DNA from: Albifimbria verrucaria | Lineage: Eukaryota; Ascomycota; Sordariomycetes; Hypocreales; Stachybotryaceae | Direction: 5' to 3' | NCBI GenBank assembly: GCA_020081605.1 | Contig: JAHREC010000049.1 | Coordinates: 868,001-932,000, forward strand | DNA length: 64,000 nucleotides | Shown here: piece by piece, positions 1 to 64,000 of the stretch | Layout of the letters: each line of letters begins with the position of its first letter | How positions within the stretch are numbered: the stretch's first letter is position 1 | Made by a program: the position numbers and the translations under genes | Notes under the pieces: generated by a model | The model's input: the letters and a program-made list of their open reading frames with translations, nothing else | The model's database searches: none | What the model was told of the DNA's origin: nothing

Positions 1-81
1 CATTAATAGTAGTGGCTATCCCTTTGTGGCATGAAAGTGACGGCCAACCGCATAAATAACAGTCATATCTCTCTCCTCTAA

Positions 82-831
82 ATGCAAAAAGCAGCTTTCA
101 GTCATCACTCACGAGAGCAAATCATTATCTGCCTACGGAACTATACGATGGACTCTTCAGTTAGTCAGCCATGCGGAACAGAAGCATGCCGCACGACCCA
201 AGATGGGCCTTTACGGGTCCTGGTCCAAACGAGGACACACTTGGTCCCAGGAAACGACTATGGTGAAAGGCTGAATGGGATGCGCGAACGTATCTGTCAA
301 CATCAATGGAACCGAGGCTATATCTGGGGCCAGGATCGACTACGAATAGAGGGCGACGAGTTCGCTTATCATGATCGCGAATGTTGGTTTCTGCTTGACC
401 ACGGCACATCCCCGACGCGGAACCACCTGTTGCATGGTACAAATGGACTGGAACCGATTTGTTCGACCCTCTTTTCCTTCAGGCGCTCGACTTTCTACGT
501 GATTGTATGGCTGATTGGAATCGTCTTTAGTGTCGCCATTCATGAGCCTTTGCCCGACAGGGTCAAATCTAGGCTTAGCCGCTACCCTTTGACCCCCATC
601 TCGATCTTCCGGGGTGCTAGGGGTTCAAGGCGGGTCAATTTTGACGACCCATTATTCCGACGAAAGGTTCTCCATTCAAAACTTTGTCGCACGATATGTA
701 TTCTTGATTCCGATATACAATTTATCAGAGAGCACCCGGAGCATGCTGAATGGGTTAAGTCTAGGATTGAACCAGAAATATGGGCGGAAAACATCGAATC
801 TCGTCTTCAAAATAGTACAAGTTCGGGGTGA
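82..831 (+). CDS. Hypothetical ORF, 249 codons
   Basis: An uninterrupted ORF of 249 codons beginning at an ATG, much longer than chance ORFs around it. One hydrophobic stretch near residues 135-152 could be a membrane segment; the remainder is mixed and charged. I recognise no domain. A second frame overlaps its 3' end (614-853), so a spliced alternative is possible. It lies in an accessory, gene-poor region, and no intron signals were needed. It may be a lineage-specific gene, a remnant, or a chance ORF; the call rests on length only. Confidence 0.3.
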   Translation: MQKAAFSHHSREQIIICLRNYTMDSSVSQPCGTEACRTTQDGPLRVLVQTRTHLVPGNDYGERLNGMRERICQHQWNRGYIWGQDRLRIEGDEFAYHDRECWFLLDHGTSPTRNHLLHGTNGLEPICSTLFSFRRSTFYVIVWLIGIVFSVAIHEPLPDRVKSRLSRYPLTPISIFRGARGSRRVNFDDPLFRRKVLHSKLCRTICILDSDIQFIREHPEHAEWVKSRIEPEIWAENIESRLQNSTSSG

Positions 832-1078
832 TCGTTGGGCTAAATTTGAGTAGAATTGTAGACATGATTAAAAATAAAAGATAAAAAACTTATAGAACAT
901 TTGAATGAGTGACTGGTCATTGAAGAAAAAGATTGAAACAGCGAGATATAAAAAAATGCATGTGAAAAACGCCAAAGGATCAAGGCCATAGCTAGGACCA
1001 CAATCGCTCAAGGCAGATAGGTTTATCAGACATGAAACTTCCTGCGCATCCAAGTCCTAAAACCTCAAACAACTTGCA
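832..1078. other. Intergenic, AT-rich
   Basis: AT-rich stretch between the ORF ending near 831 and the cysteine-rich gene ending at 1079. I see no coding signal or repeat. Confidence 0.5.
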
Positions 1079-1345
1079 TCAATACCAACCATCACATCCA
1101 CAGATTTCCCGAATTCTTGTCTCACGAACAACTGTGACCCGTCCACGATAGCAGTGAGTACAAACGCGGCCACGCGAATGTGTGCCACTACCCAAACAAC
1201 GCCTACAGGCCTCTACAACATTCTGTCTTATTGTTCTTATATAGTCTCCTTTGCCTTTACAGTAGGCACAATCAGGGTTAGGTCTCCAAGTAGCGTTGCT
1301 TCCTCCGCTAGATCCACTACCTCGGCGAGATCCGCTACTAGACAT
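1079..1345 (-). CDS. Small cysteine-rich protein with DnaJ-type CxxCxGxG motifs
   Basis: An 88-residue protein on the minus strand, ATG at 1345. After a Ser/Gly-rich N-terminus (about 1-20) it carries cysteine clusters CAYCKGKG, CRRCLGSG, CTHCYRGR and a terminal CGC. This spacing is that of the zinc-binding cysteine-rich region of DnaJ/Hsp40 proteins, where such repeats bind two zinc ions. There is no J domain and no substrate-binding domain, so it is not an ordinary co-chaperone; a stand-alone zinc-binding domain is the cautious description. Regular cysteine spacing supports a real gene. Whether a 5' exon lies upstream is not resolved. Confidence 0.6.
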   Translation of the reverse strand: MSSSGSRRGSGSSGGSNATWRPNPDCAYCKGKGDYIRTIRQNVVEACRRCLGSGTHSRGRVCTHCYRGRVTVVRETRIREICGCDGWY

Positions 1346-1449
1346 TTTCTCAGCCGAAGTTTGACCTTTTCAAAGCAACGAGTCAATACATGAGATTCTG
1401 GTATCGGGGAACGGCACTTACGAGGGGTTCTCAAATTTGTCAAACTAGG

Positions 1450-3190
1450 AATGAGTGGGTGGTTAGAGTAATGTCGAGTTGAGTAACTTGGCTACTATCG
1501 CTCAAGTACCGGGAAAAAGATGCGAATTGTTATCAGTAGACCAGACGTAGCAATGGTCTCGGAGATTGGTATAGAAATGAGGCTCGATGAGCTATGGGAT
1601 GGTCAGATATGGTAGGAAACATCATCCATTTTATACTAGGTATCCAGAAGGAAAATTAGATTTCGATCATGGCACACGCAAAGCTCTATGATATTGGTCG
1701 CACAACAAATCCAATCGTCTCATTGCTTCTGTTGGTTGAACAAAGACGACCACGGATGCAGCCGCGCGCGAAAACAAACGTTACGCATATAATTGACGAA
1801 TTTAACACCATGACCACTTTGTCTCATGGCGTCCTGGGTCAATAAACAATCTCATTTGCCGGCCAGATCGACCTGACAAGACGACTACGCAGCCGCGCGC
1901 GAAGATTAATGCTTGTTACACTGACCTAGGTCGTGGCCTGACCAACGTTGTTTCATAATGTACTAAACCAACATTCAACCTTGGCTTGCGGCCTAGCCGG
2001 TCTAAGAAAATACTTGCAATCTTGCATGGGCTTCAAGTGGCCTGTGGGAGCTGAGGGCGTATAGGACAAAGGACTTGCTCTTCTGATTTGATTGAAACGG
2101 TCTACATCTTAACTCCGAACTTACTCTCATTCAACTGACGAATGATAACAGCTAACTCGCAAAAACCCAGCATGGCTTTGCAGTAAACGGTAGGCCATAA
2201 CCAAGCTTGAATCACCATTGTCTGTAAAGTGTGAGCACTTTTGTTTAGTGCGTAACTGGCAAAGTGAGTTGGCTGTCAGAATGGACACAATTAGAGTAAT
2301 AACACAACCAGCAGGCCATTGCGTGGCCACCTCAGGTACCACGTTCACCATACCAATTAGCAATTATGCCGATACATCAAACAACAAGAGATACCGAAGG
2401 TGCTGGAGCGTAGAATAATGTACCAATAAGAATGTTGGTACTTGTTGAAAGGCTGGCTGATTCGGACGAGAACATGATTTGACTCAACCATTTCGGGTTG
2501 GTTGGCATACTAGGCAGCCACTTTACCAGCCCTTCAAGCATATCACAACCAACACCATGAATAACCAGCATCATGAACTGATGACAAGACATGGGGCCAC
2601 AAAAGCGTCCCAACAAAACGAACCAGTAGACTCCGATAGACCAGAAATGGCTACCTGCATCTACAGGGATTTGTGCCGCGCGTCTCGTTTTCTCGGTAGC
2701 AGATCATAAAACCTCATCACCAACACTTCCCGTGAGCAATGGGTCGGGAAAACAATGTTGGTTGATCATTGAATAGCTGATTGGCCCATGCCAATATGGC
2801 CACAACCAACAACATCGCGTAAACCACTAATTAGAAAAACATGGATCCCATTTGCACACCCGTGTAATTAGAGGCATAGCTTAGTGGTGGACAAATTTGG
2901 AACGCAGGCGCCTTCGGCCAAGATTTTGCGACTCACGTTTCATCTACTGATTCAACTATTGGACTCTACATTTCAGGAGCATTAAAGACACGCAGGGGTG
3001 TTGGTCATGCTCTGGTGGCATGGTTCCGAGAGCCTTTACTCGGTTCTACGAGACAAAATTGTGTAAGACGGCAGGCTTGTAGTGAGGAACGCCCCCTCCC
3101 CGAAAAAGGACATTACAGGCCAGTATCCTGATATCCGCTTCTATGCCAATTTTCCGGGCGCCGTGTCGAGTTTAAAGAAGGCATGCAACT
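1450..3190. other. Gene-poor stretch
   Basis: About 1.7 kb with only short ORFs lacking recognisable features. No RNA gene, terminal repeat or tandem array was noticed. Confidence 0.45.
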
Positions 3191-3198
3191 GCTCGAGA

Positions 3199-3582
3199 TC
3201 AAAACCCCAGAAGTAGAATGAGGGCCGAAATGATCGTGCTAATCGTAGATATTGAGCCCGTGATGTTTCTTGGGCTTAGAACTCCAAGATAGCAATAAGC
3301 ATAATCACTGGGCAATACCCCAAAACGAGAAGTAATATCACAAGGCGGCCGCGAAATGTAGTCTCGAAACCACGAGTCATCAAAATACACAGTCCATTTG
3401 TAGTTCAGGGTGGGGATCAAGGCCGTTAACAAAAGCGACAACATTGCTGCCATGCCCATGAGCCTCGAAAGTCGCTCTTCTGGGTGATTGTAGAGGTCAT
3501 TTCTGAGAAATGTCCAACATAACAAATTATTGAGGCTGGAGAACCAGACAAAGTCAGCCATGGCCTGGCAGTGATAGGTCAA
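3199..3582 (-). pseudogene. Fragment of a fungal multi-span membrane protein
   Basis: The minus-strand frame encodes about 127 residues with two or three hydrophobic segments, a central HPEERLSRLMGMAAM motif and a loop with paired cysteines. The arrangement (a short NHPEERL-type loop before a hydrophobic helix, then an NYKW/F motif) is what I recall from a family of uncharacterised fungal integral membrane proteins; this is memory of family shape, not a search. The listed start is a non-ATG codon, no 5' exon with a good start was found, and the continuation past the stop is broken, so this is probably a fragment or decayed copy. Confidence 0.4.
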
Positions 3583-3589
3583 GATCCCA

Positions 3590-5650
3590 TGCTTTAGATG
3601 TAAAAACAGGACCTATTGTCATAGAGGAGATGACGTAGATGGACACACTCCCAACTTGATCAGTATTTCCTCTCCAAGAATTCTTTGACGATTTGCAATT
3701 CTCGGCTCTGAACTACCCAACAAATTCTAATCAAGAAATAACATTCGGCAGAGAAGACATCCGCCTCTTTCGGGACCTAACGGGCACACGGCCCCTAGTC
3801 AGTTACTGCCCTTTCACAAAAACTTAATTCATTAACTCATAAACTCTTCAATATCAACCTAAACCAATGTCATTGGTGTAGCGAGAGATTAACAAATTTG
3901 GCATAAATCAAATGCTCGCTGTTGATATTCGCATCGCGATTCTCGAAAAGAATCTCGGTATAGCATTGAAATGGCATCTAGGTGCTAATTCAGCTCTTTA
4001 GGAAGTCGAATACACTGTAATAACTGCATCAATTAAATATGGGGGCATTCGAAATCATTCTTGCCATGAACACTTTGTAATTTCCGGGCATCCTTGTCTG
4101 GCAGTAGAGTTTTTAGCATACGTTCTGATATCAATTGCACTGGCTTCATGAACACATGGGATTCCTCTGCTTCATTTTCATTCTGGCCTTGACCTATGAT
4201 ATGTTTTTTTTCTTTCTGGTTTTTTCACGTGGGGTAGGGACTTGATTGAATGATTCATTGTTGAACTCGCTGCTGTTAAATGGCTCTGGCTGGCGTCGCA
4301 AATACTGCCACCAAAGGCCCAGAGCAGTCTAATTTCATAGTATTCGTGCTTCTCATTATGCTAAAGAGATTGCTAGATATACTTTGGATATATGGTAGTC
4401 TATACATTATCCCTAGTGTGAGGGCTTTGGTTACGAATAGGCGTGGTGGCCATAATATCAGATTACGATCGGAGAGGTATCTCAAGACAGTAACATAGAG
4501 CACGCTGGCCTAATCTTACAATGTATATGCAATTTCGTGCTCTGAAAGAGGAAAGTCCCTCAGAAGGTGTTCAGCTTCCATCTTTTAGCATGGCATGCCA
4601 TTGGCCACCCCTACAGCGAGTCGAACGCTGAGGTAGTAACGTGACCTGCATCTGACAACCCGCAAGGCTGGGTATGGGAGAGTATGGGGTTTTCTGAAAA
4701 TTCACTTCTTCAAGGCCAGTACGGTATTGCAACTGGCAGCAATCCCGACGCATCCACCGACGAACCCAGGCCAAACAACCGCGCGCCGTGGTTGCTGCAG
4801 AGCAGGCTGGTCCCTGACTAGCATGGATCCTGGAGCCGCACCACCCAATGACAGGTCCTCGAGGGGCCATGTTCATTCCGATGCCGGGCATCGTTCTTCG
4901 GCGGCAGAGCAAGCCGGTATGGTTCCCGACAGCCAGCCTGGTACTCCAACACCAGAACCTCAATCGGGTTCTCCCTGGGATCTCGATTTGATAGCGCAGC
5001 TGTAATCGGAGATTATAGCAGCATAGGGAATCGCAGTAAGTTACCACCTGGTCACTGCCAAAGTATCAGGGGTAAAAGAATGATATAAAGCTGAGGCCAC
5101 GAAGCGTACATCGATCAACGGACAGTGGTAATACATATCCGACCTAGATTTCCTACGATTTGGAAACGAGCAGTTCCGGTTATGCCACAAGAGCTACAGG
5201 TTCTGGAACCGAGCTTTTCCTCCCTGTGGGCCATGGGTGGTCAAGTCGAGTATCAAACATACATTATACGCCCAGATGTCGGCAGTCAAGAGCCACCTCA
5301 CTTTCACTTTGCAAAACCTGGTAAACCTGGGGTTGAAGCTGCCGGTACCGAAACTGATCATAGGCCTGATCCTACATACTTCCCCGGGAAGAAGAGGAAG
5401 AAAAGCCGGTGGAGGTTATTTGCCCGGCTACGGCAGTGGTGGAAGTGATGGTCTTGGTGAGGAACAAAAGCCACTCAAATGGCCAATCATTTGTACATAT
5501 GGGAACAATTGGCGGAGTAGGGAATTCCTTAGCAATGAACCAAATGTATTCAGTCTTGTCTGCGAAGCCCGCTTCGCCCTGCTACTAGCCGCCGAGGCGC
5601 AGCCACTACAACTCGTCGCTCTACCCATCATCCCCCTACAATTGTCTGGC
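3590..5650. other. Stretch with low-confidence ORFs only
   Basis: Several ORFs of 70-160 codons overlap on both strands (4280-4498 plus, with a hydrophobic segment; 4571-5047 minus; 4727-5005 plus; 5125-5448 plus, ending in a Lys/Arg/Trp-rich tail). None has a recognisable domain or a clearly better frame than its overlaps. I would not call a gene here without transcript data. Confidence 0.4.
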
Positions 5651-5658
5651 GATGACCG

Positions 5659-6119
5659 CTAATTCTTGGAGAGGAGCAAGATGGCGTAGAATTCAGGGTA
5701 GACCTCGGTATTGCTTGTGAGGCGCGTGTAGTGCCCTTCCTTCAGCCTCTGCCCCGCAATTGTCGGATCACCACGGATCTCGTGGACAGGGATGAGATCA
5801 ACTGTGGAGCCGCGCTCGACGGGGATCACGGCGGGTTTGGTAAAATGGACGGCGACGCTGCGGGTCTCGGATCCGGAGGACTACCGACAGCTCTGGTTAG
5901 CAGATGGTCTGGCGCCCGAAAACATCCCGAAAGGGCAGTGGCTTATACCGGCACAGTTTTGACGTAATGGCGTAGGAATTCTTGGACGTATTTTTTCAAG
6001 GCGTCGGCTTCGCTGACCATGCTGAGCCCTTCGACATCCTGGTAGGTGGCCCTGGACTCCATAAACTCCCTAATGGCCCGTAGCGCTTGGACCGCGTCGT
6101 AGGATAGTGGGCTCTGCAT
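5659..6119 (-). CDS. Small two-exon hypothetical protein
   Basis: Exon 1 runs from ATG 6119 (possibly further upstream, the frame is open to 6236) to 5949 and exon 2 from 5880 to the stop at 5659. The 68-bp intron (5881-5948) has a GTATAA donor, a CTAAC branch site and a GTAG acceptor, and joins phase 0 to phase 0. The product, about 130 residues, contains a helical charged part (SYDAVQALRAIREFMESRA) and a C-terminal part with HFTKPAVIPVERGSTVDLIP. I do not recognise the family. Exact splice signals plus an open exon 2 make it more credible than surrounding ORFs. No signal peptide is visible. Confidence 0.5.
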
Positions 6120-6249
6120 GTCGGTGGGTGGTTTTACAAGAGGCCACTGCGAGGTTGTTTCCTGTGTAGCCGAATGGCGACGGTGACTGCGTGACAAGGC
6201 GAACCACTTACATGGACCACGTGATGTGCTGCACATTATCGCTCAAGAA

Positions 6250-7040
6250 AAGCCTCAAAGGATGCCTTACAATCGCACCTTCAACTACATAGCCGCCAGA
6301 TATATCTTATTCATATCCAGGACTATCTTCAGGACCCTCTTTCCCCTCTCCCTCAACGGCGTCTTCCGAAGCTAGGTTTCGAATCTACAGTTTCCACATC
6401 GCCTAGCTTTGCATAGTGGATGTTGATAACTTACACAGCTATGCACCATGACCAATAGCGGGTTCGAATAGGGTGCCTGAAGGGCGTATTACAAGGCTCG
6501 TCTAAAGCAGTTACCCGACGCGGATAATGTGAGAGGTCGGACGTGGTCCTATTCTGTCGAAGGGAATTGTAAGGCGTGCAAGGCGTGCAAGCGTGGCCAT
6601 GTCAATGCCCAACCAGCTGCAGTAAAGCCCAGTGAGATCTGCAATGCACTGAGTCAGAGCGATTTCTCATTTGATGGCAATGCCATGACATGTCTACTGC
6701 ATGGGACCACCGGCTTTGGCTGGTTATCTATGCTATACGTGAGCCTGAGCCGGCTTCTGTTCTCCACCTTTTCGGAGACGCTTGCATGTATAGCCTCAGA
6801 GTGCTACGGCACCTGCAGCTCGAGCCAGCTCGCCTTGCAATTTATTTAATCTTGCCTCCCATGTCTTTTCTTCGGGAGTTGCCCTCTTCTAGGATATTTC
6901 TTACTTCTCTTATGACTCAGATGCTTTGCGCCACTCGGTTTCATTGCGTGCCCCTTTCTAGGGCCAGGCCAGGCAGGCCTCTGCCCGGCTCTCAACTCCC
7001 TGAAACGCTTTGCAACATGCTGCCCGAAGCCTACGGTGCG
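6250..7040. other. Intergenic; 5' flank of the SesA gene
   Basis: Short ORFs overlap on both strands but none has domain character. A direct repeat of GCGTGCAAG-like units occurs near 6573-6593. Otherwise I see nothing. Confidence 0.4.
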
Positions 7041-7048
7041 CCTGTAAT

Positions 7049-8438
7049 ATGTCAGGCATCGAAACGTTGGGGGCCATTGCGGCAACAACACAGCTGGCCC
7101 AGATAATGTGCAAAATTGTCGAGGTGATAATCGAGGTACGCCAGAATTTACCCAGCCAAATGCAAAGCTGGAGAGATGAATTGGGCATCCTCAAGGACAC
7201 CATAATCAGTATATGTCAGAACCCGAATCTGCACGCACCCAGCCTCGAGATGACTCTTCATGCCATCTGTGCCAAGGTCGACGCCTTACTACGTTACTTG
7301 TCAAAGTACAAAATAGATCCACGCCTCCCTACTCACCAGAGGTACTTTCGTCTTTTAGGGCCAAACAGATAGAACCGCAGATCCTTCGCCATCTGTCAGA
7401 GCTGGAGCGTGACAAGGCGACCTTGATTTTGCAAGTCAACGCCTTGTTGCCTGACGCTCTTAATAACATCCACCGCTCGCAACACGAACCCGGCTCCTGC
7501 CGTCCGGCAACGGTTTCACACATGTCGTCCAGTAGGCGCCTCTCTATCATTAAGCCGTAATTGTTTTCACTGTACATGATATGTCAGGTAGACTGATCAT
7601 TCACTCTTGTCCTGCAGGTTTCGCTAAGCTCCCGCATTTGACACCATCCGTTGTCCCACGACCGGCGCACGGATTGGTAAGTGACATCAACCTCGTTGGT
7701 GACAGCAACCTCATACACAACCGCCACGTCGCTATGGTGGCATGATCTGGAACAGCGCTGATCAATTATATAGCCTACTCCACCTATGAGCCCAACTACA
7801 CCCATTCAAGTCACTGACATGGACAACGAACTCCCCAGTATGGGCCATCGAGCACCTGTTGTGGATGACTGTGACATAGAAGGCACCGAATCGGCTCCAG
7901 AAAGCATCGGAGCCGCCGAAGCGCATCAGCATGGTCCATCTTCTCATCTTGGGGTCTCCAATTTCGACGGAGCAAACATCCAAGGGAGTGTCTCCTTCAT
8001 TGGAAATAGTGATTCGCGATTTTCGGGAATCTTCCGGAATTCAACTATCAAAGGCACCGGTAGCATGATAGGACAGCACAATGGCTCTGTGGCACGGGTT
8101 TTTCTCAAGTCCTTGGGGCTAGTAAGCTACATGGTCTCCCAAAGGACCCTCAAGATCGTATCGAGTCAACCAAGCACGAAAGTAAGAGTGAATTAAAAAT
8201 CCTAGCACCTGGGCAGTGTGATTTCACTCAGGCTCAAGTCGTCGGTAGTTTTTCTTGGATTGGAAGCAGTGGTGGCGCTGGCGGCAGCTATCGCGATGCT
8301 TCCATTCATGGGGATCAGAGTATGATTGGAAATCATTTCGGTAGCGACTCGGCAGCTGTAGGCTTCTCTGACCTACTTTCTGGGCTTTCTCGAACCATGC
8401 GTAACTATCCAGTCGTGGACGCAAACGCGCAGCGTTAG
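7049..8438 (+). CDS. SesA-domain protein with duplicated HET-s-like (HRAM-like) motif
   Basis: Five exons: 7049-7305, 7359-7531, 7618-7676, 7774-8181, 8232-8438; introns have GT-AG ends and phases agree throughout, giving 367 residues with no frame correction. Residues about 1-130 match the SesA type of N-terminal domain found on fungal NACHT/NTPase proteins (predicted helical; pattern ICQNPNLHAPSLE then a KATLILQ helix). A Pro/Ser/acidic linker follows. The C-terminal part has two glycine-rich blocks, each with two short units: GSVSFIGNSDSRFSG with GTGSMIGQHNGS (about 7975-8090), and GSFSWIGSSGGAGGS with GDQSMIGNHFGS (about 8244-8356). Alternating small and hydrophobic residues with IGN at the turns resemble the beta-solenoid repeats of HET-s-related amyloid motifs. 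Inferred role: signalling partner in NLR-type non-self recognition. Introns 2 and 3 are less certain than 1 and 4. Confidence 0.68.
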
Positions 8439-8752
8439 GGTGGTTAAAAGAACATCGGGGAGTTCTAAGCTTGACAGCGGCATTAGAAAAGGGGGTTTAG
8501 AGGAATTACCGGATAGATAGGAGTGACGGGATAAAGCATTTATTGGCTGAATTGGTCATATTTCAATGGTATGTTGTCGGGGTCCGAAGAATTACGCCTT
8601 ACCCAAACGTTAGATCACAATTGCAAGACAACATTCAACAACCAAATAGATAGTTTCAAAAGGAGTAAGATCGAATGGAGTATTCTTATAATTATCATTA
8701 TTAACGTCTGGACTAAGTGATTTCGGCCGGTAAAAAAGAAATTGCATAACAA
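8439..8752. other. Intergenic
   Basis: About 300 bp between the SesA gene and the tRNA; no gene seen. Confidence 0.5.
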
Positions 8753-8845
8753 ACTCCCCGGACAGGCTTGAACTGTCGACCTCCTGATGGACGGTACATC
8801 TTGCGAATAACAGTCAGACGCTCTAGCCAACTGAGCTACAGGGGA
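8753..8845 (-). tRNA. tRNA-Asn (GTT) with a 19-nt intron
   Basis: Read on the minus strand, a D arm (GCTCAGTTGGCTAGAGC), a five-pair anticodon stem (TCTGA with TCAGG), a T arm (GACAG TTCAAGC CTGTC) and a terminal GGGGAG are present. The loop gives anticodon GTT, with an inserted 19-nt intron after position 37, the standard place for nuclear tRNA introns. The acceptor stem is imperfect: pair 2-71 is C-A and pairs 1-72 and 6-67 are wobbles. The gene may be slightly degenerate, or a base may be misread; the rest of the cloverleaf is convincing. Confidence 0.75.
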
Positions 8846-9639
8846 CGTTCTGTATAAAGCGTTGGAGCACTGCCACTACTAGCGAAACTAAGAAAACACC
8901 CCTGTCCTCAGGGTAAACAATTCATTTCCTACGGCAGGTACTAACTATTAACCGGCGCAAAAATGCACACGCGGTTTGAATGACTAGACAAGCTGCGTTG
9001 GCCACATTCGAATGGTCACGTTGATGTTAAATATGCTTTATGCTAATTAACCCATATAAATATCAAGAAAAGGGGTAAAGTAGATTATTGAATCAAGCAT
9101 CATCTGTTTCAGCTGTACGGTTTAACACCTGTCATAGATACAACGCGCAGCTTAGGAGGACGACGAGGTACATTGGGAACGTCCAAGGTCAGCAGTGGTG
9201 TGATGAAATAGTGTCTTTATAGAAATTGCTGGATATACAAAGGATAAAAACAATGATTGGCTATATATGGGCGATATTCCAAGGGTGCTGCTTGAAGTTT
9301 GACTTGGTGCTACCACTTAAGAATAAAATCTATAGCCATCCGTGCAACGCTATCATGTCTTAGAGGATAGACAAATCATGAAGTGGAGAAACTTATAATT
9401 ACTCCAATTGTAAGTCAAGTAATGCGAGTGTAGCCGTAAGATGAGCTAACAATCATCTAATTATAGTTAGAAAGTTCATTACAAACAAAGCACTACTCTA
9501 CTGGATATTATTCATGGGCTTAATGATTGAGGACCCTGTTGTGATCGTGCAGAGGCCCTGTATGGTGCGGAAATGGCATTATGCATCACTCAAAATTGAC
9601 TTATCATTAGAGTCAGTTTTCATCGTTTAATTATCAGAG
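8846..9639. other. AT-rich intergenic
   Basis: 3' flank of the homeodomain gene. AT-rich, no ORF or structured RNA recognised. Confidence 0.5.
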
Positions 9640-11700
9640 TTACCTATCGAAACCAGATATGATACGGGAAGTATTCTCATCGAGCGGTTCAGACACTTGG
9701 TCAGTGTCTATGATACTGCTGAAGTCGAACAAAACACCATCAAATAAACCAAAGTCGAAATCCATATCAAGATTCTGTCCGCCGCCACCATTACCTTGTA
9801 TCTGGAATCCTTCGAGGCCGGAGTTGCTCATCACCCTTGTGGGGATAGAGCTACTTGGAGTTAACTCCTCCAAGATGTCGATTTTTTCTTCTGTGCTTGA
9901 GCTCGATTCTGTCGGCGGCTTCGAACTTCGCATTCTGTAAAGCTTGAAGAGTTGTAGTTGAGTGTCCCGTACAATGTCTATGATTTGGCGCTTTAGTGCT
10001 GCAAGCTCGTCTTGTGGGTTCAGCTCTCCATCAATTCGCGTCTGCAGCTCCTGCAGTACTTGGGGAGGCAATTCGGCTATTAGAAACTGCTCGTACTTGA
10101 GAAACTCGGAGTCGACAGCGTCTGAGTGTCTGGTGTTCTCGTCCTCGTCGTAATCATAGTCTGCACAAAAATATCTGTGAGCATGTCTCGGATGAACTCC
10201 ATCTATCAGAAGAACTGCACACTATGTGTTTTACATAATGGAAATACAGATACGCACAAGGACTAGGTATTCTGTCTACATCAGTAGATGGAAATAACGT
10301 AAGATATATCTCCCGCCATCGATCCGCTTCTGAACTATGCTTCTGCATATGCTTGCGGCTTCGTAGAATTTTCTCTGTGGAGGAGTCGATGCCCTCTACT
10401 TTCGGCTTCTGGCGTTTCTGACAAAGCGTCTCAGCAGTTAGATGTTCCGACTGCGCTCTCCCAGTGTCAAATATCTCATGGCACCGAGGGCAGCTGATCG
10501 GCAACAAATGACTTCTATACAAATGCTCCCTACATTGGAGGATCAGAAAGCTGGTGGATAGTACTGCGAAGATTCCCTCACTTACTTGAGTCGATGTGTG
10601 GTTGCCCATCCTGGACCTGGACAGGAGCGCATTTGTCGGAAACGCAAAGAATTATGCTTGAAAAATGGGCAGGCGAATTTTCTTTGAGGTACAAAATCAT
10701 TACCTACCAGCTTTCGGCGCCTGGAATTCCTTTCCTCTGGTGACTCTTCGTCATCCTCACGCCTCTCAGGGCGCCCTCTCTTGATAGAGCACACATTCGC
10801 TCTGTATTTTGAATGTTCACCTGATGCCACAGTGTTTGGCCCCTTTCCAGTATTGTCCGTGCTGTTTCCAGGGTTCTCATATTGTGTCGCTCTTCTGAAA
10901 TGCTCAATACTTGATAACTTTTGCCATAAATACCAATAGCCAATAAGGGAGTAGAGATAATTCATTATTTGTGCCATAACTTTTCTTCGCTCCTGATTGT
11001 TCCTCTCCGGAGCTTCACGGGGTTCTGGAAGAGTTCCAGAAGAGCACGGATCCGTTTGATGCTGCCAAAGTGTGCGTCTTGAAGCAGAAAGCGAATTCTT
11101 TTCACGGTTCTCGGATAAGGATTGATGTTCTATGGTGGCACGTCGTGACAAAGTTGATACGGAGGCATAAGGCTCAACTGATGGCAGTGATGGTCTAGTA
11201 TCGATGCTCAAGGACTTCAGATACTCTTTCTCAATTTTCTCTCGTTCCATATATGCTCTGATATTTCTTTCTTTCTTTTCTCTAGCTCTTCTGTTTTGGA
11301 ACCAGTTCTAGAAATACATTAGTCAAGGGAAGGGACTGTCTTAGGAGGGACTCACATTGATTCTCACATGGTCCACACTTAATTGTTCTGCGAGCTCGCG
11401 TTTGCGATTAGTATTTGGTTTTTGGTTTTGACGGAATTCGCTTTCTAATTTCTCGACTTCGCATTCACTAAACCTAGGCCTTGGTTTGTTAGCGTGGTTC
11501 TGAATAATCGAATGACTACGCCCAGAATGAAGGGAAGATATAGTGGAAACTTGATAGGACTCTGTATACTTGCGCATATCCGGACTAGATGTCAAATGCC
11601 TTGCAGTTTCTGAGTCTACCACATGTCGGCTAGTCATTTCCTTGTTGTTATTGCTGGGTCTGAGAGAAGAATAGCCTGAAGTATGCTGGCTCTGTTCCAC
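9640..11700 (-). CDS. Homeodomain plus C2H2 zinc-finger transcription factor
   Basis: Minus-strand exons 11700-11356, 11307-10586, 10529-10258 and 10160-9640; introns 11308-11355, 10530-10585 and 10161-10257 have good GT-AG ends and restore family sequence across each junction. A homeodomain lies about residues 75-135 (RFSECEVEKLESEF, then helix 3 WFQNRRAREKKER, with the W-F-N-R residues that contact DNA). Further on is a fungal C2H2-type region: FACPFFKHNSLRF, SCPGPGW, HRLKEHLYRSH, and CPRCHEIF with later H and C ligands. The tail is acidic. Expected to be a nuclear DNA-binding regulator. The 5' end is open: the frame begins with GTG at 11700, and a CTAAC followed by AAAG near 11739-11765 suggests an upstream exon with the real ATG. 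No frameshift is needed. Confidence 0.8.
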
Positions 11701-11744
11701 GCCGAGGATTGTGTCGATTGTAAATGCATGGCTCAGACTTTTAT

Positions 11745-13540
11745 GGATCTTTAATTCCCCAAACGTTAGTCAAACCGTTTCCAGCTATATCAGGTGGCAT
11801 CGCCAACTTGCATGCAATGCGGCATCATTATCCACACTATTTTGTACAGCCAACATCGTGGCAAACGAGATTTGGTTATATGGCAATTCTGTTGGTATTA
11901 AATTATTGGCAATAAATGACTCAAAGAAATGAGATGTACTGTACCAGCTGGGAGTAGAGAGTTAAATAAATGAGCGAGCTGTCTATCGCAGCATAAGCAC
12001 TAGGTCAATTTCGAGGTTGTGCGCATTTGCGCACAACTTCGTACATGTCCATGGGCAAGGCGGGGATCTGCCTGGAAACGCCACACACTCTATACACCAT
12101 ATAATCGACGGCGCTAATTTGCTCATTCGTTGAAATGCCTTTATCGAGTTATGCGGGCAAAGGACTGTCGCAAGCGTATCGATCACTGCCATCCTGAGGT
12201 GACATTCCCGTCTGCACATTCTCATTTAAAATGTCCCCTGCCATAACTCCGGGTGTCATTACAAAACATGTGATAGTCGACCTACAAAAGACTCCGAAGC
12301 AGAATAGTAGCAGTGGCCAACGGGCTCCTCGTGTAGCTTCGTTACGATTGCTGAGCGATTCTGTAGAGGCTCGTCGAAGGAGGCCGGATGGAGCATCTCT
12401 GCCAAGAATCATAGATGTGATTACCTATTTCACCCTGGTACTGAATGAAGTGGAAGACTGCCCAAGGAAAGACGTTCCAGGTTTAATACGTTGGAAACTG
12501 ACAAGGCCAGGGAGTGATTAGGGCATGTGGTACGATAGTGTTTAATACTCTATACTGTGCTGTTTGGGTGTAGTCGGCATTGATAACAACAAATGGACGC
12601 TAAATTAAGCAGAGGCAATATACCAACCAAGGCTAGAACTACAACCAGGACAAGTAGCCGACTCATTGTTTCGCCCATGACTCTCTAATCGGGTAAATAC
12701 AATGACATTGATTGACTGCTGCAGTCCACAAAGGCACGCTCGGACGTTGCTGAATCAAGCCACTGGCTGCAATGGTGCAAGCGATGCCTGAGTAGCTTGA
12801 GCCATCGGGCTATTTTCTTAAAAAAAAAAAAAAAAAAGAAGACTGCGGGTCTGAGAGCTCTGGCAGGAGATCACCTGTTGAAACAGGAAAATCATCAAAC
12901 AATACAAGGACACACTTTTGCAATGACCCAGATCAAAGGCTTATCTTGGCAGTAAAACCCCTAATATTCATCGATTCTTTTTCTTACTCATCGCTACTTG
13001 CGGTCTCTATTTCATGCATTGCTGCCCACTTGACGGTAAGGCACTGCACGCTCTACGACCCGCTTCGGGCAGTGTCGTCGGCAGATGCCGGCTTTCTGTG
13101 GAGAAGTGTAGACCTAGCCCGGTCTAGAGAGGAGGGCCGTAACGGTGAGAGCTTATGGAGGGTATGGGGCCAAAGTTAGACTCATTGAGACTGAACAAGG
13201 GCGTTTCGTGCCTAACCCATGGTCTGTGCCGTACCTCGCTTGGCCTTGTTCCCATGTGGTCGACTAAGGGTTGCTATTTGTAATCCGAAGAAGCGAAGAC
13301 AATAGTCGCAACGCGAGCTTATCCCAGCGCTCCCGCGGTGGGCTAATAGAGGCATCACCAAGTGCAATCTTGATGTTCAGATTCATGGGCTACAGGAAAA
13401 CAGAAACACGTAGTAAAAGGAGCTGTCGTTATCGTGACTCTATAAACGAATACCCACAAACATATCTCCATTGTGGTACATGATATTGTCCTTCCACGTT
13501 CCCGCGATCGCTTCGGGCGCAATGTGGCTTGCAAACTCAA
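11745..13540. other. Intergenic with one weak ORF and a poly-A tract
   Basis: A 96-codon plus-strand ORF at 12231-12521 begins with ATG but shows no domain and overlaps a minus ORF of similar length. A run of 18 A lies at about 12820-12837. No other structure seen. Confidence 0.4.
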
Positions 13541-13549
13541 CGCCAACCA

Positions 13550-14443
13550 TCATGTCTCCTTCGGAGCTTGGGGCCCCATTTGATCTTCAGTTCCTTTCTG
13601 GTTGTTGCTCCATTCCATTCCTTTCATCACATCTTTCAACGCGGCCTCCCTTCTTGTGTTGGAAATCGTGGCTCCCACAAACATATTTCCGTGCCCTATC
13701 TGAATGTGTCCTGAAAAGAGTCCAGTAACGGTTTCCTGGACACCCTCGTCACGCTGCCCGTTTTGTACCATGCTGTGTGGCAGATTCACGTTCATCGTTC
13801 CGTTCTCGCCGTAGTGGAGGTCATTCACGAACGAGGCAGAACGTGTAGCCATGATCCTGCTATTTTCGTGAACGCTCAAGTCGGTTTCTTCGTCGTCTGG
13901 CACGGTGATGTTGCTCTCCGCGTATCCACAAGCAGACTGCGCAGAAGAGATGGAGTCTCCCACCGATGTTGCAACCGATTCGTTGTCTTCGTCGGTGTGA
14001 TTCAACGGCAGAGAGGCAGGGCTATTCGCCATCGGAGTCCGAGAGGTCAAGATCTGGTGCAAGGCCGATGCTTGAACCTGAATCATGCAGAGGCTCAAGG
14101 TGCTCTTTCGTTCTTCGATCGAATCGGACAGAACCTGCCAAGCCTTGGGCAGGAATATGTAGTTGATCGCTTTTCCGATCGGGTGCTTTCGAACGAGTAG
14201 CAACTGCACAGGATTCTCAGCTATGACGACCAAGATCGCGTTGACGGCAGTTTGTATTTCCTTGGTATGCAAAAGTGGGTTTGCCTGTATTGCTTTTGAT
14301 ATGATTGTTAGCTCGGTTAACTGCTTCTCATAGTCTCTGATCTTGCCCCTGCAGCCTCGAAAAGCATGCAGAGCCTGATATATTTTAATAGCAAGCTCGC
14401 ATAACTGAATTGCCGCGGCTACTACTCCCACAACCTCTGCCAT
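13550..14443 (-). CDS. SesA-domain protein with a C-terminal candidate signalling motif
   Basis: Single-exon 297-residue protein, ATG at 14443, intact. Residues 1 to about 150 show the SesA-type pattern: an N-terminal amphipathic stretch (VAAAIQLCELAIKIYQAL), a helix ending IIQ/AIQANPLLHT, and ERKSTLSLCMIQ. The middle is Ser/acidic and probably disordered. Near residues 240-262 is GLFSGHIQIGHGNMFVGAT, a glycine-rich alternating stretch like the short amyloid or pseudo-repeat motifs of NLR-linked fungal proteins, yet different from the motif of the SesA protein at 7-8.4 kb. A short basic tail follows. It lies 1.6 kb from the NACHT-WD40 gene in opposite orientation. Role in incompatibility or cell-death signalling is inference from domain and context. 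Confidence 0.7.
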   Translation of the reverse strand: MAEVVGVVAAAIQLCELAIKIYQALHAFRGCRGKIRDYEKQLTELTIISKAIQANPLLHTKEIQTAVNAILVVIAENPVQLLLVRKHPIGKAINYIFLPKAWQVLSDSIEERKSTLSLCMIQVQASALHQILTSRTPMANSPASLPLNHTDEDNESVATSVGDSISSAQSACGYAESNITVPDDEETDLSVHENSRIMATRSASFVNDLHYGENGTMNVNLPHSMVQNGQRDEGVQETVTGLFSGHIQIGHGNMFVGATISNTRREAALKDVMKGMEWSNNQKGTEDQMGPQAPKET

Positions 14444-14449
14444 GCCAGA

Positions 14450-16012
14450 TGCGGGGTGGGAAATATCTGCGGCGGCTGTGTGGTGGCTGTTTCTGTAGCC
14501 TCACGCTCTCCGTGTCTATTTATCACACAGGCAAAGTGGAAGAAAGAACTCACAGGAGGGATCTGTTTCTGCCTGTCACAAAAATCCTGTTTATGCAAGT
14601 CCAGTTTGGCGAGGCTTAATGCGATCAGAGAGCCTGAACCTCTTCGTCATTAGGGGAAAAGAGGAAACGACAGCATATTCTCAATGGCGGATCCTGCAAC
14701 CTTTTTATCCACACCAAGCGCGTGGCCTACAGAGCCTCTGATGACTTTTACCAATGCTTTCATAGCATTTGGTTGGTGGCAAATCCCTCAAGGCGAGGTC
14801 TTTGAAACCGGTGAACTGTTGTTGGAGCTGGGCCAATTCCCACGGAGTGATTTTTGAGACCGGTCAACCGTTATTTGAGCCGGCCGAGTCATGCATATCC
14901 CTTTCCCGAAATGCAGCTCTTAATATTGTCACACGCTCTCTTCGCCTAATTTCTTGGCAGACTAACAAGATGCAACGACGGCCTGCAAGCCACAATCCAT
15001 GGGAGAACCGGTGAGTCGAGGCCTAAGGGTAAGAGAATAGGGCTTACCACCAGCTTGCCTCACGATGAAGGGAATTTGGCTTGAATGATTGACTAACTGA
15101 GAGAAATGTGGGTTCCTGTGTATACGAAGCGAGTGCAATTGATGTCAGAAAATATACCAGAAACTCTGCCAGACAAGGATGCCTGGGAACTATAAAATTT
15201 TATGGCAAGATTGATTTCAGATCTCATTGAATGCTCGAGCGGCACATCTACATAATAGACCCGTGATATCTTAGTCAACATGTCGATACATAAATAAACT
15301 TAATATCGTTCTGTTGATGCTAGCTACCTTACGTAGATCTTCGTGAAGTCACTAAACGCTGGGATTTCTATCACCAGCCAATTTGCTAGCACTAGCTAAT
15401 GTCATTAATTTTTCTAGTTTTAATTGGATTAGATCCCTATACGGTACCTCAATGTGGCCCTCGCACATTCAATGAGATATATATACATATCCTAATATTT
15501 TTCTATGGAACTTCTAAGAATTTTCTGACTTTTAACGGTTAATCTTCTCAGAGAAAGGTAAGGCCTACGATCTGCGGTCGTCTTTTTCTAGCCCCACCAT
15601 TTGACCAGCTACCGAGGCAGTTCTACTTGGTGAATCGCTCAAACACATGAACTATCTCAAAATTAAACAACAAGATATGGATTGATACAGCCTTCCTCAA
15701 GACCTGCTTCGCTGTGGCTGTGTACGCGGCTCGGCCTGCATGAAAGCCTGACCATACATGTCTCAATAAAAGTTTTCAGGGTTCGATGCTAGAATCATCT
15801 TGACCCCTCACTTTCAACCATTGGATGTCGTATCATAAGCATCAACTTTTTCACGTAGATTTTCATACCCGTTAGTGCAGCACCCGATCCAAGGCAGCAA
15901 AGGCAAAGCTTTACATAGCCGACGAAAGCACATTGGAGGGTCGCCCAGGAACTCGCCAGGAAATTGTATGCCTGTTACTGTTTAACTAGTAACATCTGCC
16001 TGCGACATAGCG
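14450..16012. other. Intergenic between divergent SesA and NLR genes
   Basis: About 1.5 kb serving as 5' flank for both the minus-strand SesA gene and the plus-strand NLR. The right part (15300-15960) is AT-rich. No gene or repeat found. Confidence 0.5.
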
Positions 16013-19000
16013 ATGGCAGAAACATTTGGTCTTATTGTCAATGTCACGACAGCCATTGAACTGTTTGCTAAGATATGCGTGCTGTGCTCTCACTACTGTA
16101 CTGGAGTGAAGAATGCGCCCCACGATGTTCGCCTTCTTCTTAGACAGGCTGATCGGCTTTCGGCTACTTTGACCGACGTTGAACGCTTGCTCAAGGAGCC
16201 CAGTCGCGCAAAATTGGAAAGCTCTTCGAGCATCAAGAGTGGTGTCGACGATTGCCATTCCATTCTGGTTGATCTGGCGGCGCGGTTGGCCAGCGGGCTT
16301 GGTGCCGGGAGAGTAATATGGCCTTTGAAAAAGGCAGAGGTGAGTGAGATCATCACTCGCCTAGAGCAATGCAAAACCAAAATGCTACTAGACCTCGATA
16401 TTGCACAAATGTTTGTTTACTTCAATAACACCCCTAGCACGGCCTCTACTAACAGAAGAGTTCCTAAGGTCAATTCTCACCAACGTCCAACAGGATTTAT
16501 TGTTGTCCAAACTGCCAATTGCAATTGGGGCATCCTCTGATGCAGGTATAGACAGTTTGGATCAGTGGTGTCATAAAGACACACGAGTCGAAGTTCTTGA
16601 ACAGATCTCGAAATGGGCTGATGATCACCATGGCGAATGTGTCTTTTGGCTGAATGGCATGGCAGGCACTGGCAAATCAACTATCGCTCGAACAGTAGCT
16701 AGAGATTTCACTAATAGGGGCCTGTTGGGTGCCAGCTTTTGTTCAAACGAGGCGAAGGTGATCGCACTCGCACCACTCTATTGATCACTACGCTGGCAGC
16801 ACAATTGGTCCGCATGCTTCCAGCGATCGCACCACACGTCCAAGCTGCGATTGAGAAGGATCCTCTTATTCATGAAGCAGCATTAAAAACACAATTTGAG
16901 ACTCTCGTTGTGGGACCCTTGAAGGCTGTATGTGCTCCTCAGCCAAGCCTTCCGCCCAGAGTAATAATACTTGACGCAATCGACGAGTGTCATGGAGAGG
17001 ATAAGCAGAGGCTTATAATCGACCTATTCACACAGACGGAAAATGATTTACGAGGCATTTTGAAAGTTTTCATAACCAGTCGGCCCGAATTACCTATTCG
17101 ACTAGGTTTTCATTGTGGTCAGCATCAAGTATTAGTTCTTCATCAGATCCCGGAACCCATCATCGCTCGCGACATCTCAATATTCCTAGAATGGAGTCTT
17201 GGCAAGACCCGAGATGACTATAACCATTCTGTTGCCGCCAATAGACGTCTACCAGAAGACTGGCCGGGTTCCGCAGATACTCAGAAACTTGTTAGCATGG
17301 CTATTCCACTTTTCATCTTCGCCGCAACTATATTCCGCTTTATCAATGATCGAAGACTTGGCAGCCCCAAGGACCAGTTGCCCAAGATATTGAGGCTTCA
17401 CACAAGTTTGGGTTCAAAATTAAGTGCGACTTACGTGCCGGTCTTGGAACGGCTATTGGAAGGGTTGTCGCGGGTAGAGTCAATCGGACTTGTCGACAAG
17501 TTCAAGCGCATCGTTGGGCCCATCGTCCTTCTTGCCAACCCTCTTTCAACGTCATCTCTGGGTCACCTTCTGAAAATAACTGCAGAAGCTATTGAAGACC
17601 ATCTTGATTTGCTTCATTCGGTCTTACTTGTCCCATCAGACTCCATTACGCCTGTGCGTCTTATTCACTCGTCCTTTCGTGATTTCCTCACAGACAGCAG
17701 TAGGAAGGTCGAAAACGAGGAGGCTATTTTCTACGTTGATGAGTCCGCTACACATTCACAGCTCTATATTCAGTGTCTTCATCTTCTATCAGCCGGTAAT
17801 AACCTAAAGGAGGATTTGTGCAATCTGGGTCTGCCAGGGACACTCCGTTCTGAAATTGACCAATCAATCATCAACAGCCATTTGAAGCCAGAGATCCAAT
17901 ATTCGTGCAGATACTGGGTATATCATCTTAAACTTAGCGGAAAAACTATCCAAGATCATGGACCGAGTCATATGTTCTTGCAAAAGCATGCTCTGCATTG
18001 GCTCGAAGCTTTAGCGCTCTTAGGACGGGCGTCAGAGATCATCGCTTTAGTGGATGACCTCCTAACGTCAGTTGATGCTGGCAGTGGCAGTGAGCTCAAA
18101 GCCTTTCTTGGAAATATGAGACATTTTATTGTTGCCTACCATTTGGTGATTGACGAGGCGCCACTACAGACCTATGTAGTCCTCGCCTTCATGCCAGACA
18201 ACAGCTTGCTAAGGCAACTTCACAGCGGTGTATATCCCTGGTCCATTGAGATGCCCTTTAACGAAAATAAAGAGTGGATTGATTATTCGAAATTTTGTCG
18301 TGGACAATGGGGCAAAGTTCACTCATTAGCCTTTTCTCCTGATGGCCAAACAATTGCTGCAGCAACGAAACTCAACACTGTCGGATTATGGAATGCAAGA
18401 AACGGTTGCTTTATTTTTAGCTTTAAGGAACATCTCAGTCCTGTTCGTTCAGTAGAATTCTCACCGTGTGGGGAATTGATCGCATCAGGTAGCTCAGATG
18501 GAGTCATTAAGGTATGGAGAATCTCTACCGGAAAATGCACCTTATCATTTGCCGCTGCACATACTACTATCATAGCGGTAGCGTTTTCACCCGAGGGTGA
18601 CAAACTTGTATCTGGGTCACTAGATATGAAAGTGAAGGTCTGGGATTTACATGCGAGCAACCTCATAGCAGAACATAAGGATGTTCGTTTATCGGTAGCC
18701 ATGTTGTGGCTCAAAGGAAACTGTTTCGCTCACAACATGGAGGATGGAACACGCAAGTGGTGGGAAGATTCAGTCCCATCATCCATAACTTCAGGAAGCA
18801 CTTTTGCGATCAGTCCGAACACGACTCGAACAATATTCGCATACGCGGGAGAAGATAGTACCATAATCATTGTCAATGGTACTGCGGAGGGAGACATTAA
18901 AGAATTTCACTACGGCTCTGTTCAGGCTTTAATACTACTCGAATACTCGCCCGACGGTCGCTTACTACTATCCGCATTATATGGTGGCATCATAAACTTA

Positions 19001-20056
19001 TGGGATGGAGCAACTGGTTCGATTCGTGCTACCCTATCATCCCAGGTGCTGTCTGGGCAAATCAATCGTATAGCCGCATTTTCACCAAACGGGCATGAGC
19101 TTGCCGTCGCTTACCATGACTCGGTACGAATTTATGACGTTGAATGTCTCATTGAAACCAGTGCTGCAACATCTGAACTTGTGGATAGCACACTATCTTT
19201 CATTCGGAAGGTATGTCTATCATCTGATAGAAGCAAGCTCGCGTCGTACTCGAAAGACGGCAGAGTGCGTCTCTGGGAGCTATCCACATCAAGGCTAATT
19301 GCAGAATGGTGGATATATAAAGAGCATTATTATGTGGTGGACTGTGTTGTTGCATTTTCGGGCGATTGCAGCAAATTTGCTGCGATAATGTTCGATTTGA
19401 GTGATAAAGTTTCAGTCTGGGATGTGCAAACTGGTCAGAGGGTACTAGTGGAACTGACACATGATGGTGCAATCTCTGCGCTTGCACTTTCAGAGGACGG
19501 GAGTACACTAGCAGCCGCCTCGAAGAATAGCATTGATATTTGGAATGTATCGACAAGATATCATAGATGTAAGGTTACCATAGGAGATATGCCAGCTTCT
19601 GCCGTATCATTGTCACCGGATGGCAGTAGACTCGCTGCAGTATGCTACTCCCGTGGTGTTTGTTCACAGAACAGTATAAGAATCTGGGACGCTACATCAG
19701 GATACAAGTTAGGCCGGCTGCAAACGCAATGGTCGATCCATAATCTGAGTTTCGATGCATTTAATGATTACAAGGATACGACTCGAGGTTCTTTTGGGAT
19801 TACGGTAAATAACCGTAGAGGCATCATTTACAATTTGACAACCACATTATCTGGTACATCGCCAGAATCATCTTCAAGGGAGGGGTTGGAATTGTGTGAC
19901 TCAAGATGGATTACTTGGAATTCTAGGAGAATAATATGTCTGCCACCAGCTTATTATCCTGGAGATTGGGACAGTAAACAATCGAGCTTGGTTATCGGGT
20001 GCAAGTCTGGCCAGGTAGTTATTGTCAGACTAGTACATAGGATTAACATGCCATAA
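16013..20056 (+). CDS. NACHT-WD40 STAND (NLR-like) receptor, frame broken once
   Basis: Exon 1 is 16013-16410; a 58-bp intron (16411-16468, GTTTGT donor, TACTAAC branch, CTAAG acceptor) joins exon 2. N-terminal about 130 residues are the helical domain typical of fungal STAND proteins (HeLo-like/Fungal_N type, starting MAETFGLIVNV). Then comes a NACHT NTPase with Walker A GMAGTGKST, Walker B-like VIILDAIDECHG, and sensor TSRPELP. From about 18290 a C-terminal beta-propeller of divergent WD repeats follows (SPDGQTIAAAT..VGLWN, SPCGELIASGSSDGVIKVW and others), many degenerate. At about 16737-16740 the frame drops one base within TTTT; family sequence (GASF then FKRGEGDR) continues only after shifting. 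Total about 1,330 residues if continuous. Known role of the family: non-self or pathogen sensing leading to programmed cell death. Whether the shift is real is uncertain, because similar one-base losses occur across the window. Confidence 0.85.
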
Positions 20057-22290
20057 AAGAACCAATATGATACTGGCAACTAAATTAGTCATACGTTTAC
20101 TTCTGCTGCTTCTATTCTGTTAGCGAGTATGGTTTTCTTTTGAGATTTTCACTAAATCATCGCCCCGGTATTAGTCATGATGGATTTTGCTTTACATCAT
20201 TACGCCCTAATATTGTAGCTATCTTTGAGATAGTAGGTCTCCAAGAGTAGTTCTTTTTCTAGAGAGTTAAGCTACCTTATTTGAGTACTTATGTTAGATT
20301 GGGTCTATAATTCTGCAGCTAGGCTCAGTATTTTGGCGTTCGCTATCTTCGAACTGGGATGCATGGCATATTCAGTCTGGGTAATGTCGCATTTATTCCA
20401 CTGATCCACTCAAGGTAAATAGTAGCGTCTACATTAATTAAGCCCTAAAGTCTATCTCATCAACAAACCACAGAAGGTCCTTCCCTGTTGCTGAATATAG
20501 GCAAAGATATTTAATAAGCTCTGGCATGACCATAGCGATTTCCGCAACCGTAGCGAATTATCCCCCAACAAGTCAACGATTCCGAGATTGAGGGTCAATC
20601 AATGCCATGATGCAGCCTTATGGAAGGTTTGTTCTGTTCCAGCTGTACAGCTAAGTTGTCTCTTGTAGGGGCCTGGTCACATACCCTAACAAGCCCTTGA
20701 AGGCTCAACGCTATACAGAAGAGTGATTATGCTAACACCCATACATAATAACTCTGTATTTTTGTTGAACCTGGATTCATGCTCTTAAAATTCAATTAGT
20801 CTAGAATAAAAACCCACATTGCACTGATGTAAAGCTCAGATACGCATCTCATCGTGCTTTACAGTCCCATGAGATATTGATCTGGACCACTGGAAATTGG
20901 CATTTGTTAACCAACGTATTGAACTTAAAGTTTCGAAGAATAGCAGAAGCTCCTCCATAATGATGTGCTGACATATTTTATTGGTTTATGGAACAGGACA
21001 TGCGTGGCAATCGATCAGGTAGTATGCATTCCATTAGCAATATCCCATCGGTATTTCTGTCTTGTTCGGGTGCCTTAATCTGAACTTTATCGGCACGTAT
21101 CCCATCCCAATGCTGCCTGGGCACTCTGGCCTGCAGTCAAGTGCGATGAAACGTTTCCTAGTATTGTCATGGTGTAATCACTCGACAGCGTCTGAATACT
21201 CGAGTACTCTGGGAGCCACCCTTCGTGCGTCCAGGTTTTCGCTATAATCTTCAGCAAATATGCTATCCTGCTTTATTGATAAGCTATTAATCTCCTTTAG
21301 TCTCTGGATCAGTGGGTAGAGGCACTCTTTTCCTTTATTACTTTTGAAACAACCCCGACATATCTAAGCGGCGAAAGGCCCCTCCATAGCCCCAAGAGCC
21401 TTGAAATGTTAGACCTCCATAGCATTTGAACCTCTCCTCGCCATGACCAAGGTTTTAGCAGTCACAGCCTATCTTGCGTGTGAATCGCTTGTAATAAATA
21501 GGATATAGAAACTCCGTTGGATTCCTGGAGAACACAGAGGTTTTATAGTAAGAATGATTTCAAATATCACGCAATCAGCTATTTCCTTCACGCTGCATTA
21601 AATCCTCAAAGAGCGTGATTAGCACATAGACAAACATCAAAGGCCATTTCTGTGCCGTAACTGCGGCTATCTTCGAGAAGCACAACGCGAAAATCAACAG
21701 CGAGAGTTTGATGCATGCCAGATTCATTAATCCCGTATTTTTAGTTTAATATCGGAGATTTTTTAAGCTAAGAACTGGAGCTTTTATCTCAAGGCAGTAA
21801 CTGGCTAAGGTTCTGAGCTCCTTGGACCCTCAAAGAAGCGGATATTTTCTCTGCTGAAGATTATCCCTTGATGGAGAAGTTATTCGGTTGTTCGGATTGG
21901 GGGCGTCATTCCTAACCAACTCTTCTTTTACCCAATGCAACCCATGCGAGACTATCAGTTTCGCCTGTATAAAGGCTACTCACACTTATCGCCACGTGAA
22001 GGCCAGTCTCATGATAAGCTTCCTCCTCTTTCTACATGGCCGACCAGAACCAATGTATTCCTTTACCCTTCATTCTAACCCAATGGCAATTCACGAAGAA
22101 CATGAGCAGGGCGTCTCTGCGCCACCACCCGACAATTGGGGGCTTACCACATCATGAACCGGATAACTTCAAATACGGACAGGGTTTCCGCTTTGCGAGC
22201 AGGGCAATAATATGCCGCCACCCGAAAGTTCCAAAGTTGGGGCTTACCACAAGCAATCGGTCCACCACTGCCAAGTCATAGCCGGTTGTT
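20057..22290. other. AT-rich, gene-free region
   Basis: About 2.2 kb without a credible ORF, AT-rich, between the NLR and the trypsin-like gene. A short direct repeat TTGGGGCTTACCAC/TTGGGGGCTTACCAC occurs at about 22136-22150 and 22233-22246. No transposase or reverse transcriptase remnants were recognised. Confidence 0.5.
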
Positions 22291-22296
22291 GCCCTC

Positions 22297-24285
22297 TTAC
22301 AAAAGTTCAGCTTCTTGGCCCGTAAACTCTTCGATATCCGCCTTGACCCATGGCATTGGGGTAACAAATGTTACATCGACATATCTGATACGCTCTTTAC
22401 GCTCCTTATTTATATCCTCGTCGAGCTGTTCGAAATCCCTGAAACTTCTTGGTATGCTATAACCTTCGGCATCTTTCCCTGGTAGGCTGGTCTTTTTCTC
22501 CTTCTCCCTTGTATAAGTGGCCAGTTCTTCGTAAGTTGCCTGCTTCAAGCCCACCATCTAGCATACCGACAGCGCGACCCGAAAAATCGAAGACGCACGC
22601 ACCAGAATCACCCGGAGCCGAGAAACAGGAGCGTGTCTTCCAAGATCCAATCACAGGTAGGCACCAACATATTTGGTCCTCTAAATTGCTCTCTGGGGTG
22701 CGAATCACAGCCTCGATGTCGCAGGCAACACCGAATGTGAGATCTGTCGTTCGGCCTCTCTTTCCTACTGGGAAGGGCTTCCGAGGGCCTGGCTTATATG
22801 GCCTGATGCCCGAGATTTGGAGAAACCCATGTTCATCCAATTCCAGTGGTTCCTCTTTCTCCACTTGTTCACATCCCCAGAGTTCAATGGCATTAAGCTG
22901 ATCAAGGCCACCTATATAGACCTTGTTCTGCTGACGACCGTCGAACTGCGACTGATCTAGTTCCACAAGAGCCCAATCCCTGAGCTGACCTTGGGTAGAG
23001 TGAACTCTTAGGGCCGGGGAATAGGCGACTTGTCCAATAATACGTGCTTGGGGCTGGAGTTTAGTTTGCTCCCGCTCAGTACTCTCTGTCTCTTGAATGA
23101 GACCTTTAGCGTATCGCACAAGTTGTTCCCACTGAGCTAGATCAGCTTCGTCCTTGGGAGTGGCGATGCCTTTGAACACCCTCCGCTGACGAATTCCGGC
23201 TTGAACTTCGACAATTTCAACATGACGCTTCATACTTTCGCGGCACTTCTGAATTGAACTCAAGGGGTAGGACATATATAACCGCTCTTTTGTTGTCAAG
23301 GGTCTATAATTCAGAGAAGAGTCCACTCGATTGGCTCCCAACGCGACATGGCGACTTATCAAGCCATAAATCTTTGTTTTGTCAGGTGCCAGCTGCCAGT
23401 AAAGCCCCATGGTTCCTCTCATAGTCCCTTGTGGGTCGTCCAATTCGTTTTCTGAGTTGACTTTTTGGGACGACTGAATGATCTCATAGCCCAGGGAGGA
23501 GTGTAGTCGGAGCGCATCTGTGTTAATCATTGCTGAATATATGTCCCTGTCTTGATCTCCGCTCATGCTCCAATGCTGCTCGTCAATCTGTTGTTGGAAG
23601 TGTTTGCGAAAGCTGACTTGCTGGGAGACAACCGCATCCATCAGCTCCACTTCAACACCCGAAATATCAGCATCCTGAAGAATGCGCCGGCATAGAAGAG
23701 CCTTTCTAATAGCTGAATCCCACTCAAACTCAATACCATTAACTCCAACTAATAGTATAACGTGGGAAGAGTCGTCTTGTCCATTAACGATCCTGGTAGG
23801 GTAGAAGAAACGCCAGTCACAGCCTTTAAGAGCTTCAATAATTTTGTGCTCAACTTCGGATGACCATTTTAAGAGAATATCGTGCTGAAATATAGGTCGG
23901 AAGGATTTATAACCACGGCCGCGTTCTTGGTATCGTGTCCATGCTGTAGAACTGGTTCTGGCGATAAGGACAGGGGGCCATCCAAGCCTTCATAGTACCA
24001 GTCTCTTTCTTCCTCTTGTGGTGGATATTGCGACTGCGGCAAACTATCCATATCTTCCACACTCCAATCGTCGCCCTCGCCTACGCGTATGCTTTCGTCC
24101 GACGTACAGGTATCTGATATATCATCAAGAATACCGGGACCGAATTCGACAAGTTCGTTTTCGAATGCAATCGTAGATGCAATAGTAGGCTCCTGAGCTC
24201 TCGCCTTGCTCCGAGGAAGCGTTACATCTATGTATGAATCAGATAGCTTTCTCTTCAGTGGAATTAAGCGGGCAGGGAAAGCCAT
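22297..24285 (-). pseudogene. Trypsin-like serine protease-fold protein, frame broken twice
   Basis: Three minus-strand frames together make one protein. The N-terminal 130 or so residues (24285 to about 23940) are acidic and low-complexity. A second frame, open from about 23950 to 22457, contains HDILLKWSSEVEHKI and then the protease-like core: SRHVAL (candidate His), DWALVELD (candidate Asp) and SAPGDSGACVFD (candidate Ser in GDSG). The third frame (22557-22297) holds the family-like end DVTFVTPMPWVKADIEEF. One shift lies near 23940 and another near 22540; no good intron explains either. It may be a decayed gene, or an intact gene with single-base sequence errors as seen elsewhere here. No signal peptide, so probably intracellular. 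It is divergent from the microexon gene. Confidence 0.65.
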
Positions 24286-24289
24286 TTTA

Positions 24290-25092
24290 TATGCAGTACT
24301 TAACTGAAACCTATAATGAGCTGTAAAGTTATTTTCAACAGAACACCTTGATAGTGTTCGTGGGTATGCGATGCGTTGCTAATTCTTTCAGTGCGGAGCG
24401 TGAACAGAAATAATTCTTGGTGAAGTCAGAAAGGTAGGTAGCCTTTCCCATGCCAGTCGCATATTTGACGTCGCTTGTCGAGACACCTGCCTTAAGTCTG
24501 GCTACAGTGCTTATGGCAGTTCGTACCTACCCTTCACCAGGTGCTGTATGTTATGATACATCTTCGGTGCGTCTTTTGGACGGTCCCTTTCCACCATCAG
24601 CCCGATTTTCCCGTAAGTGACCCCCGTTCAGTTGGTTATTCTACCTTCATTGCCGTCGTATTCCCTGCCATCGTTGATTCTGGGTTCAAGGATTTTTGTA
24701 CCCTGATGTGTCCCAACATGCCTCATCCTAATTCTTCCCCGTGTCGTGTGCCACTTCAATTCCTTCTTCCATGTATGCAAGGCTTGAAGTCTACTCGATT
24801 TACTAACCTTGAGGCTGCGCAGATCCGACGATTTCGTAAGTACATACCAACATTCTAATAACCTCAAGTTATGCCGTCGTCAAACAGGGTTCAAGAATAT
24901 CACTGACTCGATTTCTAATGTCCTGGTTCCGCAGATCCGCAACGCAGTGAGTAACTATAATCATTCCTTTCAGAACAAATGATGCTGACTCTTCTTATTA
25001 GCTAATATTCCGAATCTTTCGTGAGTTGATGCTATTCTCAGCGATCATCATACTTCAGAGTTGCTGACAACTCTCTGCGTGTGTCAATGTAG
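24290..25092. promoter_or_regulatory. Shared 5' region of divergent genes; possible unresolved 5' microexons
   Basis: Lies between the ATG of the trypsin-like gene (24285, minus) and the first exon of the microexon gene that can be placed. It contains several strong splice-like signals on the plus strand (GTAAGT at 24613 and 24836, GTGAGT at 24947 and 25021, CAG or TAG acceptors at 24600, 24822, 24934 and 25001), so further tiny exons probably exist. An ATG at 24513 is a candidate start. I could not chain these exons into the zinc-knuckle frame without meeting a stop. Confidence 0.4.
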
Positions 25093-27047
25093 CATTACAA
25101 ACGCACCATGGTATGTTTAGACTCTTTAATTTCAGCGATAAGCTCTAATTGAATGTCAATAGCCTGTGACTGTTCGTCCAAACTCTGTCTAGTTTATAGC
25201 GGCCCTGTCTAATAGTGTAGTGCTACAATTGCTTTGGTCTGGGCCATATTGCCCGTGATTGTCGACAGGTAAGTGGTTTTCTACAACATGCGGCTCCATT
25301 TAGTACTCAATTATTTGCAGAAGTACTTGAGAAGCATAACTAATCATTATATATTTAGAAGAAACGACGCGACTCGGGCTCGGTAAGTTCTTCTTTATCT
25401 TCAATTTATCCTAAGTTGCATTACGCTAATCATTCATAGACATCTCGTGTAAGCCGATACCCATGCCAACGATTATTACGCACCAGAAGAATTGTACTCC
25501 TGCCCCATAGAGCCTTATAGCTAACTCAAGTCTAAGAACGTAACTCCTAAAGGCCCCCTCCTGGTCCGGCGGTGAGTAATGGTTTTTATTATTCGTACAT
25601 TTATCTTCCATCTCAGCCCATTGCTCCAGCCGCTTGTACTCTCAGCAAGTGATATGATTGCAGTAACTAATTAACAGCACAGATCAAGCACAATGTAAGG
25701 TCTCCACTTTCGAGATTCTTCTGATAATTGCTGACATGCTCGAAAAAGGAGTCACTGAAGAGGAAGGTTTGTGTATTTGGTTTCCTCTGCTTTTGTCACC
25801 ACTCATCGTTAACTTTTCTACAGAACGAGAGCGAAGTGAATTTCTCAAAGACCCAAATATTCAAGAATGGACTGACTGACTATGGGCTAAAGGATGCTGC
25901 TAAGGAGGAGCCGCCTCCAAAAGTGAGTGATGCCATCGTTCTACTGAGGGAGTTAATGCTAATACTCTGATAGAAAGGCACACGTAAAGTGAGTGGCTTT
26001 CTGCCCTGACTACATATCTCCAAGCTTACCTTCGTTATTACTATCAGTACCTCGAAAAAGGGTCGAGGTACGCCACGTTGTCTGCACCAAGATGAGTACT
26101 TTTTGACTCACAATACTTTACCTATCAGCTCTATACATCGAAAGCTCGAGTATGGCTCCAAAATGAAACACGCTTATATCACACTGACCGTAAATAAGGA
26201 AATCGATGAGAAGCTCCAGATACTGGAGCAGGTATGTTCCTTCATTTATAATTGTTAACACTTACAAACTGACAACGTTATAGAAATATATGAAAGAGAA
26301 GAGTGTAAGTTCTATTCATAAATCCTTTTCTGTTCCCCGAGACATTGCTAAATATTGAACTACCAATAGACTTTGAAAAAGGAGCAGGAGGTATGTAATC
26401 GTCTATGATCCTAGTCAACACTAGCCTTACTTAACCCTTTTCTAGAAGTGCTACGACAGGGCCGCCGTAAGTTATTTCTACCGAATTTGACTATCGTATA
26501 GAATATTAACTTAGCTCAGAAATGCATGCTTGACCTAGAGGTAAGAAGACTTTTACCGCTGCAAATTCTCTGGCTAATATATCATTTAATAGAATTTCGA
26601 GTGTGAAGAGGTAAAGTTGACTGATAATTGGGTAATAAGCAACCACTAATGCACCAGTTTTAGGACGTTTCTACTCGCATCCAGGTATATATAACACCAT
26701 GCTTATAAATTTCTTGATTGCTGAAGTATTTAGAACGAGATAGAGAAGCGCCTCGTAAGTGAGATTTATGTTCGCAGGGGTAACGTAGCTAACATCTTAT
26801 TTAGAATGAGCAAAAGAAGAAGAAGGTAGTACTACATTCAACACTGTCGTTTGACCTGTCTTGTGTGTGCTGACCTAGCTTCATAGGCTGAGGAGAACAG
26901 CGTAAGAGAATCCATATCCTCTTGTCGCACTTCTCCAATTTCTATGCTAAACAAAACTTTGCGTCGTACAGCCTGAATCTGAACCAGCTGAGAAGGTAAT
27001 TCATTTGTTCCCAATAAAAAGTTATGAACTAAATGTTATAGGCTTGA
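25093..27047 (+). CDS. Microexon gene: CCHC zinc knuckle plus heptad-exon coiled-coil tail
   Basis: At least 23 exons in 1.83 kb. Resolved: 25221-25268, 25359-25382, 25440-25448, 25531-25571, 25617-25635, 25683-25694, 25749-25766, 25824-25922, 25974-25983, 26048-26067, 26129-26149, 26199-26231, 26284-26304, 26370-26390, 26446-26466, 26520-26540, 26593-26610, 26664-26684, 26734-26754, 26805-26825, 26887-26901, 26972-26995, 27042-27047 (stop TGA). Introns are 45-90 bp, GT-AG, nearly all phase 0, total coding 564 nt (187 residues). The first resolved exon encodes CYNCFGLGHIARDC, a CX2CX4HX4C zinc knuckle (RNA or single-strand nucleic-acid binding in known families). A basic linker, a 33-residue exon, and a Lys/Glu-rich tail follow: KYMKEKS, TLKKEQE, KCYDRAA, NEIEKRL and so on. 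Eight exons are exactly 21 nt. Upstream candidates 25093-25110 and 25163-25171 fit phase 0; the start codon is unresolved. I recognise no family. Confidence 0.75.
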
Positions 27048-27080
27048 TTCTTTCTTCTTCTTCTTTTTTTTTCTTTTGGT
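27048..27080 (+). repeat. Pyrimidine tract after the microexon gene stop
   Basis: A TTC/T-rich run directly follows the stop codon of the microexon gene and probably lies in its 3' UTR. Confidence 0.6.
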
Positions 27081-29851
27081 CCTCATTCTCCCATCAACGT
27101 TCGTCTTTGTGAGTTACTTCATTTCCGCTACTTTCTTTCCAAGATATTGGGATATAAATCTATACTGACAGTCAGAAAGTTATTAGCATGTATAGGTTGA
27201 CGGAGGCGGCAGTTTTATAGAATGGCAAGGCTATATATGAATAATGCAAACCAGGGTTTCATCATCAACTCATTCTTCATTCACTTGGCATTCGCCAGTA
27301 CTAATAGCATCTGTCGGCGGTTTCCACGAACGACCTTTGAATATCATGCCACCCAAGTCAACTTCATGTTGAAACGTGCTGATAGCCGAAGTAGACGTGA
27401 TCACGGCTCTTAAATCAGTTTATAGGGGTTGTCTGGTAGGAGACTCCATCCTCAAACATGGAGTAAGTATTTTGGATAACCTGGCAATGTTGTACTGTAA
27501 ATAGGGAGCACTAGTTTTAGACTTGACCATGTCGGATTGTGTCGCATCTATTTCTCTCTTTGGAATCACCCCATAGGTATTGCTAGCGTTCAGGGTGATT
27601 TAAAATCAAATCATTTACTCGAGTTTAAACCCTAAAATAAAAAGCTCAATATAGACCATCTACTACAACAACCGCTCGACTACAGCGTGAACAATCTATG
27701 GGGTGATGTCAATCGGTATTTCCAGGACAATAGTCCGGAGCGGAGCCGGGGCCAAGCGGAGCCAAAGCCGGAAGTACTCTGCACAGGAAACAAAAGATGG
27801 CGACACGTGACAGCATTTCTTTTTGGGAGGCCTAATACGGAAAACAGTCGAATGAATGATGCTGGTTGGGTGTGTCTGCGTCCATGCTGGCATACCCTGG
27901 CCCAGGTGAATCATAGCCATTATTAGAAGCCAAGCTGGACCGTGTGTTGGCCTAATGTCGTCATGCAGGTGACAAGATCTGGTACCGCAGAGCCAGGTCA
28001 GTGAACCAGATCACCGGGGCAGGCACCGAAAACGCCAACTGCATTTTTGCAGGCAGGACGAGGCGAGGCGAGGCGATGCTTAAGTGAGTTGTGGTCACTG
28101 GAAAGTGAATCCATGATGGGGACATGACTCATGTTCTTGGGATGAGGTTGTGCCTGGTGAGTGCAGTGACGCAGGGCAACCCCACGCGCAATGCCACAAC
28201 GGCCAGGCAGCGCCGCAAAGATGCTTGCGATTTTGCAATGTGTTGCATACCTGAGGCAAATGCATATATGTTTGTCTGTGCGTGCAACGGGGAGGTCAGT
28301 CGTGGCTCGTGAATTTCGGTGCCTGGTTGCAGACTGGGATAGGAGCCCGTGTAAGTCGGTTGAGTGCCTACCCCACAGCAAGCAATTTTATGTTTAGCGT
28401 TGGGGAGGGCCGAGGTACAGACAGAGGTGGCAGTTTTCCGGCAGAGGTTTGACTGTGTAGCTTATGCAAGGGGTAAGTGATGGTGGATTCTCTCCGATTG
28501 CTGGCGGGTGTTGGGGTGGCTGGCTGAACGGAACGGTTGTGGTGAAGGCGTGCCTGATTTATTGATTGACTGTCTCGATCCATCAGGTTCCATTCAACGT
28601 TTTGTGGAGGCCCATCCGGTACCGCACTAGTTAGCAGAAGCAGCAGCAGCAGGTCGGCAGGTCCAGACAGTTAGTACCTAGTAGGCTTGGTACTGGAGGA
28701 CAGGTAATGGGATGGGGCTAGACCGGGTTGGGCCATGTACTGGGAACACCTCGTGGCTGGCGGAGCGTAGTGCTGGGCGGGCGCGGCGGGTGCACCTGAC
28801 AAAGTGGGCAAAGTACCGGTACTTGTGGAGCAGCGCCCAGGGTCGGTTGTGGGACGTGGGCCGGATGACAAAACGTCACAGCAGCGATTGCCCCCAAGCT
28901 TTCCACTTCTTCCTCTCCGTCACTCACTCACCTCACCTATGTCATGACAGCAGCAGTATCGTGCTCTTCCTTTTCTGCTTCTCCGGCTGCACCGCTGAAC
29001 GGCCTTCTCACCCCACGATCCTCACCTCACCTTGCCTCGCTTCGCCCCCTGTGCCTGGCGCCGATTCCAGCCAACAGTCTCCGGCCCGTCTTGCCCCGAG
29101 CCCTTGCTGACAGCTCTTGATTTGGGGTGCGTGCTGTGCGTGCCCTGGACGTATTCGCATACGACGTTGTCAATAGGCTGCTGCTCCGACTGGCTGTGCT
29201 ACCTTGCGACTCTGACTGTCTTGGCTGCGTCTGTTGAGAAGGAGTCCACCACCAGGCAGCTGTACCTCGACTTAGGTATGACTCCCCTCACACAAGCTCC
29301 AGCGGTTCTTCGCCTTCTTCAGCTGCCGGTTACCTGGCCTTCACTTCACGTCACTTGGCTTGACTCCTGTGGCCTTTTCCCTTTTAGACCTTGATGTCCT
29401 ATTCAAGTAATCCGTTGGCCATTGTTCCTCTTCCGCTAACACCTCCTCTCCGCATCCTCAGTTCATCACCGCATTGTCTGAGCATCGAGCCTCCATTCGG
29501 CTTCGTTATTCCATTCTGTTCTATTCTTACCGGGTCCACTTATCGACGATCTCCTATCCTTAATTCGATCCGACCTTTCCTTCGTCGCTGCGACCTCACC
29601 TCCTCCTTCCATCAGCATCATCAAGAGCCACGGCCGGCTGCGATACGAAGCTTCATTAGGTCCGCCGTCGCGAGCTCCTGATTGCGAGCTTCTCCGCACA
29701 CCGCCGGCATCAATTCCGTCCAACTCCCTGCGAAGATTCGACCGGCACCTATAACTCCGTCACTCTGGCTTTCCGCGCGCTCCGACTTGCCGGCCTCGCA
29801 GTCGGCCTTGGGTTAAGTGCCTTCACTGCGTACCAACGTAACCGCGCGCAG
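27081..29851. other. Intergenic at the accessory/core boundary
   Basis: About 2.8 kb with no credible gene. Composition changes from AT-rich to GC-rich around 27.7-28 kb. Short CAG repeats occur at about 28631-28650. The right end (29300-29850), with runs of CT-rich sequence, is probably the promoter and 5' leader of the RING gene. Confidence 0.5.
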
Positions 29852-31660
29852 ATGGAGTCCCCGACTGGAAGGCAGGGCCACCTCGACGCAACGGCCGGTC
29901 GTGAAGTTGTATACTGCCATGCTTGCTCCAACGAGTGGTACCGAGACGAGCATGGTCTCGAATGTCCCGCTTGCTCGAGTGAGATCACCGAGATTGTACG
30001 TGGTTCCTTTCCTCTCATTCCTGCATTCATGCTAACCTCACCTCAGGTAAGTCCTGACAACGACCCGCGCGACTTTGAAAACACACATCACTCGTCCGCA
30101 TCCACGTCGCCCGAAATCCCTCTCTACCGTTTTGGCGAGGACTCCGATCCCGAGGAAGCTGATATCGAGGAACACCTTGGGCCCCATGGCTTCGTGTATC
30201 GTCGCAGTACTAGGGATGGCGCTGAAGACAACCACCACAACCCCGACATCCAGCCGGTCCTCGAGGCGTTTTGTCGATATGATCCATGCATTCGGGCCCC
30301 TCAACGCAGGTTCAATCCTGATGGTTCGCCCCAGCCTGATCCGCCCAGGCGTTTTGGAGAGCCCCATATTCATCGAGCTACCTTCACCTCCAACACCATG
30401 GGTGGAGGCACCGCTTCCGTTACCATCTTTTCAGGCCCTCCACCTCGAGCTTTTGGCGACGGCCCGCATGGGGAGGAGATCCGTTTCAAGCGTATGAACA
30501 ACCCTCTCCGCCCCCATCCGAACCGCCTACTCCACGGCGCGCGGTCATCTCCTAATTATCTTGGCTAACCAGCGTTCCAGTATCTTCACTAACGTGATCC
30601 GTGACATGGGGCCACCGGAAGGCGGACAGCAGGGAGGACCACCGCCAGGGCTGGCTCGCAGTCTTCATGATATCTTGAGTCTGTTCAACCCTGGAACCGC
30701 GATTGCTGGTGATGCGGTCTATTCTCAAGAGGCACTCGACCGCATCATTAGTAATCTGATGGAGGCGAATCCTCAGTCCAATGCCGCGCCACCTGCATCA
30801 GAAGAAGCGCTGCAGAAGCTCGATCGACGTGTTGTCGACCAGGAACTGCGCAGTCAGGATGACAAGTTTGATTGTTCCATATGCATCGATGAGATGAAGG
30901 TAGGAGACACCATTATCATTCTCCCTTGCACGCACAAGTTCCACGAGAATTGCGGTGTTACTTGGCTGAAGGAACATAACACTTGTCCGGCTTGCCGAGC
31001 ATCTATCGAGAAGAGCGAGCCTCGAGAGGGGTCTGACCAGAATAACAATGGGCAGGCGGGCGGACCTGGTGACGATAGCACTGGAGGATCTGGCGCGCCA
31101 CCAATTCCAGGTAATCGACCAGCCTTTTCTCAGTTCCAGGCGTTTGGCACCGCTTCGAATCCCTGGTCCCAGGTTGGTTCGCCAAACCCAGGACCAGACT
31201 CCAGCAGCAATCCTACCGAGCGTCCCGTCCGCTACTCGCGCCCACCGAGCCACAGCCAGAGCATGCTCAATGAGGCCATGCGCAGCATTTCTTCCCGTCA
31301 GTTTGATCGCGAGAAGAGCGCGAGCGTGAGCGTGAACGAGATCGCGGTGAGACTTCTGGATTTAGCTACGACACCTCACGACTGCAGCGACGAAACTCCA
31401 TGTCGCCAACCAGCCCTAGGATGGGTCCCGGAGAGCAAGGATCGCGCATCAGACAGCGAAGCCCTTCGGAGAGCAGCAGCAGCCGACGCAGTGCAAGAGA
31501 GGGTGAGACCCGCCGTCAGTCTGGTCTCGGACCCTTGAGTTGGCTCCGAGATAGATTTTCAGGCAATGGGGGAACGGAAACAGCCCCAATCGAGATGACA
31601 GACGTAGTTAGTATCAGTATTGTCACTAGATTTGTGGTTGACTTGGAGTTCCATGCATAG
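29852..31660 (+). CDS. RING-H2 E3 ubiquitin ligase, RNF126/RNF115-like
   Basis: Exon 1 is 29852-29995, with an in-frame 51-bp intron 29996-30046. The N-terminus has a zinc-ribbon, YCHACSNEWYRDEHGLECPAC, like the BCA2/RNF126 N-terminal zinc finger. A second intron probably ends at 30580 (best-phase donor 30544, only 37 bp, so uncertain). The RING-H2 domain follows at about 30870-31010: CSICIDEM, LPCTHKFHENC, WLKEHNTCPAC, the C3H2C3 pattern that recruits E2 enzymes. The C-terminal region is disordered and Ser/Pro/Arg-rich. Near 31311-31316 the frame must shift by one base (AA where AAA is expected) to keep an ER/DR-rich stretch and the tail ending in SGLGPLSWLRDRF at about 31560. Function: ubiquitin transfer, substrate unknown. 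Confidence 0.85.
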
Positions 31661-32414
31661 CACATTCGAACCATGCGTCGCTATGGACGCGGTTGTTTCA
31701 TTATGCGCTGGCATTGGTACGGCGTTGGGTAGGACCTGCTTGCTTTATTATTTGACGAACCAACATGGGTAGCTCGGGGTGAGATGGACAGAAACGTGAA
31801 CAGTGAGAATATATTAGCTTTTGGGGTTGGCATTGATAGGAATGCGGCCAAGGGCGCACCAAGAAGTGCAGAAGCAGTGGCGGTAATGGTTATAGGTAAC
31901 TAGCCATGGGGATTGGAAGGATGCGTGCTAGCTTGAGTGCACAGTATTGGCTTAGAGGTAGATGGCTATCAAGATACCCCAGGAAAGGAATGCAATGAGA
32001 TATTGTAATTTGGACATGGAATTGAGTGACAGTTATGATTTGAGTAGGCAGACACCGAGTCGACAGACCAGCGATTACGTTGGAGCTGCTAATGGCTCAA
32101 TATGGCAATTCGGACAAAGGTGGGGGCATTTCCGGCACGGAGCTCTGCCAAGACCCGGGGTTAGGATTTCCACTTTTGGCTGTAGAAACCCCGGTTTCAA
32201 CACTTGTCCACCTGAAGACAATCTGCTAGAGAATTTGGGTAAAAGCAGCGTTCTATTATCAATGACGACTATGTACAGTTTCCAACACCAATACTCAGGT
32301 AATGACACACGGTACGCCCCTAAAGTATACCCCGAAAGCAACCGCCTATATCTAACTTATACATCTAGCATGGACTACCGGATGTGTGTCTCCCAAATGC
32401 TCATGCTTTGTTGC
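31661..32414. other. Intergenic between convergent genes
   Basis: 3' flanks of the RING gene and the secreted-protein gene. A 193-codon plus-strand ORF (31962-32543) runs into the antisense of the latter and has no domain, so I do not call it. Confidence 0.45.
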
Positions 32415-32921
32415 TTACTGGAGCTCCACAGTGTAGCATGGTACGGTAGCAATCGTTTTGTCTTCGCTCAGGACTGGCTGGCCGAGGATGAACTTGCGCT
32501 GCAGCTCCTGGTATTTACCAGTGGCTTGCAGGATGACCTTTGAGTTCTGATGGGGGCTGTCACCGACGCCGGACTGCTCCAGGAAGAAGGGCGAGCCATC
32601 GTCTGCGTGTCCGTATACGTAGATGGAGTCGTACTGAGCTGTTACCTGTTTTGTGGTCTCGTTGAATACAATTACAGGTACGGCAAAACCACCCTCGATA
32701 GTGGCAGAAAAGGCAGGTCCGCAGATGGAGCCGCCGGTAAAGGGCTCCACGACACGTACACTGCCCTGGATAAGTGGAATAGGATCATAAGGCTTGGCGA
32801 GGTGTACAGTCGCCGTGAAGAGGTGTGTAAGACCGCTTGCCGCCGCGGCAGCAGTGCAAGCGGTGTTGTTCAGAGCGGAGATGGCGACCATGGCAACGAC
32901 ACGGGTGAAGAAGCTTCGCAT
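32415..32921 (-). CDS. Secreted DUF3237-like protein
   Basis: 168 residues from the ATG at 32921; an upstream ATG at 33083 is in frame but would hide a clear signal peptide (MRSFFTRVVAMVAISAL, ending in an Ala-rich stretch), so 32921 is preferred. The mature part has LFTATVHLAKPYDPIPLIQG, GGSICGPAFSATIEGG and a YVYGHADDGSPFFL stretch, resembling the small beta-barrel fold of the DUF3237/UPF0311 family. Similarity is from overall shape and the GG..GP..A..EGG pattern, so the family is tentative. The gene looks intact. Likely extracellular; function unknown. Confidence 0.7.
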   Translation of the reverse strand: MRSFFTRVVAMVAISALNNTACTAAAAASGLTHLFTATVHLAKPYDPIPLIQGSVRVVEPFTGGSICGPAFSATIEGGFAVPVIVFNETTKQVTAQYDSIYVYGHADDGSPFFLEQSGVGDSPHQNSKVILQATGKYQELQRKFILGQPVLSEDKTIATVPCYTVELQ

Positions 32922-34190
32922 AGCTCTGCAAGACAAAGGACTTTTGACGGATGAACTGCTATGCTGGAGGTTATTGTGATAGAAGAGTAGATGCGGCGTA
33001 GCTTTTAAAGTTGTACAGGGCAAGGATTCTATCGGCAGCGCACATGTAAAATTGCGGCACAGACGGTGTATGGTAACGATCAACGCTGACGCAGGGCTTC
33101 TGGGACGTAATCATGCTGAGAAATAGGCTTCATCGCCAAGTCTTTTATACAAAAAGTTGACAAATCTTTGTATTTCTCGCCATCGAGCCACGATGCCCTC
33201 GCCCCGTCTCTGGCTCATGATACTGAGCTAGACATCCTCCGCCAAGACTCGGAACGTGCTGCACAGGTCTTCAATACTAGGGGTCTAGCGAAACCCACAT
33301 TCGACGGCTCTACGGCATACGACTGATAGAAGAATTATTCCTAGACTTTTAGCCTTGGTTACGGATATGCCCATTTGGAAGAAATGGGTATGACAAGACC
33401 CGCGCATGATGTAAACGACAAACCCCAGCTAATTGGTTCGCCCGCGGCTGTGTCGTGTGAGCGCATCTTTGCCCGTTCCGACGTCTCGCGGAGACGCAAA
33501 TCTCGCGAGGCGACAACGTGCCAGCGTCGCCGCCGTGTAACCTAGGCGAAACTAATCTGGCCAAGGACTGCCTGTTTCGTCTTCTGGGGTGCATGCGCCC
33601 AGGATAGCAGGGGTTGCGAAGAGCGCGAATTGGGCAAAATCGCCCTCGCTGATCGGCGCAGACAGCTCCCACCACCTATCCCAGTTCTTGCACGTTTCCA
33701 ACAGGGTGGGACCCCTGTGGCCAGGAGCCAGGTCGTGCGCCGTGCGGATGAAGAGAGGGCTGAAGGCACGAGCGGCGCTTGTTTCCTGGGTTGGAGATGG
33801 CCCCTGGGTGGTGTAGCGGAAGACGCGGCATGCGGTGGTGGTGTTATCTGACAGCGTAGGATTGTGAGAGCGCAAATAAGAGTGTTGTTAACTGGTGAGC
33901 AGTGCTCTTTTCGTGGGAGCTTTGCTATCCACTTACATGACTAGACTAACATCAAGAGACTAGTTCTCCGTACGCCTCTGGAGATGCGGCAAGATAGTTT
34001 CCAGGAACAACCTGCTAGCTCAACGATCCTAATCACGATGTTTAATCTAGCCCAATCTTGCGGTCCTGCATAGTGGCAAGGCCAGCAACTCCTTGCTTGC
34101 CCCAATGCCAAATTTAGCAGACGGCAACACAAGACCGCGTACAGTAACCGACCCCCTCCCACTCTGACCATACCGCCATCGTTCTATTTT
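32922..34190. other. Intergenic with a weak minus-strand ORF
   Basis: A 107-codon minus ORF at 33552-33875 contains GPTLLETCKNWDRWWELSAP and could be a gene or fragment, but it has no recognised domain and overlaps other ORFs. Not otherwise explained. Confidence 0.35.
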
Positions 34191-34406
34191 CTATTTTCTA
34201 CCTCTTCGCCTTTTCGCCCTCGCGATTACGTCGTCCTCGCGGAGATCCACAGAGCGAATAGCCTTCTCGCGCTTTCGTCCGAACACGAGCGCGCCGCTTC
34301 CCTGCACGGTGTAAGTGAAGCTGCCACAGCAGTAGGATCGTACATCCCGTGGTGACGGAGGTGAGCCGACCGCCTTACAGGCTGAATCTTTCGTCTGATA
34401 CAGCTT
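34191..34406 (-). CDS. Possible 3' exon of an unrecognised gene
   Basis: A 71-codon frame open between stops on the minus strand, without an ATG, ending in a basic stretch containing GRKREKAIRSVDLREDDV. A CCTAG just before it could be a splice acceptor, which would make it a terminal exon; no upstream exon was identified. It may also be chance in a GC-rich region. Confidence 0.25.
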   Translation of the reverse strand, partial: KLYQTKDSACKAVGSPPSPRDVRSYCCGSFTYTVQGSGALVFGRKREKAIRSVDLREDDVIARAKRRRGRK

Positions 34407-34535
34407 CTAGGTTCTGGGTGACAGGGCTGGCTTTGTGGGGTTTGTTGGATGGGCCGGTGTGTGACGGGACGTGAGAGTTTGTCCCGGTGGGATGGCGATT
34501 GAGCTTGTAGCCGGGTGGGATGAGGTGAATGGTGG

Positions 34536-35125
34536 ATGGGTATTCCTCCCGTCTTGGTTATTCATATTTGTCTAGTCGTCCTAAATCCACCGGTATTCGT
34601 CTTCGAATCTTCAGAGGATCTGGTGGCTGAACCTCTTCGTAAACTTAACGAGTTCTACAGCTATGCCAGCACCAAGGCAAGTAATCACATCAACACATGC
34701 CACTCATCGAAACAGAAGATAACATAAAGCAGGTCCAGCCTTAATATAGCATCTAGATTTATCAACAGTCACATCCAAATATGTCCCAGAAACCATCTTT
34801 CACATCACACTCAAGGAAACACCAGGATATAAAATGTAAGTCAGTCTCAATTCCTCTCCATCGTCAATTATGAACCCATTGATAGACATCTCTTTCGTGA
34901 TAGGACTTTGCAATCCGCTGGTATCATCCCAACTACAAAACCAATTCCTTTCTCGCGAGAACGCAACACATCAAAACAACAAGAAAAACAAGGCAGTCAA
35001 TGAAAGAACCAGGTATCTCCACCATGTCGCAATGCAAGAAACGACGAAACAATCCCGCTGATGCAGGTGCGGACGACAAAAAGAGAGAGTTGGGAGGAGA
35101 CTTTGTCATCGATGACACTCTATAA
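34536..35125 (+). CDS. Small four-exon protein of unknown function
   Basis: Exons 34536-34680, 34757-34835, 34886-34920 and 35013-35125; phases 1, 2, 1 agree and introns have GT-AG ends, giving 123 residues. Coding character is strongest in EDLVAEPLRKLNEFYSYAS, SKYVPETIFHITLKETPGY and the C-terminal KKRELGGDFVIDDTL. The 5' end may be wrong: the first 24 residues are hydrophobic and could be intron, with an acceptor at the CAG near 34612. I do not recognise the protein. It is convergent with the erdS gene, only about 50 bp from its stop. Confidence 0.55.
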
Positions 35126-35174
35126 CCTGTAACCATAGGCCATCTAGTCCACTCTAAGTCAGCTGTGGAGCTGT

Positions 35175-38110
35175 TTAGTCCTGGAAAAACTTGATGATCT
35201 GCTGGAGGTCGCGCAGACCGACACCGTGCTTGGGGTAGCAGATGTACACCTCCTCGCCGAGAGCGCCGAACTTGCTTCGGAAGTCGGCCTTGCGTCGCAG
35301 GCCCAGGCTGTCGACGATGGAATTGTAAGTGCTGGCCAGGAAGCGGGCACGGATGCCGTTCATGTGCTCGCCGGGCGTCAGCTTCTCAGACACGCCCACA
35401 CCGAACGTCACCTGGCCGGTGACGCTGGACAGAGCATACTCGATCAGCACCTCGATGGCGCCGTTGACGGAGCCCGGAAGTCGAGGGCCCACTTGACCTG
35501 CCAGCCGTGACGAGGCGCCAGCTTGGCCAGCACCACCATGGCGAGCACCTTGCCGTCCTTCTCGGCGGCGAAGTAGCGTCTGTGCTCGGGGTCAACCCAG
35601 GGACGCACCTCGGTGAGGTGGACCTGCTTGCCCTTGCGCGAGCGCTTCCACTCCTCGACGGCGACGTCGGCGCGCTTGATGAAGTCGTCATCAAGCTTAA
35701 CCTCGTGAATCTTGACGCCCTCACGCTCGACACGGCGGGCCTTGGCACCACCGTTCAAGCTGTTGTGCTTGTCGGCGTCAACACGCTGCTCCTCAGTGCA
35801 GGAGAGCGTGCGCCAGCCCATCTCGTGAGCCAGGATCTTCTGGATCTCGTACGAGACAAGCATCCAGATGGGGGTAAGTCGCAGTTCAGAGACGACATAC
35901 TTGACAAAGGCACGGCACACCTCAGTGTACTGCGACTTGTCGCAGAGCGGGTCGCCAGTGACCATGGCGAACTTTTCCTGCCTGACAAAGCCAACGGCTG
36001 CGCCAGTAGGGTGGCGCCAGATCTCGAAGCGCTCGTCCAACCACGAAGTGTTGGAGGCATCACCGTAGTTGGCAATGAGCTTCTCAACGGGGGCACCTCG
36101 TCCTCGGGTCGCAGCTTGGTGGTGTCGGCCTCTGGGTGGGGCAGACCAGGCTTCTGCTCGGGCAGCGACTTGGGGTCACGGTGGAAGAGGGAGGCATAAC
36201 GGACGTCGCCCAGCTCAAGCATCCAGGTGACGATACGCTCCAGGCCAAGACCGGCACCGGCGTGAGGAGGAGCACCCAGATCGAAGGCGGTCATGTAGTC
36301 CTCCATGCCCTGCTCCTGCATGCCTGCTTCCCTCATGTTCTCGCGGAGAGCCTCAGCATCGTGAATACGCTGGCCGCCGGAGCAAATCTCCTGGCCACGG
36401 ATGAAGATATCGAAGGATCGAGTGAAGAAGGGATTCTCGGGGTCCTTGGCAGTGTAGAATGGTCGGGCGCTAGCGAGGAACTTGTCAAGGACGTAGTAGT
36501 CGGTGCCGTACTTCTCCTTGACCAACTGGCCCAGTCGGATCTCGTCAGGAGTAGAGAGGTCCTCCATCTCAACATCACGTCCGTCATCGCGCAGCATCTG
36601 GATACCGTCCTTGAAGTCAAGAATCAAGGTCTCCTCCAGCCACTGGAACTCGCCACTAGGCCAACGCTTTCGGAGGACGTCGACTTCAGGCATGGCGTAG
36701 ACGGCGTTGAAGACAGCCTTAAGGAAGTCGTCAACAACGTGGATGACCTCGTGGTAGTCGTGGTCAATGGCCATCTCGATATCAAGACCAGTGTACTCAG
36801 TCAAGTGACGGTGAGTGTTGGAATTCTCAGCGCGGAAAACAGGGCCGACCTCAAAGACACGGCCAAAATCGGCAGAGATGGACATCTGCTTGGCCAACTG
36901 AGGGCTCTGGGCCAGGAAGGCGTTTCGACCAAAGTAATTGACCTTGAAGACGGCAGCACCACTCTCAGTCGCAGCCGGCTGCAACTTAGGGTGTTGATCT
37001 CCACGAAACCCTTCTCCTCGAGAGTCTCGCGGAACTTGCGGGTGACCATGGAGCGGATGCGGAAGAGGGCCTGGTTAGCGGGGTGGCGTAGATCGAGGAT
37101 ACGCGAAGACATGCGGTTGCGCAGCGACTCCGGGGCTTGTAGTTGTTGAAGGGCAGGTTGTGCGCGGGGTTGACGAGATGGATGGAGGTGATGTCAACCT
37201 CGACACCGGCGTGGGTAGCCGAGCGGATGGGCTCAGGAGGCTCCTTCAAGTGGCCAGTGACCTGGACGAGCGACTCGGGGTGCAGCTTCTGAACCCATTT
37301 GACCATGTCCATGTTCTCGCGGGACAGGACACCCTGGACGGAGTGTGTCTGGTCGCGAAGCAGGAGGAAGTCGAGGGCACGGGAGAGCTGGCGCTGGGTG
37401 TGAATGCGAGCGCGGAAGCTGACCTCGGTGCCAATAGGCAGCTTGTCGAGCTGGGCAATGGTGTTGAGCTCATTGGGATGGACGGGCCAGTCGGAGCTGG
37501 CGCCTGTGCGACCGCTTTCGAAAGAAGAGCGCGAGGCCGACTTGATATCGACGCTGGAGCGGATGATGTCAGTGCTAGAGCGAGGCGAGCCCTTGAGCTC
37601 GACGCCGCTGTCGTTCATGCTTGCGAGGATCTGCCTGCGGTGGTCGTTGGAGATGGGCGAGATGGGCGGGGTAATGCCAGTGGGAGAAGCAGTCCTGCTG
37701 GCGACAGCGGAGGAGGGCTCAGAGAATGGATGGTTGTGGCGGCGAGGCTGCCTGGAGTCGGTGTTGAGCTTGGGAAGGGCTGCGCTGTTGCGGTTCTTGC
37801 GAGCGCTGGCGGTGGAGCTACTGCGGACAGCGGAGCCAGAGTTATTCGCGCGAGGGGCGCTTGTGATGTTGTTGTTATTATTGTTGGTGGTGGAAGTGGC
37901 AGCGGTGTCGGTGTCAGTATTAGTGTCGTTGGTGTTGGTGGTGTTTGCAGCGGTGCTGGCGACGCTGTTCTTGTCGGAATCAGACGCCAAAACCTCGGTT
38001 ACGAGGCTGCTATGCTCCTTCGCTGCGCGTCGCTTGCTGGATGATCGTGATCTAATGGGAATGCCAAAGGCTGAGGCAACGGGCCCCAGGATACCACTGG
38101 CGCTCGGCAT
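35175..38110 (-). CDS. erdS: Ergosteryl-3-beta-O-aspartate synthase (AspRS-DUF2156 fusion)
   Basis: Minus strand, ATG at 38110. The first about 210 residues are Ser/Thr/Asn-rich low complexity. Then an OB-fold anticodon-binding domain (VSFRARIHTQRQLS), and a class II aspartyl-tRNA synthetase core with motif 2 (FRAENSNTHRHLTEYTGLD) and motif 3 (GAGLGLERIVTWML). After the core, instead of a normal AspRS end, a domain of about 270 residues follows (GFVRQEKFAMVTGDP, EQRVDADKHNSLNGGAKARR, WALDF), matching DUF2156, the GNAT-like aminoacyl-tRNA-dependent lipid aminoacylation domain. In fungi this fusion is ErdS, which transfers Asp from Asp-tRNA to ergosterol; no separate Asp-tRNA supply is needed. 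Four one-base losses in C/G runs (about 37131-37134, 36989-36991, 36089-36093, 35473-35477) split the frame; each restores family sequence if ignored, so error is likelier than decay. Confidence 0.88.
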
Positions 38111-38149
38111 GGCTTTTGTAAATCGATGATGCTAGAGAATGATGACGGT

Positions 38150-38190
38150 GTCCCAGGTGCAGGATGCAGGTTGCAGGTTGCAGGTTGCAG
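38150..38190 (+). repeat. Short tandem repeat of GCAGGTT-like units
   Basis: About four to five copies of a 7-bp GCAGGTT/GCAGGAT unit just upstream of the erdS start; a microsatellite-like array in its 5' flank. Confidence 0.6.
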
Positions 38191-41100
38191 GGAGGGGTGT
38201 ATGTGGATCAGGAGGTGTAGGTGTGAATGTGGGGCCCCTCTCGGTGCTGTAGGTACCTATGGGTGCTGCTGCGTGCCAGTGCTTGTGCTATTCCTCTGCT
38301 TGTGCCTTTGCCTGTGTTGCGGTGGCAGGTCGATGTACCTGCTGGGCTGCGCTAGGGGCCGGGATGCGCGGAATGCAGTGGGTACGTATCGAGCCCTGTC
38401 AATACGCGTACCGATGTGCGTGGGCAGAGGTACCGGTACCCGAGGAACAGGCCGGATCCCGCTGCGGTGACGTGCCGTGGGCCTTTTTTCGCTGCGGTAC
38501 CTGCTTGGCAATGCGCGCCTGATGCGGCAACTCGACTGACGTATTCCGTCTGCCAATTTTCTCTTTTTCGTTGGGCGAGGTAGGTAATTGGTGCTCCGTG
38601 TTTCGGCTTTCCTTGGCTTGGATCCTGGCCTGGTTTTGACGATGCGCTTGAAGCCGGTTCCCTCGTAAGGCTGCGACTGCCGGGCTGGGGCTCGCCGGAG
38701 CAAAAGCTCAGAGAGTGAGAGTCAGGACGATTGGGATCGTGATCGTGATCGCGATGACCATTCGCGTCCGAGCGGGTTAAGATATGGAGACGGCGTTTAC
38801 TGTATATATCTCGGTGATGGTGGTGCCGGTGGTGAGAGGCGGGTAGGTGGTTGGTGGAGGAGGACGAGGAATACGGATGGGAGGTAGGGGACCAAGGCGG
38901 GCGGGCCTGTGATGTATGTAGGGAATTGTTGAATCACAAGAGATGGGAAAGATACGATCCAGCAGAGGGAGAGAGAAGGAGGGTTCAAGAATGTGAGGAG
39001 GGGAGCAAAACTAAATAGTCATTTCGTGTAAGTGCCCGCAGATCCACGTTGACCTGAGCCAAAGTCAGTTTTATGCCACGCGCGCGGGTACAGTGCTCGA
39101 GGTACATGAGCATTACAAGCCGAAACTGTAATAAGGTAACACTATAGTACAGTAATCAACCATAATCATGTAAGCACTGTAAGGCAAGGTAAGGCAAGGC
39201 AAGGTAAGGCAAGGCAAGGTAAGGTAAGGCCTAGCTACAGTAGTGTGCAATTGGCGAGCAATCGTGGGAGCAAGAGGAGGGGCGGTGGCGGGCACACCAA
39301 CGGACATGTCATGCAACCCGAAGGTGAGAAACAATGACAGAGCGAGACACCACGGCACCGTCACCCGCGCGCAAAGTCCGTGCCGACATGGTTTGATTGG
39401 AAATGCGTGTGCTGGCACCTGCGGAGCCATGGCCGGTCTTTGGCCCAGCAGATCCATCGATCGCAGGGGTCATTGATATCTCTTACCAACGGATTTACCA
39501 TCGGGGCCCTGCAGCACGGCCCAGACGGCAGCTCAAGCACCTCCGTCCGAGGTGATGAGTTCCTCCCAGCAGCACCCCTGGGCGAGTGCTAGCCTCTACG
39601 GTTTTAGCGGTGCAGAAACTAGCCGCAGCCTGCACAGTACCGTATCTAAGTTACATACATTAGTTAGTAGCAGCCTTCGTTTGCTTCACGTAGGGCTCGC
39701 CGAGCATCCCGAGTCAGGGCCCGGCTATTTCTCTCGGGTCCATTTGCACATGCAGAGCTACTACCTAAGTACCTTAGCTATGCTGGAAAAGCGAAAGCAA
39801 AGAGACAGAGAGTGAGAGGGAGAAAAACACTCTTGCCTGCTTACCTATCTCGGTCTACACGTGCGTATCACAACTGCGGACTTTGCCTTGTTTGGTAAGC
39901 AGCCTTGGACGGCTGATGCTGCAGGACATGAGTCAACGGGGCCTCGGTATGAGCTGTTGGTCCTGTTTCCGGCACCTCTGGGCCTGGGGCCTGGGCTTGG
40001 GCTTGGACCCCATTTGCGTCATATGCGAAGCAATCCCGGGAGAGCTGCAATGGCCGTTGTTTTGTTTCCGTGGGCGGACTCACCGGTGGCCGCAACGAGG
40101 GAAAAACAGGGTCATGTGTTTTCGGAGCCGGGATGTGCGGCATGCCTTGTGAATGCAGCAATGGGTAGGCTTAATTTTTGTCTTAATTCTTGTCTTTTTT
40201 AACCACCGATTGGAACGACTGTACTGGTCGAATTTACACTGTGTTCTTTTTCTTTATTTCGGGCATGGCGTTACTACCTATGTATTGTTATGGCCCGCTC
40301 TCCGTTGCTCGCATCACAAACTCATTAAACGGTGGCATGAAAACGGACCCATCGGGTTCGGATTAGACTCTGCCGTCAAAGCTTCCATCTGCCTTGGTTC
40401 TAATTCTTCATCCCCTCTAGTTTAGACAGGCCATCACATGGGGTAAAAGGAGGGGTTTTAGTTGAGAGGGAAATTGCAAAAACAATAGATGGATATGGGG
40501 TTTGTGGCTGGTGAGTATGAAAGCCGCAACCCTTTCGACGGAAAAGGTGTCTGGAGTTTAGAATTGGCCTTTCGAAATCTGGCACCTCCCAGGATTGGAT
40601 TTCAAGCACACACACACATGGGACATGGGGCTCGGGGTTTCACGAAAGGAACGAGAGTGAATGACCAATCCAGCCGTGACCCTGGCTCGGGTGCAGACGC
40701 GGGCTTTTGCTCCGTCCCACATGGTCCGCCGAACTTGGAATCGTCCGCCAGCCAAGGTTGGTAACATAACCAGGCACGGGTAGTCCATTGTCTTCGACGG
40801 AGATCTGGAACATGCCTATTCCTGGACCGAGCTCGCCGCGAGCGCCGTGCATGCAGTGCGGTGCAGCGTAGCGAAAAACGGGAGGGAAAAAAGAAGAGGG
40901 ACAAAGAAAACATACAGTACTGCACAATCACAGCACTGCAATCAACAGACACACCCCACTGACGTCAGCGCTTCCTGGTCCCTTTCCGCGATAAGACCCC
41001 AAGTCAATTCAATTCGCCTGACAATGAAAAACAATTGGTTCAAATGGATGCATGGTGTGATGATCAGGTAAGGCTTGGCCAACGTGGTGTCGCCGAAATA

Positions 41101-42460
41101 AAGACATCGCATCAATCAACGGGTGGTTTGCATGCGATTTCACAAAATTGGAAGACGACATAAACAGGGCCCTTTTTCTTAATTTTCCAGGGACGGCAGC
41201 AAGCCAGTTTCTCCAACAGCCCAGAATCAAGAGTCGGTACGGATTGGTACTGTACAGAGTTCTGTACCTTAGGGACTAGTACTGCCTGTACCCGCCGCCA
41301 TCACGTCCCTACCAGTACCTTTTCCTCTCCCTTTCCAGTAGCACGGCATCAGACGTCATACAAGTCCCCTGTTTGCCAATCCTCTCTCTCGCAGACTTCT
41401 TTTGCCTCTCCTCCTCCCCATCATCCCGGCAACGACTCGTCACCTTTATCGCGGTCATCACTCTCGTCCTCTGTCCCTCCATTATCCTCACTTTTTCCCT
41501 CCGCCGCCCTCTCATTCATCCATCGGGACGGGCCCCTCCTCCGACGCGGCGGATCCAAAGTTACACTACATAGCGCAAACGTCAGGACCAAACAAAGCAG
41601 ACGTCGATCCTTGACGCCCTCTGTCGCAGCGGACCCGAGTTTGTGCAAGCCATCCAGGTCGACGCCCCCGCGTGCCGTGGTGCTGTGTGCTTTGTCGTGC
41701 CGTGCTCTCTGTGCTGTGCCGTACCGCGCTGTACGCCTTACCGCACCAGGCTGCCCCTTCAGCGCTTGGTGAGAGCCTAGTGGGTGTCATTGTCAGTGCA
41801 TTGGCCTAGCTGTGCCTTTCTCGGCCAGTTCCCTATCAGAGAGTTTGGTGGGTGCTGTTTATCGTTGTCGTTGCTGCTGTCGTCGTTGTTGCGGGCTGGT
41901 TGTCTGGCATCTAGCGTGTGTGCCTGTTTCTTGTTTACTTTGCACCACCACCACCACTGCCACGCATTCCCCGTTATCGGATTTTCCCTTTCTCGATCCT
42001 TTCCTCCATCTGTTCTCAACTCCAGCCATCGTCTTCATTGGGAGACTCAGGGTTCAGAGGCTCAACGTGCTCCATCCAATAAGCACTTGTCCCCACCCTT
42101 GCTTTGCTGCTTGGGCCATTCTCAGCCGCCACTCGCTCGCAACAAAAGCTCACCCCGGCTCTCTCCGGCACGTCCATTCCGATACCAAGCTTTTTCTCCC
42201 ATCCCCTGCTACCGTCGGCCACGGACTCTACAGCCACCCGCTGCCCACGACTCTGACAGTCATACTAAGGCGTCGGCCGGTCGGCGACTCCATTGGCAGC
42301 GAGACAGCATCTGACTGACCATCAGACGAGGAACGCAGAAAGCCCGCAGAACTGGGCACACACATTCTCTGTCCCCTCCTCTCCTCCCTCCCGTTGTCAG
42401 ATCCAACACCCCTCCCTGCTTCATAATACCACCCTTCCTCTATCTACCTATCCACCCTCC
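38191..42460. other. Long intergenic region between divergent erdS and hydrolase
   Basis: About 4.3 kb. Contains the tandem array at 39180-39230, CA repeats near 40609, pyrimidine-rich sequence from about 41340 and a GC-rich stretch (41780-42320) that is probably promoter and leader of the hydrolase. Several ORFs of 100-176 codons overlap on both strands and lack domains, so none is called. Unusually long for this half of the window. Confidence 0.45.
39179..39232 (+). repeat. Tandem repeat of AAGGCAAGGT-like units
   Basis: About five copies of a 10-bp unit made of AAGGC and AAGGT pentamers. Related but shorter repeats occur near 58160-58190. Confidence 0.7.
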
Positions 42461-43597
42461 ATGGATGCTATCCCCACAGACAGCAACCCGACGACCCCAG
42501 AGCCTCCCGACTACGTTAATCCTCTCGAGACCAGCTCTCGGTGGTATCTTAGCGCCCGGGCCAACGCCGTTCGCTATGCTGCCAGCCTAGGCTTCAGCAT
42601 ACACAATCGTGTTGATCCCCGGCCCCTTCGCCATCTCGCGAGATATGGCTTGACGCTACCCTATCCAAATACCCCGGCCGTCAAAAGATCAAGGTCGAGG
42701 TCTGGAATCCTCCCGCATCTCCATTGGTAGTCGCGCCGCCATCATCAACTTCCATGGTGGTGGCTGGATTCTTGGTCAGGGCACTGATGATGCCCGTTGG
42801 GCCGGCGCCGTTTTGTCGTCTCTTGATGCCGTGGTCTTCACCATAAACTACCGTTTGGCACCCAGCTACCCCTTCCCGATCCCCGTTGAGGATTGCGTCG
42901 ATGCCGTAATCCAGATTGCCGCCCGTGCAACCGAGTTCGGCATCGACCCGGAGAACATCGTCCTCTCCGGCTTCTCCGCCGGCGCCTCCATGACCTTGGC
43001 TACCTGGATTGTCTTGCAGGATCCCGCCCGGTTCGGCTATACCTTTCCCGCCCCGGCTCCACCCATCGCTGGTCTGAATCTCTTTTATCCTGTTCTTGAT
43101 TGGACGATATCACGACCAGAGAAGCGTCAGACGTGCAATCGACCCGATCTGACGCTGCCCAAGGGTCTCACAGATCTCATCGACGCATCCTACGTGTATC
43201 CTCCCATCCCCGGGAGCAGCGCACGGATCTGCGCCTCTCACCGGGTCTCATGCCTGATGATCTGATGAAAAAACTGCCTCCTATTCATCTCTGCCTCTGC
43301 GAGTATGATATGCTGCTTGCTGAAGGCATGCGCTTTGCGCAGCGTCTCGATGCTTTAGAGAAGACACACACCCTGCGAATCGTCGATGGTGAGCGCCACG
43401 GCTGGGACAACCCACCACCCATGGCGCCCAAAGAGAGCGTGTACACGGAGTACGGCGAAGCCATTCAGTCCATCGCCGGATGGCTAGGGCAGTCCGGCGA
43501 CACGGACCAGGAGTCAATAAATTCCATGAAAACCAAGAGGCCAAGGCTGAAGCGGCCTAAGTACCTATCGCTAAGGTCTAGGAGTGCGAGGAACTAG
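42461..43597 (+). CDS. HSL-type alpha/beta hydrolase, candidate ergosteryl-aspartate hydrolase
   Basis: ATG at 42461. The protein has an N-terminal variable part, the oxyanion motif HGGGW (about 42751-42765), YRLAPSYPFP, the nucleophile elbow GFSAGAS, a candidate acid in CEYDML and a candidate base in GERHGW: the hormone-sensitive-lipase branch of alpha/beta hydrolases. Three one-base losses break the frame (AAAA about 42683-42686; CC at 42721-42722; CCC about 43203-43205); conserved sequence continues after each shift. It sits head-to-head with erdS across 4.3 kb. Known fungi have ErdH, a hydrolase that removes Asp from ergosteryl-aspartate; context makes this a candidate, but family sequence alone would fit any esterase. 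A basic tail ends the protein. No signal peptide. Confidence 0.75.
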
Positions 43598-43599
43598 AC

Positions 43600-44505
43600 G
43601 CTGAAGTTGCCATGAGGGAGGAATCGGACGAATTGCAGCAGCATATGTCCATACTTGTGTTTCATCAGAGATATATACGTAGAACGTTTTGTCTTTAGCG
43701 ATTTTTCTTATGGCTGGAGTTGGATAGCAATGGAGGTATGTGGCGTTTCGGAGAAGAGCATCTAAAGGGCACTGGAGGAGCAAGTTTCATAGAGAATATC
43801 AACCTTGTATGTGTGGAATCTGCGTGGCTTGTAAGTGTCTTGCACGAGATGAATGGAGGCACCCACACCAACAGCCTCATGATCAAGATTCAACGTGGTT
43901 GCTGGACCCTTACAGCCCTACAGAACCGTAGCTTCAGCTAGTACCTTTACATCCCAAAATAACCACACTTTACCAGGTTATTGGAAGCGTCCGACGATCA
44001 TCCTCGGAAGCGGCGGAAGAAGGATGGGGTAGACGCAGCCATGCACCACCCTCGCCGAACTTACGCTTGAAGGCAGGAAGAAAAGGGTCCCCAGTCAGCC
44101 CTTGTGTGCGTCTATTGCACCATGCAGACAGCAAATTAACGCCGGAGCTTGTAAGCAGGGTTTGTCGTGGCTGCATCAACCGATGCTACCGTGCAGTTGA
44201 GTGGAGGAGTGGTGTGACTGTACATGCAGCGAACGGCATGCTCGTTGCCGAGACCTGGTCTCGAAGGCAGCATCCACGATATACCACCGAAAGTTAAGCG
44301 TTGTATATCGAAAGAGTATAGAATGCAACGCTTCATGGGAGTACAGAAGGTTGCTCGGGTTCGCACTGTACGGGCGCCATACGCCCTCTACGGAATATTG
44401 ACGAACAAGTGGCGAGACAATATTCACAACCCTATACTCTGTAGAGAGTTCGGCAACGCTGAAGTGACGGAGCTAAACGGCGCCGGTTTTATCAGATGTC
44501 CGGTG
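43600..44505. other. Intergenic
   Basis: Short overlapping ORFs only; no domain or RNA gene recognised. Confidence 0.4.
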
Positions 44506-45504
44506 CTAAGACGGGACCAGCTCATCATGTCTTTCCCAAGTACACCAATCGGTAACGTTGGAGCGGTAAATGTCTAGCTTTCTCGGTCTTTTGTCAATAA
44601 TACGGAAATGCCCGCATTCTCGGTGCTTGCCGGAAGTGACGAAGCTAAAGTACTCGATGTCCCGAGCGCTAGCATATTTCCCAAGCACATCTTTAACACC
44701 GATCACCAAGCCCTAGGCGAATTGAGAGGGCGATATTAGTCTGTGTTTTTTGCTCTGTGGTACCTCAAACTAGTTATATTGACATGAGAAGCAACGAGGC
44801 TCGATTCCCTTCGTCTTACCCTCCATTGTATTGCGGGAGCCTGCACCAGGCTTACTAACATTCAAGCGCCCGAGTCTTCCTCGTGGCAGCCGGGAGGAGA
44901 TAGATGACTCCTTGGGTCTCTTTCCAACCCCCTCTTGGTAGGGAGAGTAATCTCATGAACCTTTTACCGACCGTCTTTACCCAGCCTTGGAACTTCTTGG
45001 ACTCTGCCAGAAACCTGCTGTCCATAGTATTCTTTCGATTCCATCATGAATTTTTGTAGGTCCTTAGCCAGGACGGACCATGGTGGATTCTCGGGAGAGT
45101 TGGGCTTCGACAAGAGTGGCTGCGATATACCACCCGAACCGGCTGAAAGGAGGGCCCTGTGCGGGGATCGGCTGCGGATCGAATTTCATACTATCAAGCT
45201 TGTGTGTGATGTCGTCCTATCCTTCTTCAAAGTTGGCCATCTTCGTCTTTTTCTCAAGTCGCCATTCGGGACGGTCCCATTCAAGGAATTTCTTGCCCTG
45301 GGGTAGAGGCAGTCTGAAGATGGCGGCCAAATGAGTTGGCGTGTGGATCTGGGGAATCGGAGCTCTTGGGGTGGCTTGAGATGGTGTTGATAGGTTGGTA
45401 GGTTGGTAGACCAATTGTCTTGAATTGCTACCAAAGGTGTGTGTGTGTGTGGAAGCGAGGGAAGGGAGGTGGATCCGTGCCTGATTATCTGTGCAGGGAA
45501 TCAT
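44506..45504 (-). pseudogene. Broken gene of unknown family
   Basis: Several minus-strand segments with coding character follow one another in changing frames: PLPQGKKFLEWDRPEWRLEK then MANFEEG and a stop (about 45300-45217); ITHKLDSMKFDPQPIPAQGP right after it; WSVLAKDLQKFMMESKEYYG (about 45000-45060); SKKFQGWVKTVGKRFMRLL; and GVKDVLGKYASARDIEYF with HFRIIDKRPRKLDIY (44709-44580). This could be one gene broken by frame changes and a stop, or a multi-exon gene whose introns I could not place. I recognise no domain. Confidence 0.4.
45437..45452 (+). repeat. TG dinucleotide repeat
   Basis: About eight TG units in the 5' part of the broken gene region. Confidence 0.7.
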
Positions 45505-46206
45505 AGCTGCTCAGTCATCAGGCACAGATGCCTGGGGTTACCTTCCTTCCACAGATGGAAATTGCCGTTTGGGGAGGTTGGTGGTTGATGTAGGGACGGG
45601 TGAGGAGCCAGGTGTAGACGCAGCACGGTAATTAGAAGAGGCGGTTGCTACTGGGCCAAAGTAGAAACGATAAGGAATCGATTTGTTATTACATAAAAAC
45701 GGGGTTGAATCTCTTCAAGCATGTGCCAAGTGCATTCTGTAAGCTCAAGATAGATGGGCAATTCAAAGATACCCTCTAGATAGGACTGTGAACTGCAAGA
45801 GCAAGTAATAAAATATGAATATGCCAAGAACTATTTAGCAGAGCTGTACTGTATATTATGATACCTACTGACACAATTACTAAGACCGTTTTGCTATAGT
45901 TGGGATATTCGCTTGTACATCAAGCAATGAATGACCATGAAGTTCCCATATATGCCAAAATGTCTTAAGCTCTGTCGCTGCATATGCGAACATTTGAGGA
46001 CACCTCATGGTAAAGACAAAAAATGATAACCTTGATAGTTGTAAAAGAAAGTCGAGAAATAAAACTGCTAGCCACGCAAGAACGAACTCGCTTTTTACCA
46101 ACTTTTGTTCATGTCGACTATAGCAAGAACCCTGAACCTTTATCAGCCTTGCTCCCAATAAGTTACCACACTCGTCTACTCGCAAACATTCGATCAGAGA
46201 AACATC
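45505..46206. other. Intergenic
   Basis: 5' flank of the coiled-coil gene. A 145-codon minus-strand ORF (45880-46317) overlaps that gene and shows no domain. AT-rich between 45700 and 46100. Confidence 0.45.
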
Positions 46207-46832
46207 ATGGGCAACGACAGTCATCCTGGTCCCGTTCCCAACCGTGGCATCACGGCCCACGAGCTCGCCATCCAGCTGGCTAAACAGCGTGAAGACATTA
46301 TCAAGAAGTGCCTTCATTCACAAGAAACTTCCAACAATCGACTAAGAAGTGATTGGGGAAGAGACCTCCGTGTTTCTGAAGGGCTTGTTCGGAGAGAGTG
46401 GGAGCGAGACCATACCGAGTCTCGATATCTCCTGCAGAGCGAGGTCGACAGCCAACTCATCCGTTTCAAGACGGATCTTAGAAACAGATGGGATAAAGAG
46501 CTCGCCGACTTCAAGGCTGAGCTGAAGACGGAATGGAGAAAGGAGCTTGATAGCTTCAAGGAAGAGGTCAGGAAAGAGATGGAGGATGCCTCGCGGAATG
46601 CAGCTGCAGACGAAGCTGAACGGCCTCGCAAGAAAAAAAGCAGGATGGCATTCTCGGTATTACGTCTAGAGTCATCAAGTTTGATGTGTGAGTACTTGCT
46701 TACACGGTCCTCTGGGTTCTAAGCTAACAGCAATTTTCTACTAGAAACTTCAACTTCAACACGAGAAAGGAGGAGCAGCCCCAAACTTCAACAAGGGGTG
46801 GCTCAACAGACAGTGATGCGACGCTGCGATAG
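46207..46832 (+). CDS. Coiled-coil protein of unknown function
   Basis: Exon 1 46207-46687, intron 46688-46744 (GTGAGT donor, GCTAAC branch, CTAG acceptor), exon 2 46745-46832. About 190 residues. The middle (about 45-135) is highly charged with regular hydrophobic positions (WDKELADFKAELKTEWRKEL), a predicted long helix or coiled coil. Near residues 140-145 a Lys/Arg cluster could be a nuclear signal. Exon 1 is one base short for the splice phase; the A7 run at about 46631-46637 is the probable site, and after it the frame reads DGILGITSRVIKFD across the junction. Start ATG follows an AT-rich leader. Partners unknown. Confidence 0.6.
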
Positions 46833-47899
46833 AGAGCTTCTGAGCCGGACAGCTCTAGTTAAAGACTGATCCTTGGCGGCGCGTTCTTGGCAAGGTAATC
46901 ACAGGTAGATCATGTAACACTGCGTCTTTTATGGATCTTGTCCTGTTTAGATATAGACGAGCAGCATCAACATTTACACCGTCGGCCTAGACACTACAGA
47001 CAGTGACCGAGACAATGCGTGGCAACATTAATCTAGTTATCTACCTCATTTCATATCATCTGTGCTGACCACTTTAGCGTCCCTATGGATGGTAGAGTGG
47101 CTTTTTCCTCCCTGTTCACAAAAGCAATACTGTCCGGTGAGACCGTAGAAACAAGCAACATGTCCAGCCATACAATCGAATAGTCTTGGGAAAAGCGCAA
47201 CGCCACAATCTGAATCGCAAAATGACAGGCTCTTGGGACGAGGCGCACGGTAGCAGATAGATGGTTTCAGCCGCGGGCTCCAGCATCACGCCACTGAACA
47301 TGCTTTTTCTAGCATGATCGTCTCTGCAGCTAAATCACAGGCCGTTATTTTGGGCGGATGTTGATGCGGAGAACACCATGGTGGGAACTGGGGAAATGGT
47401 GTTGAGATGGTAATTACTGGAACTCCATGTAGTATCACTTATCGCTTGGGCAGACGGGCGTGTCGTCTAGCTTTTCTGGCATGTTTTTCTACACGACGAG
47501 TTGTTTACGTCAGGCGTTTTTATTATTTCATTAATGGGTAGATCAAACAGTTATCAGACTAAGCTCTCTGACTTCAAATCCAAACAGGCTCGTCCACAAT
47601 GCTCAAATCATTAGGTGTGACAGGATGGGAGATTTCTGCTACCAGAAGCCATCCTGGCCACTTTCATGCTTTCGCTTAACCCCACGCTCCATCGAACCTT
47701 TGCGAATATGTTCTAACTTCTATGATTCATGAAAACACTTGTCGAGTCATCTCACTGCTCCGGCCGCCTTCCGTACACGACGTAGCTAGGATCCAGTTAG
47801 CAGATGAACAATGAGTATTGTTCCCCGATGCTCAAGGACGAGCTTCAATGAGATAAAATAAAGCAATGACATGAAACCAGAAATGGGTCAAGGGAGGAC
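46833..47899. other. Intergenic
   Basis: About 1 kb with only short minus ORFs near 47051-47301; no recognised feature. Confidence 0.45.
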
Positions 47900-49026
47900 T
47901 TACAAGGGCACCCAGCTGTGCACGTTACGGTCAAGGACCTCTTTCCGCGCCCTCGCCAGCAATACTTGGAAATAAGCCGGGTCACCCCCAAGAATCTGGG
48001 CATATCCTCGTGCAAACACATTCTCGATGTTGTCACGGAAGTGGCTCAGTTCCAGCGCCCCAATATGCTTCAGTCGTGAGTCTTTGGGCCAGGGGTTCGT
48101 CGGAATCTTGAATAGCTTCTCCTGCACGTCCTCGTAACCCGCCTCCTGGAGATACTCCTTCCATCGAATCACCTCCTGCCCGAAGCGCCCACCTTCTCCG
48201 ACATTTCGAAGTAGATGTTGCCCATCTCCACATACGCCGAGTCCGCGGGCAGCGTGCCGTCGTCGGACTGGAACGCCGGGTACGATCCGGACAGCTGCAG
48301 GTACGCGCCCGGCTTGAGGCGGGTGAGGGCCTGGCGCATGAGGCGCGGCCAGTCGCGGATAGCCATGATGAGCTCGCGCCCATGGATGAGGTCGAAGCTG
48401 GCCTCGGGCCAGAGCCACTCGTTCTCGATGTCGTCGAGCTCGAAGAACAGGTTTGGCGGCACCATGTTGGGCTGCACGGCCGCGGTGTCGACGCCGATGA
48501 CCTCGGCGGATGGGTACTGCTCCGCGACGTCGATGGCCCAGATGCCTGATCCGGTGCCCATGTCGAGGATCTTTTGGGGATTTTCCACGATGGGTGCTAT
48601 GAATAGGTTTTCCATAAGTAGTGTGAACTTGAAGTGTTGGAGATCATTGCGATCCATCTAGAAATACCAGTCAGTGGTTGATGATAATGAATCTCTCGAC
48701 TGTACATACCTCTCGGTCATCCACTGGCATCCATGGCTTGTGAATCCCATAAGCAGCATACGTACGGCCTCCCTCCTCAATGCCCTTCCTGATATCAGAC
48801 GCCAACGACGTCACATAGCTCGTCGTCGTCGACTCAGCATAACCCTCATCATCAGTAAACAAGTCTGGCTCAATATGCGACGACGGCGCGTTGCTCGATT
48901 CAGCAGTCAACGGGCGCGGTTGCTCTGCTGCGTCGCCCCCGTGGCTATCGGGTCCCGGTCTGGAGGTGTCTTGGGATGGGCAGCAGTGCCCTCTATTGGC
49001 GCTCTAGACGCCGGCGAGTCACCCAT
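47900..49026 (-). CDS. LaeA-like SAM-dependent methyltransferase
   Basis: Exons 49026-48710 and 48657-47900, intron 48658-48709 (GTATGT, CTGAC, CTAG). The N-terminus is disordered, then DLFTDDEGYAESTTTSYVTS and GGRTYAAYG, features of the fungal LaeA-like family. The class I SAM-binding motif is ILDMGTGSGIWAIDVAEQYP, followed by VIGVDTAAVQPNMVPPN, DLIHGRELI and DWPRLMRQALTRLKPGAYL. Two one-base losses in short runs (GGG 48912-48914; CCC 48188-48190) split the frame; correcting by inspection gives the family layout, about 360 residues. The substrate is unknown; LaeA itself regulates secondary metabolism in the velvet complex but many paralogs exist, so that role is not assumed. Confidence 0.85.
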
Positions 49027-49832
49027 GATGCGCTATCCTAGACGTAAGCTCTGAGTTGACGGGCCTGGCTGCAAGCAAGCGACGCTCTCCAGGTTTGGTC
49101 GACTCAGTAAAGAGGACGGGGAGTAAGCGACAAACTCGACAGGGGCGATATTCTCTCACACGGGTTCTCAGCCCGTTGGCCAAGAGCACGTTTGTGAACC
49201 TTGCTTTGTGCCCCCAAGTCGTAGTGTCACTGCGCAGGGCCAATTACAGTGGCGTCTCCAAGACAAGCTTCTAGGCGCATACGTCGCAAGCTGGCGTGCT
49301 TCCTGCGACAACCTGGATTTGTGTGAGCGTGCCATGTCTCAGAGCTTCTCTGGAGGGAAACTGAGCGCCCATGCTCCCAGCGACTCGGTAACCAGCCAAC
49401 TGGATGGCCATGTCCTGTCATGCAAGACAGGACCACACTTGCTTATTGATGTGCGCACATGTTTTTTCTTGCAAGGGTCGCCCATCTCTCTCGGTCGCAG
49501 AAAGGGATCAGGCAGTTGGATAAATTGAGACTTGGCGGAACCGCTAGTGCGGTGGAGGCCCCCGACCCGACCTGTTGTCCATCCTTCAGATGCCAGTCGC
49601 ATGCAGCTCCGGAGCGGACACTTCCAGAAATGTGATAGATCCCCTCACTGCTGCTTTGCCCTGTGACAAGACACCGTCGAGCTGCTTGCTTACCATTTGA
49701 TTTCTGTCCCGTGGCGACGAGCAGCTGACACTTGCTGGACAAATCCCTAAAGGTGGGCAGATCCTGATGTGGTTACTTGCCTAAACGGGACACTTACACG
49801 GAACCCAGGACATCACAGCGATACTGCTTCCA
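49027..49832. other. Bidirectional promoter region
   Basis: About 800 bp between the divergent LaeA-like methyltransferase and the O-methyltransferase. The overlapping ORFs on both strands lack domains. Confidence 0.5.
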
Positions 49833-51393
49833 ATGGCACTACCATCCAAGGATGCGGTCGACGAGGCCCTCGCTGGGCTTATCGACGCCGTGAAGGGCTA
49901 TTCGGATGCTCCCGACGTCGCCGGGCACATGGCCCGGGTTGAGATTATTGCGCGGGCCAAGAGTCTCATCCGCTCCGTGGTGGCGCCGGAGATGACACCG
50001 AATTACCACGGCTTGAACGTAGGTCTACCGATGCATGCCCAACTACTAGACCTAGTGATTGACGAGACGGTCAATTGGGTGTAGATGGCGGAGCTGGTTG
50101 CTATCCGAACGTTCATCAAGTTAAAGGTTCTGGATGCCATTCCCAGAGAGGGATCCATCTCACTCGAGGATCTCTCCAAAGCCACCGGCGCACAGGACTC
50201 GCTTCTGGGTAAGTATAATACTTGAGATGGTATAGAAGCATGGCGCGCGTTTACTGATGATCAACATGTAGAACGCATGGGTCGAGTCTTGGGTGAGTGA
50301 ACAGTATACGAGCCGTGACAACACCCACCGCTCCCAAGATGCATCTACACTAACACAGCTTCAGTTGCATCCGGTTTCTTGGATCAAACACGTCCAGATG
50401 GCGGCGACTACAAGCACACCAAATTCTCCCTCTCCTATCTCCTCGACAAGCCCGCCCCGGACACCTGTTCCTCGCCATGTGCGTATCCCCGCCTCCCTCC
50501 GTACCGCCACTTACACAGCCGCAGGTACGACGAGTGGTTCAAGAAGATGCACAACTTCGACGACTACCTCGTCGCCAAGGGCCAGCTCCAGAACGCCCGT
50601 GAACCGGAAGACCCGCTGCATAACCCGTACACGTACTACCACAAGCAAGAAGGCACGCCGGTGTGGGCCATCATGAGCCAGGACGCTGAGCGGTTCCAGA
50701 CGTTCCAGACGGGCATGGCCGGCATCGACCTTGCGATTCCGGTGGTTGGCCATTTTGACTTTAGCAGCTTGAAGGACTCCCTGAGGAGGAGGCCAAGGGA
50801 GTAGTTGAGCTGGTGGACGTCGGTGGCGGCCATGGAGCCGTGCTGAAGAAAATTCTGGATACGCACCCGGAGCTGTCGCCCAAGAACTGCGTCCTCCAAG
50901 ATCGGTCGGAAGTTATCGAGCTGTCGAAGCGAGATGCTATTCTCCCTGCAGAGGTCCAGCGCCAGGAACATGATTTCATGACAGAGCAGCCTGTCAAAGG
51001 TACATTTTCTAGCGAGCCCCATCACACAATTCCAGCCCCTTAAACTAGTCACTGATGATATCAACTTCTACCACAGGCGCAAAGGCATACTTCATGCGCA
51101 TGATTCTCCACGACTACGCCGACACAGTAGGTATCGAAATCCTCACGCAGCTCGCCGGCGCCATGTCACCAGAATCACGCGTCCTGATCTGCGAAATGGT
51201 ACTGCCCGCACGGGTCGGCGAGGCCGACTTCCCCGCTGCGGTCATGGATCAGGCCGTCATGACGATGGGTGGCAAGGAGCGCACGCAGGACGGCTTCGCA
51301 AAGATGCTCGAGGCGGCAGGACTCGAGCTGGTGCAGGTATGGAGGGCACCAGGTGTACCGGGAGCGTGCGTGGAAGGACGGCTGAAGAAATGA
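49833..51393 (+). CDS. SAM-dependent O-methyltransferase (COMT-like)
   Basis: Exons 49833-50018, 50085-50208, 50272-50292, 50365-50478, 50525-50999 and 51077-51393, all with GT-AG introns of 46-77 bp and matching phases. The N-terminal dimerisation/winged-helix part includes MAELVAIRTFIKLKVLDAIP and GFLDQTRPDG; the SAM site is VELVDVGGGHGAVLKKI; the candidate catalytic His lies in MRMILHDYAD, and the C-terminus in CEMVLPARVGEAD. This is the plant-type/fungal O-methyltransferase family (PF00891), about 400 residues. Two one-base losses (GG at 50459-50460; CCC about 50779-50781) break the frame. Such enzymes often act on aromatic secondary metabolites, but no PKS or NRPS is in the window. It is divergently paired with the LaeA-like gene. 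Confidence 0.85.
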
Positions 51394-51662
51394 AGCCTGT
51401 CTGCTCTTACAACATAGACAAAACGAAAGACGAGTACATGCAGGAAGCTTTGTTACTATTGTTGCTGTAACTATGTTTCAACTTTCGTTAGATGATTAGA
51501 GAGAGTGCGCTGCTAATAGATGCTCCGCTAATGAATGAAAGCAGTCTGGCCACCGATATGTTTCCTATATACGATTCATGCAGCCGGCTTCCGTCACGCA
51601 GCTTCACACAAGCATTCTTGTTCCCACAATATCAAAGCCAACCCCTTTTGTGTTTCTTTGAT

Positions 51663-52459
51663 TTACCACTTAGCGTCAGGGGACTCAAGGAAGCCCTTGA
51701 GGATGGCGACAATCTTGTCGAGGGAGGCGAGGTAGGTGCGCAGGTCACCCTGGACCTGGGCCTCGTCGCCGCCGAGCTTGGCGTAGAAGTCCTTGCGGTA
51801 GGGGCAGGCGCTCATGGCGGTGCTGAAGATGGGCTTGACGAGGAAGCTGTGGTGGGGCTTGAGGGTGGTGGAGTAGGCGGCGCGGAAGGAATCGGCAAGC
51901 TCCTCGCTGGGGTTAGCTTGGTTCTTGCTGAGGGCGATGCAGGTGAACTCGAGGCCACTGCGGGAGGCGGATTGTCAGCTTCATGGTTTAGGGGCTGGGA
52001 GAAGAGGCCACGTACCGGACGAGCCACAGGAGACCCTCGGTGGCGGTGTGCTTCTTGGACTTGATCTCGTTGCGGCAGAGGTCCTGGATGTTCTCCGACT
52101 CGGCGGGGCAGCAAGCTGACGCTCACGGAGCTTCTATAATTCGAGCCACGTTAGTATGCGGATGGATGTTGAGGCGAGAGGTTGACTGGGAACGAACCTT
52201 GACGTTTCCGAGGATATCGTTCTTGACAGGGCTGAAAGCGACGGACATGGCCTCTGTTGATCGTCAAGTCAGTCATCGTAACAAAGAATCGAGAGGGCAC
52301 GGCGGTGAAGGGCTTACCAAAGATGGTGGTCAGAGACTCGGCGGCATCGAGGAACTGGGTGGTGGCGATGGCGTTGGCCCTCTCGGCGTCAATGGGGACG
52401 TCGGTGAAGGAGGTCTTCATGGTAGAGACCCAGGTCTGGCCGGCAGCGAGAGCAGACAT
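51663..52459 (-). CDS. Glycolipid transfer protein, HET-C2-like
   Basis: Exons 52459-52318, 52253-52198, 52133-52016 and 51957-51663 with introns of 58-64 bp. About 205 residues of the all-helical GLTP fold: SVAFSPVKNDILGNV (with the Asp/Asn of the sugar-binding centre), KKHTATEGLLWLVRG (with Lys and Trp typical of glycolipid headgroup binding) and HHSFLVKPIFSTAMSACPYR (with a conserved His). Ends SPDAKW. One C is missing in GGGG at 52105-52108. GLTPs move glycosphingolipids between membranes without vesicles; the Podospora homolog HET-C2 is an incompatibility protein sensed by NACHT-WD40 receptors. This is probably the ordinary single-copy homolog; a link with the receptor at 16-20 kb is only a possibility. 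Confidence 0.9.
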
Positions 52460-54024
52460 GATGGCGAGGAGGTTGGTGGTGAATTGATAAGGGTGGATGA
52501 AGGTGTTTGGTGTTGAAGGTTGTAAGTTTGGAGAAGGAGGAGGGGTCCAAGTCCAGGTCGAGGTCGAGTCCAGGGATGTCCGTGATAGCGGTCAAGCTAC
52601 GGAAGACGGTGGGGTCAAGCCTGACGAAGCCCAGGGGCAGCAGCTACGGTTAGTTGGCCGAGGGAGGGGTAACAGGAGTACCCAGGTACTCTCTAGTAGT
52701 GAATGGCAGCAGAAGCAGAATCTGGTGCAGACGACCCCGCCATAGGTGTCCCGTTTGGGAACCGCTGAGGAGTGAACCGCGTGGCGGCACGACCAGAGCG
52801 GTACGTACCTGGGCCGTCCCTCGGGAGGACGGAGATTCTGTGGCTCCGGGCGAACCCAAGCATTCTGCATCGAAAAACCTGGATCTACAACAGAGGTTGG
52901 CTCCAGGCTCCATGGCCCATGGGCTTATACGAGACAAGCTTCCTACAGCTCCACCAAGCATTGCTCGCGCCGTGCTTGTTCGGATACGGCCTACTTGGCT
53001 AGCATGGGAAAGTGCTTATTTGGAATTGTTTAATTCTGATTGCTTTTATTTTTATTTTTAATTCTCCGGCGTGCAAGAAGTTGGGATAGCCGCATTCGAG
53101 CATGAGTCGGAGGATCAAAGAAATCATTCAATCCAATCAATCAAATCAATCAATCGGTCGATCCCCAACGACCCCTCACCCCGGGGTCATCGCACAAGCA
53201 GGCCGCCTGTTGTGCTAATTAACTACAGGCCCTTACAGGGGCTCCCAAACACAAGCACAGGCCCAGGCCAGGACGGACAGGGCAATTGAGGCTTGCTGCC
53301 AGTGACGTCACTCGTCATACTCTACGTCAAACCTCCAATATCATTCGTACCCATGCCTTTAGCCCAGGCCCTAGCATGCCTGGTGGGCGCATACTATAGT
53401 ACAGATGCTACACAGCGCAAACACTGATCAACGGAGAGAGTGTGTGTGTACATACCGTATGTGTGTGTGTGTCTTTTTGTATGTACGTACACCCAGCATC
53501 CCGGTCCACTCCAGCAGCCGCATCCAAGGCGCCGCCGGCCTTTGCTCCGTGTCATTCCAGGGACGGGACGCAGCGCAGCGCAACGCAACACACGGCGCCT
53601 GCTGCTCTCTCTCAGGTACTACCTGGGCCTGCTCTCTGCCATCACCCACGACAATGGGGCGCCTTCTCAAGTCACCCCACACCTCGAGGTGCCGTGAGCC
53701 GACTGTTTGCTTGGCTACATCCGTTTTTCTTACACGCGCGTGTTTCTCTCCATGTCTGCCAAGGCGCACGCTTTCTTGAAGCATACACGCTCCATCCGTC
53801 ATGGCCTTGGTCGTGTCCGTGTCCCCTCTTCCATCTGTGCATTAATAGTCTTCCCTTTCCCCTTACAATCAACCTCGTTTGATCCTCCAACATTGTTAGT
53901 CCACCTACAGTACACTTCTCTTTCTCTCTTTGCCGTGTCGTCTGTTCCCGCTTGTAGACCAGGAGACTGGCTCTCGCTTCCGCATCCACCGCTCTGACCC
54001 TTCGCATCCCCTGAGCGGTCCATC
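52460..54024. other. Intergenic between divergent GLTP and PLD genes
   Basis: About 1.5 kb. Contains ATCAATCA-like repeats near 53125-53155, TG repeats at 53440-53472, and a pyrimidine-rich leader before the PLD ATG. Overlapping ORFs of 80-146 codons on both strands have no domain. Confidence 0.5.
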
Positions 54025-56726
54025 ATGACAGGTGCCACGGATCACAAGTCGGATCACCATGGCTTGCATGGCATGATAGACGACCTCAAGGAAAAGTTCC
54101 ACCACACCAAGATTCACGAAGAGCTTCACGACGCCAAGGTTGCCTTCATCCACCAAAAGTTGGCTTTACCCGCATATCCCCACCCTCCCTCAGCCCTGCA
54201 GAACAACCGACTGACCTGAAATCTTTACCCCAGGCATAAAATTGGTAAATTCGGAAATTTGGTAAGGTTTAGAGGCTCACTCGTCGACGTAACAGCGGCG
54301 CTAACCTTAGGTCTCACCATCAGTTCAATTCCAACCATCGTCATGACGAGGAGCATGAGCAGCGCTGTGACGAGAAGAGGACCGCCATCTGCGAGTCCAA
54401 CCGCTTCAAGTCGTATTTCCCTGAACGCGAGGGCAATTTAATCAAGTGGTATGTCGACGGCCGCGACTACTTTTGGGCCGTCTCCGTCGCCCTCGAGCAG
54501 GCCCAGGAGAGCATCTACATCGCCGATTGGTGGCTGTCTCCCGAGCTCTTCCTGCGACGCCCTCCTTACCACGCTCAGGACTACAGGCTGGACCAGGTCC
54601 TCAAGCGAAAGGCTGAGGCCGGCGTTAACATCTACGTGATTGTCTACAAGGAGGTCGAGGCCGCTCTGACCTGCAATTCCGTACACACCAAGCATGCGCT
54701 GCAGGCTCTATGCCCCGAGGGAACCCCTGGTCACGGCAACATCCGGATCCTTCGGCATCCCGACCACAATCCTCTGGAGAACGCCGCCGACATGACCATG
54801 TACTGGGCGCATCATGAGAAGTTCATCGTCATCGACTATGCCATGGCCTTCATTGGTGGTCTGGATCTCTGCTTTGGCCGATGGGACGCCCACCAGCACC
54901 CCTGGCGGATGTCCATCCTGAGGGTGTCGCTGAGGAAATCTGGCCTGGCCAGGACTTCAACAACAACCGAGTCATGGATTTCAAAAATGTCCAGGACTGG
55001 CAGGAGAACGAGCTGAGCAAGGCCGAGTACGGCCGTATGCCGTGGCACGACGTCGCCATGGCCGTCATCGGGCCCTGCGTCTACGACATTGCCGAGCACT
55101 TTGTCCTCCGTTGGAACTTTGTCAAGCGCGACAAGTACAAGCGCGATGATCGTTACGACTGGCTCATTCTTGAGGGCCGCGAGGGCGAGGATGAGGACTT
55201 GGTAGGCGTCCAGCGTCCCAAGCACCCATGCGGTGACTACGTGAAGCATCCGTTCACGCCGCTGAGCACCAAGAACCTGGAGAACCGGGGCACCGTTCGA
55301 GCGCAGATCGTTCGCTCCAGCGCTGACTGGTCTAGCGGTATCCTTAAAGATGACTCTATTCAAAACGCCTACTGCGAGGTCATCCGAAATGCCCAGCACT
55401 ACGTCTACATTGAGAACCAGTTCTTTATCACCGCCACTGGTGACAAGCAGACTCCCATTTACAACACTATCGGCAAGGCCATTGTCGAGGCCGTTGTGCG
55501 CGCCGGCAAGGAAAACCGCAAATTCCGAGTCATTGTCATTCTGCCCGCAATTCCTGGATTTGCTGGAGATCTCCGCGAAGACGCCGCGGCAGGCACGAGA
55601 GCCATCATGGACTACCAATACAAGTCAATCTGCCGAGGAGAGAATTCCATATTCGAGCAGATCAAAGCCCAGGGAGTTGATCCCACCAACCACATATTCT
55701 TCTTTAACCTCCGCTCGTATGATCGCATCAACATGACGCCAGCCATGGAGGAGGTGGAGAAAAGACGGGCATCAAGTACCAGGAAGTTCAGCGTGCCGAG
55801 GCCGAGGAGATCATGGCAGAGGGCATCCACGGTACTGCCGAAAGCCACAATGAGCGAGATGCCCACATGGGCGGAGAGCACGTTCAGAAGGATAGACAGA
55901 ACGACGCCGAGTACCAAAGGGCCCTGCGAGCCAAAACAGACTTCGAGGCGGCAGCACCGGCAGAGGGCCCAGCCAGCAAAGCCTCGCTCGCCTACCACGC
56001 CATGGCCGGTCACGGTTCACTCAAAGACGAGCCCTGGGACGACAACGATCCGGAGTCCGAGGTTAAGAGGTGGATCCAGGAGGAGCTTTACGTGCATGCT
56101 AAGCTTCTAATTGCCGACGACCGCGTCGTCATCTGCGGCTCGAGCAACCTCAACGACCGCAGCCAGCAGGGCGATCACGACAGCGAGCTCAGCATCGTCA
56201 TGGAGGACACCCGCATGGTTCAGAGCACCATGAATGGGCAGCCTTTCGAGGCGGGCTACCACGCAACGACGCTGCGAAGGTATCTCTGGCGTGAGCACTT
56301 GGGACTTCTGCCGATGCAGGAGTGGAGTGCGGAGGGCGACATCAACGCCATGCCACCCAACGTGAACCCTGAAAACAACGTCCTTGATCAGGACGAGGCC
56401 TGGAAGTTTGTGGAAGATCCTTTGGGCGAAGAGCTGTGGAACACTTGGACAGGCCAGGCAGATGTCAATACTAAGATGTTCCGACACCTGTTCCACGCTG
56501 ATCCTGATGATCACAGTAAGTTGACATTCCCTGACAGCAAACTCCGGCACACGGGCCGAGGGCTAACAGACATATAGTCAAAACCTTTGAGGACTACGAC
56601 CGGTACATGCCACCCAAGGGCGTGAAGCCAGGACACATTTTCGACCAGTTCATGCCGCCCGAGGATGCGCGCAAGAAGTTGGACGCCATCAAGGGCCACT
56701 TGGTGTGGATGCCGCTAGACTTTTGA
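54025..56726 (+). CDS. Phospholipase D
   Basis: Exons 54025-54158, 54234-54261, 54324-56515 and 56578-56726. About 850 residues. Two HxKx4D catalytic motifs are clear: HHEKFIVIDYAMAFIGG (first) and HAKLLIADDRVVICGSSNLN (second), with the IYIADWWLSPELFLRRP and VYIENQFFITAT segments typical of PLD. There is no PX or PH domain N-terminal; instead a His-rich short helix region. PLD hydrolyses phosphatidylcholine to phosphatidic acid and choline at membranes. Two one-base losses (CCCC about 54899-54902; AAAA about 55760-55763) split the frame and conserved sequence continues on both sides. The acidic insertion between motifs is variable. Conserved fungal gene of the Pld1/Spo14 family, in the short form. 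Confidence 0.9.
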
Positions 56727-58907
56727 AGGACGCCGAGATGGCAGAGCGAGGATTGCAGGTAAACTCACTGACAGAGAGCGTGTATACCTAAGCGTTAATG
56801 TTGATGATTTGGGGTGTTGGGAATATTGGACGGTGTTTCTTTTCCGGTGTATCTGCGGTTGCGCCTTGGGTGAGCAGCTCAAGGAGGGCTATATCAAGGC
56901 TGTGGTATAAGCGTCTTCAAAACCCCTAATGCAAGGCGTCGCGGGACGACGCGCCTCAACGATATCTATACGAGTTATGGAGTTTCAATAATGTATCACA
57001 TGATTATGAGTCCATGGGCTTGCCTGGCCGTGCAGCCGCCAATGAATGTTTGCAGCGGCTAACCAAGAAGTGGAAATGCCGACTCGAGAGCAGGACCCCA
57101 GTCGAAGCGCCGGGCCAATAGCAGGCAGAAAGGGCACCACTTTGGGGCTTTGTGACTGGCACGCATCACCTGCATCAACCGGGGTCGGGGGTTGTGGCTT
57201 CCAATGGGCGTTGGAGAAGGGAGTGTGACGGCGTTGACGAGTTCTGGAACAGTTGGGCTGAATGGGGATTGGGAGAGTGATAGGGAGTGGTGATGAAAGA
57301 GGAAGGACGAAAAATAGCGGTGACTAGCGGGTGGAGGTTGAAGATTGAGGAGGTGTGAAGAGTTGTGATGAGGGTGGTTGAGGGAGAGATGTGAGAGGTT
57401 GGAAGAGAGCTGATGGTTAAAAGAGCCGTGGTTGTGTAGATGTAGCGGGGATATGTAGATAGATACAGTAGGTAGGTGAGGTAGTTGATTAGTGAGGCTG
57501 TTGTTTGGTTGAGCACATGGTCAATCCGATGCAGGGCACCGTCAACAACAAAAGATCGGAAGATACACAACAGATAGGAAGCAGGTGGAATGACTGGCAG
57601 CTTCGATCCCGATAAAGTCAAAACGCGGCCATGAGTCGAGAGGAGGCCATTGGGCGCTGATGCAGCGTGGCATCCATCAAAGCAAAGACACAAAGGCCAG
57701 AGGAGAGAGTCCAGGGTAGGGCCAGCGAATGGGAGGAGGCGAGGCGGGCCGCAGCCGCTGTGGGAACCCTCCTGCTGGGCGGCTAATTGCGAGCTAAGCC
57801 TACAGGCAAGTAACGAACTTGTCTAGCACAGGTGGTTAGTGGGCGTCTATAGAGCTCAGCCAGGCCCAGGCCGGGGCCCCAATTCAGTTGACCAGGTCGC
57901 TTCGGTTGGAGACCAACAGGCCGAGTGCGCCTGCGCCGGCTCTTTGGCGCTGCTCTTTTTGTTTCATTGTGCTCCGTGCTCCGTAGGGAATGGTCAAACG
58001 AGAGGACAGGAGGAGACGGGGAGAAGCGGTTTTTTATATCATGGAGCTGCTGACGGGTTGAGCGTCGCACCTTATCTGACCTGGCCTTGCGAGGAGGTAC
58101 CTTGGTAGCATTAGTAGCTCCCGTCATCAGCAGCTTCGTCGCCTGTAAGCGTACCAAAGCAAGGTAAGGCAAAGGCAAAGGCAAGGTGAGAGGTAAATGT
58201 ACCTAACGTTAACGGCCACGGTACTGTAGGTCGGCCGGTCGTTACGGTGAAAAACAATTAAACGAGGGCCACCCCGCATCTAGCTGGAACCTCGACAGAC
58301 CTGACTGTCTTGTCTTGTCTGTCTCTTCTTGACGACGACGACGAGCTTCTGCGTTTTTTCCCATTAACCCGTCGGAGTGTGCAGCGCCTCTCTTCGTTTG
58401 ACGCGAACCGCGCGACAGAATAGCCAGACGGACACACCTGCGTTGTCGTGCACAGGTCAACGGGCCGCATAAGAGGCGACCTCTGCCGGGCAACCCACGT
58501 CACCTTTTCCACCTCTCGCCCGAAACCCCACCAAACAGCGGAGCAAGTACTGCGCTTGCACTGCACTGCACCGCACTGCACCGCACCGCACCGCACCCGT
58601 ATAGCAGCATCTGGCATCACCATCTGCTGTCTGCTCCGCATACGCCAAACACCACGACGTTGCCTTGCAGACTTGAACCTCCCGCCCTGTCCTCTCCGAC
58701 CTTGCCATCTCTCCTCCCGCATATCGTACGCGTCCTGCATCCCGCATCCTCGAATAACCGCATGCCACTTGCTGGCTCCACGTCTCGCCTCCTCGTCGGG
58801 CACCTCACATACACCTCCGCTTCCATCCATCCCCAACCTCCGACTTCGACTGCCTCCCTCGACACCGTCGCCCCGGGCTCCGAGGCCCCCTCCTCCCTCC
58901 CGCCATC
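56727..58907. other. Intergenic with pentamer repeats
   Basis: About 2.2 kb. Short repeats: AAGGCAAAGG-like near 58160-58190 and GCACT/GCACC pentamers at about 58557-58598. The right part is the promoter and leader of the BRO1 gene. Overlapping ORFs (57175-57693 minus, 58258-58836 minus, 58448-59158 plus) look like GC-rich chance frames. Confidence 0.5.
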
Positions 58908-61900
58908 ATGACCCAGTCGCCCATGATCCCCGTGCCGCTCAAGGCCACCAACGAGATCGATTGGGTCGCGCCCCTCAAGGCTTACATCCGCGACACCTAC
59001 GGCGACGATCCCGAGCGCTATGCCGAGGAGTGCGCCACCCTCAACCGCCTGCGCCAGGACATGCGCGGCGCCGGCAAGGAGAGCACCTCGGGCCGCGACA
59101 TGCTCTACCGATACTACGGTCAGCTCGAGCTGCTGGACCTGCGCTTCCCGGTCGATGAGCAGCACATCAAGATCTCTTTTACATGGTGCGGTGTCTACCT
59201 CTGTCCACTTAGCTATTACATCTCCCAAGGGTTACACGACTCATGCTAATGCTGGCCTCCTACCACAGGTTTGATGCCTTTACCCACAAGCCGACGTCCC
59301 AATACTCCCTTGCCTTCGAAAAGGCTTCCATCATCTTCAACATCTCCGCCATTCTCTCCTGCTACGCCGCCATCCAGAACCGTGCCGACGAGTCCGCCCT
59401 CAAGACTGCCTACCACTCCTTCCAGGCCTCGGCCGGCATGTTCACTTATATAAACGAAAACTTCCTCCACGCCCCGTCCACCGACCTGAGCCGCGAGACG
59501 GTGAAGACGCTCATCAACCTGCAGCTCGCCCAGGCCCAGGAGGTCTTCCTGGAGAAGCAGATCACCGACCAGAAGAAGATTGGTCTGCTGGCGAAGCTCG
59601 CCGCCCAGGCCGGGTACCTGTATTCTCAGGCCCTGGAGGGTGTGCAGGAGAATGTGACTAAAGCCATCTTCGAGAAGGTTTGGCTGTTGCTCGTGCAGGT
59701 ATGACATATCACATGGTCCCAAGATAAGGCTTATACCCTGCTGCTGGAGATGAAGAACGAGCCGTTTGATCCCATTTTCTAACAAATTATCCAATACAGA
59801 TTAAAAACAACCATTTCCACTCAGTCGCGCAATACTACCAGGCCTTAGCCGATGACGAGGCCGGCCAGCACGGAGTTGCCGTTTCTCGTCTTCAAGTGGC
59901 CGAGGCTTTGGCCAAGGAGGCCGAACGAGGGGCCAAGAACTTCCCAACTCTGTTCCGTCTTCTTCCAACCTCAGCGCCGAGTGCGGTGGCATCTTGCAAG
60001 AGATGACCCAGCGCCACTACTCAACCGTCAGGAAAAGCTGCAGGGCGCTGCCAAAGACAACGACTTCATCTACCACCATACTATCCCACCCGAGGCGAGC
60101 CTGGCGCCCATTGCTAAGCTTCCGGCTTCCAAGCCAATCCCGGTCAGCGAACTGTACGCCGGGCAAGATATCCAGCGCATCACCGGACCCGACTTGTTTG
60201 CCAAGATTGTGCCTTTTGCGGTCACCGAGTCGGCGAGCTTGTACGACGAGGAAAAGGCCAAGTTGGTGAGAGCGGAGACGGAAAAGGTGGACACGGCAAA
60301 CAGCGAAATGGATGCCAGTCTCGACTATCTGAGATTGCCTGGAGCCCTGCAAGTTCTCAAGGGAGGTTTTGACCAGGACATTCTTCCAGACGAGGACTTC
60401 CGTCAATGGTGTGATGACGTAGCCAACCACGAGAACCCGGTCGCGATATTCGACTTTTTGAGAACCGAGAAGGAGTCCATCGTGTCTATTCTAGAAAAGA
60501 GCTCGAAGCAGTTGGACATGGAAGAGAGCGTGTGCGAGAAGATGCGTTCGAAATACGAGAACGAGTGGACTCAGCAGCCAAGCTCGCGGCTGACAACGAC
60601 ACTGAGAGGCGATATCCGCAACTATCGCGAGGCGCTGGAAGAGGCCATGAAGAGCGATAACCAGCTGATAACGAAACTCCGACAGAACGAGACCGAGTTC
60701 GACGAGATGCGACGAGCGAACCAGTCCGGCGACGTCGACCAGCTGTTCCAGCGGCAAGTAGCACAGGCCAAGGCGAGGTCAGGGAGACGCTGAGTCCGTC
60801 CAACCTCGAGCCCAACCTGCTAGATGCCGACTTTGGCGAGGGCGGACCCAGTGTCATGGACCAGGTTGCCAAGGTGGAGGAGATACTCAAGAAGCTCAGC
60901 TTGATCAAGCGAGAGAGGAACCAGGTCCTGAAGGACCTAAAGGAGAAGGTGAGAATTCATGCGCCGATACCAGTTGAGGTTTCATTTCATCGATGTTAAC
61001 ATGCCACGCAGGTTCACAACGACGATATCTCACAAATCCTCATACTCAACAAAAATCAATATCAAACTACGAATCGCAGCTATTCCAGCAAGAGCTCGAA
61101 AAATTCCGGCCCCACCAGAACAGACTGCTCCAGGCCAACCACAAGCAGTCCGCCTTGATGAAGGAGCTGACGGCGACATTCAACGATCTGCTGCAGGACA
61201 AGCGTGTGCGGTCTGAGCAGAGCAAGTATGAGAGCATTCAGAAGCAGCGCTCGTCAGTAGTCAACAAGTACAAGAGGGCATACCAGGAGTTTCTTGACTT
61301 GGAAGCCGGCCTGCAGAGCGCCAAGAACTGGTACTCGGAGATGCGGGAGACAGTGCAGAGTCTGGAGAAGAATGTCGAGGCGTTTGTCAACAACCGCAGA
61401 TCGGAGGGCGCACAGCTCCTAGACCGTATCGAGCAGGAAAAGTCGTCGAGCAAGAGCCATCAAGCCGAACTGGAGCGAGAGCGTCTACGTGGGCTCATGG
61501 AGAGGATGTCAATGGAGCCAAACAGTTCGTCACCTCAACCGACTTCCTCAGGACGACCTACACCGGCGCCGCTGTTCCAGCCAGGACAGGCTCCTCGTTA
61601 TCCTCAGGTCAACTTCCAGGGTCATTACCAAGTCCCTACCTCACCGCCGGCCAACCAACCCAGCATGCAGCAGCAGAGCTACCCCGGCTACCCAGGACAG
61701 CCGGTAGGACAACCATCATTCAGCCCGCCGCCCGCAAACACCTTCTCTCAACCAACATACAATCCCAGTCAATACGGCCGAAACCCTGGACCGACATCAC
61801 CCCCGCCGAACCAGACGTCATTTGGCATGAACGCGATGCGCGGACCGGCGTCACCGCCGCCTTCGCAAACTTCGTTCACGCAGCAACACCAAGGTTATGG

Positions 61901-62141
61901 CGCGCCGTGGTCTCCCCAACAGACGCAGCCGCACCAGCAGGCTCAGGGCGGGTACGTGCCGCATGGGTTCGTTCCGCCGCCACCACCGCCTGGTCCTCCG
62001 CCGCTGGGTCCGCAGCAGACAATTCACTACGGCAGCCAAGAGTTTGAGCCATCAAGTGCGCACCCGCAGAGTGCCCAGCCGAGGCCGGCGCAGGGACAGC
62101 AGCCACATGACCCGTGGGCTGGCCTGAATGCGTGGAAATGA
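58908..62141 (+). CDS. bro1: BRO1 domain protein (ESCRT-associated Bro1/Vps31)
   Basis: Exons 58908-59185, 59269-59698, 59800-60948 and 61012-62141. The N-terminal Bro1 domain (about 1-380) includes YRYYGQLELLDLRFP, YINENFLHAPS and SQALEGVQENVTKAIFEKV. The middle is a coiled-coil V domain (EEILKKLSLIKRERNQVL, then long Glu/Gln/Lys helices). The C-terminus from about 61520 is Pro/Gln/Gly-rich with many PxxP and SPPP motifs. Bro1 binds Snf7 on endosomes and recruits the deubiquitinase Doa4 for multivesicular-body sorting. The long V domain and proline tail fit Bro1 better than PalA/Rim20, though both share the N-terminal domain. Four one-base losses (59943-59945, 60028-60029, 60782-60784, 61051-61055) split the frame; each is in a short homopolymer or CC pair. 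Confidence 0.88.
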
Positions 62142-63490
62142 TGCTGGCAAGGAGGGGAGCTAGGGGAAACAGCGTGCTGCAAGTAGATGTGGTGAAGGAT
62201 GTAGCACCGAGCCTATGGTTTTACATGGCATGGAAAGGAGCTTAGAAGGAGGAGGAGGGACAAAACGCCAGTGGATACAAGCAACGCTCGACGACGCAAC
62301 GGCGGGGGCTGTACATATGTAATGATCGACAGGGTTCACAGAGGAATCTGAATAGAAATACAAGTGATGCAGTTGCAGATCCGATCGGAATAAACCAGCA
62401 CCAGCACGCCTTGCACGCTTCGTTCAGTCTATTAGCAGGGCTTCTTTTAAACTCTCCTGGTATGTAAGTTGACAGCCCAAAGTTGATGGCCACAACGCCA
62501 GGAGGCTAGCTTAGTGGGGGCGCATCGAATGACGTTGATACTAGAGATTACCATGCTCGGCGCCACCAAAGGTACGAAAAGACGAGAAATAGTGAGTTTC
62601 TATGATTCACACGCAAAAGGTGTATCGTGAGCGAGCAGAGTTGATCTTGACAAAAAACAAAAACAAAAAAACCGTGCTAGGGAGAAAGGAAGCGCTTGTG
62701 GGAATAGTTCGGGGTGTTGATAGATCTGCCCTGCGCAGTGACAAATGCCGATATCGTCATTCGCTGTTTCTCAAGGCCGAAGCCGGTGCTGGTAGCGCGG
62801 CCTGTGATTGACCCGATCGACCGAGGCCAGGCGCACTAGGGAATTAGCAGCGGCCCAAATGGCCATCGCTCAGGCTCCCCGCTCCCCGGAAACATGGGAG
62901 ACATGGGACCTGGGACATGGGGGCAGAAATAGAGACACAACTGAAGACCCGGTGGCGTAGCGTTGATTTTTTTGTCGGGCATCTTTTCTCGCTTTGTCGT
63001 GGCGCTATGCCGTAGCGGCTGTGCCTGTATCTGCATCTGTATGCGTACCGGTATCTACATCTGCTGGGCCCCATGGAGCCCCAGCGAAAATTGTTAAGGG
63101 AGTTATGCAAGGTGGGCAATGAAGCACCGTATCATCCATCGGCTTAGCTAAAACCCGCCCACCTCCCACCCTGGTTTCCAACTACAGCCGACAACTCTCG
63201 TCTTTTACCCGTTTCCCACCCTCCCCAACAGCTTCTTCTCCTGTCTGCTCGCCGGCTCGGGTTGTCCTACCGGATTGTTAAATACAGCTGTATTTGTGCG
63301 ACTGTCTGAGAACTGCAGAGAGCATCGCTACCCTGCTCGGCTTTATCCCAATTGCTTGCTGGGCGCATCCTGGGCTGTACGAATCCTGAAGCTGTACACC
63401 GCCGGAGCTCGACGATACAGGCTCCCTTGAGGTCAATTCGACTGTTAAGACTTGATTGAGAAGGAATTGAAGCTATATCCCGCAGCAAAC
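62142..63490. other. Intergenic
   Basis: 3' flank of bro1 and promoter of the dehydrogenase. No gene recognised; ORFs are short and on both strands. Confidence 0.5.
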
Positions 63491-64000
63491 ATGGTGTTGA
63501 CAGGAGGCGACGTTGCGCAGCACGCCGACGCCAAGTCGTGCTGGGTCATCATTCATGTAAGGCGCACCGACAAGAGCTCCTCGACCAGCACAGAATCTGA
63601 CAGAGGTACAGGGCAAAGCCTACGATGTGACCGAGTTCCTACCTGGTAAGCCACGATGACGTCCAGCTCACACCAAAAGCAAGGCACTGACGCGAGTTCC
63701 GCAGAGCACCCCGGTGGCCAGAAGATCATCCTCAAGTATGCTGTACGTACGACCTCACCGCCGTGAACCGGCCGTTATCTAACCACCTCGTGCAGGGCAA
63801 GGACGCGACCAAGGAGTTCGATCCCATACACCCCCGACACCCTGGACCAGTACCTCGACAAGTCGAAGCACCTCGGCCCCGTCGATATGAACACCGTTGA
63901 CAACGTCGAGAAGGAGGAGGACGATCCCGAGGAGGCCCAGCGCCTGGAGCGGGTCAAGCAGAAGCCGTTGCTGTCGCAGTGCTATAACTTGCACGATTTC
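63491..64000 (+). CDS. Cytochrome b5-FMN dehydrogenase (cytochrome b2-like), 5' part
   Basis: Exons 63491-63556, 63614-63647, 63705-63742 and 63796 to the window end. The four exons encode a cytochrome b5 domain: DVAQHADAKSCWVIIHG, AYDVTEFLPEHPGGQKIIL with the heme-ligand His in HPGG, and the second heme His in FDPIHP; then a linker and VKQKPLLSQCYNLHDF, the start of the FMN-dependent alpha-hydroxy acid dehydrogenase domain. In yeast this fusion is L-lactate:cytochrome c oxidoreductase. No mitochondrial presequence is visible before the b5 domain, so a cytosolic form or other 2-hydroxy acid is possible. A base-count problem in CCCCC at about 63832-63836 breaks the frame. The rest of the gene is outside the window. 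Confidence 0.85.

Follow-up and report, generated by a model that had tools for sequence, protein, structure and literature searches.

A putative zinc-knuckle gene of the ascomycete Albifimbria verrucaria composed mostly of microexons

The window analysed here is a 64-kb stretch of DNA (C36:868001-932000) in the genome of Albifimbria verrucaria, which comprises 48.4 Mb in 41 contigs. Its G+C content changes near 28 kb, from roughly 45% on the left to roughly 55% on the right. Positions 1-28000 carry a NACHT/WD40 ORF, another with a homeodomain and several that match nothing in Pfam, and positions 28000-64000 contain conserved genes, including those for a class II aminoacyl-tRNA synthetase and BRO1/ALIX. 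On the plus strand at 25108-27047, a coding model built by hand comprises 22 exons with 194 codons plus a stop, separated by 21 introns. Upstream of it lie further splice signals and, on the opposite strand, two ORFs without Pfam match that presumably belong to one divergent gene. The features are as follows, where "model" denotes the hand-built model and "chain" the frame-blind chaining of introns.

22457..24285, minus strand: divergent neighbour gene with likely start ATG 24285 (ORFs 22457-23989 and 23869-24378), which limits the 5' region
24706..25110, plus strand: upstream chain, 5' UTR or N-terminal coding extension; donors 24773, 24836, 24947, 25021; acceptors 24822, 24887/24934, 25001, 25092
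25002..25020, plus strand: 19-nt candidate "poison" microexon, from splice signals; its inclusion breaks the frame between the path from 24775 and the knuckle
25093..25110, plus strand: 18-nt exon ending in CACCATG, from sequence and chain; ATG 25108 is the downstream start candidate
25221..25268, plus strand: 48-nt exon with the zinc knuckle CYNCFGLGHIARDCRQ (Pfam PF00098); an in-frame TAG lies immediately 5' at 25218-25220
25359..25382, plus strand: 24-nt exon KKRRDSGS (model)
25440..25448, plus strand: 9-nt exon TSR (model)
25553..25571, plus strand: 19-nt exon with uncertain boundaries and an AAAG acceptor (model)
25678..25694, plus strand: 17-nt exon, acceptor 25677 or 25682 (splice signals, model)
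25749..25766, plus strand: 18-nt exon ESLKRK (model)
25824..25922, plus strand: 99-nt exon (model; recovered by protein search of its own genome)
25974..25988, plus strand: 15-nt exon KGTRK (model)
26048..26067, plus strand: 20-nt exon (model)
26129..26231, plus strand: 103-nt exon, which finishes the codon begun by the 20-nt exon (model; own-genome protein search)
26284..26304, plus strand: 21-nt exon KYMKEKS (model and chain)
26370..26390, plus strand: 21-nt exon TLKKEQE (model and chain)
26446..26466, plus strand: 21-nt exon KCYDRAA (model and chain)
26520..26540, plus strand: 21-nt exon KCMLDLE (model and chain)
26593..26610, plus strand: 18-nt exon NFECEE (frame-aware choice)
26664..26684, plus strand: 21-nt exon DVSTRIQ (frame-aware choice)
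26734..26754, plus strand: 21-nt exon NEIEKRL (frame-aware choice)
26805..26825, plus strand: 21-nt exon NEQKKKK (model, and chain at threshold 5 only)
26887..26901, plus strand: 15-nt exon AEENS (model)
26972..26995, plus strand: 24-nt exon PESEPAEK (model)
27042..27047, plus strand: 6-nt coding end GCT TGA (model); the exon may extend to 27108
27109..27175, plus strand: possible 3'-UTR intron (chain, score 13.2)

The existence of an unusual chain of introns at this locus was established without regard to reading frame, by scoring each donor, branch point and acceptor against generic matrices for Pezizomycotina, not fitted to this genome, and by chaining compatible introns. At threshold 7 this frame-blind scan yields 25 chained introns at 24773-27175 on the plus strand with a score of 289.9, while no other chain in the window, whichever the strand, exceeds 38.6 and the top chain in 60 dinucleotide shuffles of the locus 44.3. 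Other sequence of the same genome, 250 kb or about 0.5% of it, taken from 25 hand-picked loci (L002-L026; 20 of them spaced apart, the remaining five taken at zinc-knuckle sites), gave a top chain of 68.2 with seven introns and a runner-up of 52.0 with five; a locus outside this sample, L027, reached later via a pattern search, contains a chain of 95.7 with eight introns. The original prediction of a chain of tiny exons bounded by GT-AG introns, and of an unusual architecture, is thus borne out. The start at 25093 proposed with it is too far downstream for the intron chain, which begins at 24773 at threshold 7 and at 24364 at threshold 5, and which with the additional donor-acceptor pair in the 3' flank (27109-27175) runs past the coding part on both sides.

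In the coding model the exons measure 3, 48, 24, 9, 19, 17, 18, 99, 15, 20, 103, 21, 21, 21, 21, 18, 21, 21, 21, 15, 24 and 6 nt, so that 19 of the 22 are no longer than 30 nt and 18 have a length divisible by three; 16 of the 20 internal exons are symmetric phase 0, in broad agreement with the earlier description of almost all exons as phase 0. At least 23 exons of 6-48 nt with a single one of 99 nt, introns of 45-90 bp and a frame of 187 codons had been proposed: the many, mostly tiny exons, the short GT-AG introns and the uninterrupted frame are retained, and the figures become 22 exons of 3-103 nt, two of which are long (99 and 103 nt), introns of 46-110 nt with a median of 57, and 194 codons plus stop. 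The coding fraction, put at about 31 percent, computes to 30.2%.

Evidence that this frame is coding comes from several sides. No stop occurs in the 194 codons of frame 0, as compared to 11 and 14 stops in the 193 codons of frames 1 and 2, and a codon log-likelihood for which 21 long stop-to-stop frames (10,945 codons) served as training set is positive in frame 0 (+0.17 bits per codon) and negative in each of the five others (-0.02 to -0.21). Exons are purine-rich (A/G) and introns T-rich. Upon shuffling of exon interiors with the model splice sites fixed, none of 2000 sequences stayed open, and when splice sites could be chosen freely, not one of 100 attained the ratio between frame-constrained and unconstrained score seen in the real sequence. 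Frame-blind exon lengths are divisible by three in 22 of 31 cases at threshold 5 (binomial about 2e-5), and in 13 of 24 cases when the threshold is raised to 7 (p 0.03). Counting against the model in its details, four of 100 sequences with random frameshifts in the exons equalled the real one, and hence many alternative splice sites exist; also, the frame-constrained optimum on intron score alone (251.3, 24 introns) leaves the zinc-knuckle frame in mid-gene. Splice choices within 25449-25694, where the 19-nt exon relies on an AAAG acceptor, are uncertain, and the last three modelled introns are weak (scores 5.2-7.7). The frame-blind chain recovers five of the seven 21-nt exons when the threshold is 5, and four of them when it is 7; the rest are frame-aware choices. 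Retention of any of 16 of the 21 modelled introns brings in an in-frame stop, and the longest unspliced plus-strand frame within 25100-27050 spans only 82 aa from stop to stop, and therefore the zinc-knuckle protein cannot be read without the removal of many introns.

At the 5' end, the exons 24775-24835, 24888-24946 and 25093-25110 are in frame with the knuckle only when 25002-25020 is skipped, and the computed path from 24775 also contains an optional 3-nt exon, CCT. The extension from 24775 has no stop in 45 codons and a codon log-likelihood ratio of +0.11 per codon, and that from 24706 has no stop in 68 codons with a ratio of -0.03; by splice-signal score, paths from ATG 24450 or 24513 are higher (56.9 vs 40.1). 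Either translation starts at ATG 25108 (CACCATGG) downstream of a 5' UTR, or the 19-nt piece serves as a cassette whose inclusion breaks the frame. The protein would be longer than about 194 aa if an upstream start were used.

The predicted protein carries a zf-CCHC zinc knuckle (PF00098) of the form CX2CX4HX4C at the start of the frame, where it had been expected, with 22.3 bits over a gathering cut-off of 20.8, and the locus scores 28.2 bits in the genome scan. A Pfam search of the protein up to E 1 returned zinc-knuckle families only, with no NACHT or ankyrin. Judging by its sequence, the knuckle likely binds nucleic acid. The protein is basic (pI 9.1), and the tail following the knuckle is charged, probably helical, and bears a weak heptad-spaced hydrophobic stripe, for which shuffling of three overlapping, hand-chosen segments gave p values of 0.001-0.007 for the best single register and 0.009-0.05 for the a/d pair. 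The N-terminus of the 25108 model, MCYNCFGLGHIARDC, has no apparent signal peptide as judged by eye, with the upstream start as the alternative.

For the 194-aa and the extended 239-aa models, no homologues were found at E<=0.1 (68 candidates scored) or at E<=10 (182 scored), in a search that scores only candidates with shared exact 5-residue words; counterparts of a microexon gene elsewhere may be mis-annotated. As a control, the neighbouring BRO1/ALIX protein, assembled from ORFs of the window, had 7997 candidates scored, of which 1235 matched at E<=1e-30; among the 120 matches listed, those that carry a name come from ascomycetes. It is 90% identical to a metagenome protein, 82% to Cladobotryum mycophilum, and 78% each to Claviceps lovelessii and Verticillium longisporum, which points to a sordariomycete host, perhaps near Hypocreales. 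Solved structures gave 13 weak matches (E 0.09-0.8) confined to the knuckle. Within the genome, no second copy was detected in the searches made: the DNA search returned only the gene itself, and the protein search three pieces of itself and one match at E 1.6. Of 42 zinc-knuckle matches at E<=1, 36 exceed the cut-off and one is the present gene; none of five other zinc-knuckle sites lies in a comparable chain, the best having the five introns scoring 52.0, in L026.

Other accounts of the locus were tried as well. Expansion of introner-like elements is unsupported, since the 21 intron interiors are mutually no more alike than shuffles (mean pairwise score 6.18 vs 6.15 in 40 shuffles). The eight exons of 18-21 nt are likewise no more similar to each other than shuffles; exon-plus-intron units score slightly above shuffles (8.47 vs 7.97, sd 0.27), and hence an old duplication of such units is possible. 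A host gene for snoRNAs or other small RNAs was discarded, as at the gathering cut-off Rfam matched only one tRNA in the window, away from the locus, a permissive search of the locus (E<=5) gave one sub-threshold match, outside introns, and the C-box motif is absent from the modelled introns. Repeat-induced point mutation was set aside too, the TA/AT of 1.04 and the substrate index of 1.08 measured here being attributed to splice signals.

Taken together, the locus is best explained as a genuine orphan coding gene of an ascomycete for a basic zinc-knuckle protein of about 194 aa, spliced by intron definition and with splicing-gated output, to which we assign a probability of about 0.6. We infer that the gene is transcribed and spliced and that its product binds RNA. 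The mRNA would be put together from about 22 pieces, mostly microexons, whereby each short intron, equipped with a donor, a branch point and an acceptor, would be recognised as a unit, and hence very small exons between introns would be tolerated. According to PMC6616335, ascomycete introns are small and splice sites pair across introns, with intron definition in Pezizomycotina and Schizosaccharomyces pombe, which relaxes the usual lower limit of exon size, and in Caenorhabditis elegans the only two microexons independent of the bridging factor PRP-40 adjoin very short introns (PMC8378409). Because most introns hold in-frame stops, a single unremoved intron would lead to a truncated or degraded product, which would make the gene near all-or-none. 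Among fungal alternative splicing events, intron retention is given as 61% and exon skipping as 3% in PMC3925392; together with the 16 of 21 stop-bearing introns, this makes gating by complete splicing the better default and, in our estimation, the best-supported mechanism.

The same structure could instead serve combinatorial splicing, along the lines of the variable proteins by exon skipping suggested at first, in which phase-0 cassettes, chiefly the 21-nt exons of one heptad each, would be skipped or included to generate isoforms that keep the helical register. With 16 of 20 internal exons in symmetric phase 0 and seven of exactly seven residues, together with the heptad-spaced stripe in the tail, isoform diversity by skipping is possible, and Tuber nank genes reportedly splice codon-sized microexons alternatively (PMC4986451 and PMC3689799). 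However, skipping is the rare class of fungal event just cited, retention is favoured under intron definition, one of the eight neighbouring exons has 18 nt so that the register is not maintained throughout, and two of the seven 21-nt exons depend on a frame-aware splice choice alone. Diversity by exon skipping is therefore less likely than gating, and as the principal explanation of the locus we consider it rather unlikely. A non-coding or decaying spliced RNA, whose frame would be chance or a relic and whose introns or splicing would be functional, including as a small-RNA host, might account for the intron chain overrunning the coding part both ways and for the lack of homologues among the 68 and 182 candidates scored, but the open frame, the codon bias and the zinc knuckle argue against it, as do the Rfam matches lying outside introns only and the introns without C box, and this explanation is decidedly improbable. 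That a splice-motif-rich region is in fact spliced otherwise, for example into far fewer and longer exons, draws on the generic matrices, the many near-equivalent splice choices, a prediction made from sequence alone and the four frameshifted controls that equalled the real sequence, and is nevertheless most improbable given a chain score of 290, where 60 shuffles reach no more than 44.3 and 250 kb of other sequence no more than 68.2, and a longest unspliced frame of 82 aa.

Returning to the reading as a splicing-gated coding gene, architectures of this kind have been described chiefly in a few animals and in a truffle. The earlier remark that none of this type was known from ascomycetes does not hold, since the NACHT-ANK (nank) genes of Tuber melanosporum contain codon-sized microexons (Iotti et al. 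2012, as cited in PMC4986451, PMC3689799 and PMC10197012) and two codon-sized arrays occur in the same genome as the present gene. The nank genes are similar to it in belonging to a filamentous ascomycete and in having tens of microexons, within one gene family in Tuber. They differ in that their exons are codon-sized and in NLR genes, whereas in the present gene exons are 3-103 nt, microexons span the whole gene, introns are unlike each other, the product is a zinc-knuckle protein and a second copy was not found; the sole 3-nt exon of its model is the start exon (ATG). Schistosome micro-exon genes (MEGs; PMC10526429) share the 10-20 very short exons, mostly 3n, and a basic/acidic C-terminal part, but comprise 35 genes with introns of 0.1-5 kb and a signal peptide, compared with introns of about 57 nt, no apparent signal peptide in the 25108 model and no second copy found here. 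Aphid bicycle genes (PMC9168663) likewise have many unusually small internal exons of nearly a single phase and little detectable similarity, but those exons are nearly all phase 2 and the genes form a large family of putative effectors, while the present gene is mostly phase 0 and a family was not found. In the filamentous fungus Trichoderma virens, probably of the same class as the host, the Xlr2 switch consists of one regulated microexon in an otherwise ordinary gene, as compared to about 19 in the present small gene (PMC11121469), and microexons also occur in otherwise ordinary P450 genes of the fungus Phanerochaete (PMC1184071). Among the titles and abstract openings of the literature matches listed, no fungal gene with the present architecture was apparent.

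The two arrays were reached by a genome-wide search for single-codon exons between GTAAGT introns, which gave 58 matches vs 7 in the reversed control, 47 of them at two loci (39 on C22 and 8 on C30). The GTAAGT-YAG-GTAAGT pattern with exons of 9-39 nt was not enriched (115 vs 273 in the reversed control) and is therefore unusable for counting microexon genes, and neither were the versions with GTATGT (5 vs 5), GTGAGT (4 vs 6) or a 6-nt exon (6 vs 13). At C30:52599-53304 on the minus strand (within L027, C30:49001-57000), nine units of 77-78 bp each consist of an intron of 74-75 nt and one codon (CGA GAA CGA CGA TCA TAC TGG TTT CGA). This array is placed where an ankyrin repeat ends, and after the next ankyrin repeats come two further units, the second irregular. 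The ORFs there match NPHP3_N (NACHT-like) and ankyrin and presumably form one gene of the NLR kind; the array fits the description of Tuber nank genes in the sources cited above. At C22:1680641-1683678 on the minus strand (within L028, C22:1679001-1688500), about 45 tandem units of 71 bp each comprise an intron of about 68 nt and one codon. The 44 junctions read give no stop in 44 codons, and 45 junctions delimit 44 units when the pattern is loosened. Variability in the codon columns (1.6, 2.0 and 1.6 bits) ranks with the highest of the columns compared, intron columns having 0 to 1.8 bits. The exon before the array, MKASMFFWVALSTTGLGAAISRTKLSSRDLEAR, is signal-peptide-like by eye (best 10-residue hydropathy 1.66), and about 180 bp past the last clear unit an acceptor is directly followed by TAA. 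From its sequence, the locus resembles a gene for a secreted peptide in which each exon would encode a single residue of the mature part. Three very different microexon loci were thus seen in this genome, namely the present gene, C22 and C30.

It is conceivable, but quite unlikely, that the three form a dedicated microexon programme for varying proteins residue by residue, with a knuckle gene of heptad cassettes keeping the helical register and two single-codon-array genes, one for an NLR and one for a signal-peptide-like product. For a compact ascomycete, a gene made up wholly of microexons would provide a natural test case for the smallest exon that the fungal spliceosome handles and for whether intron definition alone is enough. 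Such genes would probably escape automatic gene finders, so that annotations may lack a class of orphan fungal genes. With the codon-sized arrays, a phenomenon cited from the truffle in the sources above is extended, and splicing diversity at the level of single residues becomes open to testing.

Some minor observations concern the background loci. Among the hand-picked loci, the highest chain score, 68.2, belongs to seven introns with exons of 36-101 nt at 8198-9171 on the plus strand of L004 (C15:800001-810000). In L026 (C10:4226001-4236000), a multi-zinc-knuckle locus at 4393-4939 on the minus strand overlaps the five-intron chain, with exons of 102, 14, 15 and 95 nt. Extremely AT-rich blocks are present in L015 (C15:5200001-5210000), with a G+C content of 11.2%, and in L021 (C36:600001-610000), with 15.5%.
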